The notes beneath the pieces were generated by a model. The model saw nothing but the letters and a program-made list of their open reading frames with translations. It did not search any database and was not told the DNA's origin. Shown here piece after piece: positions 1 through 56,344 of a stretch of DNA of 56,344 nt (the first letter of the stretch is position 1; each line of letters starts with the position of its first letter). The translations under genes and the position numbers were made by a program. The stretch covers positions 1-56,344 of the forward strand of contig NZ_NHRY01000136.1 of the NCBI RefSeq assembly GCF_002937115.1. Direction: 5' to 3'. The stretch comes from Rhodopila globiformis (lineage in GTDB: Bacteria; Pseudomonadota; Alphaproteobacteria; Acetobacterales; Acetobacteraceae).

Positions 1-53
1 GGCTCGGCGCAAAACGCAAGAACCTTACATCAGCGCCGGGACCGTGATTCTTT

Positions 54-467
54 TCAGAATCCCCGGCCGCGCTGCCGATTCTTTTGTGTCGATGCCATGC
101 TATGGCTAAAATGAGGGGATACCTGAGGGGCGAGACAGGCCAGGATCACGCCAAGGAAGGCGCCATCCTGATCCGTCAAGCGGCGCGCCATGTACAACAT
201 GGGCTTGCTCGTCTGCCGATCGGCCAGACGGGTTTCGATGAGCCCAAGAGATTCAACGATGTGCTCGGTCTGATCGGCAAGCGCCATCGCTATGGCCTGC
301 ACGCCGCTCCGCTCGCGGCCGATGACGATCCCCTGTTGGTGCCAGACCACGACGGTCGCGACGACGACAATGGCAAGGCAGGCGGCCATGCGCGCGGCAA
401 TCTGGAGATGGATCATCCCGAGCAGCCGCGTGAACAAGGCAGACGTAATTCGGAAGGCGGTCGCCAT
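54..467 (-). pseudogene. Truncated N-terminus of a dCACHE-type membrane sensor (GGDEF/EAL or kinase family)
   Basis: From the ATG at 465-467 (MATAF) the protein has one hydrophobic segment (about residues 28-43, rich in A, V and I) followed by a short extracytoplasmic stretch with LADQTEHIVESL and YMARRLTDQDGAFLGVIL. The second motif is the YLSRR..PDG.FLGVV signature of dCACHE domains that normally lies about 100 residues further on, so the middle of the sensor domain appears deleted. The reading frame ends soon after, with no PAS, GGDEF, EAL or kinase part. The same signature occurs at about 22,890 in this window. I read it as a remnant, not a working sensor; a short expressed membrane protein cannot be excluded. 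Confidence 0.5.
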
Positions 468-840
468 CTGACGGCTCTCTATATGCCATTCGTTCCGGCG
501 GTCAACGATGGCTCTGGAGCGAAGTTCCAGTCGGCCATCACTGCCACCGGTGCGCGCAGCCGGTGGCCGAGGCCATGATCGACGTACGAGTTCGCACTTG
601 TCAGCTCCCGTCCGCAACAAAACCCGGTCGTGGCTTCAATTGCGCCGAGGCGGCGATGGCGTCAATTCGATACGACAATATAAGACAAAATTGCACACTT
701 TGCTTGAGCAACCCGTATCCTGGTGGCGGGCCGCACTCGGCCGCCTCGGTGCAGTGCCACCTGGCATGCCGGCAAGGCGGTGTTTCACGGCCTGTCCATT
801 GCCGCCAGGATCATTTGGATAATACGGAAAGGACCGAGGT
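468..840. other. Non-coding stretch upstream of the aldolase gene
   Basis: No convincing gene is seen; open frames here have no recognisable protein. An AT-rich patch around 665-700 (with TATAAG at 679-684) is the most promoter-like part, but no good -35 partner lies upstream of it. Confidence 0.4.
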
Positions 841-1494
841 ATGACCTGCATCCCGTTTCCTGCGATGAAGCGCCGGCTGATCGCGATCCTGCGCGGCCCG
901 CGGCCGGAAGAGACGGAACGCATCGTTGGCACATTGATCGAATGCGGCTTCACCGCGATCGAAATCCCGCTCAATTCGCCGGATCCGTTCCGTTCGATTG
1001 AAATCGCCGTCAAAGCGGTTCCGGCCGATGTGCTGATCGGCGCCGGAACGGTGCTGACGCAGGATGCCGTTGACCAGCTGCATGACCTTGGCGCTCGCCT
1101 GCTCGTGGCGCCGAACATCGATCCGGAGATCATCGTTCGGGCGCGGGAAAAAGGCATGGTCACGATGCCTGGCGTCTTTACGCCGTCGGAGGCCCTGCTG
1201 GCTGCCAGGCTGGGCGCCTCCAGCCTAAAGTTCTTTCCGGCGAACGTTCTGGGACCATCGGGGATCACCGCAATCCGCGCGGTTCTGCCGCCAGACCAGC
1301 CGATCGCCGCCGTCGGAGGCGTTTCCGAACGGAACTTCGCTGAATATGTGAAGGCTGGCATTCATGCTTTTGGCCTTGGTTCCTGTCTTTACAAACCAGG
1401 TATGACGGTGAAGGAAGTCGCAGGGCGCGCGAAAGCGACGATCCAAGCCTACGACCTGGCCATTCAGGAGGGCATAGCGCCGGTTGCCGTGTAG
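841..1494 (+). CDS. 2-dehydro-3-deoxy-6-phosphogalactonate / KDPG aldolase family protein
   Basis: A 217-residue class I aldolase of the KDPG/KDPGal family. It should cleave a 2-keto-3-deoxy-6-phospho sugar acid to pyruvate and glyceraldehyde 3-phosphate in the cytoplasm. The family's catalytic residues are visible: Glu41 in the GFTAIEIPLNS strand and the Schiff-base Lys130 in SLKFFPAN, with the phosphate-binding glycine segment AAVGGV near 157-161. Overall it looks closer to DgoA (galactonate branch) than to Eda, but this is a judgement from memory. The ATG at 841 follows AGGACCGAGGT. The gene stands alone and converges on the amiR-like gene 48 bases downstream; a role in the amide locus is not evident. 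Confidence 0.85.
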   Translation: MTCIPFPAMKRRLIAILRGPRPEETERIVGTLIECGFTAIEIPLNSPDPFRSIEIAVKAVPADVLIGAGTVLTQDAVDQLHDLGARLLVAPNIDPEIIVRAREKGMVTMPGVFTPSEALLAARLGASSLKFFPANVLGPSGITAIRAVLPPDQPIAAVGGVSERNFAEYVKAGIHAFGLGSCLYKPGMTVKEVAGRAKATIQAYDLAIQEGIAPVAV

Positions 1495-1542
1495 GCCAAG
1501 CAGGGGCTGGCCAGGTCGCCGGGAACTTACCCTGTGGCACCA

Positions 1543-2133
1543 TCAGCGAGGTTTCGCCAATGCGGCGGCTTCACCTGCGCCATCGGCTTCGATGCGAGCG
1601 CTGATTTCCTCGATGGTCGTTCGCTGCCGCATCGCCGCTTCCCGCAGCAGCCGATACGCAGCCGGCTCTGTCAGCCCATATGTTGTCATCAGGTGGGTTG
1701 ATGCCGCGAGAATGCTCCGGCGGGCCTGGTCGCGTCGTTCTAGCCGAGCGATCAGTGCCAGAAGCTCCTGACGCTCAGCGGCATTATGAAAGCCCATGAC
1801 GAGGGCGGTATAGACGCCACTTGAACGTATCGGTCGCAACAGGAAGGCAGCCGGCTGCTGCTGCAGCATCCATTCGAGCCGACCGGGCGTCTCGGCGCCG
1901 ATGATGGCGATCAAGGGGATTGATCTGGCAAGCTCGGTCCGGTCTGAGAGATTGCCGCATCCGGTATCCACGTCGAAGAATACGACATCCGGTCGCCAGG
2001 CCGCGAGCAAAGGCGTCCAGTCCGTGTCGGCCTGGACCAGGAGTCCCAGCTTGGTCAGCCGCGCCTCGAGCATATGGCAGTCCTTATCGCCCGGACAAAT
2101 GATCACCGCGCGTCTGTTGCGAAATGATACCAT
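1543..2133 (-). CDS. AmiR-like transcription antiterminator with ANTAR RNA-binding domain
   Basis: A 196-residue regulator. Residues 1-115 resemble the degenerate receiver of AmiR (VVFFDVD strand around 50-56, which is not a clear phosphoacceptor site). Residues about 128-182 form an ANTAR domain: a coiled-coil-like lead (ARLERRDQAR), then the three-helix pattern with GLTEPAAYRLLREAAMRQRT. ANTAR proteins bind paired hexaloop hairpins in leader RNA and prevent termination. The gene follows the AmiC-like sensor by 11 bases on the same strand, the amiC-amiR arrangement of Pseudomonas. The ATG at 2131-2133 was chosen because the longer frame overlaps the sensor gene. It probably controls the divergent amide cluster. 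Confidence 0.85.
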   Translation of the reverse strand: MVSFRNRRAVIICPGDKDCHMLEARLTKLGLLVQADTDWTPLLAAWRPDVVFFDVDTGCGNLSDRTELARSIPLIAIIGAETPGRLEWMLQQQPAAFLLRPIRSSGVYTALVMGFHNAAERQELLALIARLERRDQARRSILAASTHLMTTYGLTEPAAYRLLREAAMRQRTTIEEISARIEADGAGEAAALAKPR

Positions 2134-2144
2134 TGTCCACTCTG

Positions 2145-3338
2145 CTATTTGACAACCCGCAGGTGCGGCACCGTACCGCGCGGTGTCTCCTGCTGTCGAG
2201 GTCGCTTGTAGGACAGAGGCGCTTGATCCGTGTCCAGCCATACGAGGAACGGATCCGGCTTTACCGGTTGCGGCGCCTGCCAGAACACGTCGAATGTTCC
2301 TGCCGTGGTTGAGCGGGCCAGGCGCGGCGTAACGAAACAGTGATTACTTTCGGCATCGATGCGGATCGGCCCCTGCGGCGCATCGAAACGATCTGCGGAA
2401 ACCGCCTTGCGTACTGCTGCGGCATCTGGCGTACCGGCGGTCTGGATTGCCCGCCCGAGAAGCATTGCGCAGACGTAACTCGACTCGGCGTCGGCGAAGG
2501 GGACCGCCGCAGGACCAAAAGCCGCTCTGTAGCGCTCGACGAACATCCGATTCCAATCGTTATGGAGGGTGGCGAAATAGGGTGAACAGGTGATATGCCC
2601 GGCGGCGGCCTGTGGACCGATCAGATGAAGCTCAGGTTCGCACAGACTGCAGCTCAGTACAGGCGGCAGGTTCACGCGCAGCCTCGCCCGATGATAGGCG
2701 CGGAAGAAGCTGTAGGCCGAATCACCAACCAATGTGTTGAAGATCACAGGTGGGCGCAACCGGACGATCTCGGCGATAATGAAGTCCATGCCGAGGTCGC
2801 CGAGCGGAACCAAACGCTCGGCCAGCAGCCTGCCTCCCGCAGCGGAAACCATCTCCTGCAGGACCCTGGTGGTTTCCCAGGTCCAGATATAGTTCGATCC
2901 GACACAATATGCCTCGGCGCTGATATGCCTTATCATGTGGTGTGCCAGCGGCACGATATGCTGGTTCGGTGCGGCTCCTACATAGATGACGTTGTCACTG
3001 CTCTCGAAGCCCTCATAGCGAGCGGCGTGCCAAAGCAGGGCGTTCGCCGCTTCGATCAATGGAAGCACCTGCCGCCTTGCTGCGGAGGTGTAGCAGCCGA
3101 TGAAATGGCAAACCTTGTCCTTCTGCAACATCGATTCGCAGCATTGATAGTACCGCGCCGGATCACCGCCCGGATCGACAACCAGCGGCTCAAGAAGGAA
3201 ATCAGTCGCCGTGGCATTGATCTGCTGAATTCCCAGCAGAGCGCCCTTCAGCATTTCCCGCCCGACTACGCCGTAAAACCCGGACTGCGAGTAGAGAAGA
3301 CCAACCTTAATGCGCTGCGGTTGTTTGTTCCGATCCAT
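2145..3338 (-). CDS. AmiC-like cytoplasmic amide sensor (periplasmic-binding-protein fold)
   Basis: A 397-residue type I periplasmic-binding-protein fold of the AmiC/UrtA/FmdD family. The N-terminus (MDRNKQPQRIKVGLLYSQSG) goes straight into the first beta strand without a signal peptide, unlike the two binding proteins at 6603 and 12139, so it should stay in the cytoplasm. In Pseudomonas, AmiC sequesters AmiR until an amide ligand binds; the ANTAR gene immediately downstream makes the same role likely here. Internal family features include GKxxFIGCYTSAARRQVLP and the YEGFESSDNVIYVGAAPNQ hinge region. No strong ribosome site precedes the ATG at 3338. The gene is divergent from the amidase cluster across a 291-base intergenic region. 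Confidence 0.85.
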   Translation of the reverse strand: MDRNKQPQRIKVGLLYSQSGFYGVVGREMLKGALLGIQQINATATDFLLEPLVVDPGGDPARYYQCCESMLQKDKVCHFIGCYTSAARRQVLPLIEAANALLWHAARYEGFESSDNVIYVGAAPNQHIVPLAHHMIRHISAEAYCVGSNYIWTWETTRVLQEMVSAAGGRLLAERLVPLGDLGMDFIIAEIVRLRPPVIFNTLVGDSAYSFFRAYHRARLRVNLPPVLSCSLCEPELHLIGPQAAAGHITCSPYFATLHNDWNRMFVERYRAAFGPAAVPFADAESSYVCAMLLGRAIQTAGTPDAAAVRKAVSADRFDAPQGPIRIDAESNHCFVTPRLARSTTAGTFDVFWQAPQPVKPDPFLVWLDTDQAPLSYKRPRQQETPRGTVPHLRVVK

Positions 3339-3469
3339 GTTCGTGTGGGTCCGGACCAGCTGCTCGGCTGCCGAACTTCCTGCCGCAGATTGGCCGTGTC
3401 AATCCCAACTGCGTGAACACAAAGATCCTTGACAGCCAAGCGCCGATACAGAACACTCCCACTGAGTGC

Positions 3470-3478
3470 TGATAAAAT
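3470..3478 (+). promoter_or_regulatory. Candidate extended -10 promoter for the amide cluster
   Basis: TGATAAAAT (TGn joined to a TAAAAT hexamer) is the best promoter-like match in the intergenic region. It would start RNA near 3485, leaving a leader of about 145 bases that includes the hairpins at 3545-3583. A separate TTGACA at 3509-3514 has no good -10 at normal spacing. Confidence 0.3.
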
Positions 3479-3544
3479 CAATCCGGGACAATGACGTCCG
3501 CACTTGGATTGACATGGCTGACGCATTCATCCTTTGACGTCTCT

Positions 3545-3583
3545 AGGCAACGGTGCCTCACCGGATCCGAAACGCGGATCTGG
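3545..3583 (+). promoter_or_regulatory. Leader hairpin pair, candidate ANTAR target
   Basis: Two adjacent hairpins lie between the promoter region and the first amidase. Hairpin 1 is AGGC-AACGGT-GCCT (3545-3558): a 4-bp stem with a six-base loop having A at position 1 and G at position 4, the bases that ANTAR proteins require. Hairpin 2 (3561-3569 pairing with 3575-3583) has nine pairs including one G-U and a five-base loop AAACG, which does not match the hexaloop rule. No clear U-run follows. Because an ANTAR gene sits next door, I infer a possible antitermination element, with hairpin 1 the better half. Confidence 0.4.
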
Positions 3584-3629
3584 CGGGGTTAATTTGCGTT
3601 CTTTGTTCGGAATATATTTGCGAGGACAT

Positions 3630-5147
3630 ATGCCGGTTGCGACGCCGACAGTACGCCAGATATTGGAGATTGCATCCAAGTACCGGCTCGACCTGACGGA
3701 GCAGGACGTGGCGGATTTCCGGCATGTCATCGAGCAAACCCTGGTCCCGTACCGACGCTTGGACGAATTGCCGGAGCCGACGCTGCCTGTTCATGTGCCA
3801 CGGACGCCTGGATATCGTCCCAATACTGAAGAAAATCCCTACAACGCCTGGTACTGGAAGACCGACATTACCAGCGGCAAGCAAGGCTTGCTGAGCGGGA
3901 AGCGCATTGCGGTCAAGGACAACATCTGTGTCGCCGGCGTGCCGATGATGAACGGGTCGCAGTTGCTGGAAGGGTTCGTTCCCGACATAGACGCGACGAT
4001 CGTGACGCGGATCCTGGATGCCGGCGGCACGATCGCCGGCAAGGCCGCTTGCGAAGACCTGTGCTTTTCCGGTGCGAGCCACACCTGTGCGACCGGTCCC
4101 ATTCGCAACCCCCATAATCCAGGACACAGTGCCGGCGGCTCATCTGGCGGCAGCGCCGCCCTTGTCGCCGCCGGTGAGGTGCCGATGGCGCTTGGCGGCG
4201 ATCAAGGCGGCTCCATTCGGACGCCGTCGAGCTGGTGCGGCGTCTATGGACTGAAGCCAACCTGGGGCCTTGTGCCAACCACAGGTTCCATGCCAATCGC
4301 CTATTCCGTCGATCATTGCGGTCCCATCTGTGCTGGCGTCGAGGACGTGGCCCGCATGCTTGCCGTGATCGCGGGCCATGATGGCTGGGACTCCCGGACA
4401 ATCGCGGCGCAAACCGGCGATTACATGGCCGCCCTGGGACAGCAGGTCCGAGGGCTCCGCGTCGGCGTGATGCGGGAGGGTTTCGGTCATCCAGAAAGCG
4501 ATGAGGCCGTTGACGCGAAGGTACGGGATGCCGCGCAGCGCATCGCATCCTTTGGCGCTGAGGTGCGCGAAATCTCGGTGCCGATGCATTATGACGGGCC
4601 GCCGATATGGAGCGGGATCATCCTGGAAGGCGCGGCCGAGATGATGATGAAGGGGCATGGCGTCGGGACTAACGTGCCGGGCTATTATCCACTCAAGATG
4701 CAGGAGGCTTTCGCGCGCGGATTCGATACGCGCCTCAATGACGCATCGGATACCGTGAAGCTGGTTCTGCTGCTGGGTGAATATCTCAATCGCAACTACC
4801 ACAACCGCTACCACTCCAAGGCGCAAAATCTCAGGGTCCTGTTGCGCCAGGCCTATGATGAAGCGTTGCGTCAGGTTGACGTGCTGCTGATGCCGACCAT
4901 TCCGTTCACGGCGACCGAAATTCCGTCCCGGGATGCGCCGCGAGCCGTTTCGATAGAACGGGCCCTGAATATGCAGGCCAATACCTGTCCATTCGACGTG
5001 TCTGGCAATCCCGCGTTTACAATTCCATGCGGGAATGTCAACGGGCTGCCTGTCGGAATGATGCTTGTCGGCCGTCATTTCGACGAAGCGACATTGATTC
5101 GCCTGGCGCATATGTTTGAGAAAAGCATGGACTGGCAAAAGAACTAG
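3630..5147 (+). CDS. Amidase-signature family amidase
   Basis: A 505-residue amidase-signature hydrolase that should release ammonia and a carboxylic acid from an amide in the cytoplasm. The Ser-cisSer-Lys triad is present: Lys96 (RIAVKDN), the cis-Ser171 in HSAGGSSGGSA, and the nucleophile Ser195 in GGDQGGSIR. The N-terminal extension of about 70 residues (SKYRLDLTEQDVADF) resembles that of aliphatic or enantioselective amidases rather than GatA. The ATG at 3630 has GCGAGGA just upstream and agrees with family length; an earlier in-frame ATG at 3534 would put the leader hairpins inside the coding region. First gene of the cluster, 17 bases before the second amidase. The exact substrate cannot be read from sequence. 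Confidence 0.9.
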   Translation: MPVATPTVRQILEIASKYRLDLTEQDVADFRHVIEQTLVPYRRLDELPEPTLPVHVPRTPGYRPNTEENPYNAWYWKTDITSGKQGLLSGKRIAVKDNICVAGVPMMNGSQLLEGFVPDIDATIVTRILDAGGTIAGKAACEDLCFSGASHTCATGPIRNPHNPGHSAGGSSGGSAALVAAGEVPMALGGDQGGSIRTPSSWCGVYGLKPTWGLVPTTGSMPIAYSVDHCGPICAGVEDVARMLAVIAGHDGWDSRTIAAQTGDYMAALGQQVRGLRVGVMREGFGHPESDEAVDAKVRDAAQRIASFGAEVREISVPMHYDGPPIWSGIILEGAAEMMMKGHGVGTNVPGYYPLKMQEAFARGFDTRLNDASDTVKLVLLLGEYLNRNYHNRYHSKAQNLRVLLRQAYDEALRQVDVLLMPTIPFTATEIPSRDAPRAVSIERALNMQANTCPFDVSGNPAFTIPCGNVNGLPVGMMLVGRHFDEATLIRLAHMFEKSMDWQKN

Positions 5148-5164
5148 CACCGCAGGAGGGGAAC

Positions 5165-6574
5165 ATGGCACCCGAGGCTCTGCACTACATGGAACTGGTC
5201 GAACTGACGCGCCGGATGCATGCGAAGGAGATATCTCCTGTCGAGGCAACCAGGGCCGAGCTTGACCGGATCGCGATGCTGGACAAGTCGTTGCGTAGCT
5301 ATGCCCTGGTGACGCCCGAGGCGGCGCTGGAACAGGCGCGGCAGGCCGAGGCCGAAATTAGTCGTAACGAAATCAAGGGGCCGCTGCATGGGGCGCCAAT
5401 CGCCGTCAAGGATCTTTGCTGGACAGCGGGCGTAGCGACGGCCGCGGGCATGACGATCCATCGCGATTTCCGCCCGGACGAGGACGCAACGGTCGTGAGA
5501 AAGCTGCGGGCGGCAGGGGCGATTATCCTGGGCAAGCTGCAGCTGACGGAAGGCGCGTTTGCCGATCATCACCCGAAGATTCCTCCGCCGGTCAATCCAT
5601 GGAATGCGGCGCATTGGCCTGGGGCGTCATCCAGCGGGTCGGGTGTCGCGACGGCAGCTGGGCTTTGCTACGCCTCGCTTGGATCCGACACCGGTGGTTC
5701 GATACGGTTTCCATCGGCCGCGAATGGCGTGACGGGCCTGAAACCGACTTGGGGACGGGTCAGCCGATATGGTGTCTTCGAGCTTGCCGCGACGTTGGAC
5801 CATATCGGTCCGATGGCGCGCAGCGCTGCCGACACGGCCGCGATGCTGGGCGTGATCGCCGGTCGTGATGAAAAGGACCCGACGGCCAGCCTGGAACCGG
5901 TGCCGGATTACCTGGCCCGTATCGACGGCGGCATCCGTGGCCTGCGCATCGGTGTAGATGTGGAATGGAATCGCCGTGGGACCGACGCGACAATGGTGCG
6001 GGCCGTGAACGATGCAACGGAAATCGCACGCCAGCTTGGCGGCGAAATCCGGGAAGTTAAGGTCCCTGACCCATCAGCGGTCATCGCGGATTGGGTTCTG
6101 CATTGCGGGATCGAAACTGCGGTCGCGCATGAGGCGACCTATCCGGCGCGGAAATCCGAATACGGTCCTGCCCTGGCCGGCCTGATCGATGCGGGACGAG
6201 CAGCGTCAGCGATGGACTACCAGAAAATCCTGCTGCACCGGCATGATTTCAGTGGACGTCTTCGGGCGCTCTTCGAGACGATTGATCTTCTGCTGATTCC
6301 GGCCCAGGCATTCGCGTCACCGACAATGGCTGACATGGCTACGCTGGGCGAGGACCCCGAAAAGCTGGCAGCGCTGCTGAGGTACACCTGCCCGTTCGAT
6401 GTCAGCGGCAGCCCGACCATTACGTTGCCATGCGGTTTCACACCGGCTGGCACGCCGATTGCTTGCCAGTTCGTGGCACCTCACTTCCGGGAAGAGATTC
6501 TGTTCAGGGCTGGAAAGGCTTATCAAAACGCAACGGACTGGCACCACCGCCATCCCGCCCTTGCGGAGAAATAG
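5165..6574 (+). CDS. Second amidase-signature family amidase
   Basis: A 469-residue amidase of the signature family, clearly different from its neighbour (shorter N-terminus, closer in layout to GatA-like and AtzF-like enzymes). Triad residues visible are Lys82 (IAVKDL), the cis-Ser at about 155 in PGASSSGSG, and nucleophile Ser179 in GSDTGGSIRFP. The cis-Ser loop reads GASSSGSG where most members have GGSSGG. AGGAGGGGAAC precedes the ATG at 5165. It lies in the same operon, 28 bases before the binding-protein gene. Two different amidases side by side suggest either two substrates or two steps on one molecule. Confidence 0.88.
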   Translation: MAPEALHYMELVELTRRMHAKEISPVEATRAELDRIAMLDKSLRSYALVTPEAALEQARQAEAEISRNEIKGPLHGAPIAVKDLCWTAGVATAAGMTIHRDFRPDEDATVVRKLRAAGAIILGKLQLTEGAFADHHPKIPPPVNPWNAAHWPGASSSGSGVATAAGLCYASLGSDTGGSIRFPSAANGVTGLKPTWGRVSRYGVFELAATLDHIGPMARSAADTAAMLGVIAGRDEKDPTASLEPVPDYLARIDGGIRGLRIGVDVEWNRRGTDATMVRAVNDATEIARQLGGEIREVKVPDPSAVIADWVLHCGIETAVAHEATYPARKSEYGPALAGLIDAGRAASAMDYQKILLHRHDFSGRLRALFETIDLLLIPAQAFASPTMADMATLGEDPEKLAALLRYTCPFDVSGSPTITLPCGFTPAGTPIACQFVAPHFREEILFRAGKAYQNATDWHHRHPALAEK

Positions 6575-6602
6575 GATCGCAATCAAGCAGCGGAGAGCAA
6601 CA

Positions 6603-7838
6603 ATGAAAAGACGATCCATTCTCACAGGCGCTGCGGCGCTGCCGCTTTTCAGCATCGTGGGCCGTCACAGCGCGCTCGGCTCCGATCCCATCAAGATCGG
6701 TCTGCTGGAAGATATATCCGGTGACCTTGCCATGATGGGGCTACCGAAGCTGCACGGCTCGCAGTTGGCAGTGGAGGAGATCAACGGCAAGGGCGGGGTT
6801 CTCGGGCGAGAGATCGTGCTCATGCATCTTGACCCGCAGGGCGACAATGCCCGGTATCAGGAATTCGCCCGGCGGCTTCTGCAACGCGACAAAGTGGACC
6901 TGCTGATTGGCGGCATTACGTCTGCATCACGTGAAGCCATCCGCCCGATTGTCGATCGTTCCAGCGTGCTTTATTTCTACACGAACCAGTACGAGGGCGG
7001 TGTCTGCGACGCCAGCATGGTCAGTGTCGGCGCGGTTCCGGAGCAGCAGCTTTCGACGTTGATTCCCTGGATGGTTGAGCGTTTTGGCAAGCGAGTCTAT
7101 ACGGTTGCTGCCGACTATAACTTCGGGCACCTGTCGGCGGAATGGGGCCGCACGATTCTGAAACCGCTGAACGGTGAGATCGTGGGGGAAGAATTCATCC
7201 CGCTTGGGGTTTCACAGTTCGCGCAGACGATCCAGAATATCCAGAATGCGAAACCGGACTGGCTCTACATGCTCAATGTGGGAGCGGCGCAGGACTCATT
7301 TTTCGAACAGGCCGCGGCGGCCGGTCTCAACCTGCCGATGGGCAGCCCGATCAAGATCATGCTCGGCTTTGAACACAAGCGCTTTCCGCCGCCAGCACTG
7401 AACAATATGCACGCGGCCGCAAACTGGTTCGAGGAACTCGATACGCCAGCAGCCGTGGACTTCAAGAAGCGCTGGCATGCGAAGTTCCCGAACGAGCCCT
7501 ATATCAACGATATGGGCTACAATGCCTATGTTGCGCTCTACATGTTCAGGATGCTGGCCGAGGGCGCCAAGTCGATCAAGCGGGACGAGATGCGAAAGGT
7601 CATCGATGAGGGCGGTGCCTGCATCGATGCGCCAGAGGGGCGGATCTGCATCGATCCCAAGAGCCAGCACACGTCCCACCATATGCGGTTGATTTCAGTT
7701 GATGCCCAGCACCACGTTCATATCGACAAGGACTTTGGTGTCATCCAACCCTACTGGCTCGGCCAGGTTGGCTGTGACCTGACCAAGCGGAACGACAAGG
7801 AGCAATACAGTCCTGATCATCTGCCCAAAGCAATGTAG
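6603..7838 (+). CDS. Urea/amide-type ABC transporter substrate-binding protein (first set)
   Basis: A 411-residue type I binding protein of the UrtA/FmdD/AmiC family, delivering a small amide-like ligand to the permeases encoded just downstream. The N-terminus has KRRSIL at residues 2-7 and a hydrophobic stretch ending near 26 (Tat-like signal peptide), then mature sequence SDPIKIGLLEDISGD. Further family features are GGITSASREAIRP and YFYTNQYEGG. The start at 6603 (GGAGAGCAACA before ATG) was preferred to an upstream frame extension inside the amidase gene. It is a secreted relative of the cytoplasmic sensor at 2145, so import and sensing may use the same ligand. Confidence 0.88.
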   Translation: MKRRSILTGAAALPLFSIVGRHSALGSDPIKIGLLEDISGDLAMMGLPKLHGSQLAVEEINGKGGVLGREIVLMHLDPQGDNARYQEFARRLLQRDKVDLLIGGITSASREAIRPIVDRSSVLYFYTNQYEGGVCDASMVSVGAVPEQQLSTLIPWMVERFGKRVYTVAADYNFGHLSAEWGRTILKPLNGEIVGEEFIPLGVSQFAQTIQNIQNAKPDWLYMLNVGAAQDSFFEQAAAAGLNLPMGSPIKIMLGFEHKRFPPPALNNMHAAANWFEELDTPAAVDFKKRWHAKFPNEPYINDMGYNAYVALYMFRMLAEGAKSIKRDEMRKVIDEGGACIDAPEGRICIDPKSQHTSHHMRLISVDAQHHVHIDKDFGVIQPYWLGQVGCDLTKRNDKEQYSPDHLPKAM

Positions 7839-7880
7839 CCAGGTGACTGAGGTTCCTGTTCCGATAGGAGAAGCGATCTG

Positions 7881-8747
7881 ATGTTCGCGGACCTGTTTGC
7901 GTATTTCTACCAGTTCGCGGACGTCTTCGCGTTCCTTGTACTGTCGGCGGCTGGCCTTGCTGTGATCTTCGGCATGATGGGCATCATCAACATGGCCCAT
8001 GGCGAATTCATCATGTGCGGCGCCTATGCGACGACCTTCGCCTATCATGCCGGATTGCCGCTGCCGCTTGCGCAGGCTTGTGGCGTGGTTGCGGCCGGCC
8101 TGATCGGAATCGTTCTGGAAGCGACGCTTATTCGGCCATTGTACAGTCGTCCCCTGGATTCACTGCTCGTCACCTGGGGCCTTGGCCTGATCGCGACGCA
8201 AGGCACGCTGATCGTTCTGGGCTCGTCGATGGCCGGCATCGGCACCCCGGGCGGTGGATTCCGGCTTGGCGGATATGGATTTTCCATATATCGCATGATT
8301 CTGTTTGCGGCGGCATTGTGCGTGCTTGCCTTCATTTATCTGCTGTTCAAGCGAACGCGGTTCGGCATCTACGCGAGAGCGACAATGCAGAACGCCAACA
8401 TGGCGCAAGCGCTGGGTGTGCGACGCAACCGTATCTATGCACTCACATTCGGCATCGGAGCCGCACTGGCCGGCCTGTGCGGCGCGCTTTATGCGCCGAC
8501 GATGACTCTGATCCCGACCATGGGAGCGACGTTCATCGTCGAGGCTTTCGTTACGGTGGTGGTGGGCGGTGCCAATGTGCTCCTCGGCACCGCACCCGCG
8601 GCCGTGGCCCTGGCGGTTACCCGAACAACTTTGAATGGGCTCTATGGACAGGTGTTTGGCCAGATTGGCCTGTTGCTTGCCGTCGTGCTGATCATCCGTG
8701 TGCTGCCGGAAGGCTTTTCCGGATGGCTTGCCAAACGCGCGAGCTGA
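7881..8747 (+). CDS. Branched-chain/urea-type ABC transporter permease, LivH/UrtB class (first set)
   Basis: A 288-residue inner-membrane permease with about eight hydrophobic segments. Family motifs include GLAVIFGMMGIINMAHGEF in the first third and the cytoplasmic loop RATMQNANMAQALGV with GLCGALYAP after it. It pairs with the LivM-class permease that begins nine bases downstream and with the two ATPases to form the import channel. TAGGAGAAG precedes the ATG at 7881. Confidence 0.9.
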   Translation: MFADLFAYFYQFADVFAFLVLSAAGLAVIFGMMGIINMAHGEFIMCGAYATTFAYHAGLPLPLAQACGVVAAGLIGIVLEATLIRPLYSRPLDSLLVTWGLGLIATQGTLIVLGSSMAGIGTPGGGFRLGGYGFSIYRMILFAAALCVLAFIYLLFKRTRFGIYARATMQNANMAQALGVRRNRIYALTFGIGAALAGLCGALYAPTMTLIPTMGATFIVEAFVTVVVGGANVLLGTAPAAVALAVTRTTLNGLYGQVFGQIGLLLAVVLIIRVLPEGFSGWLAKRAS

Positions 8748-8756
8748 GGGAACGTG

Positions 8757-9818
8757 ATGCTGCATTTGCTGAATGGCCCACAGACCTTGGGAAACGGACG
8801 CGGGTTCTGGATAAGCGCCGGTTTCGTCCTCGCCGCAGCGCTGATTTATCCAGCCTTTGCGGATCCATATGACGTCGGCAATTTCGCTTACTTTCTGATC
8901 TGGGTCTTCATGGCGCTTGGCCTTTGCCTGATGTGGGGCTACGGCGGCATGCTGTCCTTCGGCCAGACGTTCTTCTTCGGGATCGGTGGCTACGCCTACG
9001 GTGTGTTTTCGGTGGACCTTGGCAACGCATACGGCATGGCGCTTGGCGATTTTGCCATGGCCGTGCTGCTGGCGGGGCTGGCAGCTGCGATCCTTGGATA
9101 CCTGATGATTTACGGCCGGATTGGAGGCGTGTTCTTCGGAATCGTTACGCTATCTGTGACCCTGGCCCTGGCATTCTTTCTCGGTCAGACGGCGGGGCCG
9201 GAATGGGCGATCGGCGAGGCGCGGCTGAACGGCTTTAACGGCATGCAGGGCATGTCGCCGCTTTCGATTCCCTGGTTTGGCGGCGGCATCGATCTTGAGG
9301 AGACGGCACTGTACTATTTCGTATTGATACTTCTTGTCTGCACGTATCTGGCCCTGCGCGTGCTGGTCAACTCACGGGTTGGCAACGTTCTCGTTGCGGT
9401 AAGAGAGGATCCGCAGCGAACGGAACTGCTCGGCTACGACGTGCGGCGGTTCCAGTTCGGCGCCTTCGTGCTTGGCAGCATGCTCGCTGCCGTCAGCGGC
9501 GTACTCTATACGTCGTGGGGCCAGTTCATCACACCTTCAAGCATCGGCCTGCCCGCCGCGGCAATGCCGATCGTCTGGGTTGCGTTTTCCGGCCGATCTG
9601 ACCTGACGGCGGTTCTGGTTGGTACCTTTGTCCTGCTGGCCGTGTTCCAGACCCTGACCATCTACAGCGAGCAGGCGGCGCTGATCCTGATGGGACTCAT
9701 CCTGGTGGTGACCGTCATGGTGGCCCCGCAAGGCTGCTTTGTCGGGCTGAGCCGCATCGCCAACCGGCTACCCAAGCGGAACCGGACCCTGCGCGTGCCA
9801 TCGGCGGAGCCGGGCTGA
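8757..9818 (+). CDS. Branched-chain/urea-type ABC transporter permease, LivM/UrtC class (first set)
   Basis: A 353-residue inner-membrane permease. The diagnostic LivM segment LCLMWGYGGMLSFGQTFFFG is in TM2-3, and the coupling loop AVREDPQRTELLGYDV follows later. The ATG at 8757 has GAGGG six bases upstream; a GTG directly before it (8754) is in frame and would add one residue. Its stop codon is separated by a single base from the ATPase start, so translation is probably coupled. Confidence 0.9.
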   Translation: MLHLLNGPQTLGNGRGFWISAGFVLAAALIYPAFADPYDVGNFAYFLIWVFMALGLCLMWGYGGMLSFGQTFFFGIGGYAYGVFSVDLGNAYGMALGDFAMAVLLAGLAAAILGYLMIYGRIGGVFFGIVTLSVTLALAFFLGQTAGPEWAIGEARLNGFNGMQGMSPLSIPWFGGGIDLEETALYYFVLILLVCTYLALRVLVNSRVGNVLVAVREDPQRTELLGYDVRRFQFGAFVLGSMLAAVSGVLYTSWGQFITPSSIGLPAAAMPIVWVAFSGRSDLTAVLVGTFVLLAVFQTLTIYSEQAALILMGLILVVTVMVAPQGCFVGLSRIANRLPKRNRTLRVPSAEPG

Positions 9819-9819
9819 G

Positions 9820-10542
9820 ATGGCGGCGCTTCTGGAAATCGCCGGTGCCAGCAAGAGCTTTGGTGGCGTGTTTGCTGTGGCAGACGTGGATCTGGCGGTG
9901 GAGGCCGGGGACATTCATTGTCTCATTGGTCCGAATGGCGCGGGTAAGAGCACTTTGTTCAAGCTTGTCGTCGGCACCTATCCTCCGACTGCGGGGCGGA
10001 TCGTGTTCAAGGGCACCGACATTACCCAGGCAAAGTCGTTCGCCCGGGTTGCACAGGGCATGAGTATCAAGCTGCAGGCACCGAGCGTCTTCAAGGCTCT
10101 GACGGTAAGGCAAAACCTTCACATTGCTTTGCAGGATCACGTTGCCCGCCATGCGATCGGGACGGAAGAAGATCGTTTGCTGGAAACGCTTGGGCTGACG
10201 TCCGATGCGCATCGCCCGGCAGGACTGCTGTCGCACGGACAGCAGCAATGGCTGGAAATCGGCATGGCTCTCGCCCTTCGGCCTGTACTGCTGCTTCTTG
10301 ATGAACCGACAGCCGGCCTGTCGTCGGACGAAACCTATCGAACCGGCGAACTCGTGAAGCGCCTGAACGCGGAAGGAACGACCATGCTGATCGTCGAGCA
10401 CGACATGGCATTCGTGCGCCAGATCGCAACGGGCGTCACGGTGTTGCACCTGGGAAGGATCTTCGCGCGCGGCAGCATCGATGAGATCGTTTCGGACAGT
10501 CGCGTCGCTGAAATTTATCTGGGAACGCCGCATGGCCAGTGA
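9820..10542 (+). CDS. ABC transporter ATPase, LivG/UrtD class (first set)
   Basis: A 240-residue ATPase. Walker A is GPNGAGKST at about 37-45, the signature is LSHGQQQWLEIG (a variant of LSGGQ typical of the LivG/UrtD class), and Walker B is LLLLDEPTAGL. The H-loop is VEHDMAFV. The start codon overlaps the preceding gene's stop region (TGAGATG). It supplies energy for the amide importer together with the LivF-class ATPase, whose start lies inside this gene's last 11 bases. Confidence 0.92.
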   Translation: MAALLEIAGASKSFGGVFAVADVDLAVEAGDIHCLIGPNGAGKSTLFKLVVGTYPPTAGRIVFKGTDITQAKSFARVAQGMSIKLQAPSVFKALTVRQNLHIALQDHVARHAIGTEEDRLLETLGLTSDAHRPAGLLSHGQQQWLEIGMALALRPVLLLLDEPTAGLSSDETYRTGELVKRLNAEGTTMLIVEHDMAFVRQIATGVTVLHLGRIFARGSIDEIVSDSRVAEIYLGTPHGQ

Positions 10543-11242
10543 AACCATCCTGAAGGTAGCCGGTCTGCACGCCAGCTACGATGCGACGCCGATCCTGCGT
10601 GGGATCAACCTTGAAGTTGGCGGCGGGGAAATCGTAGCGATCATCGGGCGCAACGGCGTCGGCAAGACCACGATGATGCGTTGCATGATCGGCCTGCTTC
10701 CGGCCGCCAGCGGCACCATCAGATACGCAGGGCGCGAAATTACAAGTTTGCCGGCGGATCGCCGGGCACGCCTGGGGATCGGCTATATTCCGCAAGGAAG
10801 GGATGTGTTCCCCCGGATGACGGTCGAGGAAAATCTGCAGGTAGGAGAACTGATCGGGCAGTCACGGCGTCCTCCGGCCACCGATCTCGTGTACGAATAC
10901 TTCCCGATCCTGAAAGAGCGCCGGGACCAGTTAGCTGGGACAATGTCCGGGGGGCAGCAGCAGCAGCTTGCAATCGGCCGGGCCTTGATCGGCAGTCCGG
11001 ACCTGTTGCTTCTGGATGAACCATCGGAAGGCGTTCAGCCGTCGATCGTCCAGATGATCTGCCGGGTGTTGCGCTCGATCCGGGACAGACATGGGACCAC
11101 GATCGTGCTGGTCGAGCAGAATCTCGACACAATCCTGGCGCTGGCGGAACGGTGTCTGGTCATGGAGAAGGGGCAGATCATTGCGGAAATATCCGCCGGG
11201 CTTGTCACGCAGGACAGCGTGCGCCGGCATCTCCTGATCTAA
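10532..11242 (+). CDS. ABC transporter ATPase, LivF/UrtE class (first set)
   Basis: A 236-residue ATPase: Walker A GRNGVGKTT, Q-loop in YIPQGRDVFP (the LivF/UrtE hallmark), signature MSGGQQQQLAIGRAL, Walker B LLLLDEPSEGVQP, H-loop VEQNLD. The ATG at 10532 lies within the end of the LivG gene (overlap of 11 bases) and gives normal family length; an upstream in-frame start would extend far into that gene. This closes the first complete transporter set. Confidence 0.92.
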   Translation: MASETILKVAGLHASYDATPILRGINLEVGGGEIVAIIGRNGVGKTTMMRCMIGLLPAASGTIRYAGREITSLPADRRARLGIGYIPQGRDVFPRMTVEENLQVGELIGQSRRPPATDLVYEYFPILKERRDQLAGTMSGGQQQQLAIGRALIGSPDLLLLDEPSEGVQPSIVQMICRVLRSIRDRHGTTIVLVEQNLDTILALAERCLVMEKGQIIAEISAGLVTQDSVRRHLLI

Positions 11243-11257
11243 TATCGGGAGCGTTTA

Positions 11258-12115
11258 ATGGCCGACGCAATCACAGTCATTTTCGATATTGCCTCGTTCA
11301 CCTCCGTGATGGTGCTGATCGTGCTGGGTCTCGGCGTGATTGCCAGCATGATGGGTATCTTCAATTTCGCGCATGGCGAACTTGTTCTTCTCGGTGCCTA
11401 TACCGTCTACCTGTCAGCCTCGGCAGGTCTGGGGCTGTGGTTTGGAATCCTGGCAGCGCCAGTCGCGGTGGGCTTGCTGGGCGTGGTGATGGAGCGTCTC
11501 ATCATCAGGCGATTCTATGCCTCGCCAATCATCGCCATGCTCGGAACTTACGCAATCGGACTGGTGATACGGGAAATTGTCCGCGGCTTGCTCGGCGGCA
11601 ATTACGTGTCGATTCCGGAACCGATAAGCGGTGCATTTACAATCGGCGGGATTAACTTCTCGATCTGGCGGACCATCATCATCCTGGCAACGCTGTCGGT
11701 TCTGCTGGCAAGCTGGTGGATGCTGGCGCGCACGCCGATTGGCCTGCGCATACGGGGTGCGCTGGAGAATCCGATGCTAGCGCGGACCTGCGGCATTTCC
11801 ACAACCCGTCTGTACAGCCTGACCTTTGCGTTCGGGTCCGCGCTGGCCGGACTTGCGGGCGCTCTTATCGTTCCGCTTTATCAGCTATCGGCGGATATCG
11901 GCATCCGGTTTCTGGTGCAGGCTTTTCTGTCGGTCATGCTTGGTGGTGTAGGGACTTTTCAAGGACCCGTGCTTGGTGCGGGAACGGTCGGCGTGATGGC
12001 ATCAGGCCTGCCTTGGTTGGTGCCACCGGTCCTGGCCGATCCGCTGGTGTTCCTGATTGCGCTGGTCATCGTCAAATTGCGGCCCCAAGGTTTCATTGCG
12101 GCCGGCCGTTCGTGA
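11258..12115 (+). CDS. ABC transporter permease, LivH/UrtB class (second set)
   Basis: A 285-residue permease, 15 bases after the first set. It has MMGIFNFAHGELVLLGAYT in the first third and the loop RGALENPMLARTCGI, with GLAGALIVPLYQL after. Sequence is clearly diverged from the permease at 7881, so this is a second system rather than a recent copy. Gene order in this set is LivH, binding protein, LivM, LivG, LivF, unlike the first set where the binding protein leads. Confidence 0.9.
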   Translation: MADAITVIFDIASFTSVMVLIVLGLGVIASMMGIFNFAHGELVLLGAYTVYLSASAGLGLWFGILAAPVAVGLLGVVMERLIIRRFYASPIIAMLGTYAIGLVIREIVRGLLGGNYVSIPEPISGAFTIGGINFSIWRTIIILATLSVLLASWWMLARTPIGLRIRGALENPMLARTCGISTTRLYSLTFAFGSALAGLAGALIVPLYQLSADIGIRFLVQAFLSVMLGGVGTFQGPVLGAGTVGVMASGLPWLVPPVLADPLVFLIALVIVKLRPQGFIAAGRS

Positions 12116-12138
12116 AGGGCAAGGATACGGGGGACAAC

Positions 12139-13380
12139 ATGAGTGCAACAAAACTGGCTTCCGGAATATCACGGCGAGGCATCCTGAGCGGCGCCGGGGC
12201 CTTGACAGCGGCCGGGTGGATCGGGAGCGTAACAAGCGGATGGCTCCTGCGGCCAGCCTGGGCTCATGCCGCGGGCCCGATCAAAATGGGGATCGCGACG
12301 GACATCACAGGCGCGATCGCGGCAGCTGGCAATTCAGACTGGCAGGTGGCGCAGTTCACGGTAGAGCGGATCAATAAGGATGGAGGCATCCAGGGCCGGC
12401 CAGTCGAACTGTTCCTTGAAGACACCGCATCGGACCCGAAGGTCGCCGTGGGCAACGTACGACGCCTGATACAAGAACGCAGGGTCGACGTCGTGCTGGG
12501 CGGCATCACCAGCGCCATGCGGCAGGCAATCAAGGATCCGATTGTCAACCGGGGCCGCACGCTGTACATTTACCCGCAGCTCTATGAAGGCCAGGAGTGT
12601 ACCAAGGGCCTGTTCTGCACCGGCCCGACGCCGGCGCAGCAATGCGACAAGCTGATTCCCTATCTGATCAAGACGGTTGGCAAGAAGCGTTTTGCCATGC
12701 CCTCTGCCAACTATGTCTGGCCGCAGCTTCTCAACAAGTATGCGCGCAAGATGATCGAAGCCAACGGGGGCGAAGTTGTGTTCGAGGAGTATTATCCACT
12801 CGACCAGCCGGAATATTCCGCCACCATCAGCAAGATCAAGGACGGCAAGGTTGATTGCGTATTCAACACGGTGATTCCGCCAGGGCTGCAACCCTTCATG
12901 AAGCAGCTGTACGAATCGGGCTTCCAAAAGGACGGCGGCGTGGTGACCTGCGTGTATTTTGACGAGAACACCCTGAACTACCTACCTGCGGCCGAGATGG
13001 ATGGGCTGTACAGCTGCCTGGAATATTTCCACACGGTAGACGATCCGTTCAGCAAGCAACTGCAGGAAGCCTATTCAAAACGGTTCCCGAATACGAAGTA
13101 CCTGTTCACGGCGGGCTCTGCCGCGACAGGAATGTATCGCGGAATTAAATTCTACGAAGCGGCGGTCAAGGAAACCAAAGGCGATCTGCATCGCGATGCC
13201 GTGGCGGCTGCGATGGACCATGCTGTCATAGAGCATGGTCCCGGAGGCGGAGCCGCAATGGTGCCGGGTCATAGGCACTGCAAAATGAATATGTACACGG
13301 CCATGAGCAAGATAAATGGCGACAGGCCATATTACCAGATAGTCGACAAGGCCAACATGGTGGATCCACGGGAGTGCTAG
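12139..13380 (+). CDS. Urea/amide-type ABC transporter substrate-binding protein (second set)
   Basis: A 413-residue binding protein of the UrtA/FmdD family. SRRGIL at residues 11-16 and the following hydrophobic stretch ending at about AWAHA are a good Tat signal; the mature part begins GPIKMGIATDITGAI. Other family segments are GGITSAMRQAIKDP and YIYPQLYEGQECTKG. ATG at 12139 has GGGGGA upstream. It sits between the LivH and LivM genes of the second set, its stop overlapping the GTG start of the latter. It differs from the first binding protein, so a different ligand or affinity is likely. Confidence 0.88.
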   Translation: MSATKLASGISRRGILSGAGALTAAGWIGSVTSGWLLRPAWAHAAGPIKMGIATDITGAIAAAGNSDWQVAQFTVERINKDGGIQGRPVELFLEDTASDPKVAVGNVRRLIQERRVDVVLGGITSAMRQAIKDPIVNRGRTLYIYPQLYEGQECTKGLFCTGPTPAQQCDKLIPYLIKTVGKKRFAMPSANYVWPQLLNKYARKMIEANGGEVVFEEYYPLDQPEYSATISKIKDGKVDCVFNTVIPPGLQPFMKQLYESGFQKDGGVVTCVYFDENTLNYLPAAEMDGLYSCLEYFHTVDDPFSKQLQEAYSKRFPNTKYLFTAGSAATGMYRGIKFYEAAVKETKGDLHRDAVAAAMDHAVIEHGPGGGAAMVPGHRHCKMNMYTAMSKINGDRPYYQIVDKANMVDPREC

Positions 13381-14408
13381 GAAGAGCGAGAGCCGCGGCT
13401 ACAGGCAGGCGGTCATTTCCAGCGCTGCTGGCGGTTGAGCTGTGCGTATTCATGGGACTGATCGTAACTCCGTTCCTGCTCAGGGATCGCCTCGACCTGG
13501 TCACGCTGATGACCAATGTGATGATCCTGTCCATTTTCGCAATCAGTTTCGATATGTGCTGGGGCTTCTCGGGCATCATGTCGTTTGGACAGGCGTTGTT
13601 CTTCGGCGTCGCGGGCTATGTGATCGCGTTGATCGGCCGCGACCTCGATTTCAGCGCGATCTGGGGCGTGCTGCCCATTGCGATGCTGACAGGTCTGGCG
13701 TTGGCCTTTGTGCTTGCCATGTTCCTCCTGCTCGGGCGCAGGATACCGAGCGCGATTTTTGTCGCGCTCGGCACACTGACCGGCTCATATGCGGCCGAGC
13801 GCCTGGTCTCCGGATGGCAGTATGTCGGGGCCGGCAACGGGCTCTCGTCGATCAAGCTGTTGCAGCTTGGCTCTTTTGAGTTTGTAGAAGGCTTCGAATT
13901 CTATACGCTGGCCCTTTTGAACTTGCTGGTTATCTATCTGGTATGCCGCTTCATCGTCCGGTCCCAGTTCGGGCTGGTACTCGCGGGGATGCGGCAAAAC
14001 GAAGAGCGTCTGGCCTTCCTTGGGTATCGTGTTCAGGTTTTCAAGGCGCTGATCTTTTCTTTTGCCGGCATGGCCGCCGGTTTGGCCGGGGCGCTTTACA
14101 GTTATCATCAAGGCTTTATTGGGCCCGGCAACATGGGGCCCGGCCTTTCAACCGCCGCGGTCATCTATTGTCTGCTCGGGGGCGCCGGCACGTTGATCGG
14201 ACCGGTCATCGGGACAGCTGTCATAGAATTGCTGAGCTACGGCCTGTCTGATATCGACGCCATCCGCCATTTCTGGCCCGTCGTTCTCGGCCTTGTGCTG
14301 CTCGTGATCGTCATGTTCCAGCCTTCGGGACTGCTCGGGCTCGTGGTTTCGGACCGAGAGCGAATCGGCTCTTTCGGCGCATCCGGGCGCCGTTCAACGC
14401 ATGGTTGA
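13374..14408 (+). CDS. ABC transporter permease, LivM/UrtC class (second set)
   Basis: A 344-residue permease with the LivM hallmark DMCWGFSGIMSFGQALFFG and the coupling loop GMRQNEERLAFLGYRV. The GTG start at 13374 lies inside the end of the binding-protein gene (7-base overlap) with GGGA just before it. The 3' end overlaps the next ATPase by 8 bases. Together these overlaps indicate one translationally coupled unit. Confidence 0.88.
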   Translation: MLGRARAAATGRRSFPALLAVELCVFMGLIVTPFLLRDRLDLVTLMTNVMILSIFAISFDMCWGFSGIMSFGQALFFGVAGYVIALIGRDLDFSAIWGVLPIAMLTGLALAFVLAMFLLLGRRIPSAIFVALGTLTGSYAAERLVSGWQYVGAGNGLSSIKLLQLGSFEFVEGFEFYTLALLNLLVIYLVCRFIVRSQFGLVLAGMRQNEERLAFLGYRVQVFKALIFSFAGMAAGLAGALYSYHQGFIGPGNMGPGLSTAAVIYCLLGGAGTLIGPVIGTAVIELLSYGLSDIDAIRHFWPVVLGLVLLVIVMFQPSGLLGLVVSDRERIGSFGASGRRSTHG

Positions 14409-15147
14409 TTCCGTTCCACTACTCGAAGTCTCGGCCCTGGGAAAGATGTTCGGCGCATTGCGCGCGCTGGACGACGTCAGCATTGCAGTCAATCGAGGAA
14501 CGTTCCATGGCCTGATCGGGCCCAATGGCTCCGGCAAGAGTACGCTGCTGAAAGCGATTGCCGGCGCGCACTTCCCGACCACCGGCACGATACGCTTCCA
14601 CCGGAAGGACATCACCAATTGGGCGCCATATCAACGGGCTCGTGCCGGGCTCAGCCTCAAGTTCCAGATCACCGCGGTGCTGCGGGAATTGTCGGTTTAC
14701 GACAATGTTCTTTTGGCACTGCAATCACATGAATCCCCGTGGTCGTTGGTATTGTCCCGGACCCGCCGTCGGTTGGATTCGCAGATCATGCAGGCGCTCG
14801 ACCGCTTCCGTCTCGCAGACCGTGCGGACGAACTGGCCGGGAAGCTCAGCCATGGCGAGCAGCAATGGCTGGAAATTGCAATGGCGCTGGCGCCTGGCCC
14901 GAAGCTGTTGTTGCTCGATGAGCCGACCGGCGGCATGAGTCCCGAGGAACGGCGCATGACGGGTGAACTTCTGCTGCCGGTCAAGGCGGAGTGTTCCCTG
15001 GTCATCGTTGAGCACGACCTCGATTTCATAAAGAACATATGCGATCACCTGACGGTCCTGGATCAGGGGCGCGTGCTGTGTGACGGCACCGTGCGTGAAA
15101 TCGAGGAGTCGCCGGAGATCCAAAGGGTCTATACCAGCCGTGTCTGA
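14401..15147 (+). CDS. ABC transporter ATPase, LivG/UrtD class (second set)
   Basis: A 248-residue ATPase with Walker A GPNGSGKST, signature LSHGEQQWLEIAMAL, Walker B LLLLDEPTGGMSP and H-loop VEHDLDF. Like its first-set counterpart it uses the LSHG variant. The ATG at 14401 overlaps the end of the permease gene. Confidence 0.92.
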   Translation: MVDSVPLLEVSALGKMFGALRALDDVSIAVNRGTFHGLIGPNGSGKSTLLKAIAGAHFPTTGTIRFHRKDITNWAPYQRARAGLSLKFQITAVLRELSVYDNVLLALQSHESPWSLVLSRTRRRLDSQIMQALDRFRLADRADELAGKLSHGEQQWLEIAMALAPGPKLLLLDEPTGGMSPEERRMTGELLLPVKAECSLVIVEHDLDFIKNICDHLTVLDQGRVLCDGTVREIEESPEIQRVYTSRV

Positions 15148-15844
15148 TGCATCGCCCATTCTCATCGTGGCCGGACTCGATGCCGGCTATGGCAAAAGCC
15201 AGGTTCTGTTCGATATGCGGATCACTGTGCCCCGGCAGGGGGCGGTGGCCGTGCTGGGTCGTAACGGTGCCGGAAAGTCAACCCTGCTGAAAACCCTGGC
15301 GGGGGAACTGCGGCCGATGGCTGGCTCGATCATTTTCGATGGCAGTGAGGCCGGTGGCGAGTCAACCGAACAGCGCGCGCGGCGCGGAATTGGCTTCGTG
15401 CCGCAGGAAGACGCGATATTTGGGAAATTGACCGTGCGAGAGAACCTGTTGCTGGGCGCGACCTACCAGCGTGACCGTTACGGAATCGACGAGGTACTCG
15501 ACTTCTTTCCCAAGCTGGCACAGCGACTGGGCCAGACTGCGGCAACGTTGTCGGGGGGAGAGCGCAAGATGCTGGCCATCAGCAGGGCCCTGGTGGCCCG
15601 TCCAAGGATGCTGATGCTGGACGAACCGACCGAGGGCGTCTGGATCGGCGTCATCGAAGAGATTGCCGAACGGCTGGCTGTTCTGGCGCAACGGATGAGT
15701 GTCGTTCTGGTGGAGCAGCATGTGGACCTGGCACTGCGTGTCGCGCGCTACGCCTATGTCATGGATCGCGGGTCGGTAGCATTGGAGGGACCGGCGAGTC
15801 AGGTTGGCGATGACCCGCGCCTGCTACGCTACCTCGCTCCCTAA
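15140..15844 (+). CDS. ABC transporter ATPase, LivF/UrtE class (second set)
   Basis: A 234-residue ATPase: Walker A GRNGAGKST, FVPQEDAIFG Q-loop, signature LSGGERKMLAISRAL, Walker B MLMLDEPTEGV, H-loop VEQHVD. The segment after Walker B reads EGVWIGVIEEI where most relatives have EGLSPxxVxxI. A GTG start at 15140, overlapping the previous stop by eight bases, gives family length; the in-frame ATG at 15080 would reach well into the upstream gene. Last gene of the second transporter. Confidence 0.88.
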   Translation: MSDASPILIVAGLDAGYGKSQVLFDMRITVPRQGAVAVLGRNGAGKSTLLKTLAGELRPMAGSIIFDGSEAGGESTEQRARRGIGFVPQEDAIFGKLTVRENLLLGATYQRDRYGIDEVLDFFPKLAQRLGQTAATLSGGERKMLAISRALVARPRMLMLDEPTEGVWIGVIEEIAERLAVLAQRMSVVLVEQHVDLALRVARYAYVMDRGSVALEGPASQVGDDPRLLRYLAP

Positions 15845-15927
15845 GGCCAACGAAAAATATCCTGGCAGCTTCGCAAAACGAAGAGATATGCTAATCTGGA
15901 CGCAACGGCGTAACGGGGTGGAAAGTA

Positions 15928-16941
15928 ATGGCAAGAACAGCTGACACGGCATGGCTGGACAAGTCCATTGCCGCCAAACGCGGCACCGGCTGGGGCGACA
16001 AGGCGCGTCTGCACGAACTGACCGAGGCTACGCAGGGCAAGTACCTTTACACCATCGGTCCCTATTCGGACCCGGTCCTCAGCGTGACGCCGGGTGATCG
16101 AATCCGGGTGGAGACACGGGATGCCTTCGAAGGCGCGATCCGCAACGAGAGCGACAAGCCGACCGAGCGACTGAGGATGCCGTTCGTCAATCCGCAGAAT
16201 GGGCCGATCATGATCGAAGGCGCCGAACCGGGCGATGCGATCGCGGTTCATATCGAAAGCATGGTGCCGCGGGGCCAGAATCCTTGCGGAACCTGCTGCA
16301 TGATTCCTTATTTCGGGGCGCTTACCGGAACCAGCCTGACCGCCACGCTGCATGATCCGCTACCGGAACTGACGCGCAAGATTCATGTGGACGAGCACAA
16401 GGTGCGCTGGAGTGAGCGCGTCACGCTGCCCTACAGCCCGCATATTGGCACGCTGAGTACGTCCCCCGAAATCGATTCCATCAACTCACTGACACCCGAT
16501 AATCATGGCGGCAATATGGACCTGCCGGACATGGGGCCGGGCAGCATAACCTATCTTCCCGTACGGGTACCCGGGGCGCGGCTGTTCATCGGCGACGCCC
16601 ATGCCTGCCAGGGTGATGGCGAACTATGTGGCACTGCCGTTGAATATCCTTCCACCACAACGATCCGCGTTGACCTGATCAAGGGCTGGACGCTCGACTG
16701 GCCGCGGCTCGAGCGGGAAGACTTCATCATGGCCATCGGCAGTGCACGTCCGTTGGAAGACGCGACACGCATCGCCTATCGCGAACTGGTGCTGTGGATG
16801 GAAGCCGAATACGGCTTCAACCGCTGGGACGCCTATATGATGCTAAGCCAGTGCGGAAAGGTCCGGTTGGGAAATTTTGTTGATCCCAAATATACTGTCG
16901 GCGCGGCTATCCCTAAGAAGTACCTCGCACCGGCTTCCTGA
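15928..16941 (+). CDS. Acetamidase/formamidase family protein
   Basis: A 337-residue member of the FmdA/AmdA family, zinc-type amidohydrolases unrelated in fold to amidase-signature enzymes, hydrolysing short amides such as formamide or acetamide. Family features are TGPIMIEGAEPGD-like sequence (here NGPIMIEGAEPGDA near 90-103), PDNHGGNMD, and IGDAHACQGDGELCGTAVE, which carries candidate metal and acid residues. GGGGTGGAAAGTA precedes the ATG at 15928. It is 83 bases after the second transporter and probably in the same transcript. It makes a third amide hydrolase in the cluster. Confidence 0.88.
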   Translation: MARTADTAWLDKSIAAKRGTGWGDKARLHELTEATQGKYLYTIGPYSDPVLSVTPGDRIRVETRDAFEGAIRNESDKPTERLRMPFVNPQNGPIMIEGAEPGDAIAVHIESMVPRGQNPCGTCCMIPYFGALTGTSLTATLHDPLPELTRKIHVDEHKVRWSERVTLPYSPHIGTLSTSPEIDSINSLTPDNHGGNMDLPDMGPGSITYLPVRVPGARLFIGDAHACQGDGELCGTAVEYPSTTTIRVDLIKGWTLDWPRLEREDFIMAIGSARPLEDATRIAYRELVLWMEAEYGFNRWDAYMMLSQCGKVRLGNFVDPKYTVGAAIPKKYLAPAS

Positions 16942-16967
16942 CCCGCACCCAGGAAAGGCAACAGACA

Positions 16968-17729
16968 ATGGATCTCGGATTGGCTGGAAAAAAGGCTCTT
17001 GTCACAGGTGGAACGAAGGGCATCGGCCGCGCCGTGGCCGAGCATTTCGCGGCCGAGGGGGCCGATGTGGCGATCTGCGCCCGCAACGCGGGTGAAATCT
17101 CCGAAGCGGTCGAAGCCCTGCGTGCCAAGGGCATCAAGGCAACCGGCAGAGCGCTCGACGTCGCCGATGGGCCAGCCTTGGCGGCGTGGGTGGCAGATGC
17201 CGCGGCCGAGCTTGGCGGACTGGATATTGTCGTTGCGAACGTCTCCGCCCTCGCGATCGGGCAGGATGAAGCATCCTGGAAGGCGGAATTCGATACCGAC
17301 CTGATGGGCACCGTGCGTGCCGTCAATGCGGCCATGCCATTCCTGGAGAAATCAAATGCCGCCGCGGTGGTTGTCATCTCCTCGGTTTCCGGGCGCGAGG
17401 TTGATTTTGCAGCCGGTCCCTATGGCGTGTTCAAGGCGGCGCTCATTCATTACGCGAAAGGGCTGTCCTTCCAGCTGGCAGCTAAAGGGATTCGCGTGAA
17501 TGCGCTGTCGCCGGGCAACACCTACTTCGCAGGTGGGGTGTGGGAGAAGATCGAGCAGGGCAATCCGGAGTTGTTCAGGCAAGCAATGGCGCTGAACCCG
17601 ACAGGCCGGATGGGGCGGCCGGAGGAGATGGCGCGCGCCGTTGTCTTCCTGGCCAGCCCAGCAGCCAGTTTTATTACCGGAACAAACCTTGTGGTGGATG
17701 GTGCCCTTACCAGAGGCGTGCAATTCTAG
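16968..17729 (+). CDS. Short-chain dehydrogenase/reductase
   Basis: A 253-residue classical SDR. The cofactor motif TGGTKGIG is at 13-20, the catalytic set is Ser139 (VVVISSVSG), Tyr152 and Lys156 (YGVFK). The usual NNAG is replaced by ANVSAL near 90-95. Arg39 after the second strand (CARN) suggests NADP(H). Substrate unknown; its position between two hydrolases suggests it oxidises or reduces a product of the amide pathway. AGGAAAGG precedes the ATG at 16968. Confidence 0.88.
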   Translation: MDLGLAGKKALVTGGTKGIGRAVAEHFAAEGADVAICARNAGEISEAVEALRAKGIKATGRALDVADGPALAAWVADAAAELGGLDIVVANVSALAIGQDEASWKAEFDTDLMGTVRAVNAAMPFLEKSNAAAVVVISSVSGREVDFAAGPYGVFKAALIHYAKGLSFQLAAKGIRVNALSPGNTYFAGGVWEKIEQGNPELFRQAMALNPTGRMGRPEEMARAVVFLASPAASFITGTNLVVDGALTRGVQF

Positions 17730-18025
17730 AGTCTGATGACGAGAGGTCGCTCGACCTCGGTTTGACGGTGCTTCCAGGCGCCTCCCACGCCAGAGCCGGA
17801 TGAGGTTACGTGGTACAGCAAGGCCGCCCGTCACAGGAGAAGAAGGCCTGCGCTTGGACAGGAGCCAAATGAACTGGATCCATCTCCCGCCTCGCGCCAA
17901 GCCCGCTGTCGCCGTCTTCGTGTTACCGTCAGTAGCCGCCGACATCGACGGCGCATGAAGCCTGCTCCTCTGGACACGAACCTGCCGCGAACTCAAAAAT
18001 GTTGTAGCATAGAGGAGCGTCCCTG
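17730..18025. other. Intergenic stretch between SDR and amidohydrolase genes
   Basis: No gene or clear terminator seen. The gap of 296 bases may mean the amidohydrolase has its own promoter, though none stands out. Confidence 0.4.
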
Positions 18026-18868
18026 ATGACGATCATTGATTCGCAAGTCCATGCCTATGAGGCGAACACGGCGAAGCGACCCTGGCACAGCGTGCCGAAC
18101 TGGCCCTCGCACGTCACTGGTGACGAGATGGTGGCAGCGATGGACAAAGTGGGCGTTGACGGCGCGATCTTCATCTCCGCCTTTTCGATGTACCGCTACG
18201 ATGCCAGCTATGCTGTGGAAGTGCAGCAGGCGCATCCGGACCGGTTCGCCATCGTCAAGCCAGTCGATCCGGACGATCCAGCTGTGGCCGATGTCATTGC
18301 CGACTGGAAGACGACGCCGGGCGCAGTCGGCATCCGCATCATGCTGCCGAAAGAAGCCCAGCGCGACCCCAATGATCCGGGGATCAACCGGATCCTGCGC
18401 GCGGCCGCTCGCCACGACTTTCCGGTCAACATCCTCTGCTGGGGCAACCTCGACGTGGGCACGGCGCTCATCGACGGCCATCCCGGCACGCGTTTCGTCA
18501 TTGACCATCTGGGCATCGTGCAGCCGCGCGTCCCGCCCGCGCCGCCGCAGCCCTGGGCCGATCTCCCGAAGGTGCTGGAGCTTGCCAGGCGCCCGAACAC
18601 GGTCATCAAGGTCAGCGGTGCCTGCACGCTGTCACAGGAGCCGTATCCCTTCGCGGACATCTGGGACCCACTGGCCCGCGTGTTCGATGCCTGGGGTTTC
18701 GATCGCTGCCTGTGGGGCACGGACTGGACCCGCGCGTTCGCTGTCGTCAACTACGAGCAGGCCGTCGAGCCGTTCCTCAACATGGACCGCCTGAGCGATA
18801 CCGAGCGGGCCATGCTGATGGGCGGCGCTTGCGCCAAGGCCTATGGTTGGTTGCCGCGGAAACCTTAG
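18026..18868 (+). CDS. Amidohydrolase_2 (TIM-barrel) family protein
   Basis: A 280-residue TIM-barrel protein of the amidohydrolase_2 family, which includes lactonases and decarboxylases. The first metal motif reads IDSQVHAY, so the first His of the usual HxH is Gln, as in one lactonase-like branch. Later residues include FVIDHLG and WGTDWTR (the acid at barrel strand 8). The strand 5 region reads NILCWGN without the usual His, so metal binding may be reduced or absent. GAGGAG precedes the ATG at 18026. It may open a cyclic intermediate (lactone or lactam) in the amide pathway; this is inference from context. Confidence 0.8.
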   Translation: MTIIDSQVHAYEANTAKRPWHSVPNWPSHVTGDEMVAAMDKVGVDGAIFISAFSMYRYDASYAVEVQQAHPDRFAIVKPVDPDDPAVADVIADWKTTPGAVGIRIMLPKEAQRDPNDPGINRILRAAARHDFPVNILCWGNLDVGTALIDGHPGTRFVIDHLGIVQPRVPPAPPQPWADLPKVLELARRPNTVIKVSGACTLSQEPYPFADIWDPLARVFDAWGFDRCLWGTDWTRAFAVVNYEQAVEPFLNMDRLSDTERAMLMGGACAKAYGWLPRKP

Positions 18869-20003
18869 CGTTCTCGTGAGTTCATCAGCGCGGCGGGCGA
18901 GAAGATTTTCCGATGGTGCTCGCTGCGTTGGCAAGGGGCGAAGCCGGGCGCATGAATCGTCAACGTCGCCGACCGCCGACCGCGGCCGGGAAGCCAGCAC
19001 TAACTGACTTGTGGACCGGCGGGCGAATGGAGGATCGCGGCAAATACGCTGGTCGTGATGAAGAGCCGAGATCCCGCTCCGGGTCTTCTGTTCCACCTAC
19101 GAACAGAGACTGCCGCCGGCCAACGATCCTCTCCTGCAAGCAGCAGGTCCCGCCTGATGCTCCCGGTTTCTCAACGGTTCCAGCAGCCTGTTCTGCAGCC
19201 GGCGACCCGCTCCGTCATCCGAATCGGATACCAGAGCCCGCCTACGGTCCGCGATTGGGTCCTGCGAGAACAAGATGCAACAGGTTTGTTGTTGTTTCCT
19301 AAGAAAGGCTCATGTAGATTCCGTTGGATCGGCATGGCAAAGATATACCGGCTGTTACCATTTGTGTCGCAGGATGATCGATTGTTCATGACAGAGATGG
19401 TGAATTGCACTCTATTCGTTCCAATGCCAGGCACTCTTGGCCCGAATACAGCTCCTCCGCGCCCTCGTATCCGGATTACCGGACCATCGACAATTATTTC
19501 AGACCACCAAAACCGCCGTTTGTCTGATTTTTTTCCAGGCCTACATCCGCCGCCGGAACAGGATTCGCTTGTGCCCCAGGGACGGGAAGGCCGTTATCAC
19601 GATCATCTTGCCATGGGCGTCCTTCAACCTTGTCCGACCGTCCGCTGGCCCTGGCAACCGATTCTTCCCGAGTTCCGCGGGCGTCCCGAACGGAAGCGCC
19701 GAAACTGACGAAGCTTCGGCACAAGGCAGGGATGTTGCATTTGGTAGCAAGCTCCAGAGCAGGCCGGATCGCCCAGAGCGTCCGGAAAACTCAGGCCGAA
19801 CACGACATCACGGGAAGCTCGCGCTTCCTGATTACGCGTGGCAGGCAAACGGGTTTTGTGTGGTCGGCATCCCGAACAACGCCGGATGATTTCAAGCCGG
19901 CGCCGATGCGGCTTCGGGCCGATGCGCCGAGCAGGGCAAGACGCGCGGCTTACGCCGGTCAGACCTTGTTCTTTTTGATTTCATATGCTGCTGCGCAACG
20001 GCC
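18869..20003. other. 1.1-kb stretch without a recognisable gene
   Basis: Several open frames exist on both strands (for example a plus-strand frame at 19055-19708), but none shows a known fold, a good ribosome site or alphaproteobacterial codon habit. The DNA between 19,290 and 19,450 is noticeably more AT-rich than the surroundings. It lies directly upstream of the decayed phytochrome gene, so it may be decayed coding DNA; no heme oxygenase sequence, the usual phytochrome partner, could be recognised. Confidence 0.4.
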
Positions 20004-22880
20004 ATGAGTGTCCCGGAAGGTCGTCCCACAGTGGCATCCGCCACCAGCCTCGCAGGTTGCGATCAGGAACCTATCCATATCCCCGGCGCGATCCAGCCGC
20101 ACGGCGCGGTGCTCGCGGCCAGGCTCGAGGACCTGCTCGTAACTCACGTCAGTGCGAATCTTGCAGACATTCTTGGGGTTCCGCCTGACGCCGCGCTTGG
20201 CCACCCGCTGAGCGCGACGCCCGGAGAGGCGGCGTGTGGCGTGCTTCGCGACAAATCCACGCAAAGCCACCCCGGGCATGTCGATTCCCTCGCGTAGGTC
20301 AATGGTTCGGTCTTCCATCTGCATGCTCATCGTACGTGCGGCCTGCTTTGTGTTGATATCGAGCGGACACCTCAAGAGCGGCAGGATCTGCCGGTGGTCA
20401 TGGTCCAGTCTGTCCTGGAGACGTTCAAACAGGCGACGACGGAACTGGCATTGTGTGAAATGGCGGTGCGGGGCCTCAAGACCCTGACCGGCTACGACCG
20501 AGTGATGGCCTACTGTTTTGGCAAGGATGGGCATGGCGAGGTGATCGCCGAATCGCTCGAGGCGGGCTTGCAGCCATATCTCGGGCTGCGTTATCCCGCC
20601 TCGGATGTTCCCTCCCAGGCCCGGCGGCAATACCTTCTGCAGCGCGTTGGCGCGGTTGCCGATTCGAACTACCAGCCGGTCCCGATGTTGGTGCACGCGA
20701 CAGCGCACGATGTCGCACCGCTCGACATGACGCATTGTTCGTTACGAAGTATTTCGCCGAGCCATTACGAATATATGCGTAACATGGGCACTGCCGCCAG
20801 CATGACCATTGCACTGACGAGCCACAGGCAACTCTGGGGCATGTTGGTCTGTCACCACGTCACGCCACGGATCGCCGGCTCCGAACTGCGCGCCGCGGCC
20901 GACATGGTTGGACAGATCGTGTCGCTTCTGTTGACCAGCCTGGGCGAGACGGCGCTGTATTCCGAAAGGCTCGACAGGAGCCATACACTGCGCGCGTTGA
21001 TCGATGCGTTGGCGGCGCCCGTTCCCCTCCAGGATGCTTTCGTAGCGGCCGAAACCGAATTGCTGAAGTTGGTTGAGGCAGACGGTGCGCTTGTCCGCAT
21101 CGCGGGAACAGATCTTCGCCTCGGCCGCGTGCCACCGCCTGGCGCTGCGCAGAGCGCGCTGTTGACCTTGCATGCGTTGGCCGCGGGCAAGCCGCTGGCA
21201 GTGGATGATCTCGCCCTGCGCCATCCGGATTTAGACGACTGCACAGCAGCGGGAAGCGGCGCATTGTTGCTGCCGCTGTCGGAAGCAGGTGACGACGCGA
21301 TCCTGTGATTCCGGCCGGAGTTGCCACAGCAGATTGTCTGGGGCGGCGACCCCAACAAGCAACTGACGCTGGATCCGGTCACGGACCGGCTGTCTCCCCG
21401 CAAATCGTTCGCCGCGTGGAAGCAGATCGTCCGTGGATACTCGGCGCCCTGGCATGAGGTCGATCTGGAGTTGGCGTCCGAACTGCAGAAGGCACTCGCC
21501 GTCGAGCTGGCGCGGCGCACGAAGGAGGAACAGGCCCGGGCACTGGGCGAATCGCAGCGCGCTATCCGCGATCTTCTGGACAATGCCGATCAGGGATTCC
21601 TGACCGTCGGGCCTGACCTTCTGGTCGGCGATCAATCAAGCGCGGCCTGTGAGGCCATACTTGAAACGTGTCCGGCGGGAAAACCGATCATTGATCTTCT
21701 CCACCCGGGCGATCCGACGCTACCCGAAACCTTCGAGAGCGTCTTCCGCAGCTCCAACGATTTCGTCCGGGAGCTCAAGCTGGAGCTGCTGCCCACCGAA
21801 TTCAGGCTTGGCGACAAGTCGATCAAGGTAGGCTATAAGTTCCTCGCTGACCGCGGCCGCCTGATGCTTGTGCTGACCGATATCACGCAGGCCGTGCGGC
21901 TCACGGAGGCGGTCGAGCGCGAGCGTCACTATCTTGAAATGATCGTGCTTGCCTTCACCGAAGGCGATTCGTTCGCCGCTCTCGTCAACGACTACCAGCA
22001 ATTCCCCGCTGATGGGCTGCCGCACCTGATCGAGCAGATTTAAAGTCCCGGAAATCTCGATGCCCTGTATCGGCGCCTGCACACCTACAAGGGCTTGCTG
22101 GCTCAATACAGCTTTCATGACAGCCCACGCCATTTGCATGAGATCGAGACGAAGCTGTGCTCGCAGCCGGCCTGGACCAGCAACGAAGCCAACGGGTCCG
22201 TTGGCGTGGAAGCGCTGAGGGAAGAACTCCGGCATGATCTGGCCAGGCTGACGGATGTTCTGGGATCTGATTTTGCAACCTCCGGCCACCGCGTCGTGCT
22301 GTCGCAGCCTCAACTGCGGATGATGGAGAAAGTCGCAGGGGAAATTCTGGCGGGCGACGAAGGGCTCAGCGCTTCCCCCACGCTGCGCGAGCTGCTGCAG
22401 GATCTGATCAGCCTGTCCAAGCTTGATGTGAAGAGGGCGCTGTCCCAGCACGGCCGTGGGGTCGCTGCGCTGGCCGATCGGCTGGAGAAGGAACTGCAGC
22501 CGATCATCGTCCAGGGCGACGACGTGAGCTTGCCTCCGGATCTCTTCAGTGCATTTTTCCGCTCGCTGGTACACGTGTTCCGCAATGCGGTTGCGCACGG
22601 CATCGAACCGCCGGACGAGCGGGTGCTGGCAGGGAAGGCGGCTGCAGGATTGATCCGGTGCGATGTTCATGATCGCGGCGGCTGGGTTGAAATGGTGATC
22701 GAAGACGACGGTCGTGGCGTGGACCGGTCGGTACTGGAAGCCAAGCTGGTTGCCTCCGGAGAGGCGCGGACGCAGGTTGAGCGCCTGCCGCTGGAAGAAG
22801 TTCTGTTTCGCCCGGGGCTGACGTCGCGCGAGAGTGCCGATGAAATCTTGGGCCGCGGCATCGGCCTGGCCGCGGTATGG
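20004..22880 (+). pseudogene. Bacteriophytochrome with CheA-like kinase end, broken by three in-frame stops
   Basis: One reading frame from ATG 20004 encodes a bacteriophytochrome: a PAS domain with candidate biliverdin-binding Cys19 (AGCDQEPIHIPGAIQPHG), a GAF domain with PASDVPSQARRQYL and SPSHYEYMRNMG, a PHY domain with FRPELPQQIVWGGDP, then a PAS-like region, an Hpt-like helix segment (RRLHTYKGLLA) and a CheA-type ATPase (HVFRNAVAHGIE, EDDGRGVD, GRGIGLAAV). The frame is interrupted by TAG at 20295-20297, TGA at 21306-21308 and TAA at 22041-22043, without frameshifts: homology continues in the same frame after each. The TGA stands where phytochromes have the Trp of ILWFRPE. After about 22,880 the sequence switches to another family. 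Non-functional as full-length protein unless all stops are read through. Confidence 0.85.
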
Positions 22881-23214
22881 CCCATCTGTCTCAGCCGCAG
22901 ATTCGAAGCACCCGACGGGCGCCTGATGGGCTTCGTAGTCAGCCCGATCCGGATCGATAATTTCGGAAAATCGTTTGCCCGGCTTCTGCCTGCCGGCGAT
23001 GCCTCGTTCGCCCTGTACCGGCGGGACGGGACATTGATCACGCGCTATCCGCCGGTTGATCGAAACGGTAACGAAACACCGGCGGCCATGCCCGGCTCCA
23101 ACCGTCTCCCGGGTTCGCCGGGCGGCGACGTCAATCAAAAGGGTCGATTGATCGTTTCCAGGCCGCTGACCCATTTTCCGCTCGTCGTGGTGGCCAGCGC
23201 CTCCACTCTGCCTG
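22881..23214 (+). pseudogene. C-terminal part of a dCACHE sensor domain fused to the phytochrome remnant
   Basis: Directly after the kinase motif GRGIGLAAV the same frame reads ICLSRRFEAPDGRLMGFVV, then SFALYRRDGTLITRYPP and FPLVVVASASTL. These are the late segments of an extracytoplasmic dCACHE domain, as found at the N-terminus of GGDEF/EAL proteins. The start and membrane anchor of that protein are missing here. The frame runs on to a stop at 23285, but homology to the downstream PAS-GGDEF-EAL part moves to another frame at about 23,212. Best read as the surviving end of a second gene joined to the phytochrome by a deletion. Confidence 0.7.
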
Positions 23215-25059
23215 ATGGCGCTGCAGGATCGTCGCGGCCGGCGTACCAGGGAAAGGCTTCAGGCAGCGGAAACCGCGCTCTATAAGGCCGAGATTCATCT
23301 CGCCGTCGGCCAGGACCGGGAACGCAATGAAAGCGCGTTGCATCTGCAGGAGCGCCGCTTCAACCTGGCCATGAAAAACATGATCCAGGGCTTGGTCGTG
23401 ACCGACTGCCGCGAAAATATTCTCGCCGTAAACCGCCGTTTCTGTGACGTATGGGGTCTTCCGGCGGATGTCGTCACCCCAGGCATGAGCTGCGCCGAAC
23501 TGGAGTCGCTTGCCCTATCAGGGCGCCATATTGAATCCATCGACATAGCCGAGATCCGCCGCCAGCGAGAGGAAGTGGACGACAGGAATTCGACCTCGAC
23601 CTTTGTCTGGGAACTGGTCAATGGCTGCGCTTTCAGGGTGAATCATCAACCTACGGAGGAAGGCTGGCTGACCACCTATGAAGATATCACCGAGCAGCGC
23701 ATGGCTGAAGCCAGGATTGCGCATCTCGCCCGCCATGATGGGTTGGCCGACCTGCCCAACCGGGTGCTGTTCCACGAATCGCTCGAGAGCGCCCTGACAT
23801 TCGCGCGCCGCGGTCACCTGATGGCGTTGCACTGTCTCGATCTCGACAAGTTCAAGATCGTGAACGACACGTTGGGGCACAGCATTGGCGATGCTCTGCT
23901 GCAGGCCGTAGCGCAGCGCTTGTGCGAAAGCGTGCGGGATTACGATACGGTGGCCCGCCTCGGGGGCGATGAGTTCGCCATCATTCAGAACTCGATCAGC
24001 TCGCCGGCCGATGCCACGCTGTTGGCAAACAGGCTGATTGAAGTGATCAAGGCTCCATTCGAAGTGCGAGGCCATCAGGTCGTCGTTGGCACCTGCATCG
24101 GCATAGCCTTTGCCCCGAATGACGGCCTGTCGATCGATCAATTGACGAAATGCGCCGATCTGGCTCTGTATCGCGCGAAATCCGATGAGTCCGGCGTCGC
24201 TCACCTGTACAATGCCGAAATGGACGCGGCGATGCAGGCCCGCAATGCGCTGGAGATGGACCTCCGCCAAGCGTTGAGCGCCGGGCAGTTCGAATTGTTC
24301 TATCAGCCGCAGGTCGAGGTGCGAGCGAGATGGATCGCCGGGTGCGAAGCGTTGCTGCGCTGGCGGCATCCGGAGAAGGGATTGGTGCCGCCCGATCAGT
24401 TTATTCCGCTTGCGGAAGACATGGGCATGATCGTGCCGATCGGCGAATGGGTGCTGCGGCAGGCATGCGCCACCGCGGCGGCGGATTGGCCGGAAAACGT
24501 ACGGGTTGCGGTCAATCTCTCCGCGGTCCAGTTCCGGTGCCATGATATCATCGATGTCGTCAGCGGCGCGCTGCGCGATTCCGGCCTGGAGGCCGGCCGG
24601 CTCGAACTGGAGATCACCGAGACGGTCATGCTGCAGGATGCCGCCATGGCCCTGGCGACGCTGCATCAACTGCGTGAACTTGGCGTCCAGGTCTCGATGG
24701 ATGATTTCGGAACGGGATACTCCTCGCTGAGCTACCTCAGGCGCTTCCCGTTCGACAGGATCAAGATCGACCAATCCTTCATCAGGGACCTGGGCAAGCA
24801 GGACGACTGCATTTCGATCGTGCGGGCCGTGATCGCCCTCGGGCGCGACCTGGGCATGGCGATCACGGCCGAGGGCGTGGAGACACGCCAACAACTCGAC
24901 ATGCTTGAAAATGCCGGTTGCACCGAAGTCCAGGGCTATCTGTTCAACCGTCCGGTCAGTGCCGCCGCGGCGACCGCCCTCCTGCAGTCGGCATCCATCA
25001 TCGCGAACGGCTGGCCATATCTCGGCCATCGTCTTTCGGCGGAGCCGATGGCCCGGTAG
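23215..25059 (+). CDS. PAS-GGDEF-EAL protein (c-di-GMP cyclase/phosphodiesterase), probably 5'-truncated
   Basis: A 614-residue frame. Residues 45-160 are a PAS domain (MIQGLVVTDCRENILAVNRR). Residues about 165-330 are a GGDEF domain with intact GGDEF at 250-254 and an RxxD inhibitory site (RDYD, 241-244). Residues about 345-600 are an EAL domain with EALLRW at 378 and DDFGTGYSSLSYL. All catalytic motifs look intact, so it could make or break c-di-GMP if expressed. No ribosome site precedes the nominal ATG at 23215, and the natural protein would have had the upstream dCACHE and membrane segments, now out of frame. It may be a fragment still under recent selection or freshly broken. Confidence 0.75.
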   Translation: MALQDRRGRRTRERLQAAETALYKAEIHLAVGQDRERNESALHLQERRFNLAMKNMIQGLVVTDCRENILAVNRRFCDVWGLPADVVTPGMSCAELESLALSGRHIESIDIAEIRRQREEVDDRNSTSTFVWELVNGCAFRVNHQPTEEGWLTTYEDITEQRMAEARIAHLARHDGLADLPNRVLFHESLESALTFARRGHLMALHCLDLDKFKIVNDTLGHSIGDALLQAVAQRLCESVRDYDTVARLGGDEFAIIQNSISSPADATLLANRLIEVIKAPFEVRGHQVVVGTCIGIAFAPNDGLSIDQLTKCADLALYRAKSDESGVAHLYNAEMDAAMQARNALEMDLRQALSAGQFELFYQPQVEVRARWIAGCEALLRWRHPEKGLVPPDQFIPLAEDMGMIVPIGEWVLRQACATAAADWPENVRVAVNLSAVQFRCHDIIDVVSGALRDSGLEAGRLELEITETVMLQDAAMALATLHQLRELGVQVSMDDFGTGYSSLSYLRRFPFDRIKIDQSFIRDLGKQDDCISIVRAVIALGRDLGMAITAEGVETRQQLDMLENAGCTEVQGYLFNRPVSAAAATALLQSASIIANGWPYLGHRLSAEPMAR

Positions 25060-25244
25060 CCGGTAAGACACGACGCGCAATCGGGCCTGGGGCGGTTGAC
25101 GAAACAGGCGTGGTGATCCAGTTAGCTCCGGCAGATTTGCCGGAACACGCGACGTGAGACGGCGGGACAAGTCAATCCCGGGCAAATGGCGGAGAAGTCC
25201 GGCCGCTTCGATGCGCCCTTCTTCCACACCGAAGGCCATGACGC

Positions 25245-25562
25245 ATGACGTATGGGGAATTCTGGGTCCACTATCTCCGCGCCCATCAGCGGACCGGCAC
25301 GCGGGCGCTGCATTACACTGGCAGCGTTCTGGCCCTGGCATTGGTGGCGGCCGCAGCAATCTCCGGCGACTGGTGGCTGTTGCCGGCCGCGGTGGTGGTC
25401 GGCTACGGGCTGGCCTGGATCGGACATTTCGCGGTGGAAGGTAACCGGCCCGCAACGTTCGGGCATCCGGTCTGGTCGCTTGTCAGCGACTACCGAATGC
25501 TCCTGCTGTGGCTGACCGGGCGCCTCGGGCCGCATTTGGTCCGAGCGGCCGAGGAGCGGTAA
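25245..25562 (+). CDS. DUF962 / Mpo1-like small membrane protein
   Basis: A 105-residue protein with the DUF962 pattern: FWVHYLRAHQ at the N-terminus, two to three hydrophobic segments, then HFAVEGNRPATFGHPVWSL and SDYRM. The family includes yeast Mpo1, an iron-dependent 2-hydroxy fatty acid dioxygenase; the family's His residues are present (His 8, 13, 22, 61, 73 approximately). Bacterial members are mostly uncharacterised, so activity here is inference. The gene is isolated between the EAL gene and a convergent metallophosphoesterase. Confidence 0.8.
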   Translation: MTYGEFWVHYLRAHQRTGTRALHYTGSVLALALVAAAAISGDWWLLPAAVVVGYGLAWIGHFAVEGNRPATFGHPVWSLVSDYRMLLLWLTGRLGPHLVRAAEER

Positions 25563-25757
25563 CGGGACTTGATCGAGGAGGACCCAGGCAGTTTACTGTG
25601 CAACCAATTGAACAGCCGAAACAAGCAAAGACAGAGGCGTGGCCCCACGTCTGCGCCTCGGGGGGATGACGGGCATCGGCCTGTCCTGCCTGGTCATCAA
25701 CCGCACCGGCAGGGGCAGCGAGCTGATGAACCTCGGTGCCCTGCGGATACCGTCTCG

Positions 25758-27479
25758 TTACGGCTCGTCAGTCCTGATCCGCTGGGGCTGCCGCAGCTTC
25801 AGTTTCCCATTGGCACCTGCGGCCAGTGTGTGAACATAGAAATACTGCGCACCCGACGCCATCACAGGCGACGGCGCAGAAACGACAGCCAGCCCGCCGC
25901 ATTGTCCGATCCAGTCAATGTGCCGGTGCCCATGCATGATCACCGCCCGCCCCGCCAGGCACCGCAACTGCCGGATCACCCAACTGCCGTTGATCAGCGC
26001 CGTGCCGATCCGCAGCGAAAGATTCTGCGCCTTTTGCGGATACTCGATGACATGGTGATGCAGCGCGACGATCCAGCATGCCTGGGGGTAGAGGCTGGTC
26101 GCAACGCGCAGCCGCTGTACCTGTTCCGCCGGGATGAGCCCCAGCGCATTGGTGAACGAAAAATGCGTGTCCGCATTCGAATTGAGTGCGACGATCCCAA
26201 GACCATCCGGACCGTCCGGTGGCAGTATCATCGGGAATACTGTATCCCAGACCGCCTCCAGCGTGCGCGACAGCCGTCGCGGAGCGCCTCTGTCGGCAAA
26301 GCATGTCATGTCAGAGGCGTGCGGGCGCAACATATCGGTCAGCAGGCTCCCCGGCGTTGCCCCCCTGATCACACGCAGCCGCCGTCCCTGAAGATAGTCC
26401 AGGACAGAAAGCGTACGCAGCTGCCGCAACCGCTTGGTGGGGCTCATGGGCGTGTCCATCCGGGCCGGGCTGGATCGGTCGACGACGTTCACGTCGTGGT
26501 TGCCGGGCACGGCAATAATCCGCTCCGCCAGATGCGGATATGCCGAAACAGCAATGAGAAATTCGGCCCACTCGGCGGAGCGTCCGGCATCGGTCAGGTC
26601 GCCGGTGATCAGAATAAAATCCAGCGGCTGCTGCCGATGGATTTCGTCGAGCCGCGCGAGCGTCTGCCGCAGACGGTCGTTGCCGCGCGGGCCGGCGCGG
26701 CCGCTTTCAATGCGGCCGCCGTAGCGCTCGCCGACCGTGTGGATATCCGACAGGTGCGCCACCCGCCATGTCCGCTCATCGTTTTCAGCCGCCGCGAAAT
26801 CTTGCAGGTCTCGCGGTTGTGCCATCAGCGCATCCCCGACACCCCAGACCAGGGCCGCGCCTGCGCAATAGGCGGTGATCAGGGTTACGCTGTTCGCCAG
26901 CAGGACTGGTAGCATGCCATGCACCGACCCCAGGTCGGGAAAACGGCTCACCCAGCGCGTTGCCGGCCATAGCAACGCGACGACACCGGCTCCCAGCAGA
27001 AAGACCCCAATGCCTGCGACGGCCGCGCAGGCTGCCCGGATGGCGGCACGCCACGAAGGATGCAGACCGGACGGCAAAGGACCCTCGACCAGGTGCCGGA
27101 GCCCCTCGCGGCACAGGATGTAGATTGGCTGGACCGCCAGCGCGTTCAGCGACCAGAAATTGGTTTCAGCCAGGCGCAGAAGCCTGCGGCCGCCGAACCA
27201 GCCGATCGCCAAAAGGGGCGGCAGCAACAGCGCCGGCCAGATTTCGGTCAGCACGTTCGCGGTCTTGGACCATACCAGGATGGCCCAGGCAGTCACCAGC
27301 AACGGCACCGCCCCCAGCAGCAGCGCCGGCACCACCAGCAGCACGAACCAGACGACGATCAGCTTTGGCAAACTGATTTCGCTGAACAGGCTGCCGGCCA
27401 GCGACAACAGGGATCGCTGATGCGTGCTCGACGCATCGTCTTCGAGGTCGCCGTCGCGCGGGTCGAGGATCGGTTTCAT
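25758..27479 (-). CDS. Membrane-anchored metallophosphoesterase
   Basis: A 573-residue protein. The N-terminal 220 residues hold four or so hydrophobic segments (about 40-60, 80-95, 150-170, 190-215). The C-terminal part is a calcineurin-like phosphoesterase with all five metal motifs: LSDIH (245-247), TGDLTD (293), GNHD (326-329), ALHHH and MHGHRH. Substrate unknown. The start ATG overlaps the stop of the AI-2E-type permease gene (ATGA, 27476-27479), so the two are translationally coupled. Confidence 0.85.
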   Translation of the reverse strand: MKPILDPRDGDLEDDASSTHQRSLLSLAGSLFSEISLPKLIVVWFVLLVVPALLLGAVPLLVTAWAILVWSKTANVLTEIWPALLLPPLLAIGWFGGRRLLRLAETNFWSLNALAVQPIYILCREGLRHLVEGPLPSGLHPSWRAAIRAACAAVAGIGVFLLGAGVVALLWPATRWVSRFPDLGSVHGMLPVLLANSVTLITAYCAGAALVWGVGDALMAQPRDLQDFAAAENDERTWRVAHLSDIHTVGERYGGRIESGRAGPRGNDRLRQTLARLDEIHRQQPLDFILITGDLTDAGRSAEWAEFLIAVSAYPHLAERIIAVPGNHDVNVVDRSSPARMDTPMSPTKRLRQLRTLSVLDYLQGRRLRVIRGATPGSLLTDMLRPHASDMTCFADRGAPRRLSRTLEAVWDTVFPMILPPDGPDGLGIVALNSNADTHFSFTNALGLIPAEQVQRLRVATSLYPQACWIVALHHHVIEYPQKAQNLSLRIGTALINGSWVIRQLRCLAGRAVIMHGHRHIDWIGQCGGLAVVSAPSPVMASGAQYFYVHTLAAGANGKLKLRQPQRIRTDEP

Positions 27480-28540
27480 TGCTCTGTCCGCGCGACCGGG
27501 GCTGCGCCGAACAGTTCAGTCACCCAGCGGCTGGACGGGTGCTCCTCGCACAACGTCAGGATCGCAATAACGATCGGCACGCCGATGAAGGCGCCGCTCA
27601 GGCCCCACAGCCAGGTCCAGAAGAACACGGCGAACAGTACGAAGAACGGCGAGATCGCCAGCACGTTGCCTGCGACCCGAGGCTCCAGGTAGCTTCCGAC
27701 CAGGAACTGAAACAGGTTCAGGACCCCGAACACCAGCACCGCGCTCTGCCAGGTGTCGAACTGCGCCACGGCGAACAGCGTCGGCAACACCGTGGCCAGC
27801 AGCGGCCCGATCACCGGGATGTAGTTGAACGCGAAGGTGATGATGCCCCATTCCCGTGCCAGCGGAACGCCGCACAGCGAAATGAATCCCCACACCAGCA
27901 AGCCGGTCACTGCGCTCATCAGGGTGCGGACCGCCAGGTAACGCCGGTACTTCATCGCCACCCGCGCGCCGCCGACCAGCAGGACTTGCGCGACCGTCTG
28001 GTTGGTCATGCGTTCCAGCCGTTCGATCGCCGGCTCGACCTCGAGCAGCCCGAGGATGACGTACACCAGCACCACCAGCGAAAAGCTCAGCATGCCGTTC
28101 ACGGTGGTGGTGACCCGCTGCACCGCGGCCAGCAGCCAGCCGACATTGAAATGATCGCTCCACAGGCTCGACACATCAACGCCGTGGCCCTCCAGCCACT
28201 CGGCGATCTGCGCGTAGAGGACCTGGAACTGCCCGGCTTCGGCCACCGCGTGGCTCACGACATGGCTGAATGCCCAGGTCGTCAGATGGGCGAAGGCGCC
28301 AATCAGGATGCTCGCGGCGATCATGCTGATCAGCAGCGCCACCAGCCGCGGCAGCCGGACCTGCAAGGCCGCCTGCAACGGCCAGACGATGGCGATGATG
28401 AACAGCGCGAACGCCAGTGGCGCGAAAACCGGCTTTCCGATGCCCAGCGCGGCGACCGTCAGGATCGTGGTGCCGATACCCACCATCGCGGCAAGGCGCC
28501 GATCGGCCGATCGGCGCAGGGCATGGACCGGGCTCTGCAT
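27476..28540 (-). CDS. AI-2E family transporter (PerM/YhhT-like)
   Basis: A 354-residue permease of the AI-2E exporter family (DUF20), with hydrophobic pairs at both ends and a central soluble loop of about 80 residues. Family-typical C-terminal segments: FNYIPVIGPLLATVLPTLFA, LVGSYLEPRVAGN, and LWGLSGAFIGVPIVIAI. Despite the family name the substrate is unknown for most members. Start at the ATG 28540 (GAGG upstream); a TTG 48 bases earlier is possible. First gene of a two-gene operon with the metallophosphoesterase. Confidence 0.85.
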   Translation of the reverse strand: MQSPVHALRRSADRRLAAMVGIGTTILTVAALGIGKPVFAPLAFALFIIAIVWPLQAALQVRLPRLVALLISMIAASILIGAFAHLTTWAFSHVVSHAVAEAGQFQVLYAQIAEWLEGHGVDVSSLWSDHFNVGWLLAAVQRVTTTVNGMLSFSLVVLVYVILGLLEVEPAIERLERMTNQTVAQVLLVGGARVAMKYRRYLAVRTLMSAVTGLLVWGFISLCGVPLAREWGIITFAFNYIPVIGPLLATVLPTLFAVAQFDTWQSAVLVFGVLNLFQFLVGSYLEPRVAGNVLAISPFFVLFAVFFWTWLWGLSGAFIGVPIVIAILTLCEEHPSSRWVTELFGAAPVARTEQ

Positions 28541-28619
28541 GTCCTGAATCCTCGCGTTCTTCGTATCGAACCGCCTGCGTCCCGACAATCACGCGGCGGG
28601 CGGGCAACGCTGCTTACCC

Positions 28620-28745
28620 GATAAGTCCGGCATCAGGAGAGTCGCCGACCGAGAATGGGACGCACGGCACAGTGCAGGGACGCCATGCAGGTCCGTCCCG
28701 CCGGGCAATGCAACGGTGATGGCGGTCAGGCCGAAAACGGGGCCG
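28620..28745. repeat. Dispersed degenerate repeat B, copy 1
   Basis: Intergenic sequence containing GGGACGCACGGCACAGTGCA and CATGCAGGTCCGTCCCGCCGG. A diverged copy in the same orientation lies at 32515-32640. It sits in a 340-base gap between two minus-strand genes that otherwise shows no gene. Confidence 0.6.
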
Positions 28746-28880
28746 TTGCGTCATGTCATCGCTCCGCAACGGCCCGGATGCCGCCGCGCCGTGACTTTCC
28801 GCGGCGAGGCTGCCGGGCCGACTTCGCTGTTTGACGCGACAACGTTCTGGCAAGGGCAAAGCCGGCTTGTCCCGTCGGCC

Positions 28881-29438
28881 CTAAGTTGTTGCTCGGCCAC
28901 GTGGCCAGAAGGCGACGCCAAGCCCGATAATCAGCATGACCGCGATCAGCAGGAACAGCGCGGACTGCTTGACCCAGACGATAGCCGGCACCGAGGCCGC
29001 CAGGGCGACGCCGAGGAAGCTGATCTCCCAGGACGAAAGATTGATCCCAGCGAGCACCGTGCCGAGCGCCAGAAGCATCAGAACCACCAGGCTGCTCGCT
29101 TGCGTCGGCAGCAACGTCTGAAAGCCCGGCAACAGCACGAGGTTCATCGCGACCAGCAGCGTGATCCAATGGAGCGCTTGCGTCCATACCAGCCGGAAAC
29201 GGGCGCTTCTGTCCGGCGCGCGCGGCCATGCGGTGGCAATGCAGACAAGCCCGGTCGCGATGGTCAGGAACTCCCAGAAGCCGTTCAGTGGCTGATGGGA
29301 AAAGTTCGTGTAGGCTATGCCAACGATCGCCAGCACCAGCAGTACAAGGTATGGCAATTTTCGCCGCAGCATGCCGGTTGCGCCGGAGCGAGTCGGGAGT
29401 GGGGCGACTTCGTCGTGCGTGATTGCCGAGTTACTCAT
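28881..29438 (-). CDS. Small integral membrane protein of unknown function
   Basis: A 185-residue protein with about five hydrophobic segments (around residues 28-44, 54-70, 88-104, 117-132 and 140-178) after a charged cytoplasmic N-terminus. It resembles unnamed SPW-repeat-like or DUF membrane proteins in its WxxLT pattern (FWEFLTIATGLVC, LSSWEISFLGVALA), but I do not recognise the family with certainty. ATG at 29438 was chosen; a GTG directly before it is in frame. Confidence 0.6.
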   Translation of the reverse strand: MSNSAITHDEVAPLPTRSGATGMLRRKLPYLVLLVLAIVGIAYTNFSHQPLNGFWEFLTIATGLVCIATAWPRAPDRSARFRLVWTQALHWITLLVAMNLVLLPGFQTLLPTQASSLVVLMLLALGTVLAGINLSSWEISFLGVALAASVPAIVWVKQSALFLLIAVMLIIGLGVAFWPRGRATT

Positions 29439-29565
29439 CACACATCCATTTCAGAACAAGCAGCATCGTCAGTGGGCGGCCCTTGTTCATTGCGGGAGGG
29501 AAGCAGCGCCGGGCACTGCCGTGGCATCCAGCTCGCGTTACGTGTCAGTTCCCGAAAAGACAGCG

Positions 29566-29760
29566 CTTGATCCAAACGATTGCGGAACGGCCAATAAAGC
29601 GAGTTGGCGGCAGCCTGACCCGCAGGCGTCGGCGCGAGTGTCGGATCGTCTTTCGTGTCCTTTACTGGCACGAAGGCTAGATCGACTTGGCGGGGGTTGC
29701 CATTGCAGCCGGTACCAGGGCTGTGCTGTCCGTCCCATTCGGGCCGGCGTCGCGGCCGGT
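29566..29760. repeat. Dispersed degenerate repeat A, copy 1
   Basis: About 190 bases matching 32075-32265 at roughly three of four positions by eye, including GAACGGCCAATAAAGCG, TTGCCATTGCAGCCGGTACC and TGCTGTCCGTCCCATTC. Read on the minus strand, both copies can encode a peptide with LYWPF.NR at the same place, so the repeat may derive from a short gene. Confidence 0.6.
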
Positions 29761-29826
29761 CCGGTCCTCTTTTTTGGGTCCGTAAGGGAGTTGCCGCGTC
29801 ATTGGGCGTGGGGAATCGTCCTCTCC

Positions 29827-29860
29827 CCGTCATGGTCCGCGAAGGTGGACCATTCACGCC
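29827..29860. repeat. REP-like palindrome variant
   Basis: CCGTCATGGTCCGCGAAGGT and the following GGACCATTCACGCC fit the outline of the longer palindromes at 32343 and 38189 (CCGTCATGG...CCATNCACGCC), with a 7-bp stem ATGGTCC/GGACCAT but only a half unit. Confidence 0.5.
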
Positions 29861-29988
29861 TTGCAGTGCTGGTCGCGGCAAGGCCCTCCCCGACTTGTGC
29901 GGGAGGTCTTCCGTGCCATCTGCCGCGGCCCGTGCTGATGGCAGTGGCCAGGACAAGCCGCATCGGCGCTTGCGTCAGGGTCACGATA

Positions 29989-31239
29989 TCAGCGGATCAC
30001 TGCGCGGTCCGCGGTCGCGCGCAACGTGCCGGTCGCGGGTGGCGCCTCTACCCAGGCTTCGCCCGACAGCATTTTGTGCGCGCCGTACTCGAACAGCGCA
30101 CGCATGTAGGCCTGGTCGAACGGCTCCCGGCGTTCCGCCGTGAAGTTGGAGCCGATGTAGCTCAGGCGGAACGCCAGCCCGTCCCGTTGCGCGATCAGGA
30201 AAATGCGGCTGATGTCGCCGACGCCGCTGAAGTGCAGCAGCGTGGCGATCGAGCGGCTGGCGATGGTGAACAGGCCACGGTTGACGCTCATTCCCTCCAC
30301 GTCCAGCCGGCCGTTGCGGACGACCCACACGGTGCGCTGCCGTGGCTCGGCGTGCGGGTCCGCCAGGTTGCGGGCATAGAGTGCCGGGGGATAGAGGAAG
30401 ACCTGGGTCGCCGCGCCACCGTCCACGTGCATCTCCTGGTACGGGTGTCCGTGATACTGCACGTCGATCAGCACCGGCGGGAAAGCGCCGGGGATGGAGG
30501 CGGAGGCCAGCAGGATACGGCGGAACAGCCCGAGCGCCTGCGGGTGGCCGCTCGCCGCGATCGCGCCGATGTTCCAGACCACCGGGCGCTGCAGGTCGAG
30601 GTTGGTGGTGCCGATCAGCAGCAGCCGGCCACGGGCGTATTCCCGCGCAATGGCGGCCAGCATCCGCTCGTCCGCCTGCTGCGCGATCAGCCGGTAGAGT
30701 GGCGAGGTGTCGGCGAGCGCAACGTTGAAGAGCAGCGCCAGCGGGATGTGCCGCAGCAGCAGGATGTCGGGACGCGCCACTTCGGTGAAGACCGTTCGTA
30801 GCGCCGGGTCGTACTCCGGCCCGAGGAACGCAAAAGGGGCAATCAGCGCGCCGGCCGAGATGCCGGTGACGATATCGAATTCCGGCCGGGTGCCGGTGGC
30901 GGTCCAGCCGGTGATCAGCCCGGCACCATAGGCGCCGTTGTCGCCGCCGCCCGACAGGGCGAGGAAATTCGCTGGCGGCAGCGGACCGGCGCTGCGCGCG
31001 CGCTGGCGGGCGAGCATCAACGCCGCCTCCCGCCGCAGGGCCTCCGGCGGGCCGTCCGGCCAGAACCGCGCGTTGGGAATGCCAAGGACCGGCAGGTCGA
31101 TCGCCACGCCGGGGGGCGGCGCGTCAAGCCGCAGGATTGTTGCGCAACCTGTGACGGCCGGCAGCAGGGTCAGTGCCAGCAGCCGCCGGCGTGGTACGGC
31201 CCGCGGGGACGACAGCAGCTCCGGCCTGCCCAACGGCAT
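29989..31239 (-). CDS. Patatin-like phospholipase, predicted lipoprotein
   Basis: A 416-residue protein with a lipoprotein signal: PRRRLLALTLLPAVTGC, modified Cys about 32. The patatin core follows: oxyanion loop SGGGDNGAYGAG (96-107), nucleophile elbow GISAG with Ser128, and the Asp of the dyad in VDGGAATQ. It should be an acylhydrolase on a membrane face. ATG at 31239 has GGAGGG almost adjacent (one-base spacing), so a slightly different start is possible. Next on the strand upstream are a glycine-zipper lipoprotein and a Rap1a/Tai-like protein, forming a small envelope cluster. Confidence 0.82.
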   Translation of the reverse strand: MPLGRPELLSSPRAVPRRRLLALTLLPAVTGCATILRLDAPPPGVAIDLPVLGIPNARFWPDGPPEALRREAALMLARQRARSAGPLPPANFLALSGGGDNGAYGAGLITGWTATGTRPEFDIVTGISAGALIAPFAFLGPEYDPALRTVFTEVARPDILLLRHIPLALLFNVALADTSPLYRLIAQQADERMLAAIAREYARGRLLLIGTTNLDLQRPVVWNIGAIAASGHPQALGLFRRILLASASIPGAFPPVLIDVQYHGHPYQEMHVDGGAATQVFLYPPALYARNLADPHAEPRQRTVWVVRNGRLDVEGMSVNRGLFTIASRSIATLLHFSGVGDISRIFLIAQRDGLAFRLSYIGSNFTAERREPFDQAYMRALFEYGAHKMLSGEAWVEAPPATGTLRATADRAVIR

Positions 31240-31317
31240 CCCTCCTTGGCGGCCGGTCCCGGCGCGCGCGTCCTCAGAAGCGGGCGGCAAGACCGCCGTG
31301 CGCTGCGGCCGGGCCGG

Positions 31318-31599
31318 TCATTGCCCGGCGGAGGCTCGCCCGGTTGCCACACCCTGCTGGAAAGCACGGTCCCGGCTCTGTACGTGGCGGTCCCAGATGA
31401 AACCACCGGTGCCGCCCGCCGCGGCGCCGATGGCGGCGCCGAGCCCCGCATTGCCGGCCATGGCGCCGATCAGGGCGCCGCCGGCCGCGCCGCCGGCCGC
31501 GCCGGTCATCGTGCGCTGGGCGGTGGGATCGAGATCGGCACAGGCCGAAACAGCCAGCACCATGGCCAGGAGGCCGGCGGAAAGAAGGCGCTGCGTCAC
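31318..31599 (-). CDS. Glycine-zipper small lipoprotein (YMGG-like)
   Basis: A 93-residue protein: signal MTQRLLSAGLLAMVLAVSAC with lipobox VSAC, then a glycine-zipper region GAAGGAAGGALIGAMAG and GAAIGAAAGGTGG, typical of YMGG-like/OmpA-associated lipoproteins that insert in or span the outer membrane. A short charged tail follows. It starts 16 bases after the Rap1a/Tai-like gene's stop and precedes the patatin gene on the same strand. Confidence 0.8.
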   Translation of the reverse strand: MTQRLLSAGLLAMVLAVSACADLDPTAQRTMTGAAGGAAGGALIGAMAGNAGLGAAIGAAAGGTGGFIWDRHVQSRDRAFQQGVATGRASAGQ

Positions 31600-31615
31600 G
31601 ACGGTGTCTCCTGGC

Positions 31616-32011
31616 TCAGCGGTTGGTGGCGCGATGGGCGGACTGCCCCGGGCAGGGATAGGTCGCGGCGGCCCAGCGCATCAGGCCGTCCACCGCCAGC
31701 TCGTTGGCGTATTGCGGGTTGGCGCGCGCCCAGGCGACGAAGGAAGCCTGCGCCGCCTCAAACGTCGGGGACGGGTCGGGCAGGCAGAGAAACTCCGGAC
31801 GGTTCTGGGAGATCTCCCGGTTGTACTGGCCGGCGCCCGTCATGAAGCCACGGCAGTAGCCAACTTCCGTGGCGCCCGCCGCGTCGCGTCCCTCGCTTGC
31901 GCAGGCCTCGGCGAGCGACGCTGTCGTCAATCCGCTGGCTGACGCCTGAACAATGGGCCAACCCGTTGCGACTGCCGCCACACCGACGGCCATACCCAGA
32001 ACGAGTCGCAT
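31616..32011 (-). CDS. Rap1a/Tai-like secreted protein
   Basis: A 131-residue protein with a signal peptide (cleavage likely after about residue 25) and a small domain with paired cysteines: CRGFMTGAGQ, FLCLPDPSPTFEAAQ, VAWARANPQYANEL, YPCP. This is the Rap1a/Tai pattern, named for periplasmic immunity proteins against type VI amidase toxins, but most genomic members are unconnected to type VI secretion and are of unknown role. First gene of the minus-strand trio with the glycine-zipper protein and the patatin. Confidence 0.78.
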   Translation of the reverse strand: MRLVLGMAVGVAAVATGWPIVQASASGLTTASLAEACASEGRDAAGATEVGYCRGFMTGAGQYNREISQNRPEFLCLPDPSPTFEAAQASFVAWARANPQYANELAVDGLMRWAAATYPCPGQSAHRATNR

Positions 32012-32074
32012 GCCAGTGTTCCTCCTGCTGCGTTACGCGCCCAACAATGCCCGCCAGGGCGGCGCATGCCCCAA

Positions 32075-32265
32075 AGCGGTTGGAGAACGGCCAGTAAAGC
32101 GGCTTGTCGACATCCCGGCCCGCAATCGGTGCAGGCGTCACGGGCGGGTACCGGATCGCTTTTCCATCCGTTACCGGAGCAAGATTAGGCCGGCCTGGCA
32201 GGGCTTGCCATTGCAGCCGATACCAAGGCCGTGCTGTCCGTCCCGTTCCGGCGGGCCGCGGCAGC
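32075..32265. repeat. Dispersed degenerate repeat A, copy 2
   Basis: Matches 29566-29760 in the same orientation, with GAACGGCCAGTAAAGCG, TTGCCATTGCAGCCGATACC and TGCTGTCCGTCCCGTTC. It lies about 60 bases before the Rap1a/Tai-like start, while copy 1 lies about 130 bases before the membrane protein start at 29438. Confidence 0.6.
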
Positions 32266-32342
32266 GCCGCCCCTGTTCTGCCTCATTGCATATCGGGATT
32301 AAGGGGCAGTTAAGGAGGGATTTGGCGCCGCGACCGTTCTCA

Positions 32343-32422
32343 CCGTCATGGCCGGGCGTGTCCCGGCCATCTGCGCTTCAACGGTAGGGGGCGGATGGCC
32401 GGGACACGCCCGGCCATGACGG
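32343..32422. repeat. 80-base palindromic (REP-like) element, intergenic copy
   Basis: Arms 32343-32371 and 32394-32422 are exact reverse complements (29 bp, beginning CCGTCATGGCCGGGCGTGTC), separated by a 22-base unpaired middle. Each arm is itself partly self-complementary (GGCCGGG/CCCGGCC). The arms are identical to those at 38189-38268. Confidence 0.85.
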
Positions 32423-32514
32423 AGAAGCAACGGTCGGCTCAACGCCGGTGGTGCCGATAGCTAACGATTTCGATTCGATTCACAATACGCGCCTGCCGCG
32501 CAACGGACAACCAC

Positions 32515-32640
32515 GCCCACCCGACAAATTTCTGATCCAGACAGCCCCGAATCGAAATTGGGACGCACAGCATACTGCAGGAACACCGTGCAGGTCCGTC
32601 CCTCCGGATCGGCTGATAGGATACCCCTCCAAACCGAAAG
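32515..32640. repeat. Dispersed degenerate repeat B, copy 2
   Basis: Contains GGGACGCACAGCATACTGCA and GTGCAGGTCCGTCCCTCCGG, matching the copy at 28620-28745. Confidence 0.6.
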
Positions 32641-32743
32641 CCGTCATGGGTCATGACGGATGTTACGCCGGCCAGTCAGCGGAGGCGCAGCAACGAATGA
32701 CCGATGTCGTGCATTTCTGCGGTCCGGAACGCGAGGGCGGCGC

Positions 32744-33856
32744 ATGATTGGTGCGGTGGGAAGACGCCTGTCCGGAACGATATCCCGTTGCGTATGCGCG
32801 ACAGCCCTTGCTGTCCCCCTACTGATGGCCGCCTGCAAGAAGCAGGAACAGGCCGAGGCACCGGTGCCGCGTCCGGTGCGCACCGTCACGGTCGAACCGT
32901 CCAAGGCCGGCGAGACTGTCACTCTGACGGGTCACATCGATGCGCAGGACTCCTCGGCGATGGCGTTCCGCATCAGCGGACGCATGACCGACCGGTTCGT
33001 CAATGTCGGCGACATCGTCAAGCCCGGCCAGGAACTCGCCCGCCTTGACCCGCAGAACGAACTCAACGCCCTGCGCGCGGCGCAGTCACAGCTGAACGCG
33101 GCGCAGGCGCAACTGACCCAGGCGCGTGCCGCGTTCGAGCGGCAGCGCACTCTGCTGAATCAGGGCCACACGCCGCGGGCACAGTTCGAGATCGCCGAGA
33201 AGGCGCTGCACACCGCGCAGGCGAACGCGGACGCGGCCGAAGTGCAGGTCCGCGTCGCCGCCGATCGCGTCAGCTACACCGTGCTGCAGGCCGACGCGGC
33301 GGGCACCGTCACGGCCCGCGGCGCCGAACCGGGCGAGGTGGTCCAGGCCGGCCAGATGATCGTCACCATCGCCCGCCAGAACGGCCGCGACGCGGTGTTT
33401 GACGTCCCGGCCCAGGTGCTTCGTTCCGCGCCGAGCGACCCGCGGGTCGAGATAAGACTGACCGACGATCCCTCGGTCGTGGCGCAGGGCCGCGTGCGCG
33501 AGATCGCGCCGCAGGCCGACCCTGTGACGCGAACCTTCGCGGTGCGGATCGCCCTGACCGATCCGCCGGCCGCGATGCGCCTTGGCGCCACGGTGAACGG
33601 CACCCTGAGGCTAGAGGCGGATCAGGTCATCGCCATCCCCGCATCGGCGCTGACCGAGTACAACCGCCAGCCCGCGGTCTGGGTCGTCGATCCGAAGAAA
33701 CTGACCGTATCCCTGCGGAATATCGAGACGCTGAACTTCAGCCAGGCGTCCGTCTCGGTGGCGCATGGGCTGGAGGCGGGCGATATCGTGGTCACCGCCG
33801 GCGTCCAGGCGCTGCATCCGGGCCAGACGGTCCGCCTGCTGGGGGCTGTGCTCTAG
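32744..33856 (+). CDS. RND efflux periplasmic adaptor (membrane fusion protein), lipoprotein
   Basis: A 370-residue adaptor. The lipobox LLMAAC places the modified Cys at 31. Then come the beta-barrel/lipoyl halves (ITGHIDAQDSSAMAFRISGR, and DAAGTVTARGAEPGEVVQAG) flanking a helical hairpin (about 105-175, rich in A, Q and L), and a membrane-proximal domain to the C-terminus. It links an inner-membrane RND pump to an outer-membrane channel. ATG at 32744 has GAGGG six bases upstream. Its stop overlaps the pump's GTG start by one base (TAGTG). No outer-membrane factor gene is in the window. Confidence 0.88.
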   Translation: MIGAVGRRLSGTISRCVCATALAVPLLMAACKKQEQAEAPVPRPVRTVTVEPSKAGETVTLTGHIDAQDSSAMAFRISGRMTDRFVNVGDIVKPGQELARLDPQNELNALRAAQSQLNAAQAQLTQARAAFERQRTLLNQGHTPRAQFEIAEKALHTAQANADAAEVQVRVAADRVSYTVLQADAAGTVTARGAEPGEVVQAGQMIVTIARQNGRDAVFDVPAQVLRSAPSDPRVEIRLTDDPSVVAQGRVREIAPQADPVTRTFAVRIALTDPPAAMRLGATVNGTLRLEADQVIAIPASALTEYNRQPAVWVVDPKKLTVSLRNIETLNFSQASVSVAHGLEAGDIVVTAGVQALHPGQTVRLLGAVL

Positions 33857-36800
33857 TGGGCTTCAACATCTCCAAATGGGCGCTCGAGCACCGCTCGTTC
33901 GTCGTTTACCTGATGATCGCCTCGATGCTGGCCGGGCTGGTCTCCTTCAGGAGCCTGGGCCGGGATGAGGACCCGGCCTTCGTCATCAAGACGATGGTGG
34001 TGCAGGCCGCCTGGCCGGGCGCGACCATCAACGACACGCTGCAACAGGTGACGGAACGGCTCGAGCGCGCGCTGCAGGAAACGCCGCACCTGGATTTCCT
34101 GCGCAGCTACACGCAGCCCGGACGCACGACGATCTTCGTCAACCTGAAGGGCGCGACGCCGGCCAGCGAGGTGCCGGACGCCTGGTACCATGTCCGCAAG
34201 AACATCGCCGACATGCGCCACACCTTGCCGGCCGGCGTCGTCGGTCCCGGCTTCAATGACGAGTTCGGCGACACCTTCGGCATCATCTACGGCTTCACCG
34301 CCGATGGTTTCACCCACCGCGAACTGCGTGACTACGTGGACAGCGTCCGCTCCAAGCTCCTGCTGGTCCCCGACGTGTCCAAGGTCGAAATGCTCGGCGC
34401 GCAGGACGAGCGGGTCTTCGTCGAGTTCTCGATGCAGCGCCTCGCCGGCCTCGGCATCGACCGTTCCGCGCTGATCGCCGCGCTGCAGGCGCAGAACATC
34501 GTCAGCCCCGCCGGCGTCATCCAGACCGGCAACGAACAGCTTCTGCTGCGCGTCACCGGCGCGTTCGAATCCGAGGAAGACCTCCGCAACATCAACTTCG
34601 TCGCCAACGGCCGCATGATCCGCCTGCGCGACATCGCCGACGTGCGCCGCGGCTTTGCCGACCCGCCGAAGCCGCTGTTCCGCGTCAACGGCAAGCCGGC
34701 GATCGGCCTCGCCATTTCGATGCGGGAGGGCGGCGACGTCCTCGCCCTCGGCCGCAACGTCGAGAAGGCGATCCACGACATCACCGCCGACCTGCCGCTG
34801 GGCATCAACCCGATCCTGGTGGCGGATCAGCCGCATGTCGTGGAGCACGCGATCAGCGACTTCACCACCTCGCTCTGGCAGGCCATCGCCATCATCATGG
34901 CGGTCAGCTTCGTCAGCCTCGGCGCGCGGGCGGGCCTGGTGGTGGCGATCTCGATCCCGCTGACGCTGGCGATCGTCTTCCCGATCATGCAGCTCGCCGG
35001 CATCGACCTGCAGCGCATTTCCCTGGGCGCGCTGATCATCGCGCTGGGCCTGCTGGTGGATGACGCGATGACGACGATCGACGTCATGACCACGCGCCTG
35101 GCCGCCGGCGACAGCAAGGAGCAGTCGGCGGCCTATGCCTACACCACGGTGGCGATCCCGATGCTGACCGGGTCGTTCGTCACCGCGGCGGGGTTCATCC
35201 CCATCGGCTTCGCCAGGAGTTCGGCGGGCGAATACACGTTCTCGATCTTCGTCGTCGTCGGCGTGTCGCTGATCGTCTCCTGGATCGTCGCGGTGCTGTT
35301 CGCGCCGCTGCTGGGCGTCTGGCTGCTGAAGCGGCCGAAGCCGACCGACAAGCCCAGCCGGATCCTGACCGGCTTCCGCGGCACGGTCGTCGGCGCGCTG
35401 CGCCGGCGCTGGCTGACCATCGGCGTCACCGCCGGCTGCCTGGCCGTCGCGCTGGCGCTGTCGCCCTTGATCCCGCGGCAGTTCTTCCCGCCGTCCGACC
35501 GGCCGGAGCTGCTGGTTGACCTGCGGCTGCCGCAGAACGCCTCGATCTTCGCCACCGACGACGCGGCCACGCGGCTGTCGAAGGTGCTGGCAAAGGACCC
35601 CGACGTCGCGAGTTGGAGCACCTATGTCGGCCGCGGCGCGATCCGGTTCTACCTCCCGCTGGCGGTCGAACTGCCGAACGACTTCTTCACGCAAACTGTC
35701 GTGATCGCCAAGGACGTCGCCGCCCGCAAGCGCCTGCAGGCCAGGCTGGAGGAGGTGCTGGCCAATCAGTTCCCGTCCGCCATTTCGCGGGTCTCGCCGC
35801 TTGGCCTCGGGCCGCCGGTCGGCTGGCCGATCCAGTACCGCGTCAGCGGGCCGGATATTACCCAGGTGCGAGACATCGCGTTGCGGCTGGCCGGCGTCGT
35901 CTCCGGCGATCCCGACGCCACGCATGTCAACTTCGACTGGATGGAGCCGGCGCGGCGGGTGCGCATCAAGATCGACCAGGACCAGGCGCGGCTGCTCGGC
36001 CTCAGTTCGCAGGCGCTGGCGGCGGTGCTGCAGTCGGTCGTGACCGGCACGACGGTGACGCAGTTGCGCGACGGCATCTATCTCGTGGACGTCGTGGCGC
36101 GCGCAACGGATGAGCAGCGGGTCTCGCTGGAGACGCTGCGCAACGTACAATTGCCGCTGCCGAACGGCCGCACCGTGCCGCTGAGCCAGTTGGCCAGCTT
36201 CGACTTCGACCAGGAATACCCCCTCATCTGGCGCCGCGACCGGGTGCCGACGCTGACGGTACAGGCCGACGTTGCGCCCGGCACGCTGCCCGAGACGGTC
36301 GTCGGCAACCTCGCGCCCGCCGTGCAGGCACTGAGCGCCGGCCTGCCGGTGCCCTATCGCATCGAGGTCGGCGGCACGGTGGAGGAGAGCGCGAATTCCC
36401 AGGCCTCGGTGAAGGCTGTCGTACCGCTGATGCTGCTGGTGATGATCACCTTCCTGATGATGCAGTTGCAGCGCTTCAGTCTGCTGGCGCTGGTGCTGAT
36501 CATCGTGCCGATGGCCATGACCGGCGTGGTCGCGGCGCTGCTGCTGTTCCAGCAGCCGCTTGGGTTCGTCGCGATCCTGGGCATCCTGGCGCTGATCGGG
36601 ATGATCGCCCGCAACGGGGTCATCCTGGTTGACCAGATCGAAACCGAACGCGCCGAGGGCAAGGCGCCCTGGGATGCGGTGATCGACGCCTCGGTGTCCC
36701 GTTTCCGCCCGATCATGCTCACCGCGATCTCCACCGTGCTGGGCCTGATCCCGATCGCGGCGACGATCTTCTGGGGACCGATGGCGTTCGCCATCATGGG

Positions 36801-36927
36801 TGGTTTCCTGGTCGGCACGGCGGTGACGCTGATCTTTCTGCCAGCGCTCTATGCCGCGTGGTTCCGGATCAAGGAGCCGCCGGCGGACGTCGTCGCCGCG
36901 GCACCCGCACTGGGCGCCGAGCGATGA
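33856..36927 (+). CDS. RND family efflux pump inner-membrane subunit
   Basis: A 1023-residue pump of the AcrB/HAE1 superfamily. Features: cytoplasmic start MGFNISKWALEHRSFV, TM4 proton-relay acids in LGLLVDDAMTTIDVM (near residue 402), and the TM10-11 repeat unit GILALIGMIARNGVILVDQIE followed by FRPIMLTAISTVLGLIPIA. Two large periplasmic loops follow TM1 and TM7. Start is GTG at 33856. Its stop overlaps the mnhE-like start (ATGA), so pump and antiporter genes appear to be one operon. Substrate cannot be read from the sequence. Confidence 0.9.
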   Translation: MGFNISKWALEHRSFVVYLMIASMLAGLVSFRSLGRDEDPAFVIKTMVVQAAWPGATINDTLQQVTERLERALQETPHLDFLRSYTQPGRTTIFVNLKGATPASEVPDAWYHVRKNIADMRHTLPAGVVGPGFNDEFGDTFGIIYGFTADGFTHRELRDYVDSVRSKLLLVPDVSKVEMLGAQDERVFVEFSMQRLAGLGIDRSALIAALQAQNIVSPAGVIQTGNEQLLLRVTGAFESEEDLRNINFVANGRMIRLRDIADVRRGFADPPKPLFRVNGKPAIGLAISMREGGDVLALGRNVEKAIHDITADLPLGINPILVADQPHVVEHAISDFTTSLWQAIAIIMAVSFVSLGARAGLVVAISIPLTLAIVFPIMQLAGIDLQRISLGALIIALGLLVDDAMTTIDVMTTRLAAGDSKEQSAAYAYTTVAIPMLTGSFVTAAGFIPIGFARSSAGEYTFSIFVVVGVSLIVSWIVAVLFAPLLGVWLLKRPKPTDKPSRILTGFRGTVVGALRRRWLTIGVTAGCLAVALALSPLIPRQFFPPSDRPELLVDLRLPQNASIFATDDAATRLSKVLAKDPDVASWSTYVGRGAIRFYLPLAVELPNDFFTQTVVIAKDVAARKRLQARLEEVLANQFPSAISRVSPLGLGPPVGWPIQYRVSGPDITQVRDIALRLAGVVSGDPDATHVNFDWMEPARRVRIKIDQDQARLLGLSSQALAAVLQSVVTGTTVTQLRDGIYLVDVVARATDEQRVSLETLRNVQLPLPNGRTVPLSQLASFDFDQEYPLIWRRDRVPTLTVQADVAPGTLPETVVGNLAPAVQALSAGLPVPYRIEVGGTVEESANSQASVKAVVPLMLLVMITFLMMQLQRFSLLALVLIIVPMAMTGVVAALLLFQQPLGFVAILGILALIGMIARNGVILVDQIETERAEGKAPWDAVIDASVSRFRPIMLTAISTVLGLIPIAATIFWGPMAFAIMGGFLVGTAVTLIFLPALYAAWFRIKEPPADVVAAAPALGAER

Positions 36928-37403
36928 CCGTGCCGGCGATCCTGCGGCGGGGGGCGGGCTTCCTGGCGCTGTGGCTGGTGCTGGCGGGGCTGAACCCGGG
37001 CGACCTTCCCGCCGCGATCGTCGCCGTTGTCGCCGCGACCTGGGTCAGCCTGCGCCTGTTGCCGCCGGGCGACCGCATCATCTCACTGCCGGGCCTCGGG
37101 GCCCTCGCCGTGCGCTTTCCGCGCCAGTCGCTGGAGGCGGGGATCGATGTGGCGCGCCGCGCCTTCGCGCCGGACTTGCCGTTGAACGTCGGCACCGTTG
37201 GCTACACGCCGCGCCTGCCAGCGGGGCCGGCGCGCGACGCCTTCCTGGCTTATGCCAGCCTGATGCCGGGCACGGTTCCGGTCAGCGTGAATGGCGGCGT
37301 AACGATCATGATCCACTGCCTCGATACGCGACAGGCGGTCGTGCAGCAGATGGCGAACGACGAAGCCCGCTTCATCCGCATGCTGGGCGGCGCCGATGCC
37401 TGA
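36924..37403 (+). CDS. mnhE: Mrp-type cation/proton antiporter subunit E
   Basis: A 159-residue MnhE/MrpE subunit: two N-terminal hydrophobic segments and a cytoplasmic domain with PRFPRQSLEAGIDVARRAF-like sequence, LMPGTVPVSV, and IHCLDTR. The ATG at 36924 overlaps the RND gene stop. Subunit E helps assemble the Na+/H+ (or other cation) antiporter complex encoded by the next six genes. Confidence 0.85.
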   Translation: MTVPAILRRGAGFLALWLVLAGLNPGDLPAAIVAVVAATWVSLRLLPPGDRIISLPGLGALAVRFPRQSLEAGIDVARRAFAPDLPLNVGTVGYTPRLPAGPARDAFLAYASLMPGTVPVSVNGGVTIMIHCLDTRQAVVQQMANDEARFIRMLGGADA

Positions 37404-37650
37404 GTTCCTGCTGCTCGCCGCCACCGTCATCCTGCTGATGGTGGCCGTCGGCCTGGTCCGCATCCTGCGCGGACCGGCGGACGTGGACCGGTTGATGGCG
37501 GTGCAACTGCTGGGCACCGGCGGCATCGCCGCCCTGCTGCTGCTGGGCATTGCGACGTCATTGCCGGGCGCGGTGGATGTCGCGCTGGTCCTGGCGCTGC
37601 TGGCGGCGTTCGCGGCCGTGATCTTCGTGACCAGCCTGGATTCGCCATGA
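37396..37650 (+). CDS. mnhF: Mrp-type antiporter subunit F
   Basis: An 84-residue, three-helix MnhF subunit with LVRILRGPADVDRLMAVQL, the family hallmark. Overlaps mnhE by 8 bases and mnhG by 4. Confidence 0.88.
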   Translation: MPEFLLLAATVILLMVAVGLVRILRGPADVDRLMAVQLLGTGGIAALLLLGIATSLPGAVDVALVLALLAAFAAVIFVTSLDSP

Positions 37651-37940
37651 TGCTGCTCGGGGACATCGCCACCGGTCTGCTGGTGTCGGCGGGCGTCGTG
37701 TTCTTCCTGGCCGGGACTGTCGGGCTGCTGCGGTTTCCGGATTCGATGACGCGCCTGCACGCGCTGACGAAGGCCGACAGCCTGGGCCTCGGGCTGGTCG
37801 TGCTGGGCCTGTTGCCGCAGGCGGCCAGCGTGCTGGAGGCGCTGAAGCTGGTTGCGGTCTGGCTGCTGACGCAGCTTGCGGGGGCGACGGTGACGCAGCT
37901 TGTGGCGCGGGCGATCTGGCGCGGGGGCGGACGGTCATGA
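37647..37940 (+). CDS. mnhG: Mrp-type antiporter subunit G
   Basis: A 97-residue MnhG subunit: three hydrophobic segments with GTVGLLRFPDSMTRLHALTK, the conserved MnhG motif. Four-base overlaps on both sides. Confidence 0.88.
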   Translation: MMLLGDIATGLLVSAGVVFFLAGTVGLLRFPDSMTRLHALTKADSLGLGLVVLGLLPQAASVLEALKLVAVWLLTQLAGATVTQLVARAIWRGGGRS

Positions 37941-39046
37941 GCCTGGCGCTGCTCGCGGACGGCGCCCTGGTCCTGCTGGTCCTCGGCCTGGCGTTCTGGG
38001 TCAACGCGGCGGCTAGCGGGTTTGCCGCGGTCGTCGGCTACGTCGCGTTCGGTTTGCTGCTGGCGCTGGCCTGGATGCGCCTTGCCGCCGGCGACGTGGC
38101 GTTGACCGAGGCCGCCGTCGGCAGTGGCGCCACCGGCGCGGTGCTCGTCGCGGCGGCCATGCGGCTGCGCGCGGCGGCCGATCCCCCACCGTCATGGCCG
38201 GGCGTGTCCCGGCCATCCACCCCCAACCGTCGAAGCGCGGATGGCCGGGACACGCCCGGCCATGACGGCGGGGGAGACGACCTTGCTCCGCCCGCCCCTT
38301 ATTCTGATAGCCACCGGGACGTGCCCGGCCATGACGAAGGGGGCAAGCCCGGCCTGTCCCTGCGCCTGGCCGCCCTGGTCCTGTCGGGCCTGGTGACAGC
38401 CGGCCTGGCGGGGTTGGTGCTCTGGACCGCCGGCCCCGCGCCCAGCCTGGCCGAGGCAGCCACGCGGCATCTGCCCGGGCTGGGCATGGGCAACGCCGTG
38501 ACCGGTGTGCTGATCGCTTACCGGGCGCTGGATACGCTGCTGGAGAAAGTGGTGCTGCTGCTGGCTTTGGGCGGCGTCTGGTCGCTGACTCGCGACAGGG
38601 TCTGGGGCGGCCGCCCGTTCCCGCGCGCAATTCCAGCCGGCAACGGCGCGCTGATCCTGCTGGCCCGGCTGTTGCCGCCGATCGGCATTGTCGTCGCGGT
38701 CTATGTCCTTTGGGTTGGCGCCACCGATCCGGGCGGCGCGTTCCAGGGTGGCGCGATCCTGACGGCCATGTGGATCCTGGTCATGCTCGCCGGCCTGCGT
38801 GACGCCCCGCCGATCGGCAGTCGCCGGCTCAGGCTGGCCGTTGCCGCCGGGCCGGCTGCGTTCCTGGCCGTGGGGCTTGCGGGCTTTGTCCTGCCAACCG
38901 GCTTCCTGTCCTACCCCGAGAGCATCGCGAAACCACTCATCATCGCCGTCGAGGCGGTATTGACGCTGTCGATCGCGCTGATCCTCGGCCTGCTGGTTGC
39001 CGGCCCCGCGGAGCGGCCGCCCGACCCCGCGGAGCGGCTGAGATGA
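37937..39046 (+). CDS. Fused MbhD/MbhE (MrpA C-terminal) and MnhB subunit with an inserted repeat
   Basis: A 369-residue protein joining three antiporter pieces. Residues 1-80 are an MbhD-like domain (AGDVALTEAAVGSGATGAVL), residues about 145-215 an MbhE-like segment (GNAVTGVLIAYRALDTLLEK), and residues 230-358 MnhB (GGAFQGGAILTAMWILVML). MbhD and MbhE correspond to the C-terminal end of MrpA in seven-subunit Mrp complexes. Between the first two, residues about 83-137 are a hydrophilic stretch rich in P, G, D and R that is encoded by a palindromic repeat (38189-38268) and a further half unit; it keeps the frame open and has no membrane character. Start and stop overlap neighbours by 4 bases. 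Confidence 0.82.
   Translation: MSLALLADGALVLLVLGLAFWVNAAASGFAAVVGYVAFGLLLALAWMRLAAGDVALTEAAVGSGATGAVLVAAAMRLRAAADPPPSWPGVSRPSTPNRRSADGRDTPGHDGGGDDLAPPAPYSDSHRDVPGHDEGGKPGLSLRLAALVLSGLVTAGLAGLVLWTAGPAPSLAEAATRHLPGLGMGNAVTGVLIAYRALDTLLEKVVLLLALGGVWSLTRDRVWGGRPFPRAIPAGNGALILLARLLPPIGIVVAVYVLWVGATDPGGAFQGGAILTAMWILVMLAGLRDAPPIGSRRLRLAVAAGPAAFLAVGLAGFVLPTGFLSYPESIAKPLIIAVEAVLTLSIALILGLLVAGPAERPPDPAERLR
38189..38268. repeat. 80-base palindromic (REP-like) element inside a coding region
   Basis: Arms 38189-38218 and 38239-38268 are exact 30-bp reverse complements, beginning CCGTCATGGCCGGGCGTGTC, with a 20-base middle. The arms match the intergenic element at 32343-32422. Here the element lies inside an antiporter subunit gene and is read in frame. 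Confidence 0.9.
38314..38336. repeat. Partial palindrome arm inside the same gene
   Basis: CCGGGACGTGCCCGGCCATG and the following ACG repeat the right arm of the element 45 bases upstream with one change, so the insertion was either compound or two successive events. Confidence 0.7.
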
Positions 39047-39366
39047 CCCCGGCGACGCTCTACGGCCTGTGCAGTGCCGTGCTCGTCGGCGCCGGGCTGT
39101 ACGGCATGCTGGTCAACCCACAGCCGCTGCGGAAGATCCTGTCGCTGAACCTGCTGGGCAGCGGCACGTTCCTGCTGTTCGGCGTGATCGCCCGGCGCGG
39201 CGCGGCCGCCGGCCTGGGGGGGGATCCGGTCCCGCAGGCGATGGTGATCACCGGCATCGTCGTCGCCTTCTCGGCCACCGCGCTCGCCGTCGCGCTGCTG
39301 CTGCGCGTGTTCCAGGAGACCGGCCGCCCGACGCTGGACCAGCCGGCGCCGAAGGACGGCGGATGA
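39043..39366 (+). CDS. mnhC: Mrp-type antiporter subunit C (NuoK-like)
   Basis: A 107-residue, three-helix NuoK/MnhC-type subunit. It has GLYGMLVNPQPLRKILSLNL and PVPQAMVITGIVVAFSATA, both family hallmarks. Overlaps with neighbours by 4 bases each. Confidence 0.88.
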   Translation: MTPATLYGLCSAVLVGAGLYGMLVNPQPLRKILSLNLLGSGTFLLFGVIARRGAAAGLGGDPVPQAMVITGIVVAFSATALAVALLLRVFQETGRPTLDQPAPKDGG

Positions 39367-40847
39367 TCGCCGCACCGGCCCTGCTGGTGCTGGCGATCAT
39401 GGCTCCGGCGACGGGCGTTGTGCTGGCGTTCGCGTTCGGCGGCAGGGCGGCGGAGTGGATCGCCATTGCCACGACCGTGGCCGGGGCCGCCATTGCCGCG
39501 GGCATTGCCGCTACCCTGTGGAGCACCGGCCTGCCGCTGCGCTATGTCATCGGCGACTGGGCGCCGCCGCTGGGCATCGCGCTCCGGGCCGACGGGCTGT
39601 CGGCGATCATGCTGCTGACCAGCGCCGTGGTGATGGGCGCGGTCGTCCTGTTCGCCCGCGAGACCTTCGCGCAGCGTCCCGGCGCGCCCGAGACGCGGAC
39701 GCCGCTGATATTCTGGACGATGCTGATGGGCGTCTGGGCCGGCCTGAACGCCGTCTGGCTCGCCGGCGACCTGTTCACCCTCTACGTCGCCCTGGAACTG
39801 CTGACGTTCAGCGCGGTGCCGCTGGTTTCGCTGGAGGGCAAGCCCGAGACGCTGGTGGCGGCCCTGCGCTACATGCTGTTCGCGCTCGTCGGCTCGGTGC
39901 TGTACCTGCTGGGCTGCGCGCTGCTCTACGGCGGCTATGGCACGTTGGATCTGGAACTGCTGGCGCATGCGGTGCGGGCGGAGCCGGTCACCGTCCTTGC
40001 GGCGGCGCTGATGACGGCGGGACTCGCGGCCAAGACGGCGCTGTTCCCGCTGCACCTGTGGCTGCCGCCCGCCCATGCCGGCGCGCCGGCCGCGGCGAGC
40101 GCGCTGCTGTCGGCGCTGGTGGTCAAGGGATCGTTCATCCTGATCGTGCGGCTGTGGTTCGACGCCTTGCCCGGCGTCGCCGGCGCCGGCGCGGCGACCT
40201 TGCTGGCCGCGATGGGCGCCGCGGCGATCATCTGCGGCAGCATCGTCGCGCTGCGGCAGGCCCGGCTGAAGCTGATGATCGCCTATTCGACGGTCGCGCA
40301 GATCGGCTACCTGTTCTTCCTGTTCCCCCTGGCCGGCGCGGCCGGGCACTGGAGCCGCATCGCCTGGACTGGCGGGATGATGCAACTGGTCGCGCACGCC
40401 GTCGCCAAGGCCGCGATGTTCCTGGCCGCGGGCCTGATTGGCGAGGCGCTCGGCCACGACCGGATTGCCGGCTTTGCCGGGCTGGGCCGGGCGTTGCCCG
40501 TGGTGATGCTGGCCTTCGGGCTGGCGGGCATGTCGCTGATGGGGTTGCCGCCGAGCGGCGGCTTCGTGGCGAAGGCCATGCTGCTGACCGCGTCGGTGGG
40601 CGAGGGGCAGTGGTGGTGGGCGGTGGTCATCCTCATCGGCGGCCTGCTTGCCGCCGGATACACGTTCCGCGTGCTGGCGCCGGCGCTGGCGGGCGGGCCG
40701 GTCCCGCTGGTCGCCCCCATTCCGCGGTCGCGGCAGGCGATCGTGCTGGGGCTTGCCGTCTGCGCGCTGCTGCTGGGCCTGGTGCCGCTGCGCCCGTCGC
40801 AGTTGCTGGAGGTCGGCCGGCCGGTCGCCATGGCGGTGAGCCGATGA
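39363..40847 (+). CDS. mnhD: Mrp-type antiporter proton-channel subunit D
   Basis: A 494-residue NuoM/N-type membrane subunit with about 13-14 hydrophobic segments. Conserved parts: a Glu in YVALELLTFSAVPLV, Lys in GLAAKTALFPLHLWLPPAHA, and Lys in LSALVVKGSF, the residues that form the proton path in this family. The frame is open far upstream through mnhC, but the ATG at 39363, overlapping the mnhC stop, gives family length. Confidence 0.87.
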   Translation: MIAAPALLVLAIMAPATGVVLAFAFGGRAAEWIAIATTVAGAAIAAGIAATLWSTGLPLRYVIGDWAPPLGIALRADGLSAIMLLTSAVVMGAVVLFARETFAQRPGAPETRTPLIFWTMLMGVWAGLNAVWLAGDLFTLYVALELLTFSAVPLVSLEGKPETLVAALRYMLFALVGSVLYLLGCALLYGGYGTLDLELLAHAVRAEPVTVLAAALMTAGLAAKTALFPLHLWLPPAHAGAPAAASALLSALVVKGSFILIVRLWFDALPGVAGAGAATLLAAMGAAAIICGSIVALRQARLKLMIAYSTVAQIGYLFFLFPLAGAAGHWSRIAWTGGMMQLVAHAVAKAAMFLAAGLIGEALGHDRIAGFAGLGRALPVVMLAFGLAGMSLMGLPPSGGFVAKAMLLTASVGEGQWWWAVVILIGGLLAAGYTFRVLAPALAGGPVPLVAPIPRSRQAIVLGLAVCALLLGLVPLRPSQLLEVGRPVAMAVSR

Positions 40848-42466
40848 TCTGGCTCGGCGCGACCGTCGGGGTGCCGCTGGCGATGCTGCTGGCCTGCGTC
40901 TTGCCCGGTGTCAGGTATCGGATGACGAACTGGCTGGCGCTTGCCGCCGTGCCGGGCCTAGGCGCCGCCCTGTTCGCATCCGGTGCCTCGCTGGATCTTC
41001 CGCCGCTGCTGCTGCGCCTGCGGCTCAGCCTGGATGGGCCGGGCGCGCTTCTGCTCGGGGCGGCCGCGCTGCTGTGGATCGCCGGCGGCGTCTATGCCGC
41101 TGCCTGGCTGCGCGGTGATGCGCGGCGTGGCCGGATCGCCGTGTGGTGGCTGCTGACCCTGGCCGGCAGCCTGGGGGTGTTTATTGCGGCGGACCTGGTG
41201 AGCTTCTACCTGCTGTTCTCCATGGTCAGCCTTGCCGCCTATGGGCTGGTGATCGAGGGCGCGACGCCGGATGCGCTGCGGGTCGGGCTGATCTACGTGG
41301 CGTTGGCGATATTCGGCGAGGCGCTTCTGCTGATGGGCTTTGTCATGCTGGCGGTGTCCGCGCCGGATGGCGCCTCCCTGATCCGGGACGTGGTCGCGGC
41401 GCTGCCGGCTTCGCCGCGGAGCAATGCCATCCTGACGCTGATCATCCTGGGATTTGGCGTGAAGCTCGGGATGGTGCCGTTCCATGTCTGGATGCCGATC
41501 ACGTACCGCACCGCGCCGGTCCCGGCGGCGGCGGTGCTGAGTGGCGCCGCGGTCAAAGCCGGCGTGATCGGGCTGATACGGTTCCTGCCGTCTGGGGTTG
41601 CGCTGCCGGGGTGGGGACAGGTTCTTGTCGTGCTTGGGTTCATCTCTGCCTTCTATGGCGTGCTGGCCGGTGTCAGGCAGAGCGACCCGCGGACGGTGCT
41701 GGCCTTCTCCAGCGTCAGCCAGATGGGCGTCGTCATCGCCGTGTTCGGCATGGGACTGATTGCCGGCGACACCGGCGTCGCCCTGGCCGCGGCGTTCTAC
41801 GGCGTGCATCACACGCTGGTGAAGGGTGGCCTGTTCCTGGGTGTCGGCCTGGCGCCGCTGGCTGGCGCGTGGCGAAACCGGCTGGTGCTGGTCCCGGCGG
41901 CGATCATGGCGCTTGGGATGGCCGGCCTGCCGCTGACCGGCGGCTTCCTGGCGAAGCTGGCGATCAAGCCGGTCCTGGGCGACGGACTGGCGGGGCTGCT
42001 GGGCACAGTGTCCTCGGCGGCCACGGCCTTGCTGATGACGCACTTCCTGTTTCGTGTCGCGGCACTGCCCAAGGCCGCGCCGGCGCCGCCGCCAGGCCGT
42101 GACCTGCGCTGGCCATGGCTGGCGGTCGCCGTTGCGTCGGTGCTGGTGCCCTGGGGACTCTATCCGGCGGTCCTGGGTGGATCGGTGACCTATGCGCTGT
42201 CGGCTTCCTCGCTGTGGCGTTCGCTCTGGCCGGTGCTGGTGGGGGGTGGCCTCGGATTTGCGATGCAGCGCTGGGGTGGGAGCGTCATTCTGGTACGCGA
42301 CAGTAACGTCATCGTGCCGGTTTCGGCGCGCGTCGATCGCATCATGATCGGCCTGGGCATTGCGGTCGAGCGCTTCGACATTGTGCTGCGGGAATGGCCG
42401 GTGGCCATGCTGTCGCTGATTGCCATGGCCGTGGCTTTGGCTGTGCTGATGCTGGCGCCGATCTGA
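40844..42466 (+). CDS. Second proton-channel (NuoL/M/N or HyfB-like) subunit
   Basis: A 540-residue relative of MnhD/HyfB. It keeps the Lys in GFGVKLGMVPFHVWMP and in SGAAVKAGV, but where the family has PEAH or PAAHA after that tryptophan it reads PITYRTAP, so the usual His is missing. The Glu of the YxxxE motif lies in SMVSLAAYGLVIEG. It ends with a C-terminal helix and a short hydrophobic tail. It overlaps mnhD by four bases. It may stand in for the N-terminal channel half of MrpA, which is otherwise absent from the operon. Confidence 0.8.
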   Translation: MIWLGATVGVPLAMLLACVLPGVRYRMTNWLALAAVPGLGAALFASGASLDLPPLLLRLRLSLDGPGALLLGAAALLWIAGGVYAAAWLRGDARRGRIAVWWLLTLAGSLGVFIAADLVSFYLLFSMVSLAAYGLVIEGATPDALRVGLIYVALAIFGEALLLMGFVMLAVSAPDGASLIRDVVAALPASPRSNAILTLIILGFGVKLGMVPFHVWMPITYRTAPVPAAAVLSGAAVKAGVIGLIRFLPSGVALPGWGQVLVVLGFISAFYGVLAGVRQSDPRTVLAFSSVSQMGVVIAVFGMGLIAGDTGVALAAAFYGVHHTLVKGGLFLGVGLAPLAGAWRNRLVLVPAAIMALGMAGLPLTGGFLAKLAIKPVLGDGLAGLLGTVSSAATALLMTHFLFRVAALPKAAPAPPPGRDLRWPWLAVAVASVLVPWGLYPAVLGGSVTYALSASSLWRSLWPVLVGGGLGFAMQRWGGSVILVRDSNVIVPVSARVDRIMIGLGIAVERFDIVLREWPVAMLSLIAMAVALAVLMLAPI

Positions 42467-42682
42467 CGCCATGCGACTGACAGAATTGCCGTAAAAGCGC
42501 GTGTCCAGTTCATAATTCACGACAGTTAAACATTGCGGTAGGTGGCCAAATTGGAACGCAAGGCATTACGCTGAGATTCCGCGCACATCCGGGCACAACC
42601 GAACATTGCTATCTTTTTAGTCTCCACCGACCGGTCATTCGGCGGCTTTGACAAACATGTGTCGTGCTCAATGGAGACGAAA

Positions 42683-43018
42683 ATGATCAAACAATTCCGC
42701 AGCAAGACTGTTTTTGCCGTCGCTCTCATGGCGATCGCTACTCCGGCCGCCTATGCGCAGGTGGCGAGTACAATCGAACAGGCGGAGCTTGCCGGACTGT
42801 CCGCTGAGAAGCGTGCCGAGGTTCAGGCACGCGCGGTCAAGGGCAACACCGTAACCGAGGTACTGACGACGATGCTGCTGAACGGCATCAAGCTCAAGCA
42901 CCCGGCCAGCCGGATCGTTGCGATGGACTTCGGACGTGGCATCGCCGTGGTGCAGCTTGCCGATGGCAAAATGACCGCCGTGAACTTCGATCCCCATACG
43001 CTGGTCATCAAGAGCTGA
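42683..43018 (+). CDS. Small secreted protein of unknown function
   Basis: A 111-residue protein with a clean Sec signal peptide (KTVFAVALMAIATPAAYAQ, cleavage after AYA). The mature part of about 85 residues has a helical first half (AELAGLSAEKRAEVQARAV) and a beta-like end (RIVAMDFGRGIAVVQLADGK). Not recognised. ATG at 42683 has GGAGACGAA just upstream; earlier in-frame ATGs are less well placed. It lies in the gap after the antiporter operon with its own region of 216 bases upstream. Confidence 0.7.
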   Translation: MIKQFRSKTVFAVALMAIATPAAYAQVASTIEQAELAGLSAEKRAEVQARAVKGNTVTEVLTTMLLNGIKLKHPASRIVAMDFGRGIAVVQLADGKMTAVNFDPHTLVIKS

Positions 43019-43097
43019 TCAAGGCCGTTGTACCGCGGGACGGGCTGCCGGCGCGCCTCGCGGTGCAAAGATATTCAAGACGTTATGGGAGGATGCC

Positions 43098-43616
43098 ATG
43101 TCGGATTTGCTGGTAATCGAGTATCCGACCGAGGAGAAGGCCGAAGAGATCCGCCAGAAGCTACTAAACATGCAGAATGAATACCTCATCGAGCTTGGTG
43201 ACGCAGTTATAGTAACGAAGTGCCCCGAGGGCCATGTCAGGCTGAACCAGCTTTACAATCCGGTGAAGGCAGGCGCGGCTTCAGGCATGTTCTGGGGCAC
43301 CCTGGTCGGCTTGCTGTTCATGATGCCGCTGGCTGGTGCCGCCGTTGGCGCCGCTTCAGGTGCCATCAGTGGCAGGATGACGGATGTTGGGATCAACAAC
43401 AATTTCATGAAGGAGGCAGGGACCGCCCTGCAATCCGGCAATGCCGCGCTTTTCCTGCTGATCCGCAAGATGACCACTGACAAGGTAGCGGCCGCACTGG
43501 CCGGAAGCGGCGGCAGAATCATGCGCAGTTCGTTCGACGAAACAAAAGAAAATTCCCTGCAAGCGGCGTTTCAGGGATTGCAGCAGGCGACATCACAGGC
43601 ATCTGCGCCTGCCTGA
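43098..43616 (+). CDS. DUF1269 family membrane protein
   Basis: A 172-residue protein of the DUF1269 family. The N-terminal LLVIEYPTEEKAEEI segment is followed by a glycine-rich membrane segment (GAASGMFWGTLVGLLFM, GAAVGAASGAISG) and a C-terminal domain with the pattern SGNAALFLLIRK and MRSSFDE. Function of the family is not known; it is often induced by stress. GGAGG five bases before the ATG at 43098. Confidence 0.85.
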   Translation: MSDLLVIEYPTEEKAEEIRQKLLNMQNEYLIELGDAVIVTKCPEGHVRLNQLYNPVKAGAASGMFWGTLVGLLFMMPLAGAAVGAASGAISGRMTDVGINNNFMKEAGTALQSGNAALFLLIRKMTTDKVAAALAGSGGRIMRSSFDETKENSLQAAFQGLQQATSQASAPA

Positions 43617-43670
43617 TCCGGTTCCTTTGGCGAAGGCGGGTGGGAGCAAGCGCCGCCGGGGAGAGATCGT

Positions 43671-43683
43671 AATGATATTCATT
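43671..43683. promoter_or_regulatory. Fur-box-like palindrome before the AraC gene
   Basis: AATGATATTCATT differs from the core of the Fur box (AATGATAATCATT) at one position and is immediately upstream of a promoter-like pair. The match over the full 19-base consensus is 13 positions. The nearby T-run (43687-43694) could also make this a weak terminator for the gene at 43098. Confidence 0.35.
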
Positions 43684-43692
43684 CAATTTTTT

Positions 43693-43722
43693 TTGATCTT
43701 TGCCCCGTAATTGATCTATCAT
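43693..43722 (+). promoter_or_regulatory. Candidate sigma-70 promoter for the AraC-type gene
   Basis: TTGATC (43693-43698) and TATCAT (43717-43722) are separated by 18 bases, in a locally AT-rich stretch, 75 bases before the gene. Confidence 0.4.
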
Positions 43723-43750
43723 AAGCGGTCTGCCTTATCCATTAGTATTC

Positions 43751-43759
43751 AAGGAGGTG
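43751..43759 (+). promoter_or_regulatory. Strong Shine-Dalgarno sequence not matched to the AraC start
   Basis: AAGGAGGTG is a near-perfect ribosome site but lies 38 bases from the ATG at 43797, with no in-frame ATG, GTG or TTG in between. An ATT at 43765 at ideal spacing opens a 31-codon frame that overlaps the AraC gene and stops at 43858-43860. Confidence 0.4.
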
Positions 43760-43796
43760 TTCTCATTCGTTTTTCGTTGAACTCGCCAAAATCGCC

Positions 43797-44813
43797 ATGG
43801 AACCGCAGCGTTTCGACACGAGTAGTTTCGCAGGCGCGGAGCAGTATGAGGCTTGGCTGAGCTGGTTCGATGGTATTTTTCATATCGATCCGGCACAGTC
43901 GCCCGAAGCTGGCTTCCGCGCAACGAGCGAGGTATGGTCACTTGGCGGTTGTGTCCTCAGCCGTGTCTTCGCGCCGGGCGCTCGGGTTATACGCAACAAG
44001 ACCCTGATCAGCCGCAACCCGATCGATCACTGGGCTGTCGCTATCGGGAGTGACACGATCACCACGGTCAGTGCCGGCCGGCATGTGTTCCAGACATCCC
44101 CACACGTACCGTTCATCGTTTCGCTCGGCAGCGAAATGGCCATCGAGCGGGACGAGGACCTGCAGCGGCAGCTCTACCTGTCGCGTGACACGTTCTCGAG
44201 TATTGCACCAGTCCTCGATGCCTCATGCGGCGCCATCGTGAACGGTGCGATGGGTACTATGCTCGCGGATTACATACTGTTGCTGGAACGCAGCATGGCA
44301 GGGATGTCCGAGGATGACCTGCCGCGCCTGAGACTGGCCATTTCGGCGATGATCGCCGCCTGCGTGGCGCCAACGCCGGATCGCGTGGCGGAGGCGACAG
44401 AGCAGATCGACCTCGGCCGCCTCGATCGTGTACGCCGCGCGGTACGGAAGCATTTGCGGTCTCACCTCCTCGGGCCCCGGCTCCTTTGCCGGTATGTCGG
44501 GACGTCCCGATCGCAACTTTATCGGTTGCTTGAACCCGAAGGGGGCGTGGCGCGCTACATTCGGCGGCAACGCCTGCTCGTGGCCTACGCCATGCTGGCC
44601 GATCCGGCAGTTGACCAGCCGATCGCCCAAATTGCCGAGGAACTTTGCTTCGCCGATGGCTCCGGGTTCAGCCGCGCGTTCCGCCAGGAATTCGACATCA
44701 GCCCGACCGACCTTCGCGCCGCGGCACGCAGCGGATGCAGGCCATTGGCCAGGCTCAATGGCCACAACGGCGTGCGGCCAACGACCTTGAACGACCTGCT
44801 GCGCGCGCCGTAG
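43797..44813 (+). CDS. AraC family transcriptional regulator
   Basis: A 338-residue regulator. The N-terminal 230 residues look like the AraC_binding_2-type ligand or dimer domain (SWFDGIFHIDP, NPIDHWAVAIGS). The C-terminal 100 residues hold two helix-turn-helix units: LCRYVGTSRSQLYRLLEPEG, then IAQIAEELCFADGSGFSRAF with the conserved FSRAFRQEFDISPTDLR. Target genes are unknown; it faces the convergent patatin gene and follows a Fur-like site. Confidence 0.87.
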   Translation: MEPQRFDTSSFAGAEQYEAWLSWFDGIFHIDPAQSPEAGFRATSEVWSLGGCVLSRVFAPGARVIRNKTLISRNPIDHWAVAIGSDTITTVSAGRHVFQTSPHVPFIVSLGSEMAIERDEDLQRQLYLSRDTFSSIAPVLDASCGAIVNGAMGTMLADYILLLERSMAGMSEDDLPRLRLAISAMIAACVAPTPDRVAEATEQIDLGRLDRVRRAVRKHLRSHLLGPRLLCRYVGTSRSQLYRLLEPEGGVARYIRRQRLLVAYAMLADPAVDQPIAQIAEELCFADGSGFSRAFRQEFDISPTDLRAAARSGCRPLARLNGHNGVRPTTLNDLLRAP

Positions 44814-44830
44814 CGGAGACTTGCAGTCGC

Positions 44831-45889
44831 CTACAATCCTTGCAGCAGCGGCTCCAGGTCGAACGTGGCCCGTACGCCCAGATCGGCGCCATGGACCTTG
44901 AGGAATGTATCGGCTGCGTTCCGCCCCTCGTCGCGCAGCATCGTCAGGAAGTCCCACTCGGCGTTGAGTTTTGACGAGGACCCAAGCTCGGCGAGCGCGC
45001 CGCTGGCGATACGGTGGATGCGCATGGCCGCCAGCATTGCCAGTTCCGGAGAGTCCGATGGCGGCACCCGCCGCATCAATGCCATCAGGCGCAATTCCTT
45101 CAACAGGACGGCGTTGAACGCAACCTCGTTGATGCGGTTGAGAATGCCGCGTGCGGAACGTGGTGTTTCGGGACGCTCGATCGGATTGATCTGCACGAGG
45201 ATCGTGTCCTGCGATTCGCATTCACGCACGAGCGGCGTCATGGTCGGATTGCCGGCAAAACCGCCATCCCAGTAGCTCTCGCCGTCGATCTGCACGGCCT
45301 GGAACATGGTCGGCAGGCAGGCCGAGGCCAAAAGCACGTCGGGCGTGACCTCGGCGTTGCGGAACACCCGCCCGCGGCCGGTGTGCACATTCGTTGCCGT
45401 AACGAACAGCTTGATTGGCGCGCTTTTCAGGCGCCTGAAATCGACGATCTCCGTCAGGATCCCGCTCAACGGATTTTGGCCCATCGGGTTGAGATCGTAG
45501 GGCGAAAAGATCCGTCCCATCAGATCAATGGTGAGGTAGGCCGGCGAGTGATCGAGCGACCAGCGGCCAAGCAGCATGTCGAGCATCGAGCGCCGGAACG
45601 GACTGAAGGTGGCGGCCATCCCGACCTGGTTCCAGAAGCGGTGCAAGGCCCTGCGGGCACCTTCGGCCCCGCCTTCGGCATGGCCGTCCACGAGAACGGC
45701 GGCATTCATCGCGCCGGCGGACGTGCCCGAGATACCGTCAATCCGCAGCCACGGCTCCTCCAGCAGCCGATCCAGTACGCCCCAGGTGAAGGCGCCGTGC
45801 GAGCCGCCCCCTTGCAAGGCAAGATCGATCAGGACTGGCTTGCGCATGCGATTGGATTCGGTCTCATTCCGCATCTGGGGTGCAGGCAT
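44831..45889 (-). CDS. Patatin-like phospholipase
   Basis: A 352-residue cytoplasmic-type patatin (no signal peptide). Oxyanion loop ALQGGGSHGAF, nucleophile GTSAG with Ser57, and Asp of the catalytic dyad in YWDGGFAGNP. The AGGTG ribosome site suits the ATG at 45889; a GTG nine bases earlier is the alternative. It is convergent with the AraC gene and divergent from the dipeptidase gene. Unlike the lipoprotein patatin at 29989, this one resembles the RssA group of soluble esterases. Confidence 0.87.
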   Translation of the reverse strand: MPAPQMRNETESNRMRKPVLIDLALQGGGSHGAFTWGVLDRLLEEPWLRIDGISGTSAGAMNAAVLVDGHAEGGAEGARRALHRFWNQVGMAATFSPFRRSMLDMLLGRWSLDHSPAYLTIDLMGRIFSPYDLNPMGQNPLSGILTEIVDFRRLKSAPIKLFVTATNVHTGRGRVFRNAEVTPDVLLASACLPTMFQAVQIDGESYWDGGFAGNPTMTPLVRECESQDTILVQINPIERPETPRSARGILNRINEVAFNAVLLKELRLMALMRRVPPSDSPELAMLAAMRIHRIASGALAELGSSSKLNAEWDFLTMLRDEGRNAADTFLKVHGADLGVRATFDLEPLLQGL

Positions 45890-45939
45890 TGTTGTCACCT
45901 GAAAATCCTGCTGCGCTTATAGCCGGTGCGCCCGCGCCC

Positions 45940-46024
45940 GTGCACTGCACAAATGCCTGCGCAGTTAGGGTCCAGGCAGGTTCGGTGTCTCAACTCGATA
46001 CCGACAGTTCCAAACTTTTCACAG
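45940..46024 (+). promoter_or_regulatory. Conserved upstream elements of the dipeptidase gene
   Basis: Two elements are nearly identical in a second, broken copy 8.5 kb away: the odd-length palindrome GTGCACTGCAC (45940-45950) and TTCCAAACTTTTCACAG (46008-46024). Their distance to the start codon is conserved (174 versus 175 bases for the palindrome). They are good candidates for an operator and promoter region. Confidence 0.5.
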
Positions 46025-46123
46025 GCGTGGGAAGAACAGGCGCATCTTCTGTATTGTACTGATCGTGCGTTGAGCCATGCAACGCGTGGCGCATAAATGA
46101 CTGCCGCACTGGAGGATTCTGTC

Positions 46124-47527
46124 ATGCCAGCTGTTCAGGACAGCGCCGTCGGCCGTGTGCTTGCCTGCGTCGATGAGGATCTGGACCATGCGCGCAGCCG
46201 GTTGTTTGAGCTGCTGCGGATTCCAAGCATCAGCACGCAGCCCGATCACAGGCAGGACATGCAGCGCGCGGCGGAATGGCTGCGTGGGCAGTTGGAAGAA
46301 CTTGGGCTGCAGACTGCGATCATGCCGACCGCCGGCCATCCGAAGGTGGTCGGCTTCCATCCGGGGCCGCCGGGCAGCAAGGCGCCGCGCGTGCTGTTTT
46401 ATGGCCATTATGACGTGCAGCCGGCCGATCCTCTGGACCTGTGGCACAGCCCGCCGTTCGAGCCGCAACTGGTGGAGGGGCCTCGGGGGCCACGCATCGT
46501 CGCCCGCGGCGCCGTCGATGCGAAGGGCCAGTCGATGATGTTCATCGAGGCCTTGCGGGCCTGGAAGACGGCCGGCGGCGGCATCCCACTGCCGGTTATC
46601 GTGCTGATGGAAGGCGAAGAGGAAATCGGCAGTCCCAACCTCGAGCCATTCCTGAAGGCAAACCAGGCGGATCTCCGCGCGGACTTTGCCCTGATCAGCG
46701 ACACCAACATGTGGGACATCGACACGCCCGCCCTGACGACGCGGCTGCGCGGGATGTGCAACTGCGAGGTGACGCTGAAGGGACCAGGCATGGACCTGCA
46801 CTCCGGGCTGTTTGGCGGATCGGCGCTGAACCCGGTGAACGTGCTGGCGCGGATACTCGGCGACCTGCATGACAAGGACGGCCGGATCCAGGTGCCGGGT
46901 TTCTACGACAAAGTACGCCCGGTTTCCTCGGGGCAGGCCGCGGAGTGGCAATCGCTCGGCTTTGACGAGGCGGCGTTCCTGAAAGGCATTGGGCTGACCA
47001 CGCCGGGCGGCGAGAAAGGCGTGCAGGCCCTGCAACGCATATGGGCGCGGCCAACGGCGGACATCAACGGCATTTGGGGCGGCTACGCCGGGCCCGGCAG
47101 CAAGACGATCATTCCATCCGAAGCCGGGGCAAAGGTTTCATTCCGCCTTGTGCCGGACCAGGAACCGCAGGCGATTTTCGAAGGTTTCCAGAGGTTCGTG
47201 CGCGACCGGTTGCCGACCGGCATGCAGGTCTCGTTCCAGGCCTTCGGCATGGCGGCGGGAATACTGATCGATACCGATACGGTATGGGCCCGCGCGGCGA
47301 AGGAAGCCTTGCAGCAGGAATATGGGCGCCCGGCGGTGATGATTGGCAGCGGCGGCACGATTCCGGTCGTGGAGCAGATCAAGCGCGTGCTGGGGATTGA
47401 CTCACTGATGATGGGCTTCGGCCTCGACGACGACCAGATCCACAGCCCGAATGAGAAATTCGAGCTCAAGTGCTTCCACAAGGGCACGCGCTCCCACGCG
47501 CTGCTGCTTGGCAAGCTGGCGGGTTGA
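46124..47527 (+). CDS. M20 family dipeptidase/carboxypeptidase
   Basis: A 467-residue metallopeptidase of family M20 (dipeptidase, CNDP-like branch). Metal and catalytic residues are visible: His in FYGHYDVQPADP, Asp in RGAVDAKGQ, the EE pair in MEGEEEIGSP, Asp in LISDTNMWD, the H of DLHSGLFGG (dimer domain), and the last His in SHALLLGKLAG. The ATG at 46124 follows GGAGGATTCTGTC, a spacing kept in the broken second copy; an ATG 27 bases upstream is less likely. No signal peptide, so it acts on peptides or peptide-like compounds in the cytoplasm. The AbgT-type transporter nearby fits this. Confidence 0.9.
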   Translation: MPAVQDSAVGRVLACVDEDLDHARSRLFELLRIPSISTQPDHRQDMQRAAEWLRGQLEELGLQTAIMPTAGHPKVVGFHPGPPGSKAPRVLFYGHYDVQPADPLDLWHSPPFEPQLVEGPRGPRIVARGAVDAKGQSMMFIEALRAWKTAGGGIPLPVIVLMEGEEEIGSPNLEPFLKANQADLRADFALISDTNMWDIDTPALTTRLRGMCNCEVTLKGPGMDLHSGLFGGSALNPVNVLARILGDLHDKDGRIQVPGFYDKVRPVSSGQAAEWQSLGFDEAAFLKGIGLTTPGGEKGVQALQRIWARPTADINGIWGGYAGPGSKTIIPSEAGAKVSFRLVPDQEPQAIFEGFQRFVRDRLPTGMQVSFQAFGMAAGILIDTDTVWARAAKEALQQEYGRPAVMIGSGGTIPVVEQIKRVLGIDSLMMGFGLDDDQIHSPNEKFELKCFHKGTRSHALLLGKLAG

Positions 47528-47653
47528 CATAAGCATGTCGGTTGGATGCGGTTTTTCCTGACGACCGTATCGTTGCCTCCGTCCGGGCGGCGGTCCCCTG
47601 GTTAAGGACCGTCCGGCACGGAAGCAACAAGCCCGGGCGCGACGCTTCTCCGG

Positions 47654-49465
47654 TCAGAACCTCCAGAACAGCGGCACCCAGAAGGTGGCAACGAAGAAGA
47701 ACAGGATCAGCAGCGGCAGGCCCAGCTTCCAGTAGTCGCTGAACACGTAGCCGCCCGGGCTCATCACCATCAGGTTGACCGGCGTCGCCACAGGCGTCAG
47801 GAATGCACCGGCCGAGGCCACCGCGATGCTCATCAGCACCGGCTGCGCAGAAACCCCCATCGTTTTGGCGGCAGCCAGTCCGATCGGAATGATGATCAGC
47901 GCCGTTGCGGTATTGCTGATCAACTGGCCAAGGACTGCGGTCAGAATGAACAGCCCGGCCAGCAGCGCATACGGGCTGCGGTCGCCGACGATGTTCACCA
48001 GCCCCTCGGCCAGCATGTTGGCCGCGCCGCTGTTCGTCATGGCGGTGGACAGCGGCATCATCGCGCCGACGAGAATCACGGTGGTCCAGTTGATCGAGCG
48101 GTAGGCCTGTTCCACGGAGAGGACACGGAACAACACCATGGCCAGCGCGGCCAGCAGGCCGGCGATGACCGACGGCAGCAGGTTTGCCGCCAGCAGCACC
48201 ACCATGCCGAGCAGGATGGCGATAGCCGTCTTGGCGCCGCGTCCCATTGGCACCGCCTGCCGGCGCACCAGTTCGGGCGAGTCCACCACCAGCACGTCGG
48301 GATCGCTCAGCTTCTGGTCCAGTGCCTCCCACGTGCCCTGCAACAGCAGCGTGTCGCCCGGCGCGAGAATCGTTTCATCCGGCCCCAGATCCTGGCCTTT
48401 CCGCTGGACGGCGAGAACCAGCAGGTCTCCGCCTGGCGTCACCATGCCGGGAAACACAGCCTGGCCAATCATGTCGGACCGCGGCGGCACGACCACCTCG
48501 GCAAGGCCGGAGTTGCGGTTGAACAAAGTCCCGGTCACATTCACCGGTGCGTCGGCCGCGCGAAAGGCGAGATGCATGTCGGTCGCCAACGCGCCGGCGA
48601 TGTCTGCGTCACCGCGGACCATGAGCAGGTCGCCTTCAGCCAACGTTGGCCGGCGCACCGGCCCGGTGCCGTCGCCTGACAGGACCGACACGAGTGTCAG
48701 GCCCTCATACTGTGTCATGTCGATGGTGCCGGTGGGCACGCCGACATAAGGCGACGACACCCTGATGCGCAGGTAGAATACGCCGTCGTCGAGCCGGTAC
48801 TGCTCGACCAGCGTGTGCGCGTGCCGGCTGAGATCGACGGGCAAGGACTTGCCGCTGCGGGTTGGCAGAAGGCGCTGGCCGAACGCCACGACGATGGCAA
48901 TCGTGCCGGCGAGCAGCGGCACGCCGGCAATGGCAAAGGAGAACAGGCTGAATGGCGGCATGCCGTGATCCGTTGCAGCCTCGGACACCAGCAGGTTCAC
49001 CGGCGTGCCGGTCAGCGCCAGCAGCGAGCCCGCGTGGGCGGCGAAAACCAGGGGCATCAACAGTTGCGACGGCGCGCGCTTCAGGCGCACCGCCATGACG
49101 ACAACGACCGGCAGCAGCGCAGCGACGGCGCCGTTGACACTGATCAGCGCGGTGAGGCCTGCGACCAGCGACATCATCAGGACCAGCAGGCGCGTTCGGG
49201 ATTCGCCGGCCTGGGCGATCAGGTACTGGCCGGCCCAGGCCGTCACCCCGGTCGCGTCCAGTCCCGCGCTCACGACGAACAGCGAGGCAATGAAGATCAC
49301 GGCCGGGTCGCCGAGTCCGGCGAGCGACTCGTGCAGCGTGGTGATCCCGGTGAAATACAGCGCAAGTGCCGTGCCGAGGGACACCAGGACCACCGGAAAG
49401 CGGTCCCAGATAAACAGCACGACGATCGCGACGACGATCGCGAAGGTAATCGTTACGTGGCTCAT
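47654..49465 (-). CDS. SLC13/DASS family permease with RCK C domains
   Basis: A 603-residue permease of the SLC13/ArsB-NhaD superfamily. Two membrane halves flank a soluble middle with two TrkA-C (RCK_C) modules: DMTQYEGLTLVSVLSGDG and PPRSDMIGQAVFPGM with GDTLLLQGTWEAL. SNTATALIIIPIGLAAAK near the end is the substrate motif of the second half. Probably imports anions such as dicarboxylates or sulfate, or a peptide-derived acid. It is the last gene of a minus-strand set and converges on the dipeptidase gene. Confidence 0.85.
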   Translation of the reverse strand: MSHVTITFAIVVAIVVLFIWDRFPVVLVSLGTALALYFTGITTLHESLAGLGDPAVIFIASLFVVSAGLDATGVTAWAGQYLIAQAGESRTRLLVLMMSLVAGLTALISVNGAVAALLPVVVVMAVRLKRAPSQLLMPLVFAAHAGSLLALTGTPVNLLVSEAATDHGMPPFSLFSFAIAGVPLLAGTIAIVVAFGQRLLPTRSGKSLPVDLSRHAHTLVEQYRLDDGVFYLRIRVSSPYVGVPTGTIDMTQYEGLTLVSVLSGDGTGPVRRPTLAEGDLLMVRGDADIAGALATDMHLAFRAADAPVNVTGTLFNRNSGLAEVVVPPRSDMIGQAVFPGMVTPGGDLLVLAVQRKGQDLGPDETILAPGDTLLLQGTWEALDQKLSDPDVLVVDSPELVRRQAVPMGRGAKTAIAILLGMVVLLAANLLPSVIAGLLAALAMVLFRVLSVEQAYRSINWTTVILVGAMMPLSTAMTNSGAANMLAEGLVNIVGDRSPYALLAGLFILTAVLGQLISNTATALIIIPIGLAAAKTMGVSAQPVLMSIAVASAGAFLTPVATPVNLMVMSPGGYVFSDYWKLGLPLLILFFFVATFWVPLFWRF

Positions 49466-49520
49466 GCCAAACGCCCACAGGGCGAGTCGGTGAACTGCCG
49501 CATCTCAGCCGTTTCCTTCG

Positions 49521-51056
49521 CTAAATGCCGAGAGGAATATCGAGGAAGTACCAGACAACAAGCAAGACTGTCCATACAGCATACAGGACGGCAGTGTAAG
49601 GCAGCATCATGGCCACGACGGTCCCGACGCCCGCGTCCTTTTGGTACTTCTGCGCGAAGATCACAATGATGCCGAAATAGGCCATCAGCGGCGTGATGAC
49701 ATTGCCTGGCGAGTCGCCGACACGGTAGGCCGCGAGCACCAAAGCCGGTGACGTGCTCAGCTTCATGAACAAGGGAACGAAGATCGGCGCCAGGATCGCC
49801 CACTTCGCAATCGCCGCGGGAATGATCAGGTTCACCACCGCTGTTACGATCACGAACACGATCAGCAGTGGCAAGGCCCCCATATTCGCCCGCTCGATGA
49901 GGTCGGACAGATTGACCGCGGCGATTGTTGCCAGGTTGCTGTAGTTGAAGTGCGCCAGGAACTGGCTGATGACCAGGAACAGGAACAGCAGTCCGCCGAG
50001 ACCGGAAAACGTCTTGGTGATCGCGCTGATCGCTTGCGTCAGCGTGCCGATGGTTCCGGCGCCGCGGCCGTAGGCGTAGCCGGTGGCGAAGAACACCGCC
50101 GCGATCAATACGATCAGGCTGTTCATCAGCGGCGAGTCCCCGATCAACGCGCCCGTCTCCGGGTTGCGCAGCGGCGCGCCGGGCGGCAGCGCCAGCAGGG
50201 CGATGACCACCAGCGAGCCGATCAGTGCGTACAGCGCATAGCGCAGGCCAAGCGCTTCCCTGACCGGGTCCGTCGTGGCGCTCTCGACCGTGGCGTCGCC
50301 GTGGTACGGGCCAAGCCGCGGTTCGACCACGCGCTCGGTCACGATCGTGCAGACGACGCAGAGCAGGATGCTCGATACGATGGAGAACCAGATATTCGCC
50401 GTCAGGTACAGCGAGTAGTGCGGGTTGAGCAGGTGGATAGCATCATTGGTGATTTCCGTCAGCACGCCATCGATCGGCGTGATGATCAGGTTGACGTTGA
50501 ACACCGCCGCAACGCCCGAGAACGCAGCGGCCAGGCCGGCGATGGGATGCCGGCCCAGGCTGAGGAACGCCGCGGCCCCCAGCGGGATCAGCACCAGGTA
50601 GCCGGCATCGGAAGCGACGGACGACAACACGCCCATCGCAACGATGATGAAGGTGATCAAACGCCGCGGCGCGACGGCCACGATCTTGCGGATCAATGCG
50701 CCGATCAGTCCCGCTTCCTCGGCGAGGCCCACGCCAACCATGGCGACCAGGATGACCCCAACCGGGCCGAAACCGAGGAAGTTGCGCACCACCGATATGA
50801 TGATGAACCGCAGTCCCTCCGCGGTAAGCAGGCTGTTCACCGTCGCCGTTGCTTCCAGGACCTTGTGCGTCACGGGATCGACGACCTGATAGGTGACGCT
50901 GGTGCCCAGCATGTGAAAAAGCTGCGACAGGACGATGACGATCGCCGACATCAGCAGGAAGATGATGGCCGGGTGCGGCACCTTGTTGCCGACGACTTCC
51001 ACCCCGTCCAGCAGCTTTTGCAGGAAGGTCTTCCGCGAGGCGACCGTCGCACTCAT
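49521..51056 (-). CDS. AbgT family transporter
   Basis: A 511-residue AbgT-type membrane protein. The E. coli member imports p-aminobenzoyl-glutamate; others export sulfonamides. Conserved parts: NKVPHPAIIFLLMSAIVIVLS at the start, FVIVTAVVNLIIPAAIAKWAI and RVGDSPGNVITPLMAYF at the end. ATG at 51056 with GGGGGAA upstream; a further in-frame ATG 15 bases before is possible. It lies 28 bases after the porin and 55 before the SLC13 gene. Confidence 0.88.
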   Translation of the reverse strand: MSATVASRKTFLQKLLDGVEVVGNKVPHPAIIFLLMSAIVIVLSQLFHMLGTSVTYQVVDPVTHKVLEATATVNSLLTAEGLRFIIISVVRNFLGFGPVGVILVAMVGVGLAEEAGLIGALIRKIVAVAPRRLITFIIVAMGVLSSVASDAGYLVLIPLGAAAFLSLGRHPIAGLAAAFSGVAAVFNVNLIITPIDGVLTEITNDAIHLLNPHYSLYLTANIWFSIVSSILLCVVCTIVTERVVEPRLGPYHGDATVESATTDPVREALGLRYALYALIGSLVVIALLALPPGAPLRNPETGALIGDSPLMNSLIVLIAAVFFATGYAYGRGAGTIGTLTQAISAITKTFSGLGGLLFLFLVISQFLAHFNYSNLATIAAVNLSDLIERANMGALPLLIVFVIVTAVVNLIIPAAIAKWAILAPIFVPLFMKLSTSPALVLAAYRVGDSPGNVITPLMAYFGIIVIFAQKYQKDAGVGTVVAMMLPYTAVLYAVWTVLLVVWYFLDIPLGI

Positions 51057-51084
51057 GCGCGTTTCCCCCATTTTCCTTGCGTTG

Positions 51085-52782
51085 TCAGAAGCGTCCAACC
51101 ACCACGCCGACGATGCGATTGGTGATGCCAAGACCGGCGCCCACCGGCCCAGCGGCGGCCGACCCGCCGAACAGGTCCCGCCGCGTGAGGATGTATTCCA
51201 GGCCAACATCCATGAAGCCGCTGCCGAACACGCCGTTGCGTATCTGGCCGAAGGGGCTCCAGATCAGGTTGGCGAAAAACTGCTGCATGTCGCGGTTCAA
51301 GCCGAGCGCCGAGGGGGAGCCGGGGACAAAGTTCAGCGCGTAAGACGGATAATCCTGCCGTGAATAGGCGTAGGCGACATTGCTGCGCAGCTGCGGCGCC
51401 CAGAACCGGCGATAGGAGACAGCCACGCCATAGGTCGGCAGCGGGTCAAGGCTGCCGCCGACGACGCCCGGCAGCCCGATATTGGACAACGCGTCCTGGC
51501 CTGTCGTGTTGCCTGCGAAATAACGACCAATGCCCTCGCCATAATAGGCCATGCCGATCACCTCATCGGCGCCGAAGCCTTCCCAGATCCATCGCATCGG
51601 CATGCGGACATGGCCCGCGACGCCCCAGCCCGTGGCGTTCATGCTGACGTTCGGCGGCGACGCGGCCGTGCCGGCGGTGCGCACGCTCAGCCGCCGGACC
51701 AGGCCGCGCACGTCGGCGACCAGCCCATCGTTGCCATAGGTCAGCCGGCCCACCATGTCGGGTGCCGTGTTGAAGGCGGGGCTTGCGCCGCCGGTGAAGT
51801 TCGTGCCGGGGTTGAAGACGCCGGCGACCGAGGTAAACTGTGTCTCCGGCGCTTCAAGCGAAACCATCCCCGTCAGCCCCGGCGCCAGCCGCCCCGTTGC
51901 CCTGACCTGGGCCTGGCGGGTAAAGGACTGGTTCAGGTTGGTCGCATCGACGATCGTTTCGTAGATGCCTTCGTTCCACACGCTGTTCGCCTGGCCGGCC
52001 AATACCCGGAAGCTTTCGGTGCCCAGTTCGGCCCAGGCCTGGCGCAGGCGGAACACGGCATTCGTGCTCGTTGGGGCACCGCCGGCGAAGTCGCCCTCGA
52101 TACGTGTTTCCAGCGTGCCCCAGTTGGTCAATGAACGTGTATCGACGCCGATGCGGCTGAAGCGCGCGGTGACGGCGAGTTCGCCGCCCTGCTGATCGGC
52201 GGCGCTGTTGTTCAGCGGGATGAACTGTGGCGGCGGCGCGTCGGTCTGGTTCCGGCCGCTCAGGTCGTAGTAGGAGGACACCTTGGCGAAGCCGTAGAGA
52301 CGCACCTCGCTTTCGGTGCCCGGGATGCGGATGGCAAGGCCATGCAGGTCGGAGCGCAGGGCGTCCTCGTTCTCGAACTGGTTGCCCATCGGCTCTGGCG
52401 GCAGCAGGCCGGGAATGTTGGGATTGAGTTCGGCGGCAATGGCATTGGCAATCGGCGGGGCTACCTGGACCGGCATGCCTGCGGCCGGCGCGGCGCCAGC
52501 AGATGGTGCGGTGCCGATAGGCGCGGCTGTGACGGCCGCCGGTGACGCAGGTGGAGCGGGTTGCGGTGTCGGCTGTGGCCTGGCCGGCGGAACCTTGGCT
52601 GCCGTCCGCGGATGGGTTGCTGGTGGTTTGGCCACAGTCTTTCTGTTTTCGAGTTGATCCACTCGGCGCTCCAGCGCATCGATCTTGCGCAAAAGCTCTT
52701 CCACCGTCGGCTGCTGCGCGAGTGCCGGCTCAGTGAGAAACGCGCAGGCCAAGAGACTGAGGACTTTGTATGAACGCCGCAC
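51085..52782 (-). CDS. DcaP-like outer-membrane porin
   Basis: A 565-residue porin. Signal peptide (LSLLACAFLTEPALAQ), then a coiled coil (LRKIDALERRVDQLENR), a Pro/Ala-rich linker (about 50-110), and a beta-barrel of about 440 residues with alternating patterns such as VRLYGFAKVSSYYDL and GRNQTDAPP. The C-terminus ends in Phe (VVVGRF), as porins do. It fits the DcaP trimeric porin family that passes dicarboxylates or small peptides. GTG start at 52782 preceded by GAGGGG. It leads the porin-AbgT-SLC13 set, suggesting uptake of one class of substrate from outer to inner membrane. Confidence 0.82.
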   Translation of the reverse strand: MRRSYKVLSLLACAFLTEPALAQQPTVEELLRKIDALERRVDQLENRKTVAKPPATHPRTAAKVPPARPQPTPQPAPPASPAAVTAAPIGTAPSAGAAPAAGMPVQVAPPIANAIAAELNPNIPGLLPPEPMGNQFENEDALRSDLHGLAIRIPGTESEVRLYGFAKVSSYYDLSGRNQTDAPPPQFIPLNNSAADQQGGELAVTARFSRIGVDTRSLTNWGTLETRIEGDFAGGAPTSTNAVFRLRQAWAELGTESFRVLAGQANSVWNEGIYETIVDATNLNQSFTRQAQVRATGRLAPGLTGMVSLEAPETQFTSVAGVFNPGTNFTGGASPAFNTAPDMVGRLTYGNDGLVADVRGLVRRLSVRTAGTAASPPNVSMNATGWGVAGHVRMPMRWIWEGFGADEVIGMAYYGEGIGRYFAGNTTGQDALSNIGLPGVVGGSLDPLPTYGVAVSYRRFWAPQLRSNVAYAYSRQDYPSYALNFVPGSPSALGLNRDMQQFFANLIWSPFGQIRNGVFGSGFMDVGLEYILTRRDLFGGSAAAGPVGAGLGITNRIVGVVVGRF

Positions 52783-53246
52783 GTTCCCCTCATTATCGCC
52801 CGCTACGTTCGCCGCGCCGGCTTATGTGGCTATACAAGACACGTATTACGATTTCTCCATTGGGACGACAGCTTAAGCGGGATATTCAGGCACGGTGCGG
52901 CCAACCATCCCAAGCCTATCCCGAGCGTTCCAAAGTAGATACGTTCCCCCGTGGAGCCGATGAGGCATGCTGACGGACGCCATCAGACGATAGCTTGCTG
53001 CCGCTTTGCCCCGGGTGCCGGGACTGGAAGATCAGGAACAGCGGCACTTCGGCATATTCCTGGTTGATGATGCCGCCGGATTGATGCGGCTCTGCCTTCT
53101 CGATCGTTCCCTGGCGTTTTTCGATACTGTGCGGAATTCACCGCCGCGCCGGCCACAAGAAGGCGTTTGGTTTCGGGCGCCTGGTTCTCGGACGGGCACC
53201 AAGAGAGTTCTCTGGTTTCTGCGGCCTGTTATGGCAGGCCAAGCGA
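52783..53246. other. 464-base gap without a gene
   Basis: No reading frame here has recognisable content. It must contain the porin promoter on the minus strand; the AT-rich part at 52,825-52,865 is the best place, but no clear pair of hexamers was found. Confidence 0.4.
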
Positions 53247-53849
53247 TCAGGGTCCGGTTCTGTCGAGCGTTACCGCAAAAGTGCACCTCGGCTCGCCGAA
53301 TTGCCCCAACATGACGATCTGTCCGTTGAAGCGGTCGCCGGTGAACTGGCCGGTGATCCAGGTATTGCCATGCACCATTCGAAGTCTGTTGTTCCTGATC
53401 GTGCCGCGGAAGGCGCGCCAGCGTACAGAAGTGCCGTCGACCCGGAAGTCGCTTATTCTTTCTTTTCTGACGCAGGCGCCGCCGCCCGTGTTCGACGGGA
53501 AAGCGGATCCGCTGTAAACGCCATCCTGGCCGCTTTGCGCCGGCGCCGGCCGATTGCCATCAGGATTGGCCGCAAGTGCATCTCCCGCCGGAGGAGACTG
53601 GGTGCGCGATGATTGCTCAAACGGCCAATCATCATTGCTTGCCGATGGACTGCCGGACCCGTGACCGGCCGTGCAAGCTGTCGTGAAAAGCCCAAGAATT
53701 GCAATGATACCAAAAAGCCGAACGGTTTGGCCGCGTCCGGCGGGGAGGCCCGACAATAGAGCGTGCAGTATACGCGGAGCCCGGTAACGCAGCCCGAAAT
53801 TCCGTAGGATGAACGAAATTGATGCAAAGGATAGGTGACGATATTTCAT
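53247..53849 (-). CDS. Putative envelope protein of unknown function
   Basis: About 200 residues. A hydrophobic stretch ending in a lipobox-like TTAC (FGIIAILGLFTTAC) lies at about residues 45-59, after an unusual basic N-terminal segment of 40 or more residues. Then a Ser/Pro/Asn-rich linker and a C-terminal domain of 75 residues with two Cys: GACVRKERISDFRVDGTSV and WITGQFTGDRFNGQI, which looks like a beta-rich fold. No ribosome site marks a start; the ATG 53849 is one of several choices and a shorter start near the hydrophobic part would make an ordinary lipoprotein. Confidence 0.55.
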   Translation of the reverse strand: MKYRHLSFASISFILRNFGLRYRAPRILHALLSGLPAGRGQTVRLFGIIAILGLFTTACTAGHGSGSPSASNDDWPFEQSSRTQSPPAGDALAANPDGNRPAPAQSGQDGVYSGSAFPSNTGGGACVRKERISDFRVDGTSVRWRAFRGTIRNNRLRMVHGNTWITGQFTGDRFNGQIVMLGQFGEPRCTFAVTLDRTGP

Positions 53850-53879
53850 TACGAACCACGCTCTTGCCATTGCACACAA

Positions 53880-54302
53880 TCACGTGGCGCCTTTGCGTGC
53901 AGGGCCGCATACGTGAACAAAACCTGTCATTGGCTGTTGCGCCTCGGTCAACCGGCTGACATGACATCCGTCACGGCCTGTGAGGGGCATCCTAGGCAAT
54001 CATTCTATCAACCGATACCGGAAGGGAGGGGAAGTGCACGGCGTCCCGGTCGTGTGCTGCGTGTCCCAATCTCGATCGAAAGCGAACCTCATTAGTGGCC
54101 TGGCAAATATGCGGTGACCTTTCATGGAGCCGATGGTTGCCGATGTTTAATGGACTGTACTGTCGCTCCAGGCTTCCACAACAATCGCTACATCGATTGG
54201 ATACGGTTCGGGACCTGGGACGCTGGGTTCCGCGCCGGGACAGCGCGCTTCCACACCGCAGGTCCGAGAACATGATATTCCTCCAGTTCGGAGCTGCCTG
54301 CC
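53880..54302. other. 423-base gap without a gene
   Basis: Nothing recognised on either strand. Confidence 0.4.
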
Positions 54303-54431
54303 ATGTCCTGTCGCCCTATCGCGGTTATCGTGCTGATAGGCGTATTTGCCGTCGCAGGGTGTGTGGAAACCCCCGTGGGACCGACCATCCAGGTCCTGGC
54401 GGGACCGAGCGAGTCTCACGGTGCGTTCTAG
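54303..54431 (+). pseudogene. 5' end of a small lipoprotein gene cut by an inserted duplicate
   Basis: A 42-residue frame: signal and lipobox VFAVAGC, then ETPVGPTIQVLAGPSESHGAF. The P.GPT..VL.GP motif with a following F is how many short alphaproteobacterial lipoproteins begin; their next residues (usually FQ.DD..C) are missing. The stop codon TAG uses the first base of GTGCACTGCAC, where the homology to the dipeptidase upstream region starts. The gene appears truncated by insertion of that duplicate. Confidence 0.6.
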
Positions 54432-54897
54432 TGCACTGCACAAATGATTGCGTGACTCAGGCCGGGGCAGGCGCAATGTCCCAATTACATGCAATCAATT
54501 CCAAAATTTTCACAGTCACAAGAAGAAGCAGGCGTACTATATATATTACCCTCATAGTTCGCTGAGCCATACAGCCCGCGGCGCGTCGATCACTGTCGCA
54601 TCGGAGGACTCTGTCATGCCAGGTGTTCAGGACAGCCCCATTTCCCGCGTCGACGAGGATTTGACCCTGGCCTGCCGTCGGTCGTTTGAGCTGTTGCGGA
54701 TTCCAGGCATCGGCTTGCAGCAAGAACACAAGAAAAATAGGCGGCACGCGGCAGAACGGCTGTGCGCGCAACCCGAGGAAGTCGGATTTCAGACGGCTAT
54801 CGTACCGACCGGCGGCCAACCGGTGGTACTTGGCTTCCAAGAGAGTTGTCGGGGAACAGCTGCACGATCCGACACGGTCTGCGGCCGTATGGTGTAG
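54431..54897 (+). pseudogene. Degenerate second copy of the M20 dipeptidase 5' region
   Basis: Homologous to 45940-46370: the palindrome GTGCACTGCAC, TTCCAAAATTTTCACAG, GGAGGACTCTGTCATGCC, and then a 93-residue frame from ATG 54616 whose first 70 residues align with the dipeptidase N-terminus (RSFELLRIPGIG, GFQTAIVPTGGQP) with a four-residue deletion and many substitutions. Homology ends near 54,840, before any metal-binding residue. It is a decayed duplicate including the promoter region. Confidence 0.8.
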
Positions 54898-54996
54898 TTC
54901 CATTCGCCATGGAAGCTGTCACGGACGAAATTGAGGCCCTGAATCCCAGTATCGGAAACCGCGATGCCCTCCGGGTATTCAGCCGGATCGAGTTTT

Positions 54997-55420
54997 CATC
55001 GGACGCTCATCCCGGTCCCGGTGGCGGGGCTGATGAGGTCGATGATGGCGCGGTAACTGACCAGCGGGTTGGCGCGCCAGTTCATGCTGATGCAGGTGAA
55101 CAGGCGATGCTCGATCTTGTTCCATGTGCTGGTGCCAGGCGGCAGGTGGCGGATCTCGATGGCGATGCCCGATCCGTTATTAAATCGCTACGGACCCTCT
55201 TTCCAGGGCCGCACGGGCACGTCGTTGCTGCCGCCATCGGCGCTGATCACCACACGTTTCGCGTTCGGATAGCGCTGACGGCCGATGTCCTGCCACCGGT
55301 GGCGGATCGACTGCGCCGCGAAGGCAGAGGTGCCGTGGTCAACGCCGACGCTGACCCGGCCGGTATTCGCCGCCAGATCATGCACGCCATACGGGATCGC
55401 CCGCCCCAGCGCCATTGGGC
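54997..55420 (-). mobile_element. ISAzo13-type transposase remnant (C-terminal half)
   Basis: Reading the minus strand from about 55,415: GRAIPYGVHDLAANTGRVSV, DHGTSAFAAQSIRHRW, NAKRVVISADGGSN; then, in another frame, HLPPGTSTWNKIEHRLFTCI, SMNWRANPLVSYRAIIDLI and a stop at 54997-54999. These are consecutive parts of ISAzo13-family transposases, with a deletion and frameshift near 55,190 and the whole N-terminal half missing. No terminal repeats seen. Not functional. Confidence 0.8.
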
Positions 55421-55509
55421 GTTGTTCGCCAGTGCCGTCACGGAGGCGGAATATTACCTTCGCTTGCCTCGGCTTTCGGATTCTTTGATGAATGTGAGGA
55501 GCGACGAGC

Positions 55510-55761
55510 ATGAGCCACCGTGAGGTCGTCCTCTGTAATGGCTTGCGAACTGCGATTGGCAAGTGCGATGTCAGTCTCAGGACGGTATCCGTACCCGCAC
55601 TCGGCACCATAGCTGTACGTGCGGTCATGCGGCGCTCCAGCCTTAAAGGTTCGGATGTCGATGCCGCTATCATGGGAAATGTAATCCAGACCGGCTACAA
55701 GATCAATCCGGTGCTGCAAGAAAGGATGAATGCCGGCCTTCCGGTGGTCTGCCGGCCATGA
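55510..55761 (+). pseudogene. Thiolase N-terminal fragment
   Basis: An 83-residue frame (ATG 55510, GAGGAG upstream) matching the first quarter of acetyl-CoA acetyltransferases: GLRTAIGK.D.SL near the start, then DAAIMGNVIQTG and ERMNAGLPV. Normal thiolases are near 390 residues; the active-site Cys is not reached. The region after GNVIQTG also looks altered. Probably a broken gene. Confidence 0.65.
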
Positions 55762-55853
55762 CCGTCAATCGCAGCGGCGGGGCGGCGCTCAAGCCGTCGC
55801 GTCGGCCTCCTGATCCCACGTCTTTTTGGCACCACACAGCAAGGAGTTTCACG

Positions 55854-56210
55854 ATGTCGTTTCACCGCATGCCATTGCTCGCAGCCGGCCTGGCGACCCT
55901 TTTCTTGCCACTTCCGGGCACCCCGGCGGCCCGGGCCGACGGCCTGATCTCGCGCGTCGCCATTGTGCGCATCTTCGTCCCCGGCGTGGAAAGCCAGGCG
56001 CAGCTGGCCGATCGGCTGCGGGCTGAGGGCTACACGAATGTCGTCATGAGCTCGGTCTATCCGACGCCCGTCAACCCCTATCCCCAGAGCAACCGCTCGT
56101 GGACCAGGCATCTCGATCTGACCCCGGTGCATGCCGGCTGGAACGGCGTTGCCACCAAGGACGGCCAGGTTGTCCAGGTCTATGCCCAACTCCTGTCGCG
56201 CTGGAACTGA
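55854..56210 (+). CDS. Small secreted protein of unknown function
   Basis: A 118-residue protein with a signal peptide (LLAAGLATLFLPLPGTPAARA) and a mature part of about 90 residues. AAGGAG lies seven bases before the ATG at 55854. The mature part has AQLADRLRAEGYTNVVMSSVYP followed by a tail with WNGVATKDGQVVQVY and LLSRWN, suggesting a compact alpha/beta fold. Family not recognised. Confidence 0.75.
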   Translation: MSFHRMPLLAAGLATLFLPLPGTPAARADGLISRVAIVRIFVPGVESQAQLADRLRAEGYTNVVMSSVYPTPVNPYPQSNRSWTRHLDLTPVHAGWNGVATKDGQVVQVYAQLLSRWN

Positions 56211-56250
56211 CCCGTCTGGCTCTTATTGGGCTCCAGGGTGGTGATCTGCC

Positions 56251-56344
56251 TCACCCGACCAAGCCACCGATCAGGGCGCCGAGCAGAGCTTTGCCGCGGC
56301 GACGGACGTTGTGCACGAACTGGAAGAAGCCGAGATACAGCGGC
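56251..56344 (-). CDS. Partial gene at window edge (3' end only)
   Basis: Minus-strand frame running off the window, ending YLGFFQFVHNVRRRGKALL, a short hydrophobic glycine segment and a stop at 56251-56253. Too short to assign; a transposase or a membrane-associated protein end are both possible. Confidence 0.3.
   Translation of the reverse strand, partial: PLYLGFFQFVHNVRRRGKALLGALIGGLVG

Follow-up and report, generated by a model that had tools for sequence, protein, structure and literature searches.

A CGTC-tagged palindromic repeat read in frame within an antiporter subunit gene of a Rhodopila-type genome

The available text of the survey of Di Nocera, De Gregorio and Rocco (2013, PMC3733652) describes the CGTC-REP superfamily as having an unpaired CGTC, a stem of 8–9 bp starting from a complementary AT, a loop of 4–5 nt and a 3-nt tail that is mostly CCA, with head-to-head dimers prevailing and with sites chiefly between unidirectional or convergent genes. 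The same text knows of no dedicated transposase for the superfamily, calls grouped CGTC elements rare while describing exceptions, reports intragenic copies in several species, and states that the Acetobacteraceae are without CGTC-REPs. Palindromic elements within genes have also been described in Rickettsia, namely RPE-4 and RPE-6, which are of the CGTC type, and RPE-1 (PMC3733652, PMC10969869, as far as their available text goes). According to the same material, nearly half of the copies reported in Rickettsia conorii lie within genes.

The stretch of DNA analysed here (56,344 nucleotides, referred to as the window) belongs to a draft genome of 7.25 Mb of Rhodopila, a genus of the Acetobacteraceae. 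It carries, inside an antiporter subunit gene, a composite repeat made of a head-to-head dimer, a spacer and a third half (Table 1). The 80-bp element with perfect 30-bp arms announced in a preliminary description of the window was recovered at 38189-38268, and its arms reach 38182-38218 and 38239-38275 if mismatches are allowed (97%). The tail of the left arm is CCA. The intergenic copy, which had been placed about 5.8 kb away, is indeed 5846 nt off from start to start. Its arms had been called identical to those of the in-gene copy, and this holds for segments of 31 nt (left) and 32 nt (right) but not for the last base of the 30-base left arm, which differs. The half-site pattern has five matches in the window, against none in 100 shuffles.

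Table 1. Coordinates of the antiporter locus in the window, of its repeat, and of repeat copies within other genes
Feature	Location	Strand	Remarks
Intergenic head-to-head copy of the window repeat	32340..32425	.	
MnhE-type antiporter subunit	36858..37403	+	Upstream of host gene
MrpF-type subunit	37396..37650	+	Upstream of host gene
MnhG-type subunit	37647..37940	+	Upstream of host gene
Antiporter subunit gene, MbhD-(MbhE)-MnhB fusion	37937..39046	+	369 aa; insertion host
Composite CGTC-REP: dimer in head-to-head orientation plus spacer and third half	38176..38350	.	Residues 80-138; outer ends approximate
Left arm	38189..38218	+	30 bp; CGTC tag, stem ATGGCCGGG, loop CGTGT, stem CCCGGCCAT
Loop separating the dimer arms	38219..38238	.	
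Right arm	38239..38268	-	Exact reverse complement of left arm, 30/30
Spacer of the composite form	38269..38311	.	One module recurs near arms elsewhere
Third half-arm	38312..38336	-	2 mismatches to half-site pattern
Subunit with Oxidored_q2 domain	39043..39366	+	Downstream of host gene
HypF copy	L069:15364-15540		Residues 199-258, between zf-HYPF 157-187 and YrdC 270-444
RND transporter (AcrB-family) copy	L136:5410-5515		
CobN copy	L164:7129-7234		
Alanine racemase copy	L178:8584-8689		
HypF linkers with differing CGTC-type REPs	L069:15364-15540, L219, L225, L226, L220		Four species

The host gene stands among other antiporter subunit genes, the downstream one being presumably MnhC. In the relative G006 (G025 is similar), a short repeat array directly precedes this antiporter gene (L032:2449-2660). 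A Pfam search of the host protein returned MbhD (residues 13-78) and MnhB (241-356) and, with a score under the curated threshold (14.7 vs 27 bits), MbhE (148-219). The claims that the repeat lies in frame in an MbhD/MbhE-MnhB fusion gene, between domains, and would be translated into a hydrophilic segment were all borne out at the level of the sequence. The element contains no stop in the frame of the gene, which is open throughout 37937-39046; the insert occupies residues 80-138, MbhD stopping at 78 and the sub-threshold MbhE beginning at 148; and the hydropathy of residues 81-138 is -1.49, versus +1.08 for the remaining protein. The predicted structure of the host protein is uninformative (mean pLDDT 39.3), and the coil that this low-confidence model shows at residues 82-139 is suggestive at most. 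The repeat-coded loop is probably unstructured, and the flanking arginines suggest that it would lie on the cytoplasmic side.

Three relatives (G006, G025 and G034) are without the repeat, and all three have a short MbhD-MbhE linker. In the window protein this linker is longer by 51 residues than in G006 and G025, its two closest relatives; the comparison is limited by divergence (79–80% identity, with no base-exact empty site). The short linker of the repeat-free relatives supports the insertion, in frame, of a dispersed palindromic repeat, as the preliminary description had it. None of these near relatives has an equally long, unrelated linker in place of the repeat, the outcome that had been named as a refutation. 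In the distant G049 (same class, other family) the linker has an unrelated sequence and is neither as short nor as long as these (by eye, about 26 residues), which indicates that linker length varies even without repeats.

Exact half-sites of one subtype number 388 (198 + 190) in the whole genome, and the reversed pattern gives none; the same exact pattern occurs 0 to 96 times in each of 58 other genomes, with at least one match in 31 of them. When up to two mismatches are allowed, 335 of 353 half-sites have the CGTC tag, a stem of 9 and a loop of 5, counts that lean towards tag and stem since the search pattern itself contains the tag and most of the stem, and that cover a single loop length, fixed by the ungapped pattern. 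There are two subtypes, nearly equal in number. Among the 353 half-sites, the 9-bp stem is ATGGCCGGG in 158 and ATGGCCCGG in another 158, the loop is CGTGT in 160 and CTTGT in 152, and the tail is CTG in 143, CTA in 81, CCA in 58 and CCG in 32. Stem positions 2-9 are paired in 97–99% of the half-sites but position 1 in no more than 53%, owing to the A-C that the majority of subtype-B copies carry there.

The surroundings of the repeats were studied in 120 stretches besides the window (2,065,137 bases, or 2.07 Mb, 28% of the genome), a non-random sample in which many contigs were chosen for listed repeats and most early stretches begin at contig ends. The 481 half-sites, grouped in 241 clusters, include 139 head-to-head twins, and 35 of 132 clusters have at least three halves. 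Dimers accompanied by a further half some 44 nt away recur in the genome. In an alignment of 27 such places, about ten, among them the window copy, have a spacer module in common as judged by eye. This module is found close to an arm in 24 of the 241 clusters, with 31 occurrences in those stretches. The second partial arm noted earlier in the window is real, and the recurrence of the composite with its spacer module shows that it belongs to the element, as the third arm of this form. The outer ends of the composite were placed by conservation, only to about 14 nt past the arms. The genes neighbouring 235 clusters are unidirectional in 113 cases, convergent in 68, divergent in 26 and undetermined in 28, compared with 298, 123, 130 and 49, respectively, for a null of 600 positions. 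A RAYT was considered as the mover of the window repeat and dropped, as a search of the genome for Y1_Tnp (RAYT-type) gave no match.

Coding classes were assigned with a purpose-built phase-aware coding model, at an arbitrary threshold. Of the 241 clusters, 169 are noncoding on both sides, 46 have coding sequence on one side, 9 have it on the same strand in different phase, 9 lie at edges, 6 are in frame in coding sequence, and one each falls in the classes of opposite strand and of a stop in the same frame. Among the six, L136:4504-4556 was rejected as a chance match: it is a single half that has four mismatches and lies in coding sequence of ordinary appearance, and the reversed control yielded one match as well. 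In-frame copies within genes thus make up 5 of the 232 classifiable clusters of this non-random sample (the chance match is still counted in the denominator; the proportion is 4 of 231 without the window copy, which was known beforehand), versus 1332 of 3000 random positions. The genome-wide count of copies that had been proposed was made on 28% of the genome, where few among all copies are in frame within genes. The statement that such copies are rare outside Rickettsia was not supported, as this sample contains at least four further in-gene copies, and intragenic REPs are reported in several other species (PMC3733652).

For two of the further recipients the relatives are informative: the insertion is missing from all four near CobN orthologues and from all eight alanine racemase relatives. 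The racemase insert, of about 40 residues, lies within the N-terminal domain, directly ahead of HVDTGMSRLG, and a pure linker rule therefore does not fit. The remaining matches in the search for this racemase gene were repeats only. The left arm reads SWPGVSR in four of the five in-frame genes and RHGRACPGHP in the racemase. Long open frames at the repeats, of up to 841 codons, were discarded as evidence of genes. Of 30 clusters in 20 stretches around such frames, none was classed as in frame within coding sequence: 19 were noncoding and 8 one-sided, and the classes of opposite strand, edge and stop had one each. An open frame at these GC-rich repeats is weak evidence. In an ABC transporter ATPase gene (Pfam ABC_tran), the frame enters a repeat at the C-terminal end (L164:13195-13300). 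At L068:6246-6353, a coding sequence that looks caspase-like by eye is apparently broken by a subtype-B repeat; a Pfam search of both pieces gave no match, and this broken gene stays putative.

HypF was matched in 11 of the 33 genomes of the genus, the window's own included, and its linker was read in eight of them (for G006 and G025 from separate pieces lying on two contigs); the linker pattern returned nothing for G024, G004 and G015. REP arms are present in the linkers of four of the eight genomes (G000, G008, G006 and G025), and no arms were found in those of G020, G019, G030 and G010 (two copies). The G019 linker (L222) consists of 60 residues without recognisable repeat arms. Across the four species with arms, the slot holds three REP stem-loop types, two of which have the same stem and different loops, and each type is abundant in its own species. 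The arms of G008 have the stem ATGGCGGGC, while those of G006 and G025 have the stem ATGGCCGGG, the loop CTTGG and a TGTC tag; this type, common to both genomes, may have been inherited together. The ATGGCGGGC type peaks in G008, with 91 sites, compared with between 14 and 45 in the other four genomes covered, and the CTTGG type (up to two mismatches) has 45 sites in G006, 48 in G025, 91 in G008, 15 in G026 and 5 in G000. A tentative reading, possible rather than probable, is that the linker between the HypF zinc finger and YrdC serves REPs of the genus as a permanent landing slot, filled by repeated entry or changed by conversion in place while the protein keeps its frame. It fits only partly, since the CTTGG type is commonest in G008, whose slot holds another type. 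Different REPs at about one site are also described for recB of two Xanthomonas species in the available text of PMC3733652.

The frames are open in 53% of cases as a mean over the 139 dimers, and the mean chance that a random insertion of these twins is both open and length-preserving is about 0.24 (24%), assuming ends 14 nt past the arms; in the absence of removal, broken genes should therefore exceed in-frame ones. The five in-frame cases compared with one putative broken gene suggest that breaking insertions are lost, in numbers that are small and with a coding test that is less sensitive to broken than to intact genes. In all likelihood, the window repeat is a selfish and near-neutral CGTC-REP that inserted in the MbhD-MbhE linker, and of whose copies mainly the in-frame, tolerated ones survive. 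A CGTC-tagged REP family with a composite dimer-plus-one form would have expanded in the window's species, and one copy would have landed in the short MbhD/MbhE linker of an Mrp/MBH-type antiporter subunit. This copy would by chance have been open in the frame it entered and have kept the downstream frame, the gene then encoding, in comparison with its nearest relatives, a hydrophilic and probably unstructured loop of about 51 additional residues. Among the insertions of such a repeat, those breaking a gene would disappear, and those in frame at tolerant places would persist.

It is unlikely that the insert has been co-opted, with the repeat-coded loop or an mRNA hairpin tuning antiporter assembly or downstream translation. 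The host gene does stand in a tightly packed gene row, and the RNA of 38160-38360 folds at -130.3 kcal/mol (z -7.40), which none of 200 shuffles equals; an effect on translation may exist because of this strong fold. However, the dimer arms are unadapted and match copies elsewhere in the genome, three relatives manage without the insert, and unrelated genes receive the same repeat. Still less likely is an artefact of assembly or strain mixing, with a false contig joined at the repeat: although the draft consists of 278 contigs and, in each of two relatives, HypF is divided between two contigs where its linker bears the repeat, the frame is open, both flanks match their orthologues in order, and the same pattern is seen in four other genes. 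That the two halves are separate proteins with the repeat lying between their genes is hardly credible, even though MbhD-like and MnhB-like proteins are distinct chains in the solved complexes 6u8y and 6cfw, because the repeat-free relatives have a single continuous frame over the linker and the element is without a stop in this frame.

The antiporter insert is real and in frame, and the best reading of it is that a member of an already known repeat class inserted with a near-neutral effect. What is added is an extension of lineage, together with a countable set of parallel in-gene cases: CGTC-REPs that read as protein now extend to a genome of the Rhodopila type, whose family is called empty of the class in the available text of the 2013 survey (PMC3733652). 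The copies are plentiful enough for counting selection against gene breakage, and one of them lies in the sole alanine racemase gene that the genome yielded. The mover of CGTC-REPs, of which that text (PMC3733652) knows none, may well be sought in a species as rich in near-identical copies as this one.

With GTAG REPs and REPINs, which are moved by RAYTs, the window repeat shares short palindromes, inverted dimers and hundreds of dispersed copies, but its end is CGTC rather than GTAG, and its genome is without Y1_Tnp. Our literature search found no paper joining CGTC repeats with RAYT, and none of the matches listed from 2014 on was relevant to in-frame repeats. The resemblance to the CGTC-REPs of Alphaproteobacteria, as they appear in the available text, extends to the CGTC end, the 9-bp stem starting from AT, the 5-nt loop and the head-to-head dimers, as well as to a preference for sites outside genes, a scarcity of divergent neighbours and the presence of some in-gene copies. 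In contrast to what is described there, the tail is mostly CTG or CTA and less often CCA, groups of three or more halves make up 35 of 132 clusters where that text uses the term rare (for which it shows no threshold), and the class occurs in a Rhodopila-type genome rather than being missing from the Acetobacteraceae. The in-gene copies resemble RPE-4, RPE-6 and RPE-1 of Rickettsia, likened here by their description in the available text, in that palindromes are read in frame in unrelated genes; whereas nearly half of the copies reported for Rickettsia conorii lie in genes, about 2% of the classifiable clusters do so here.
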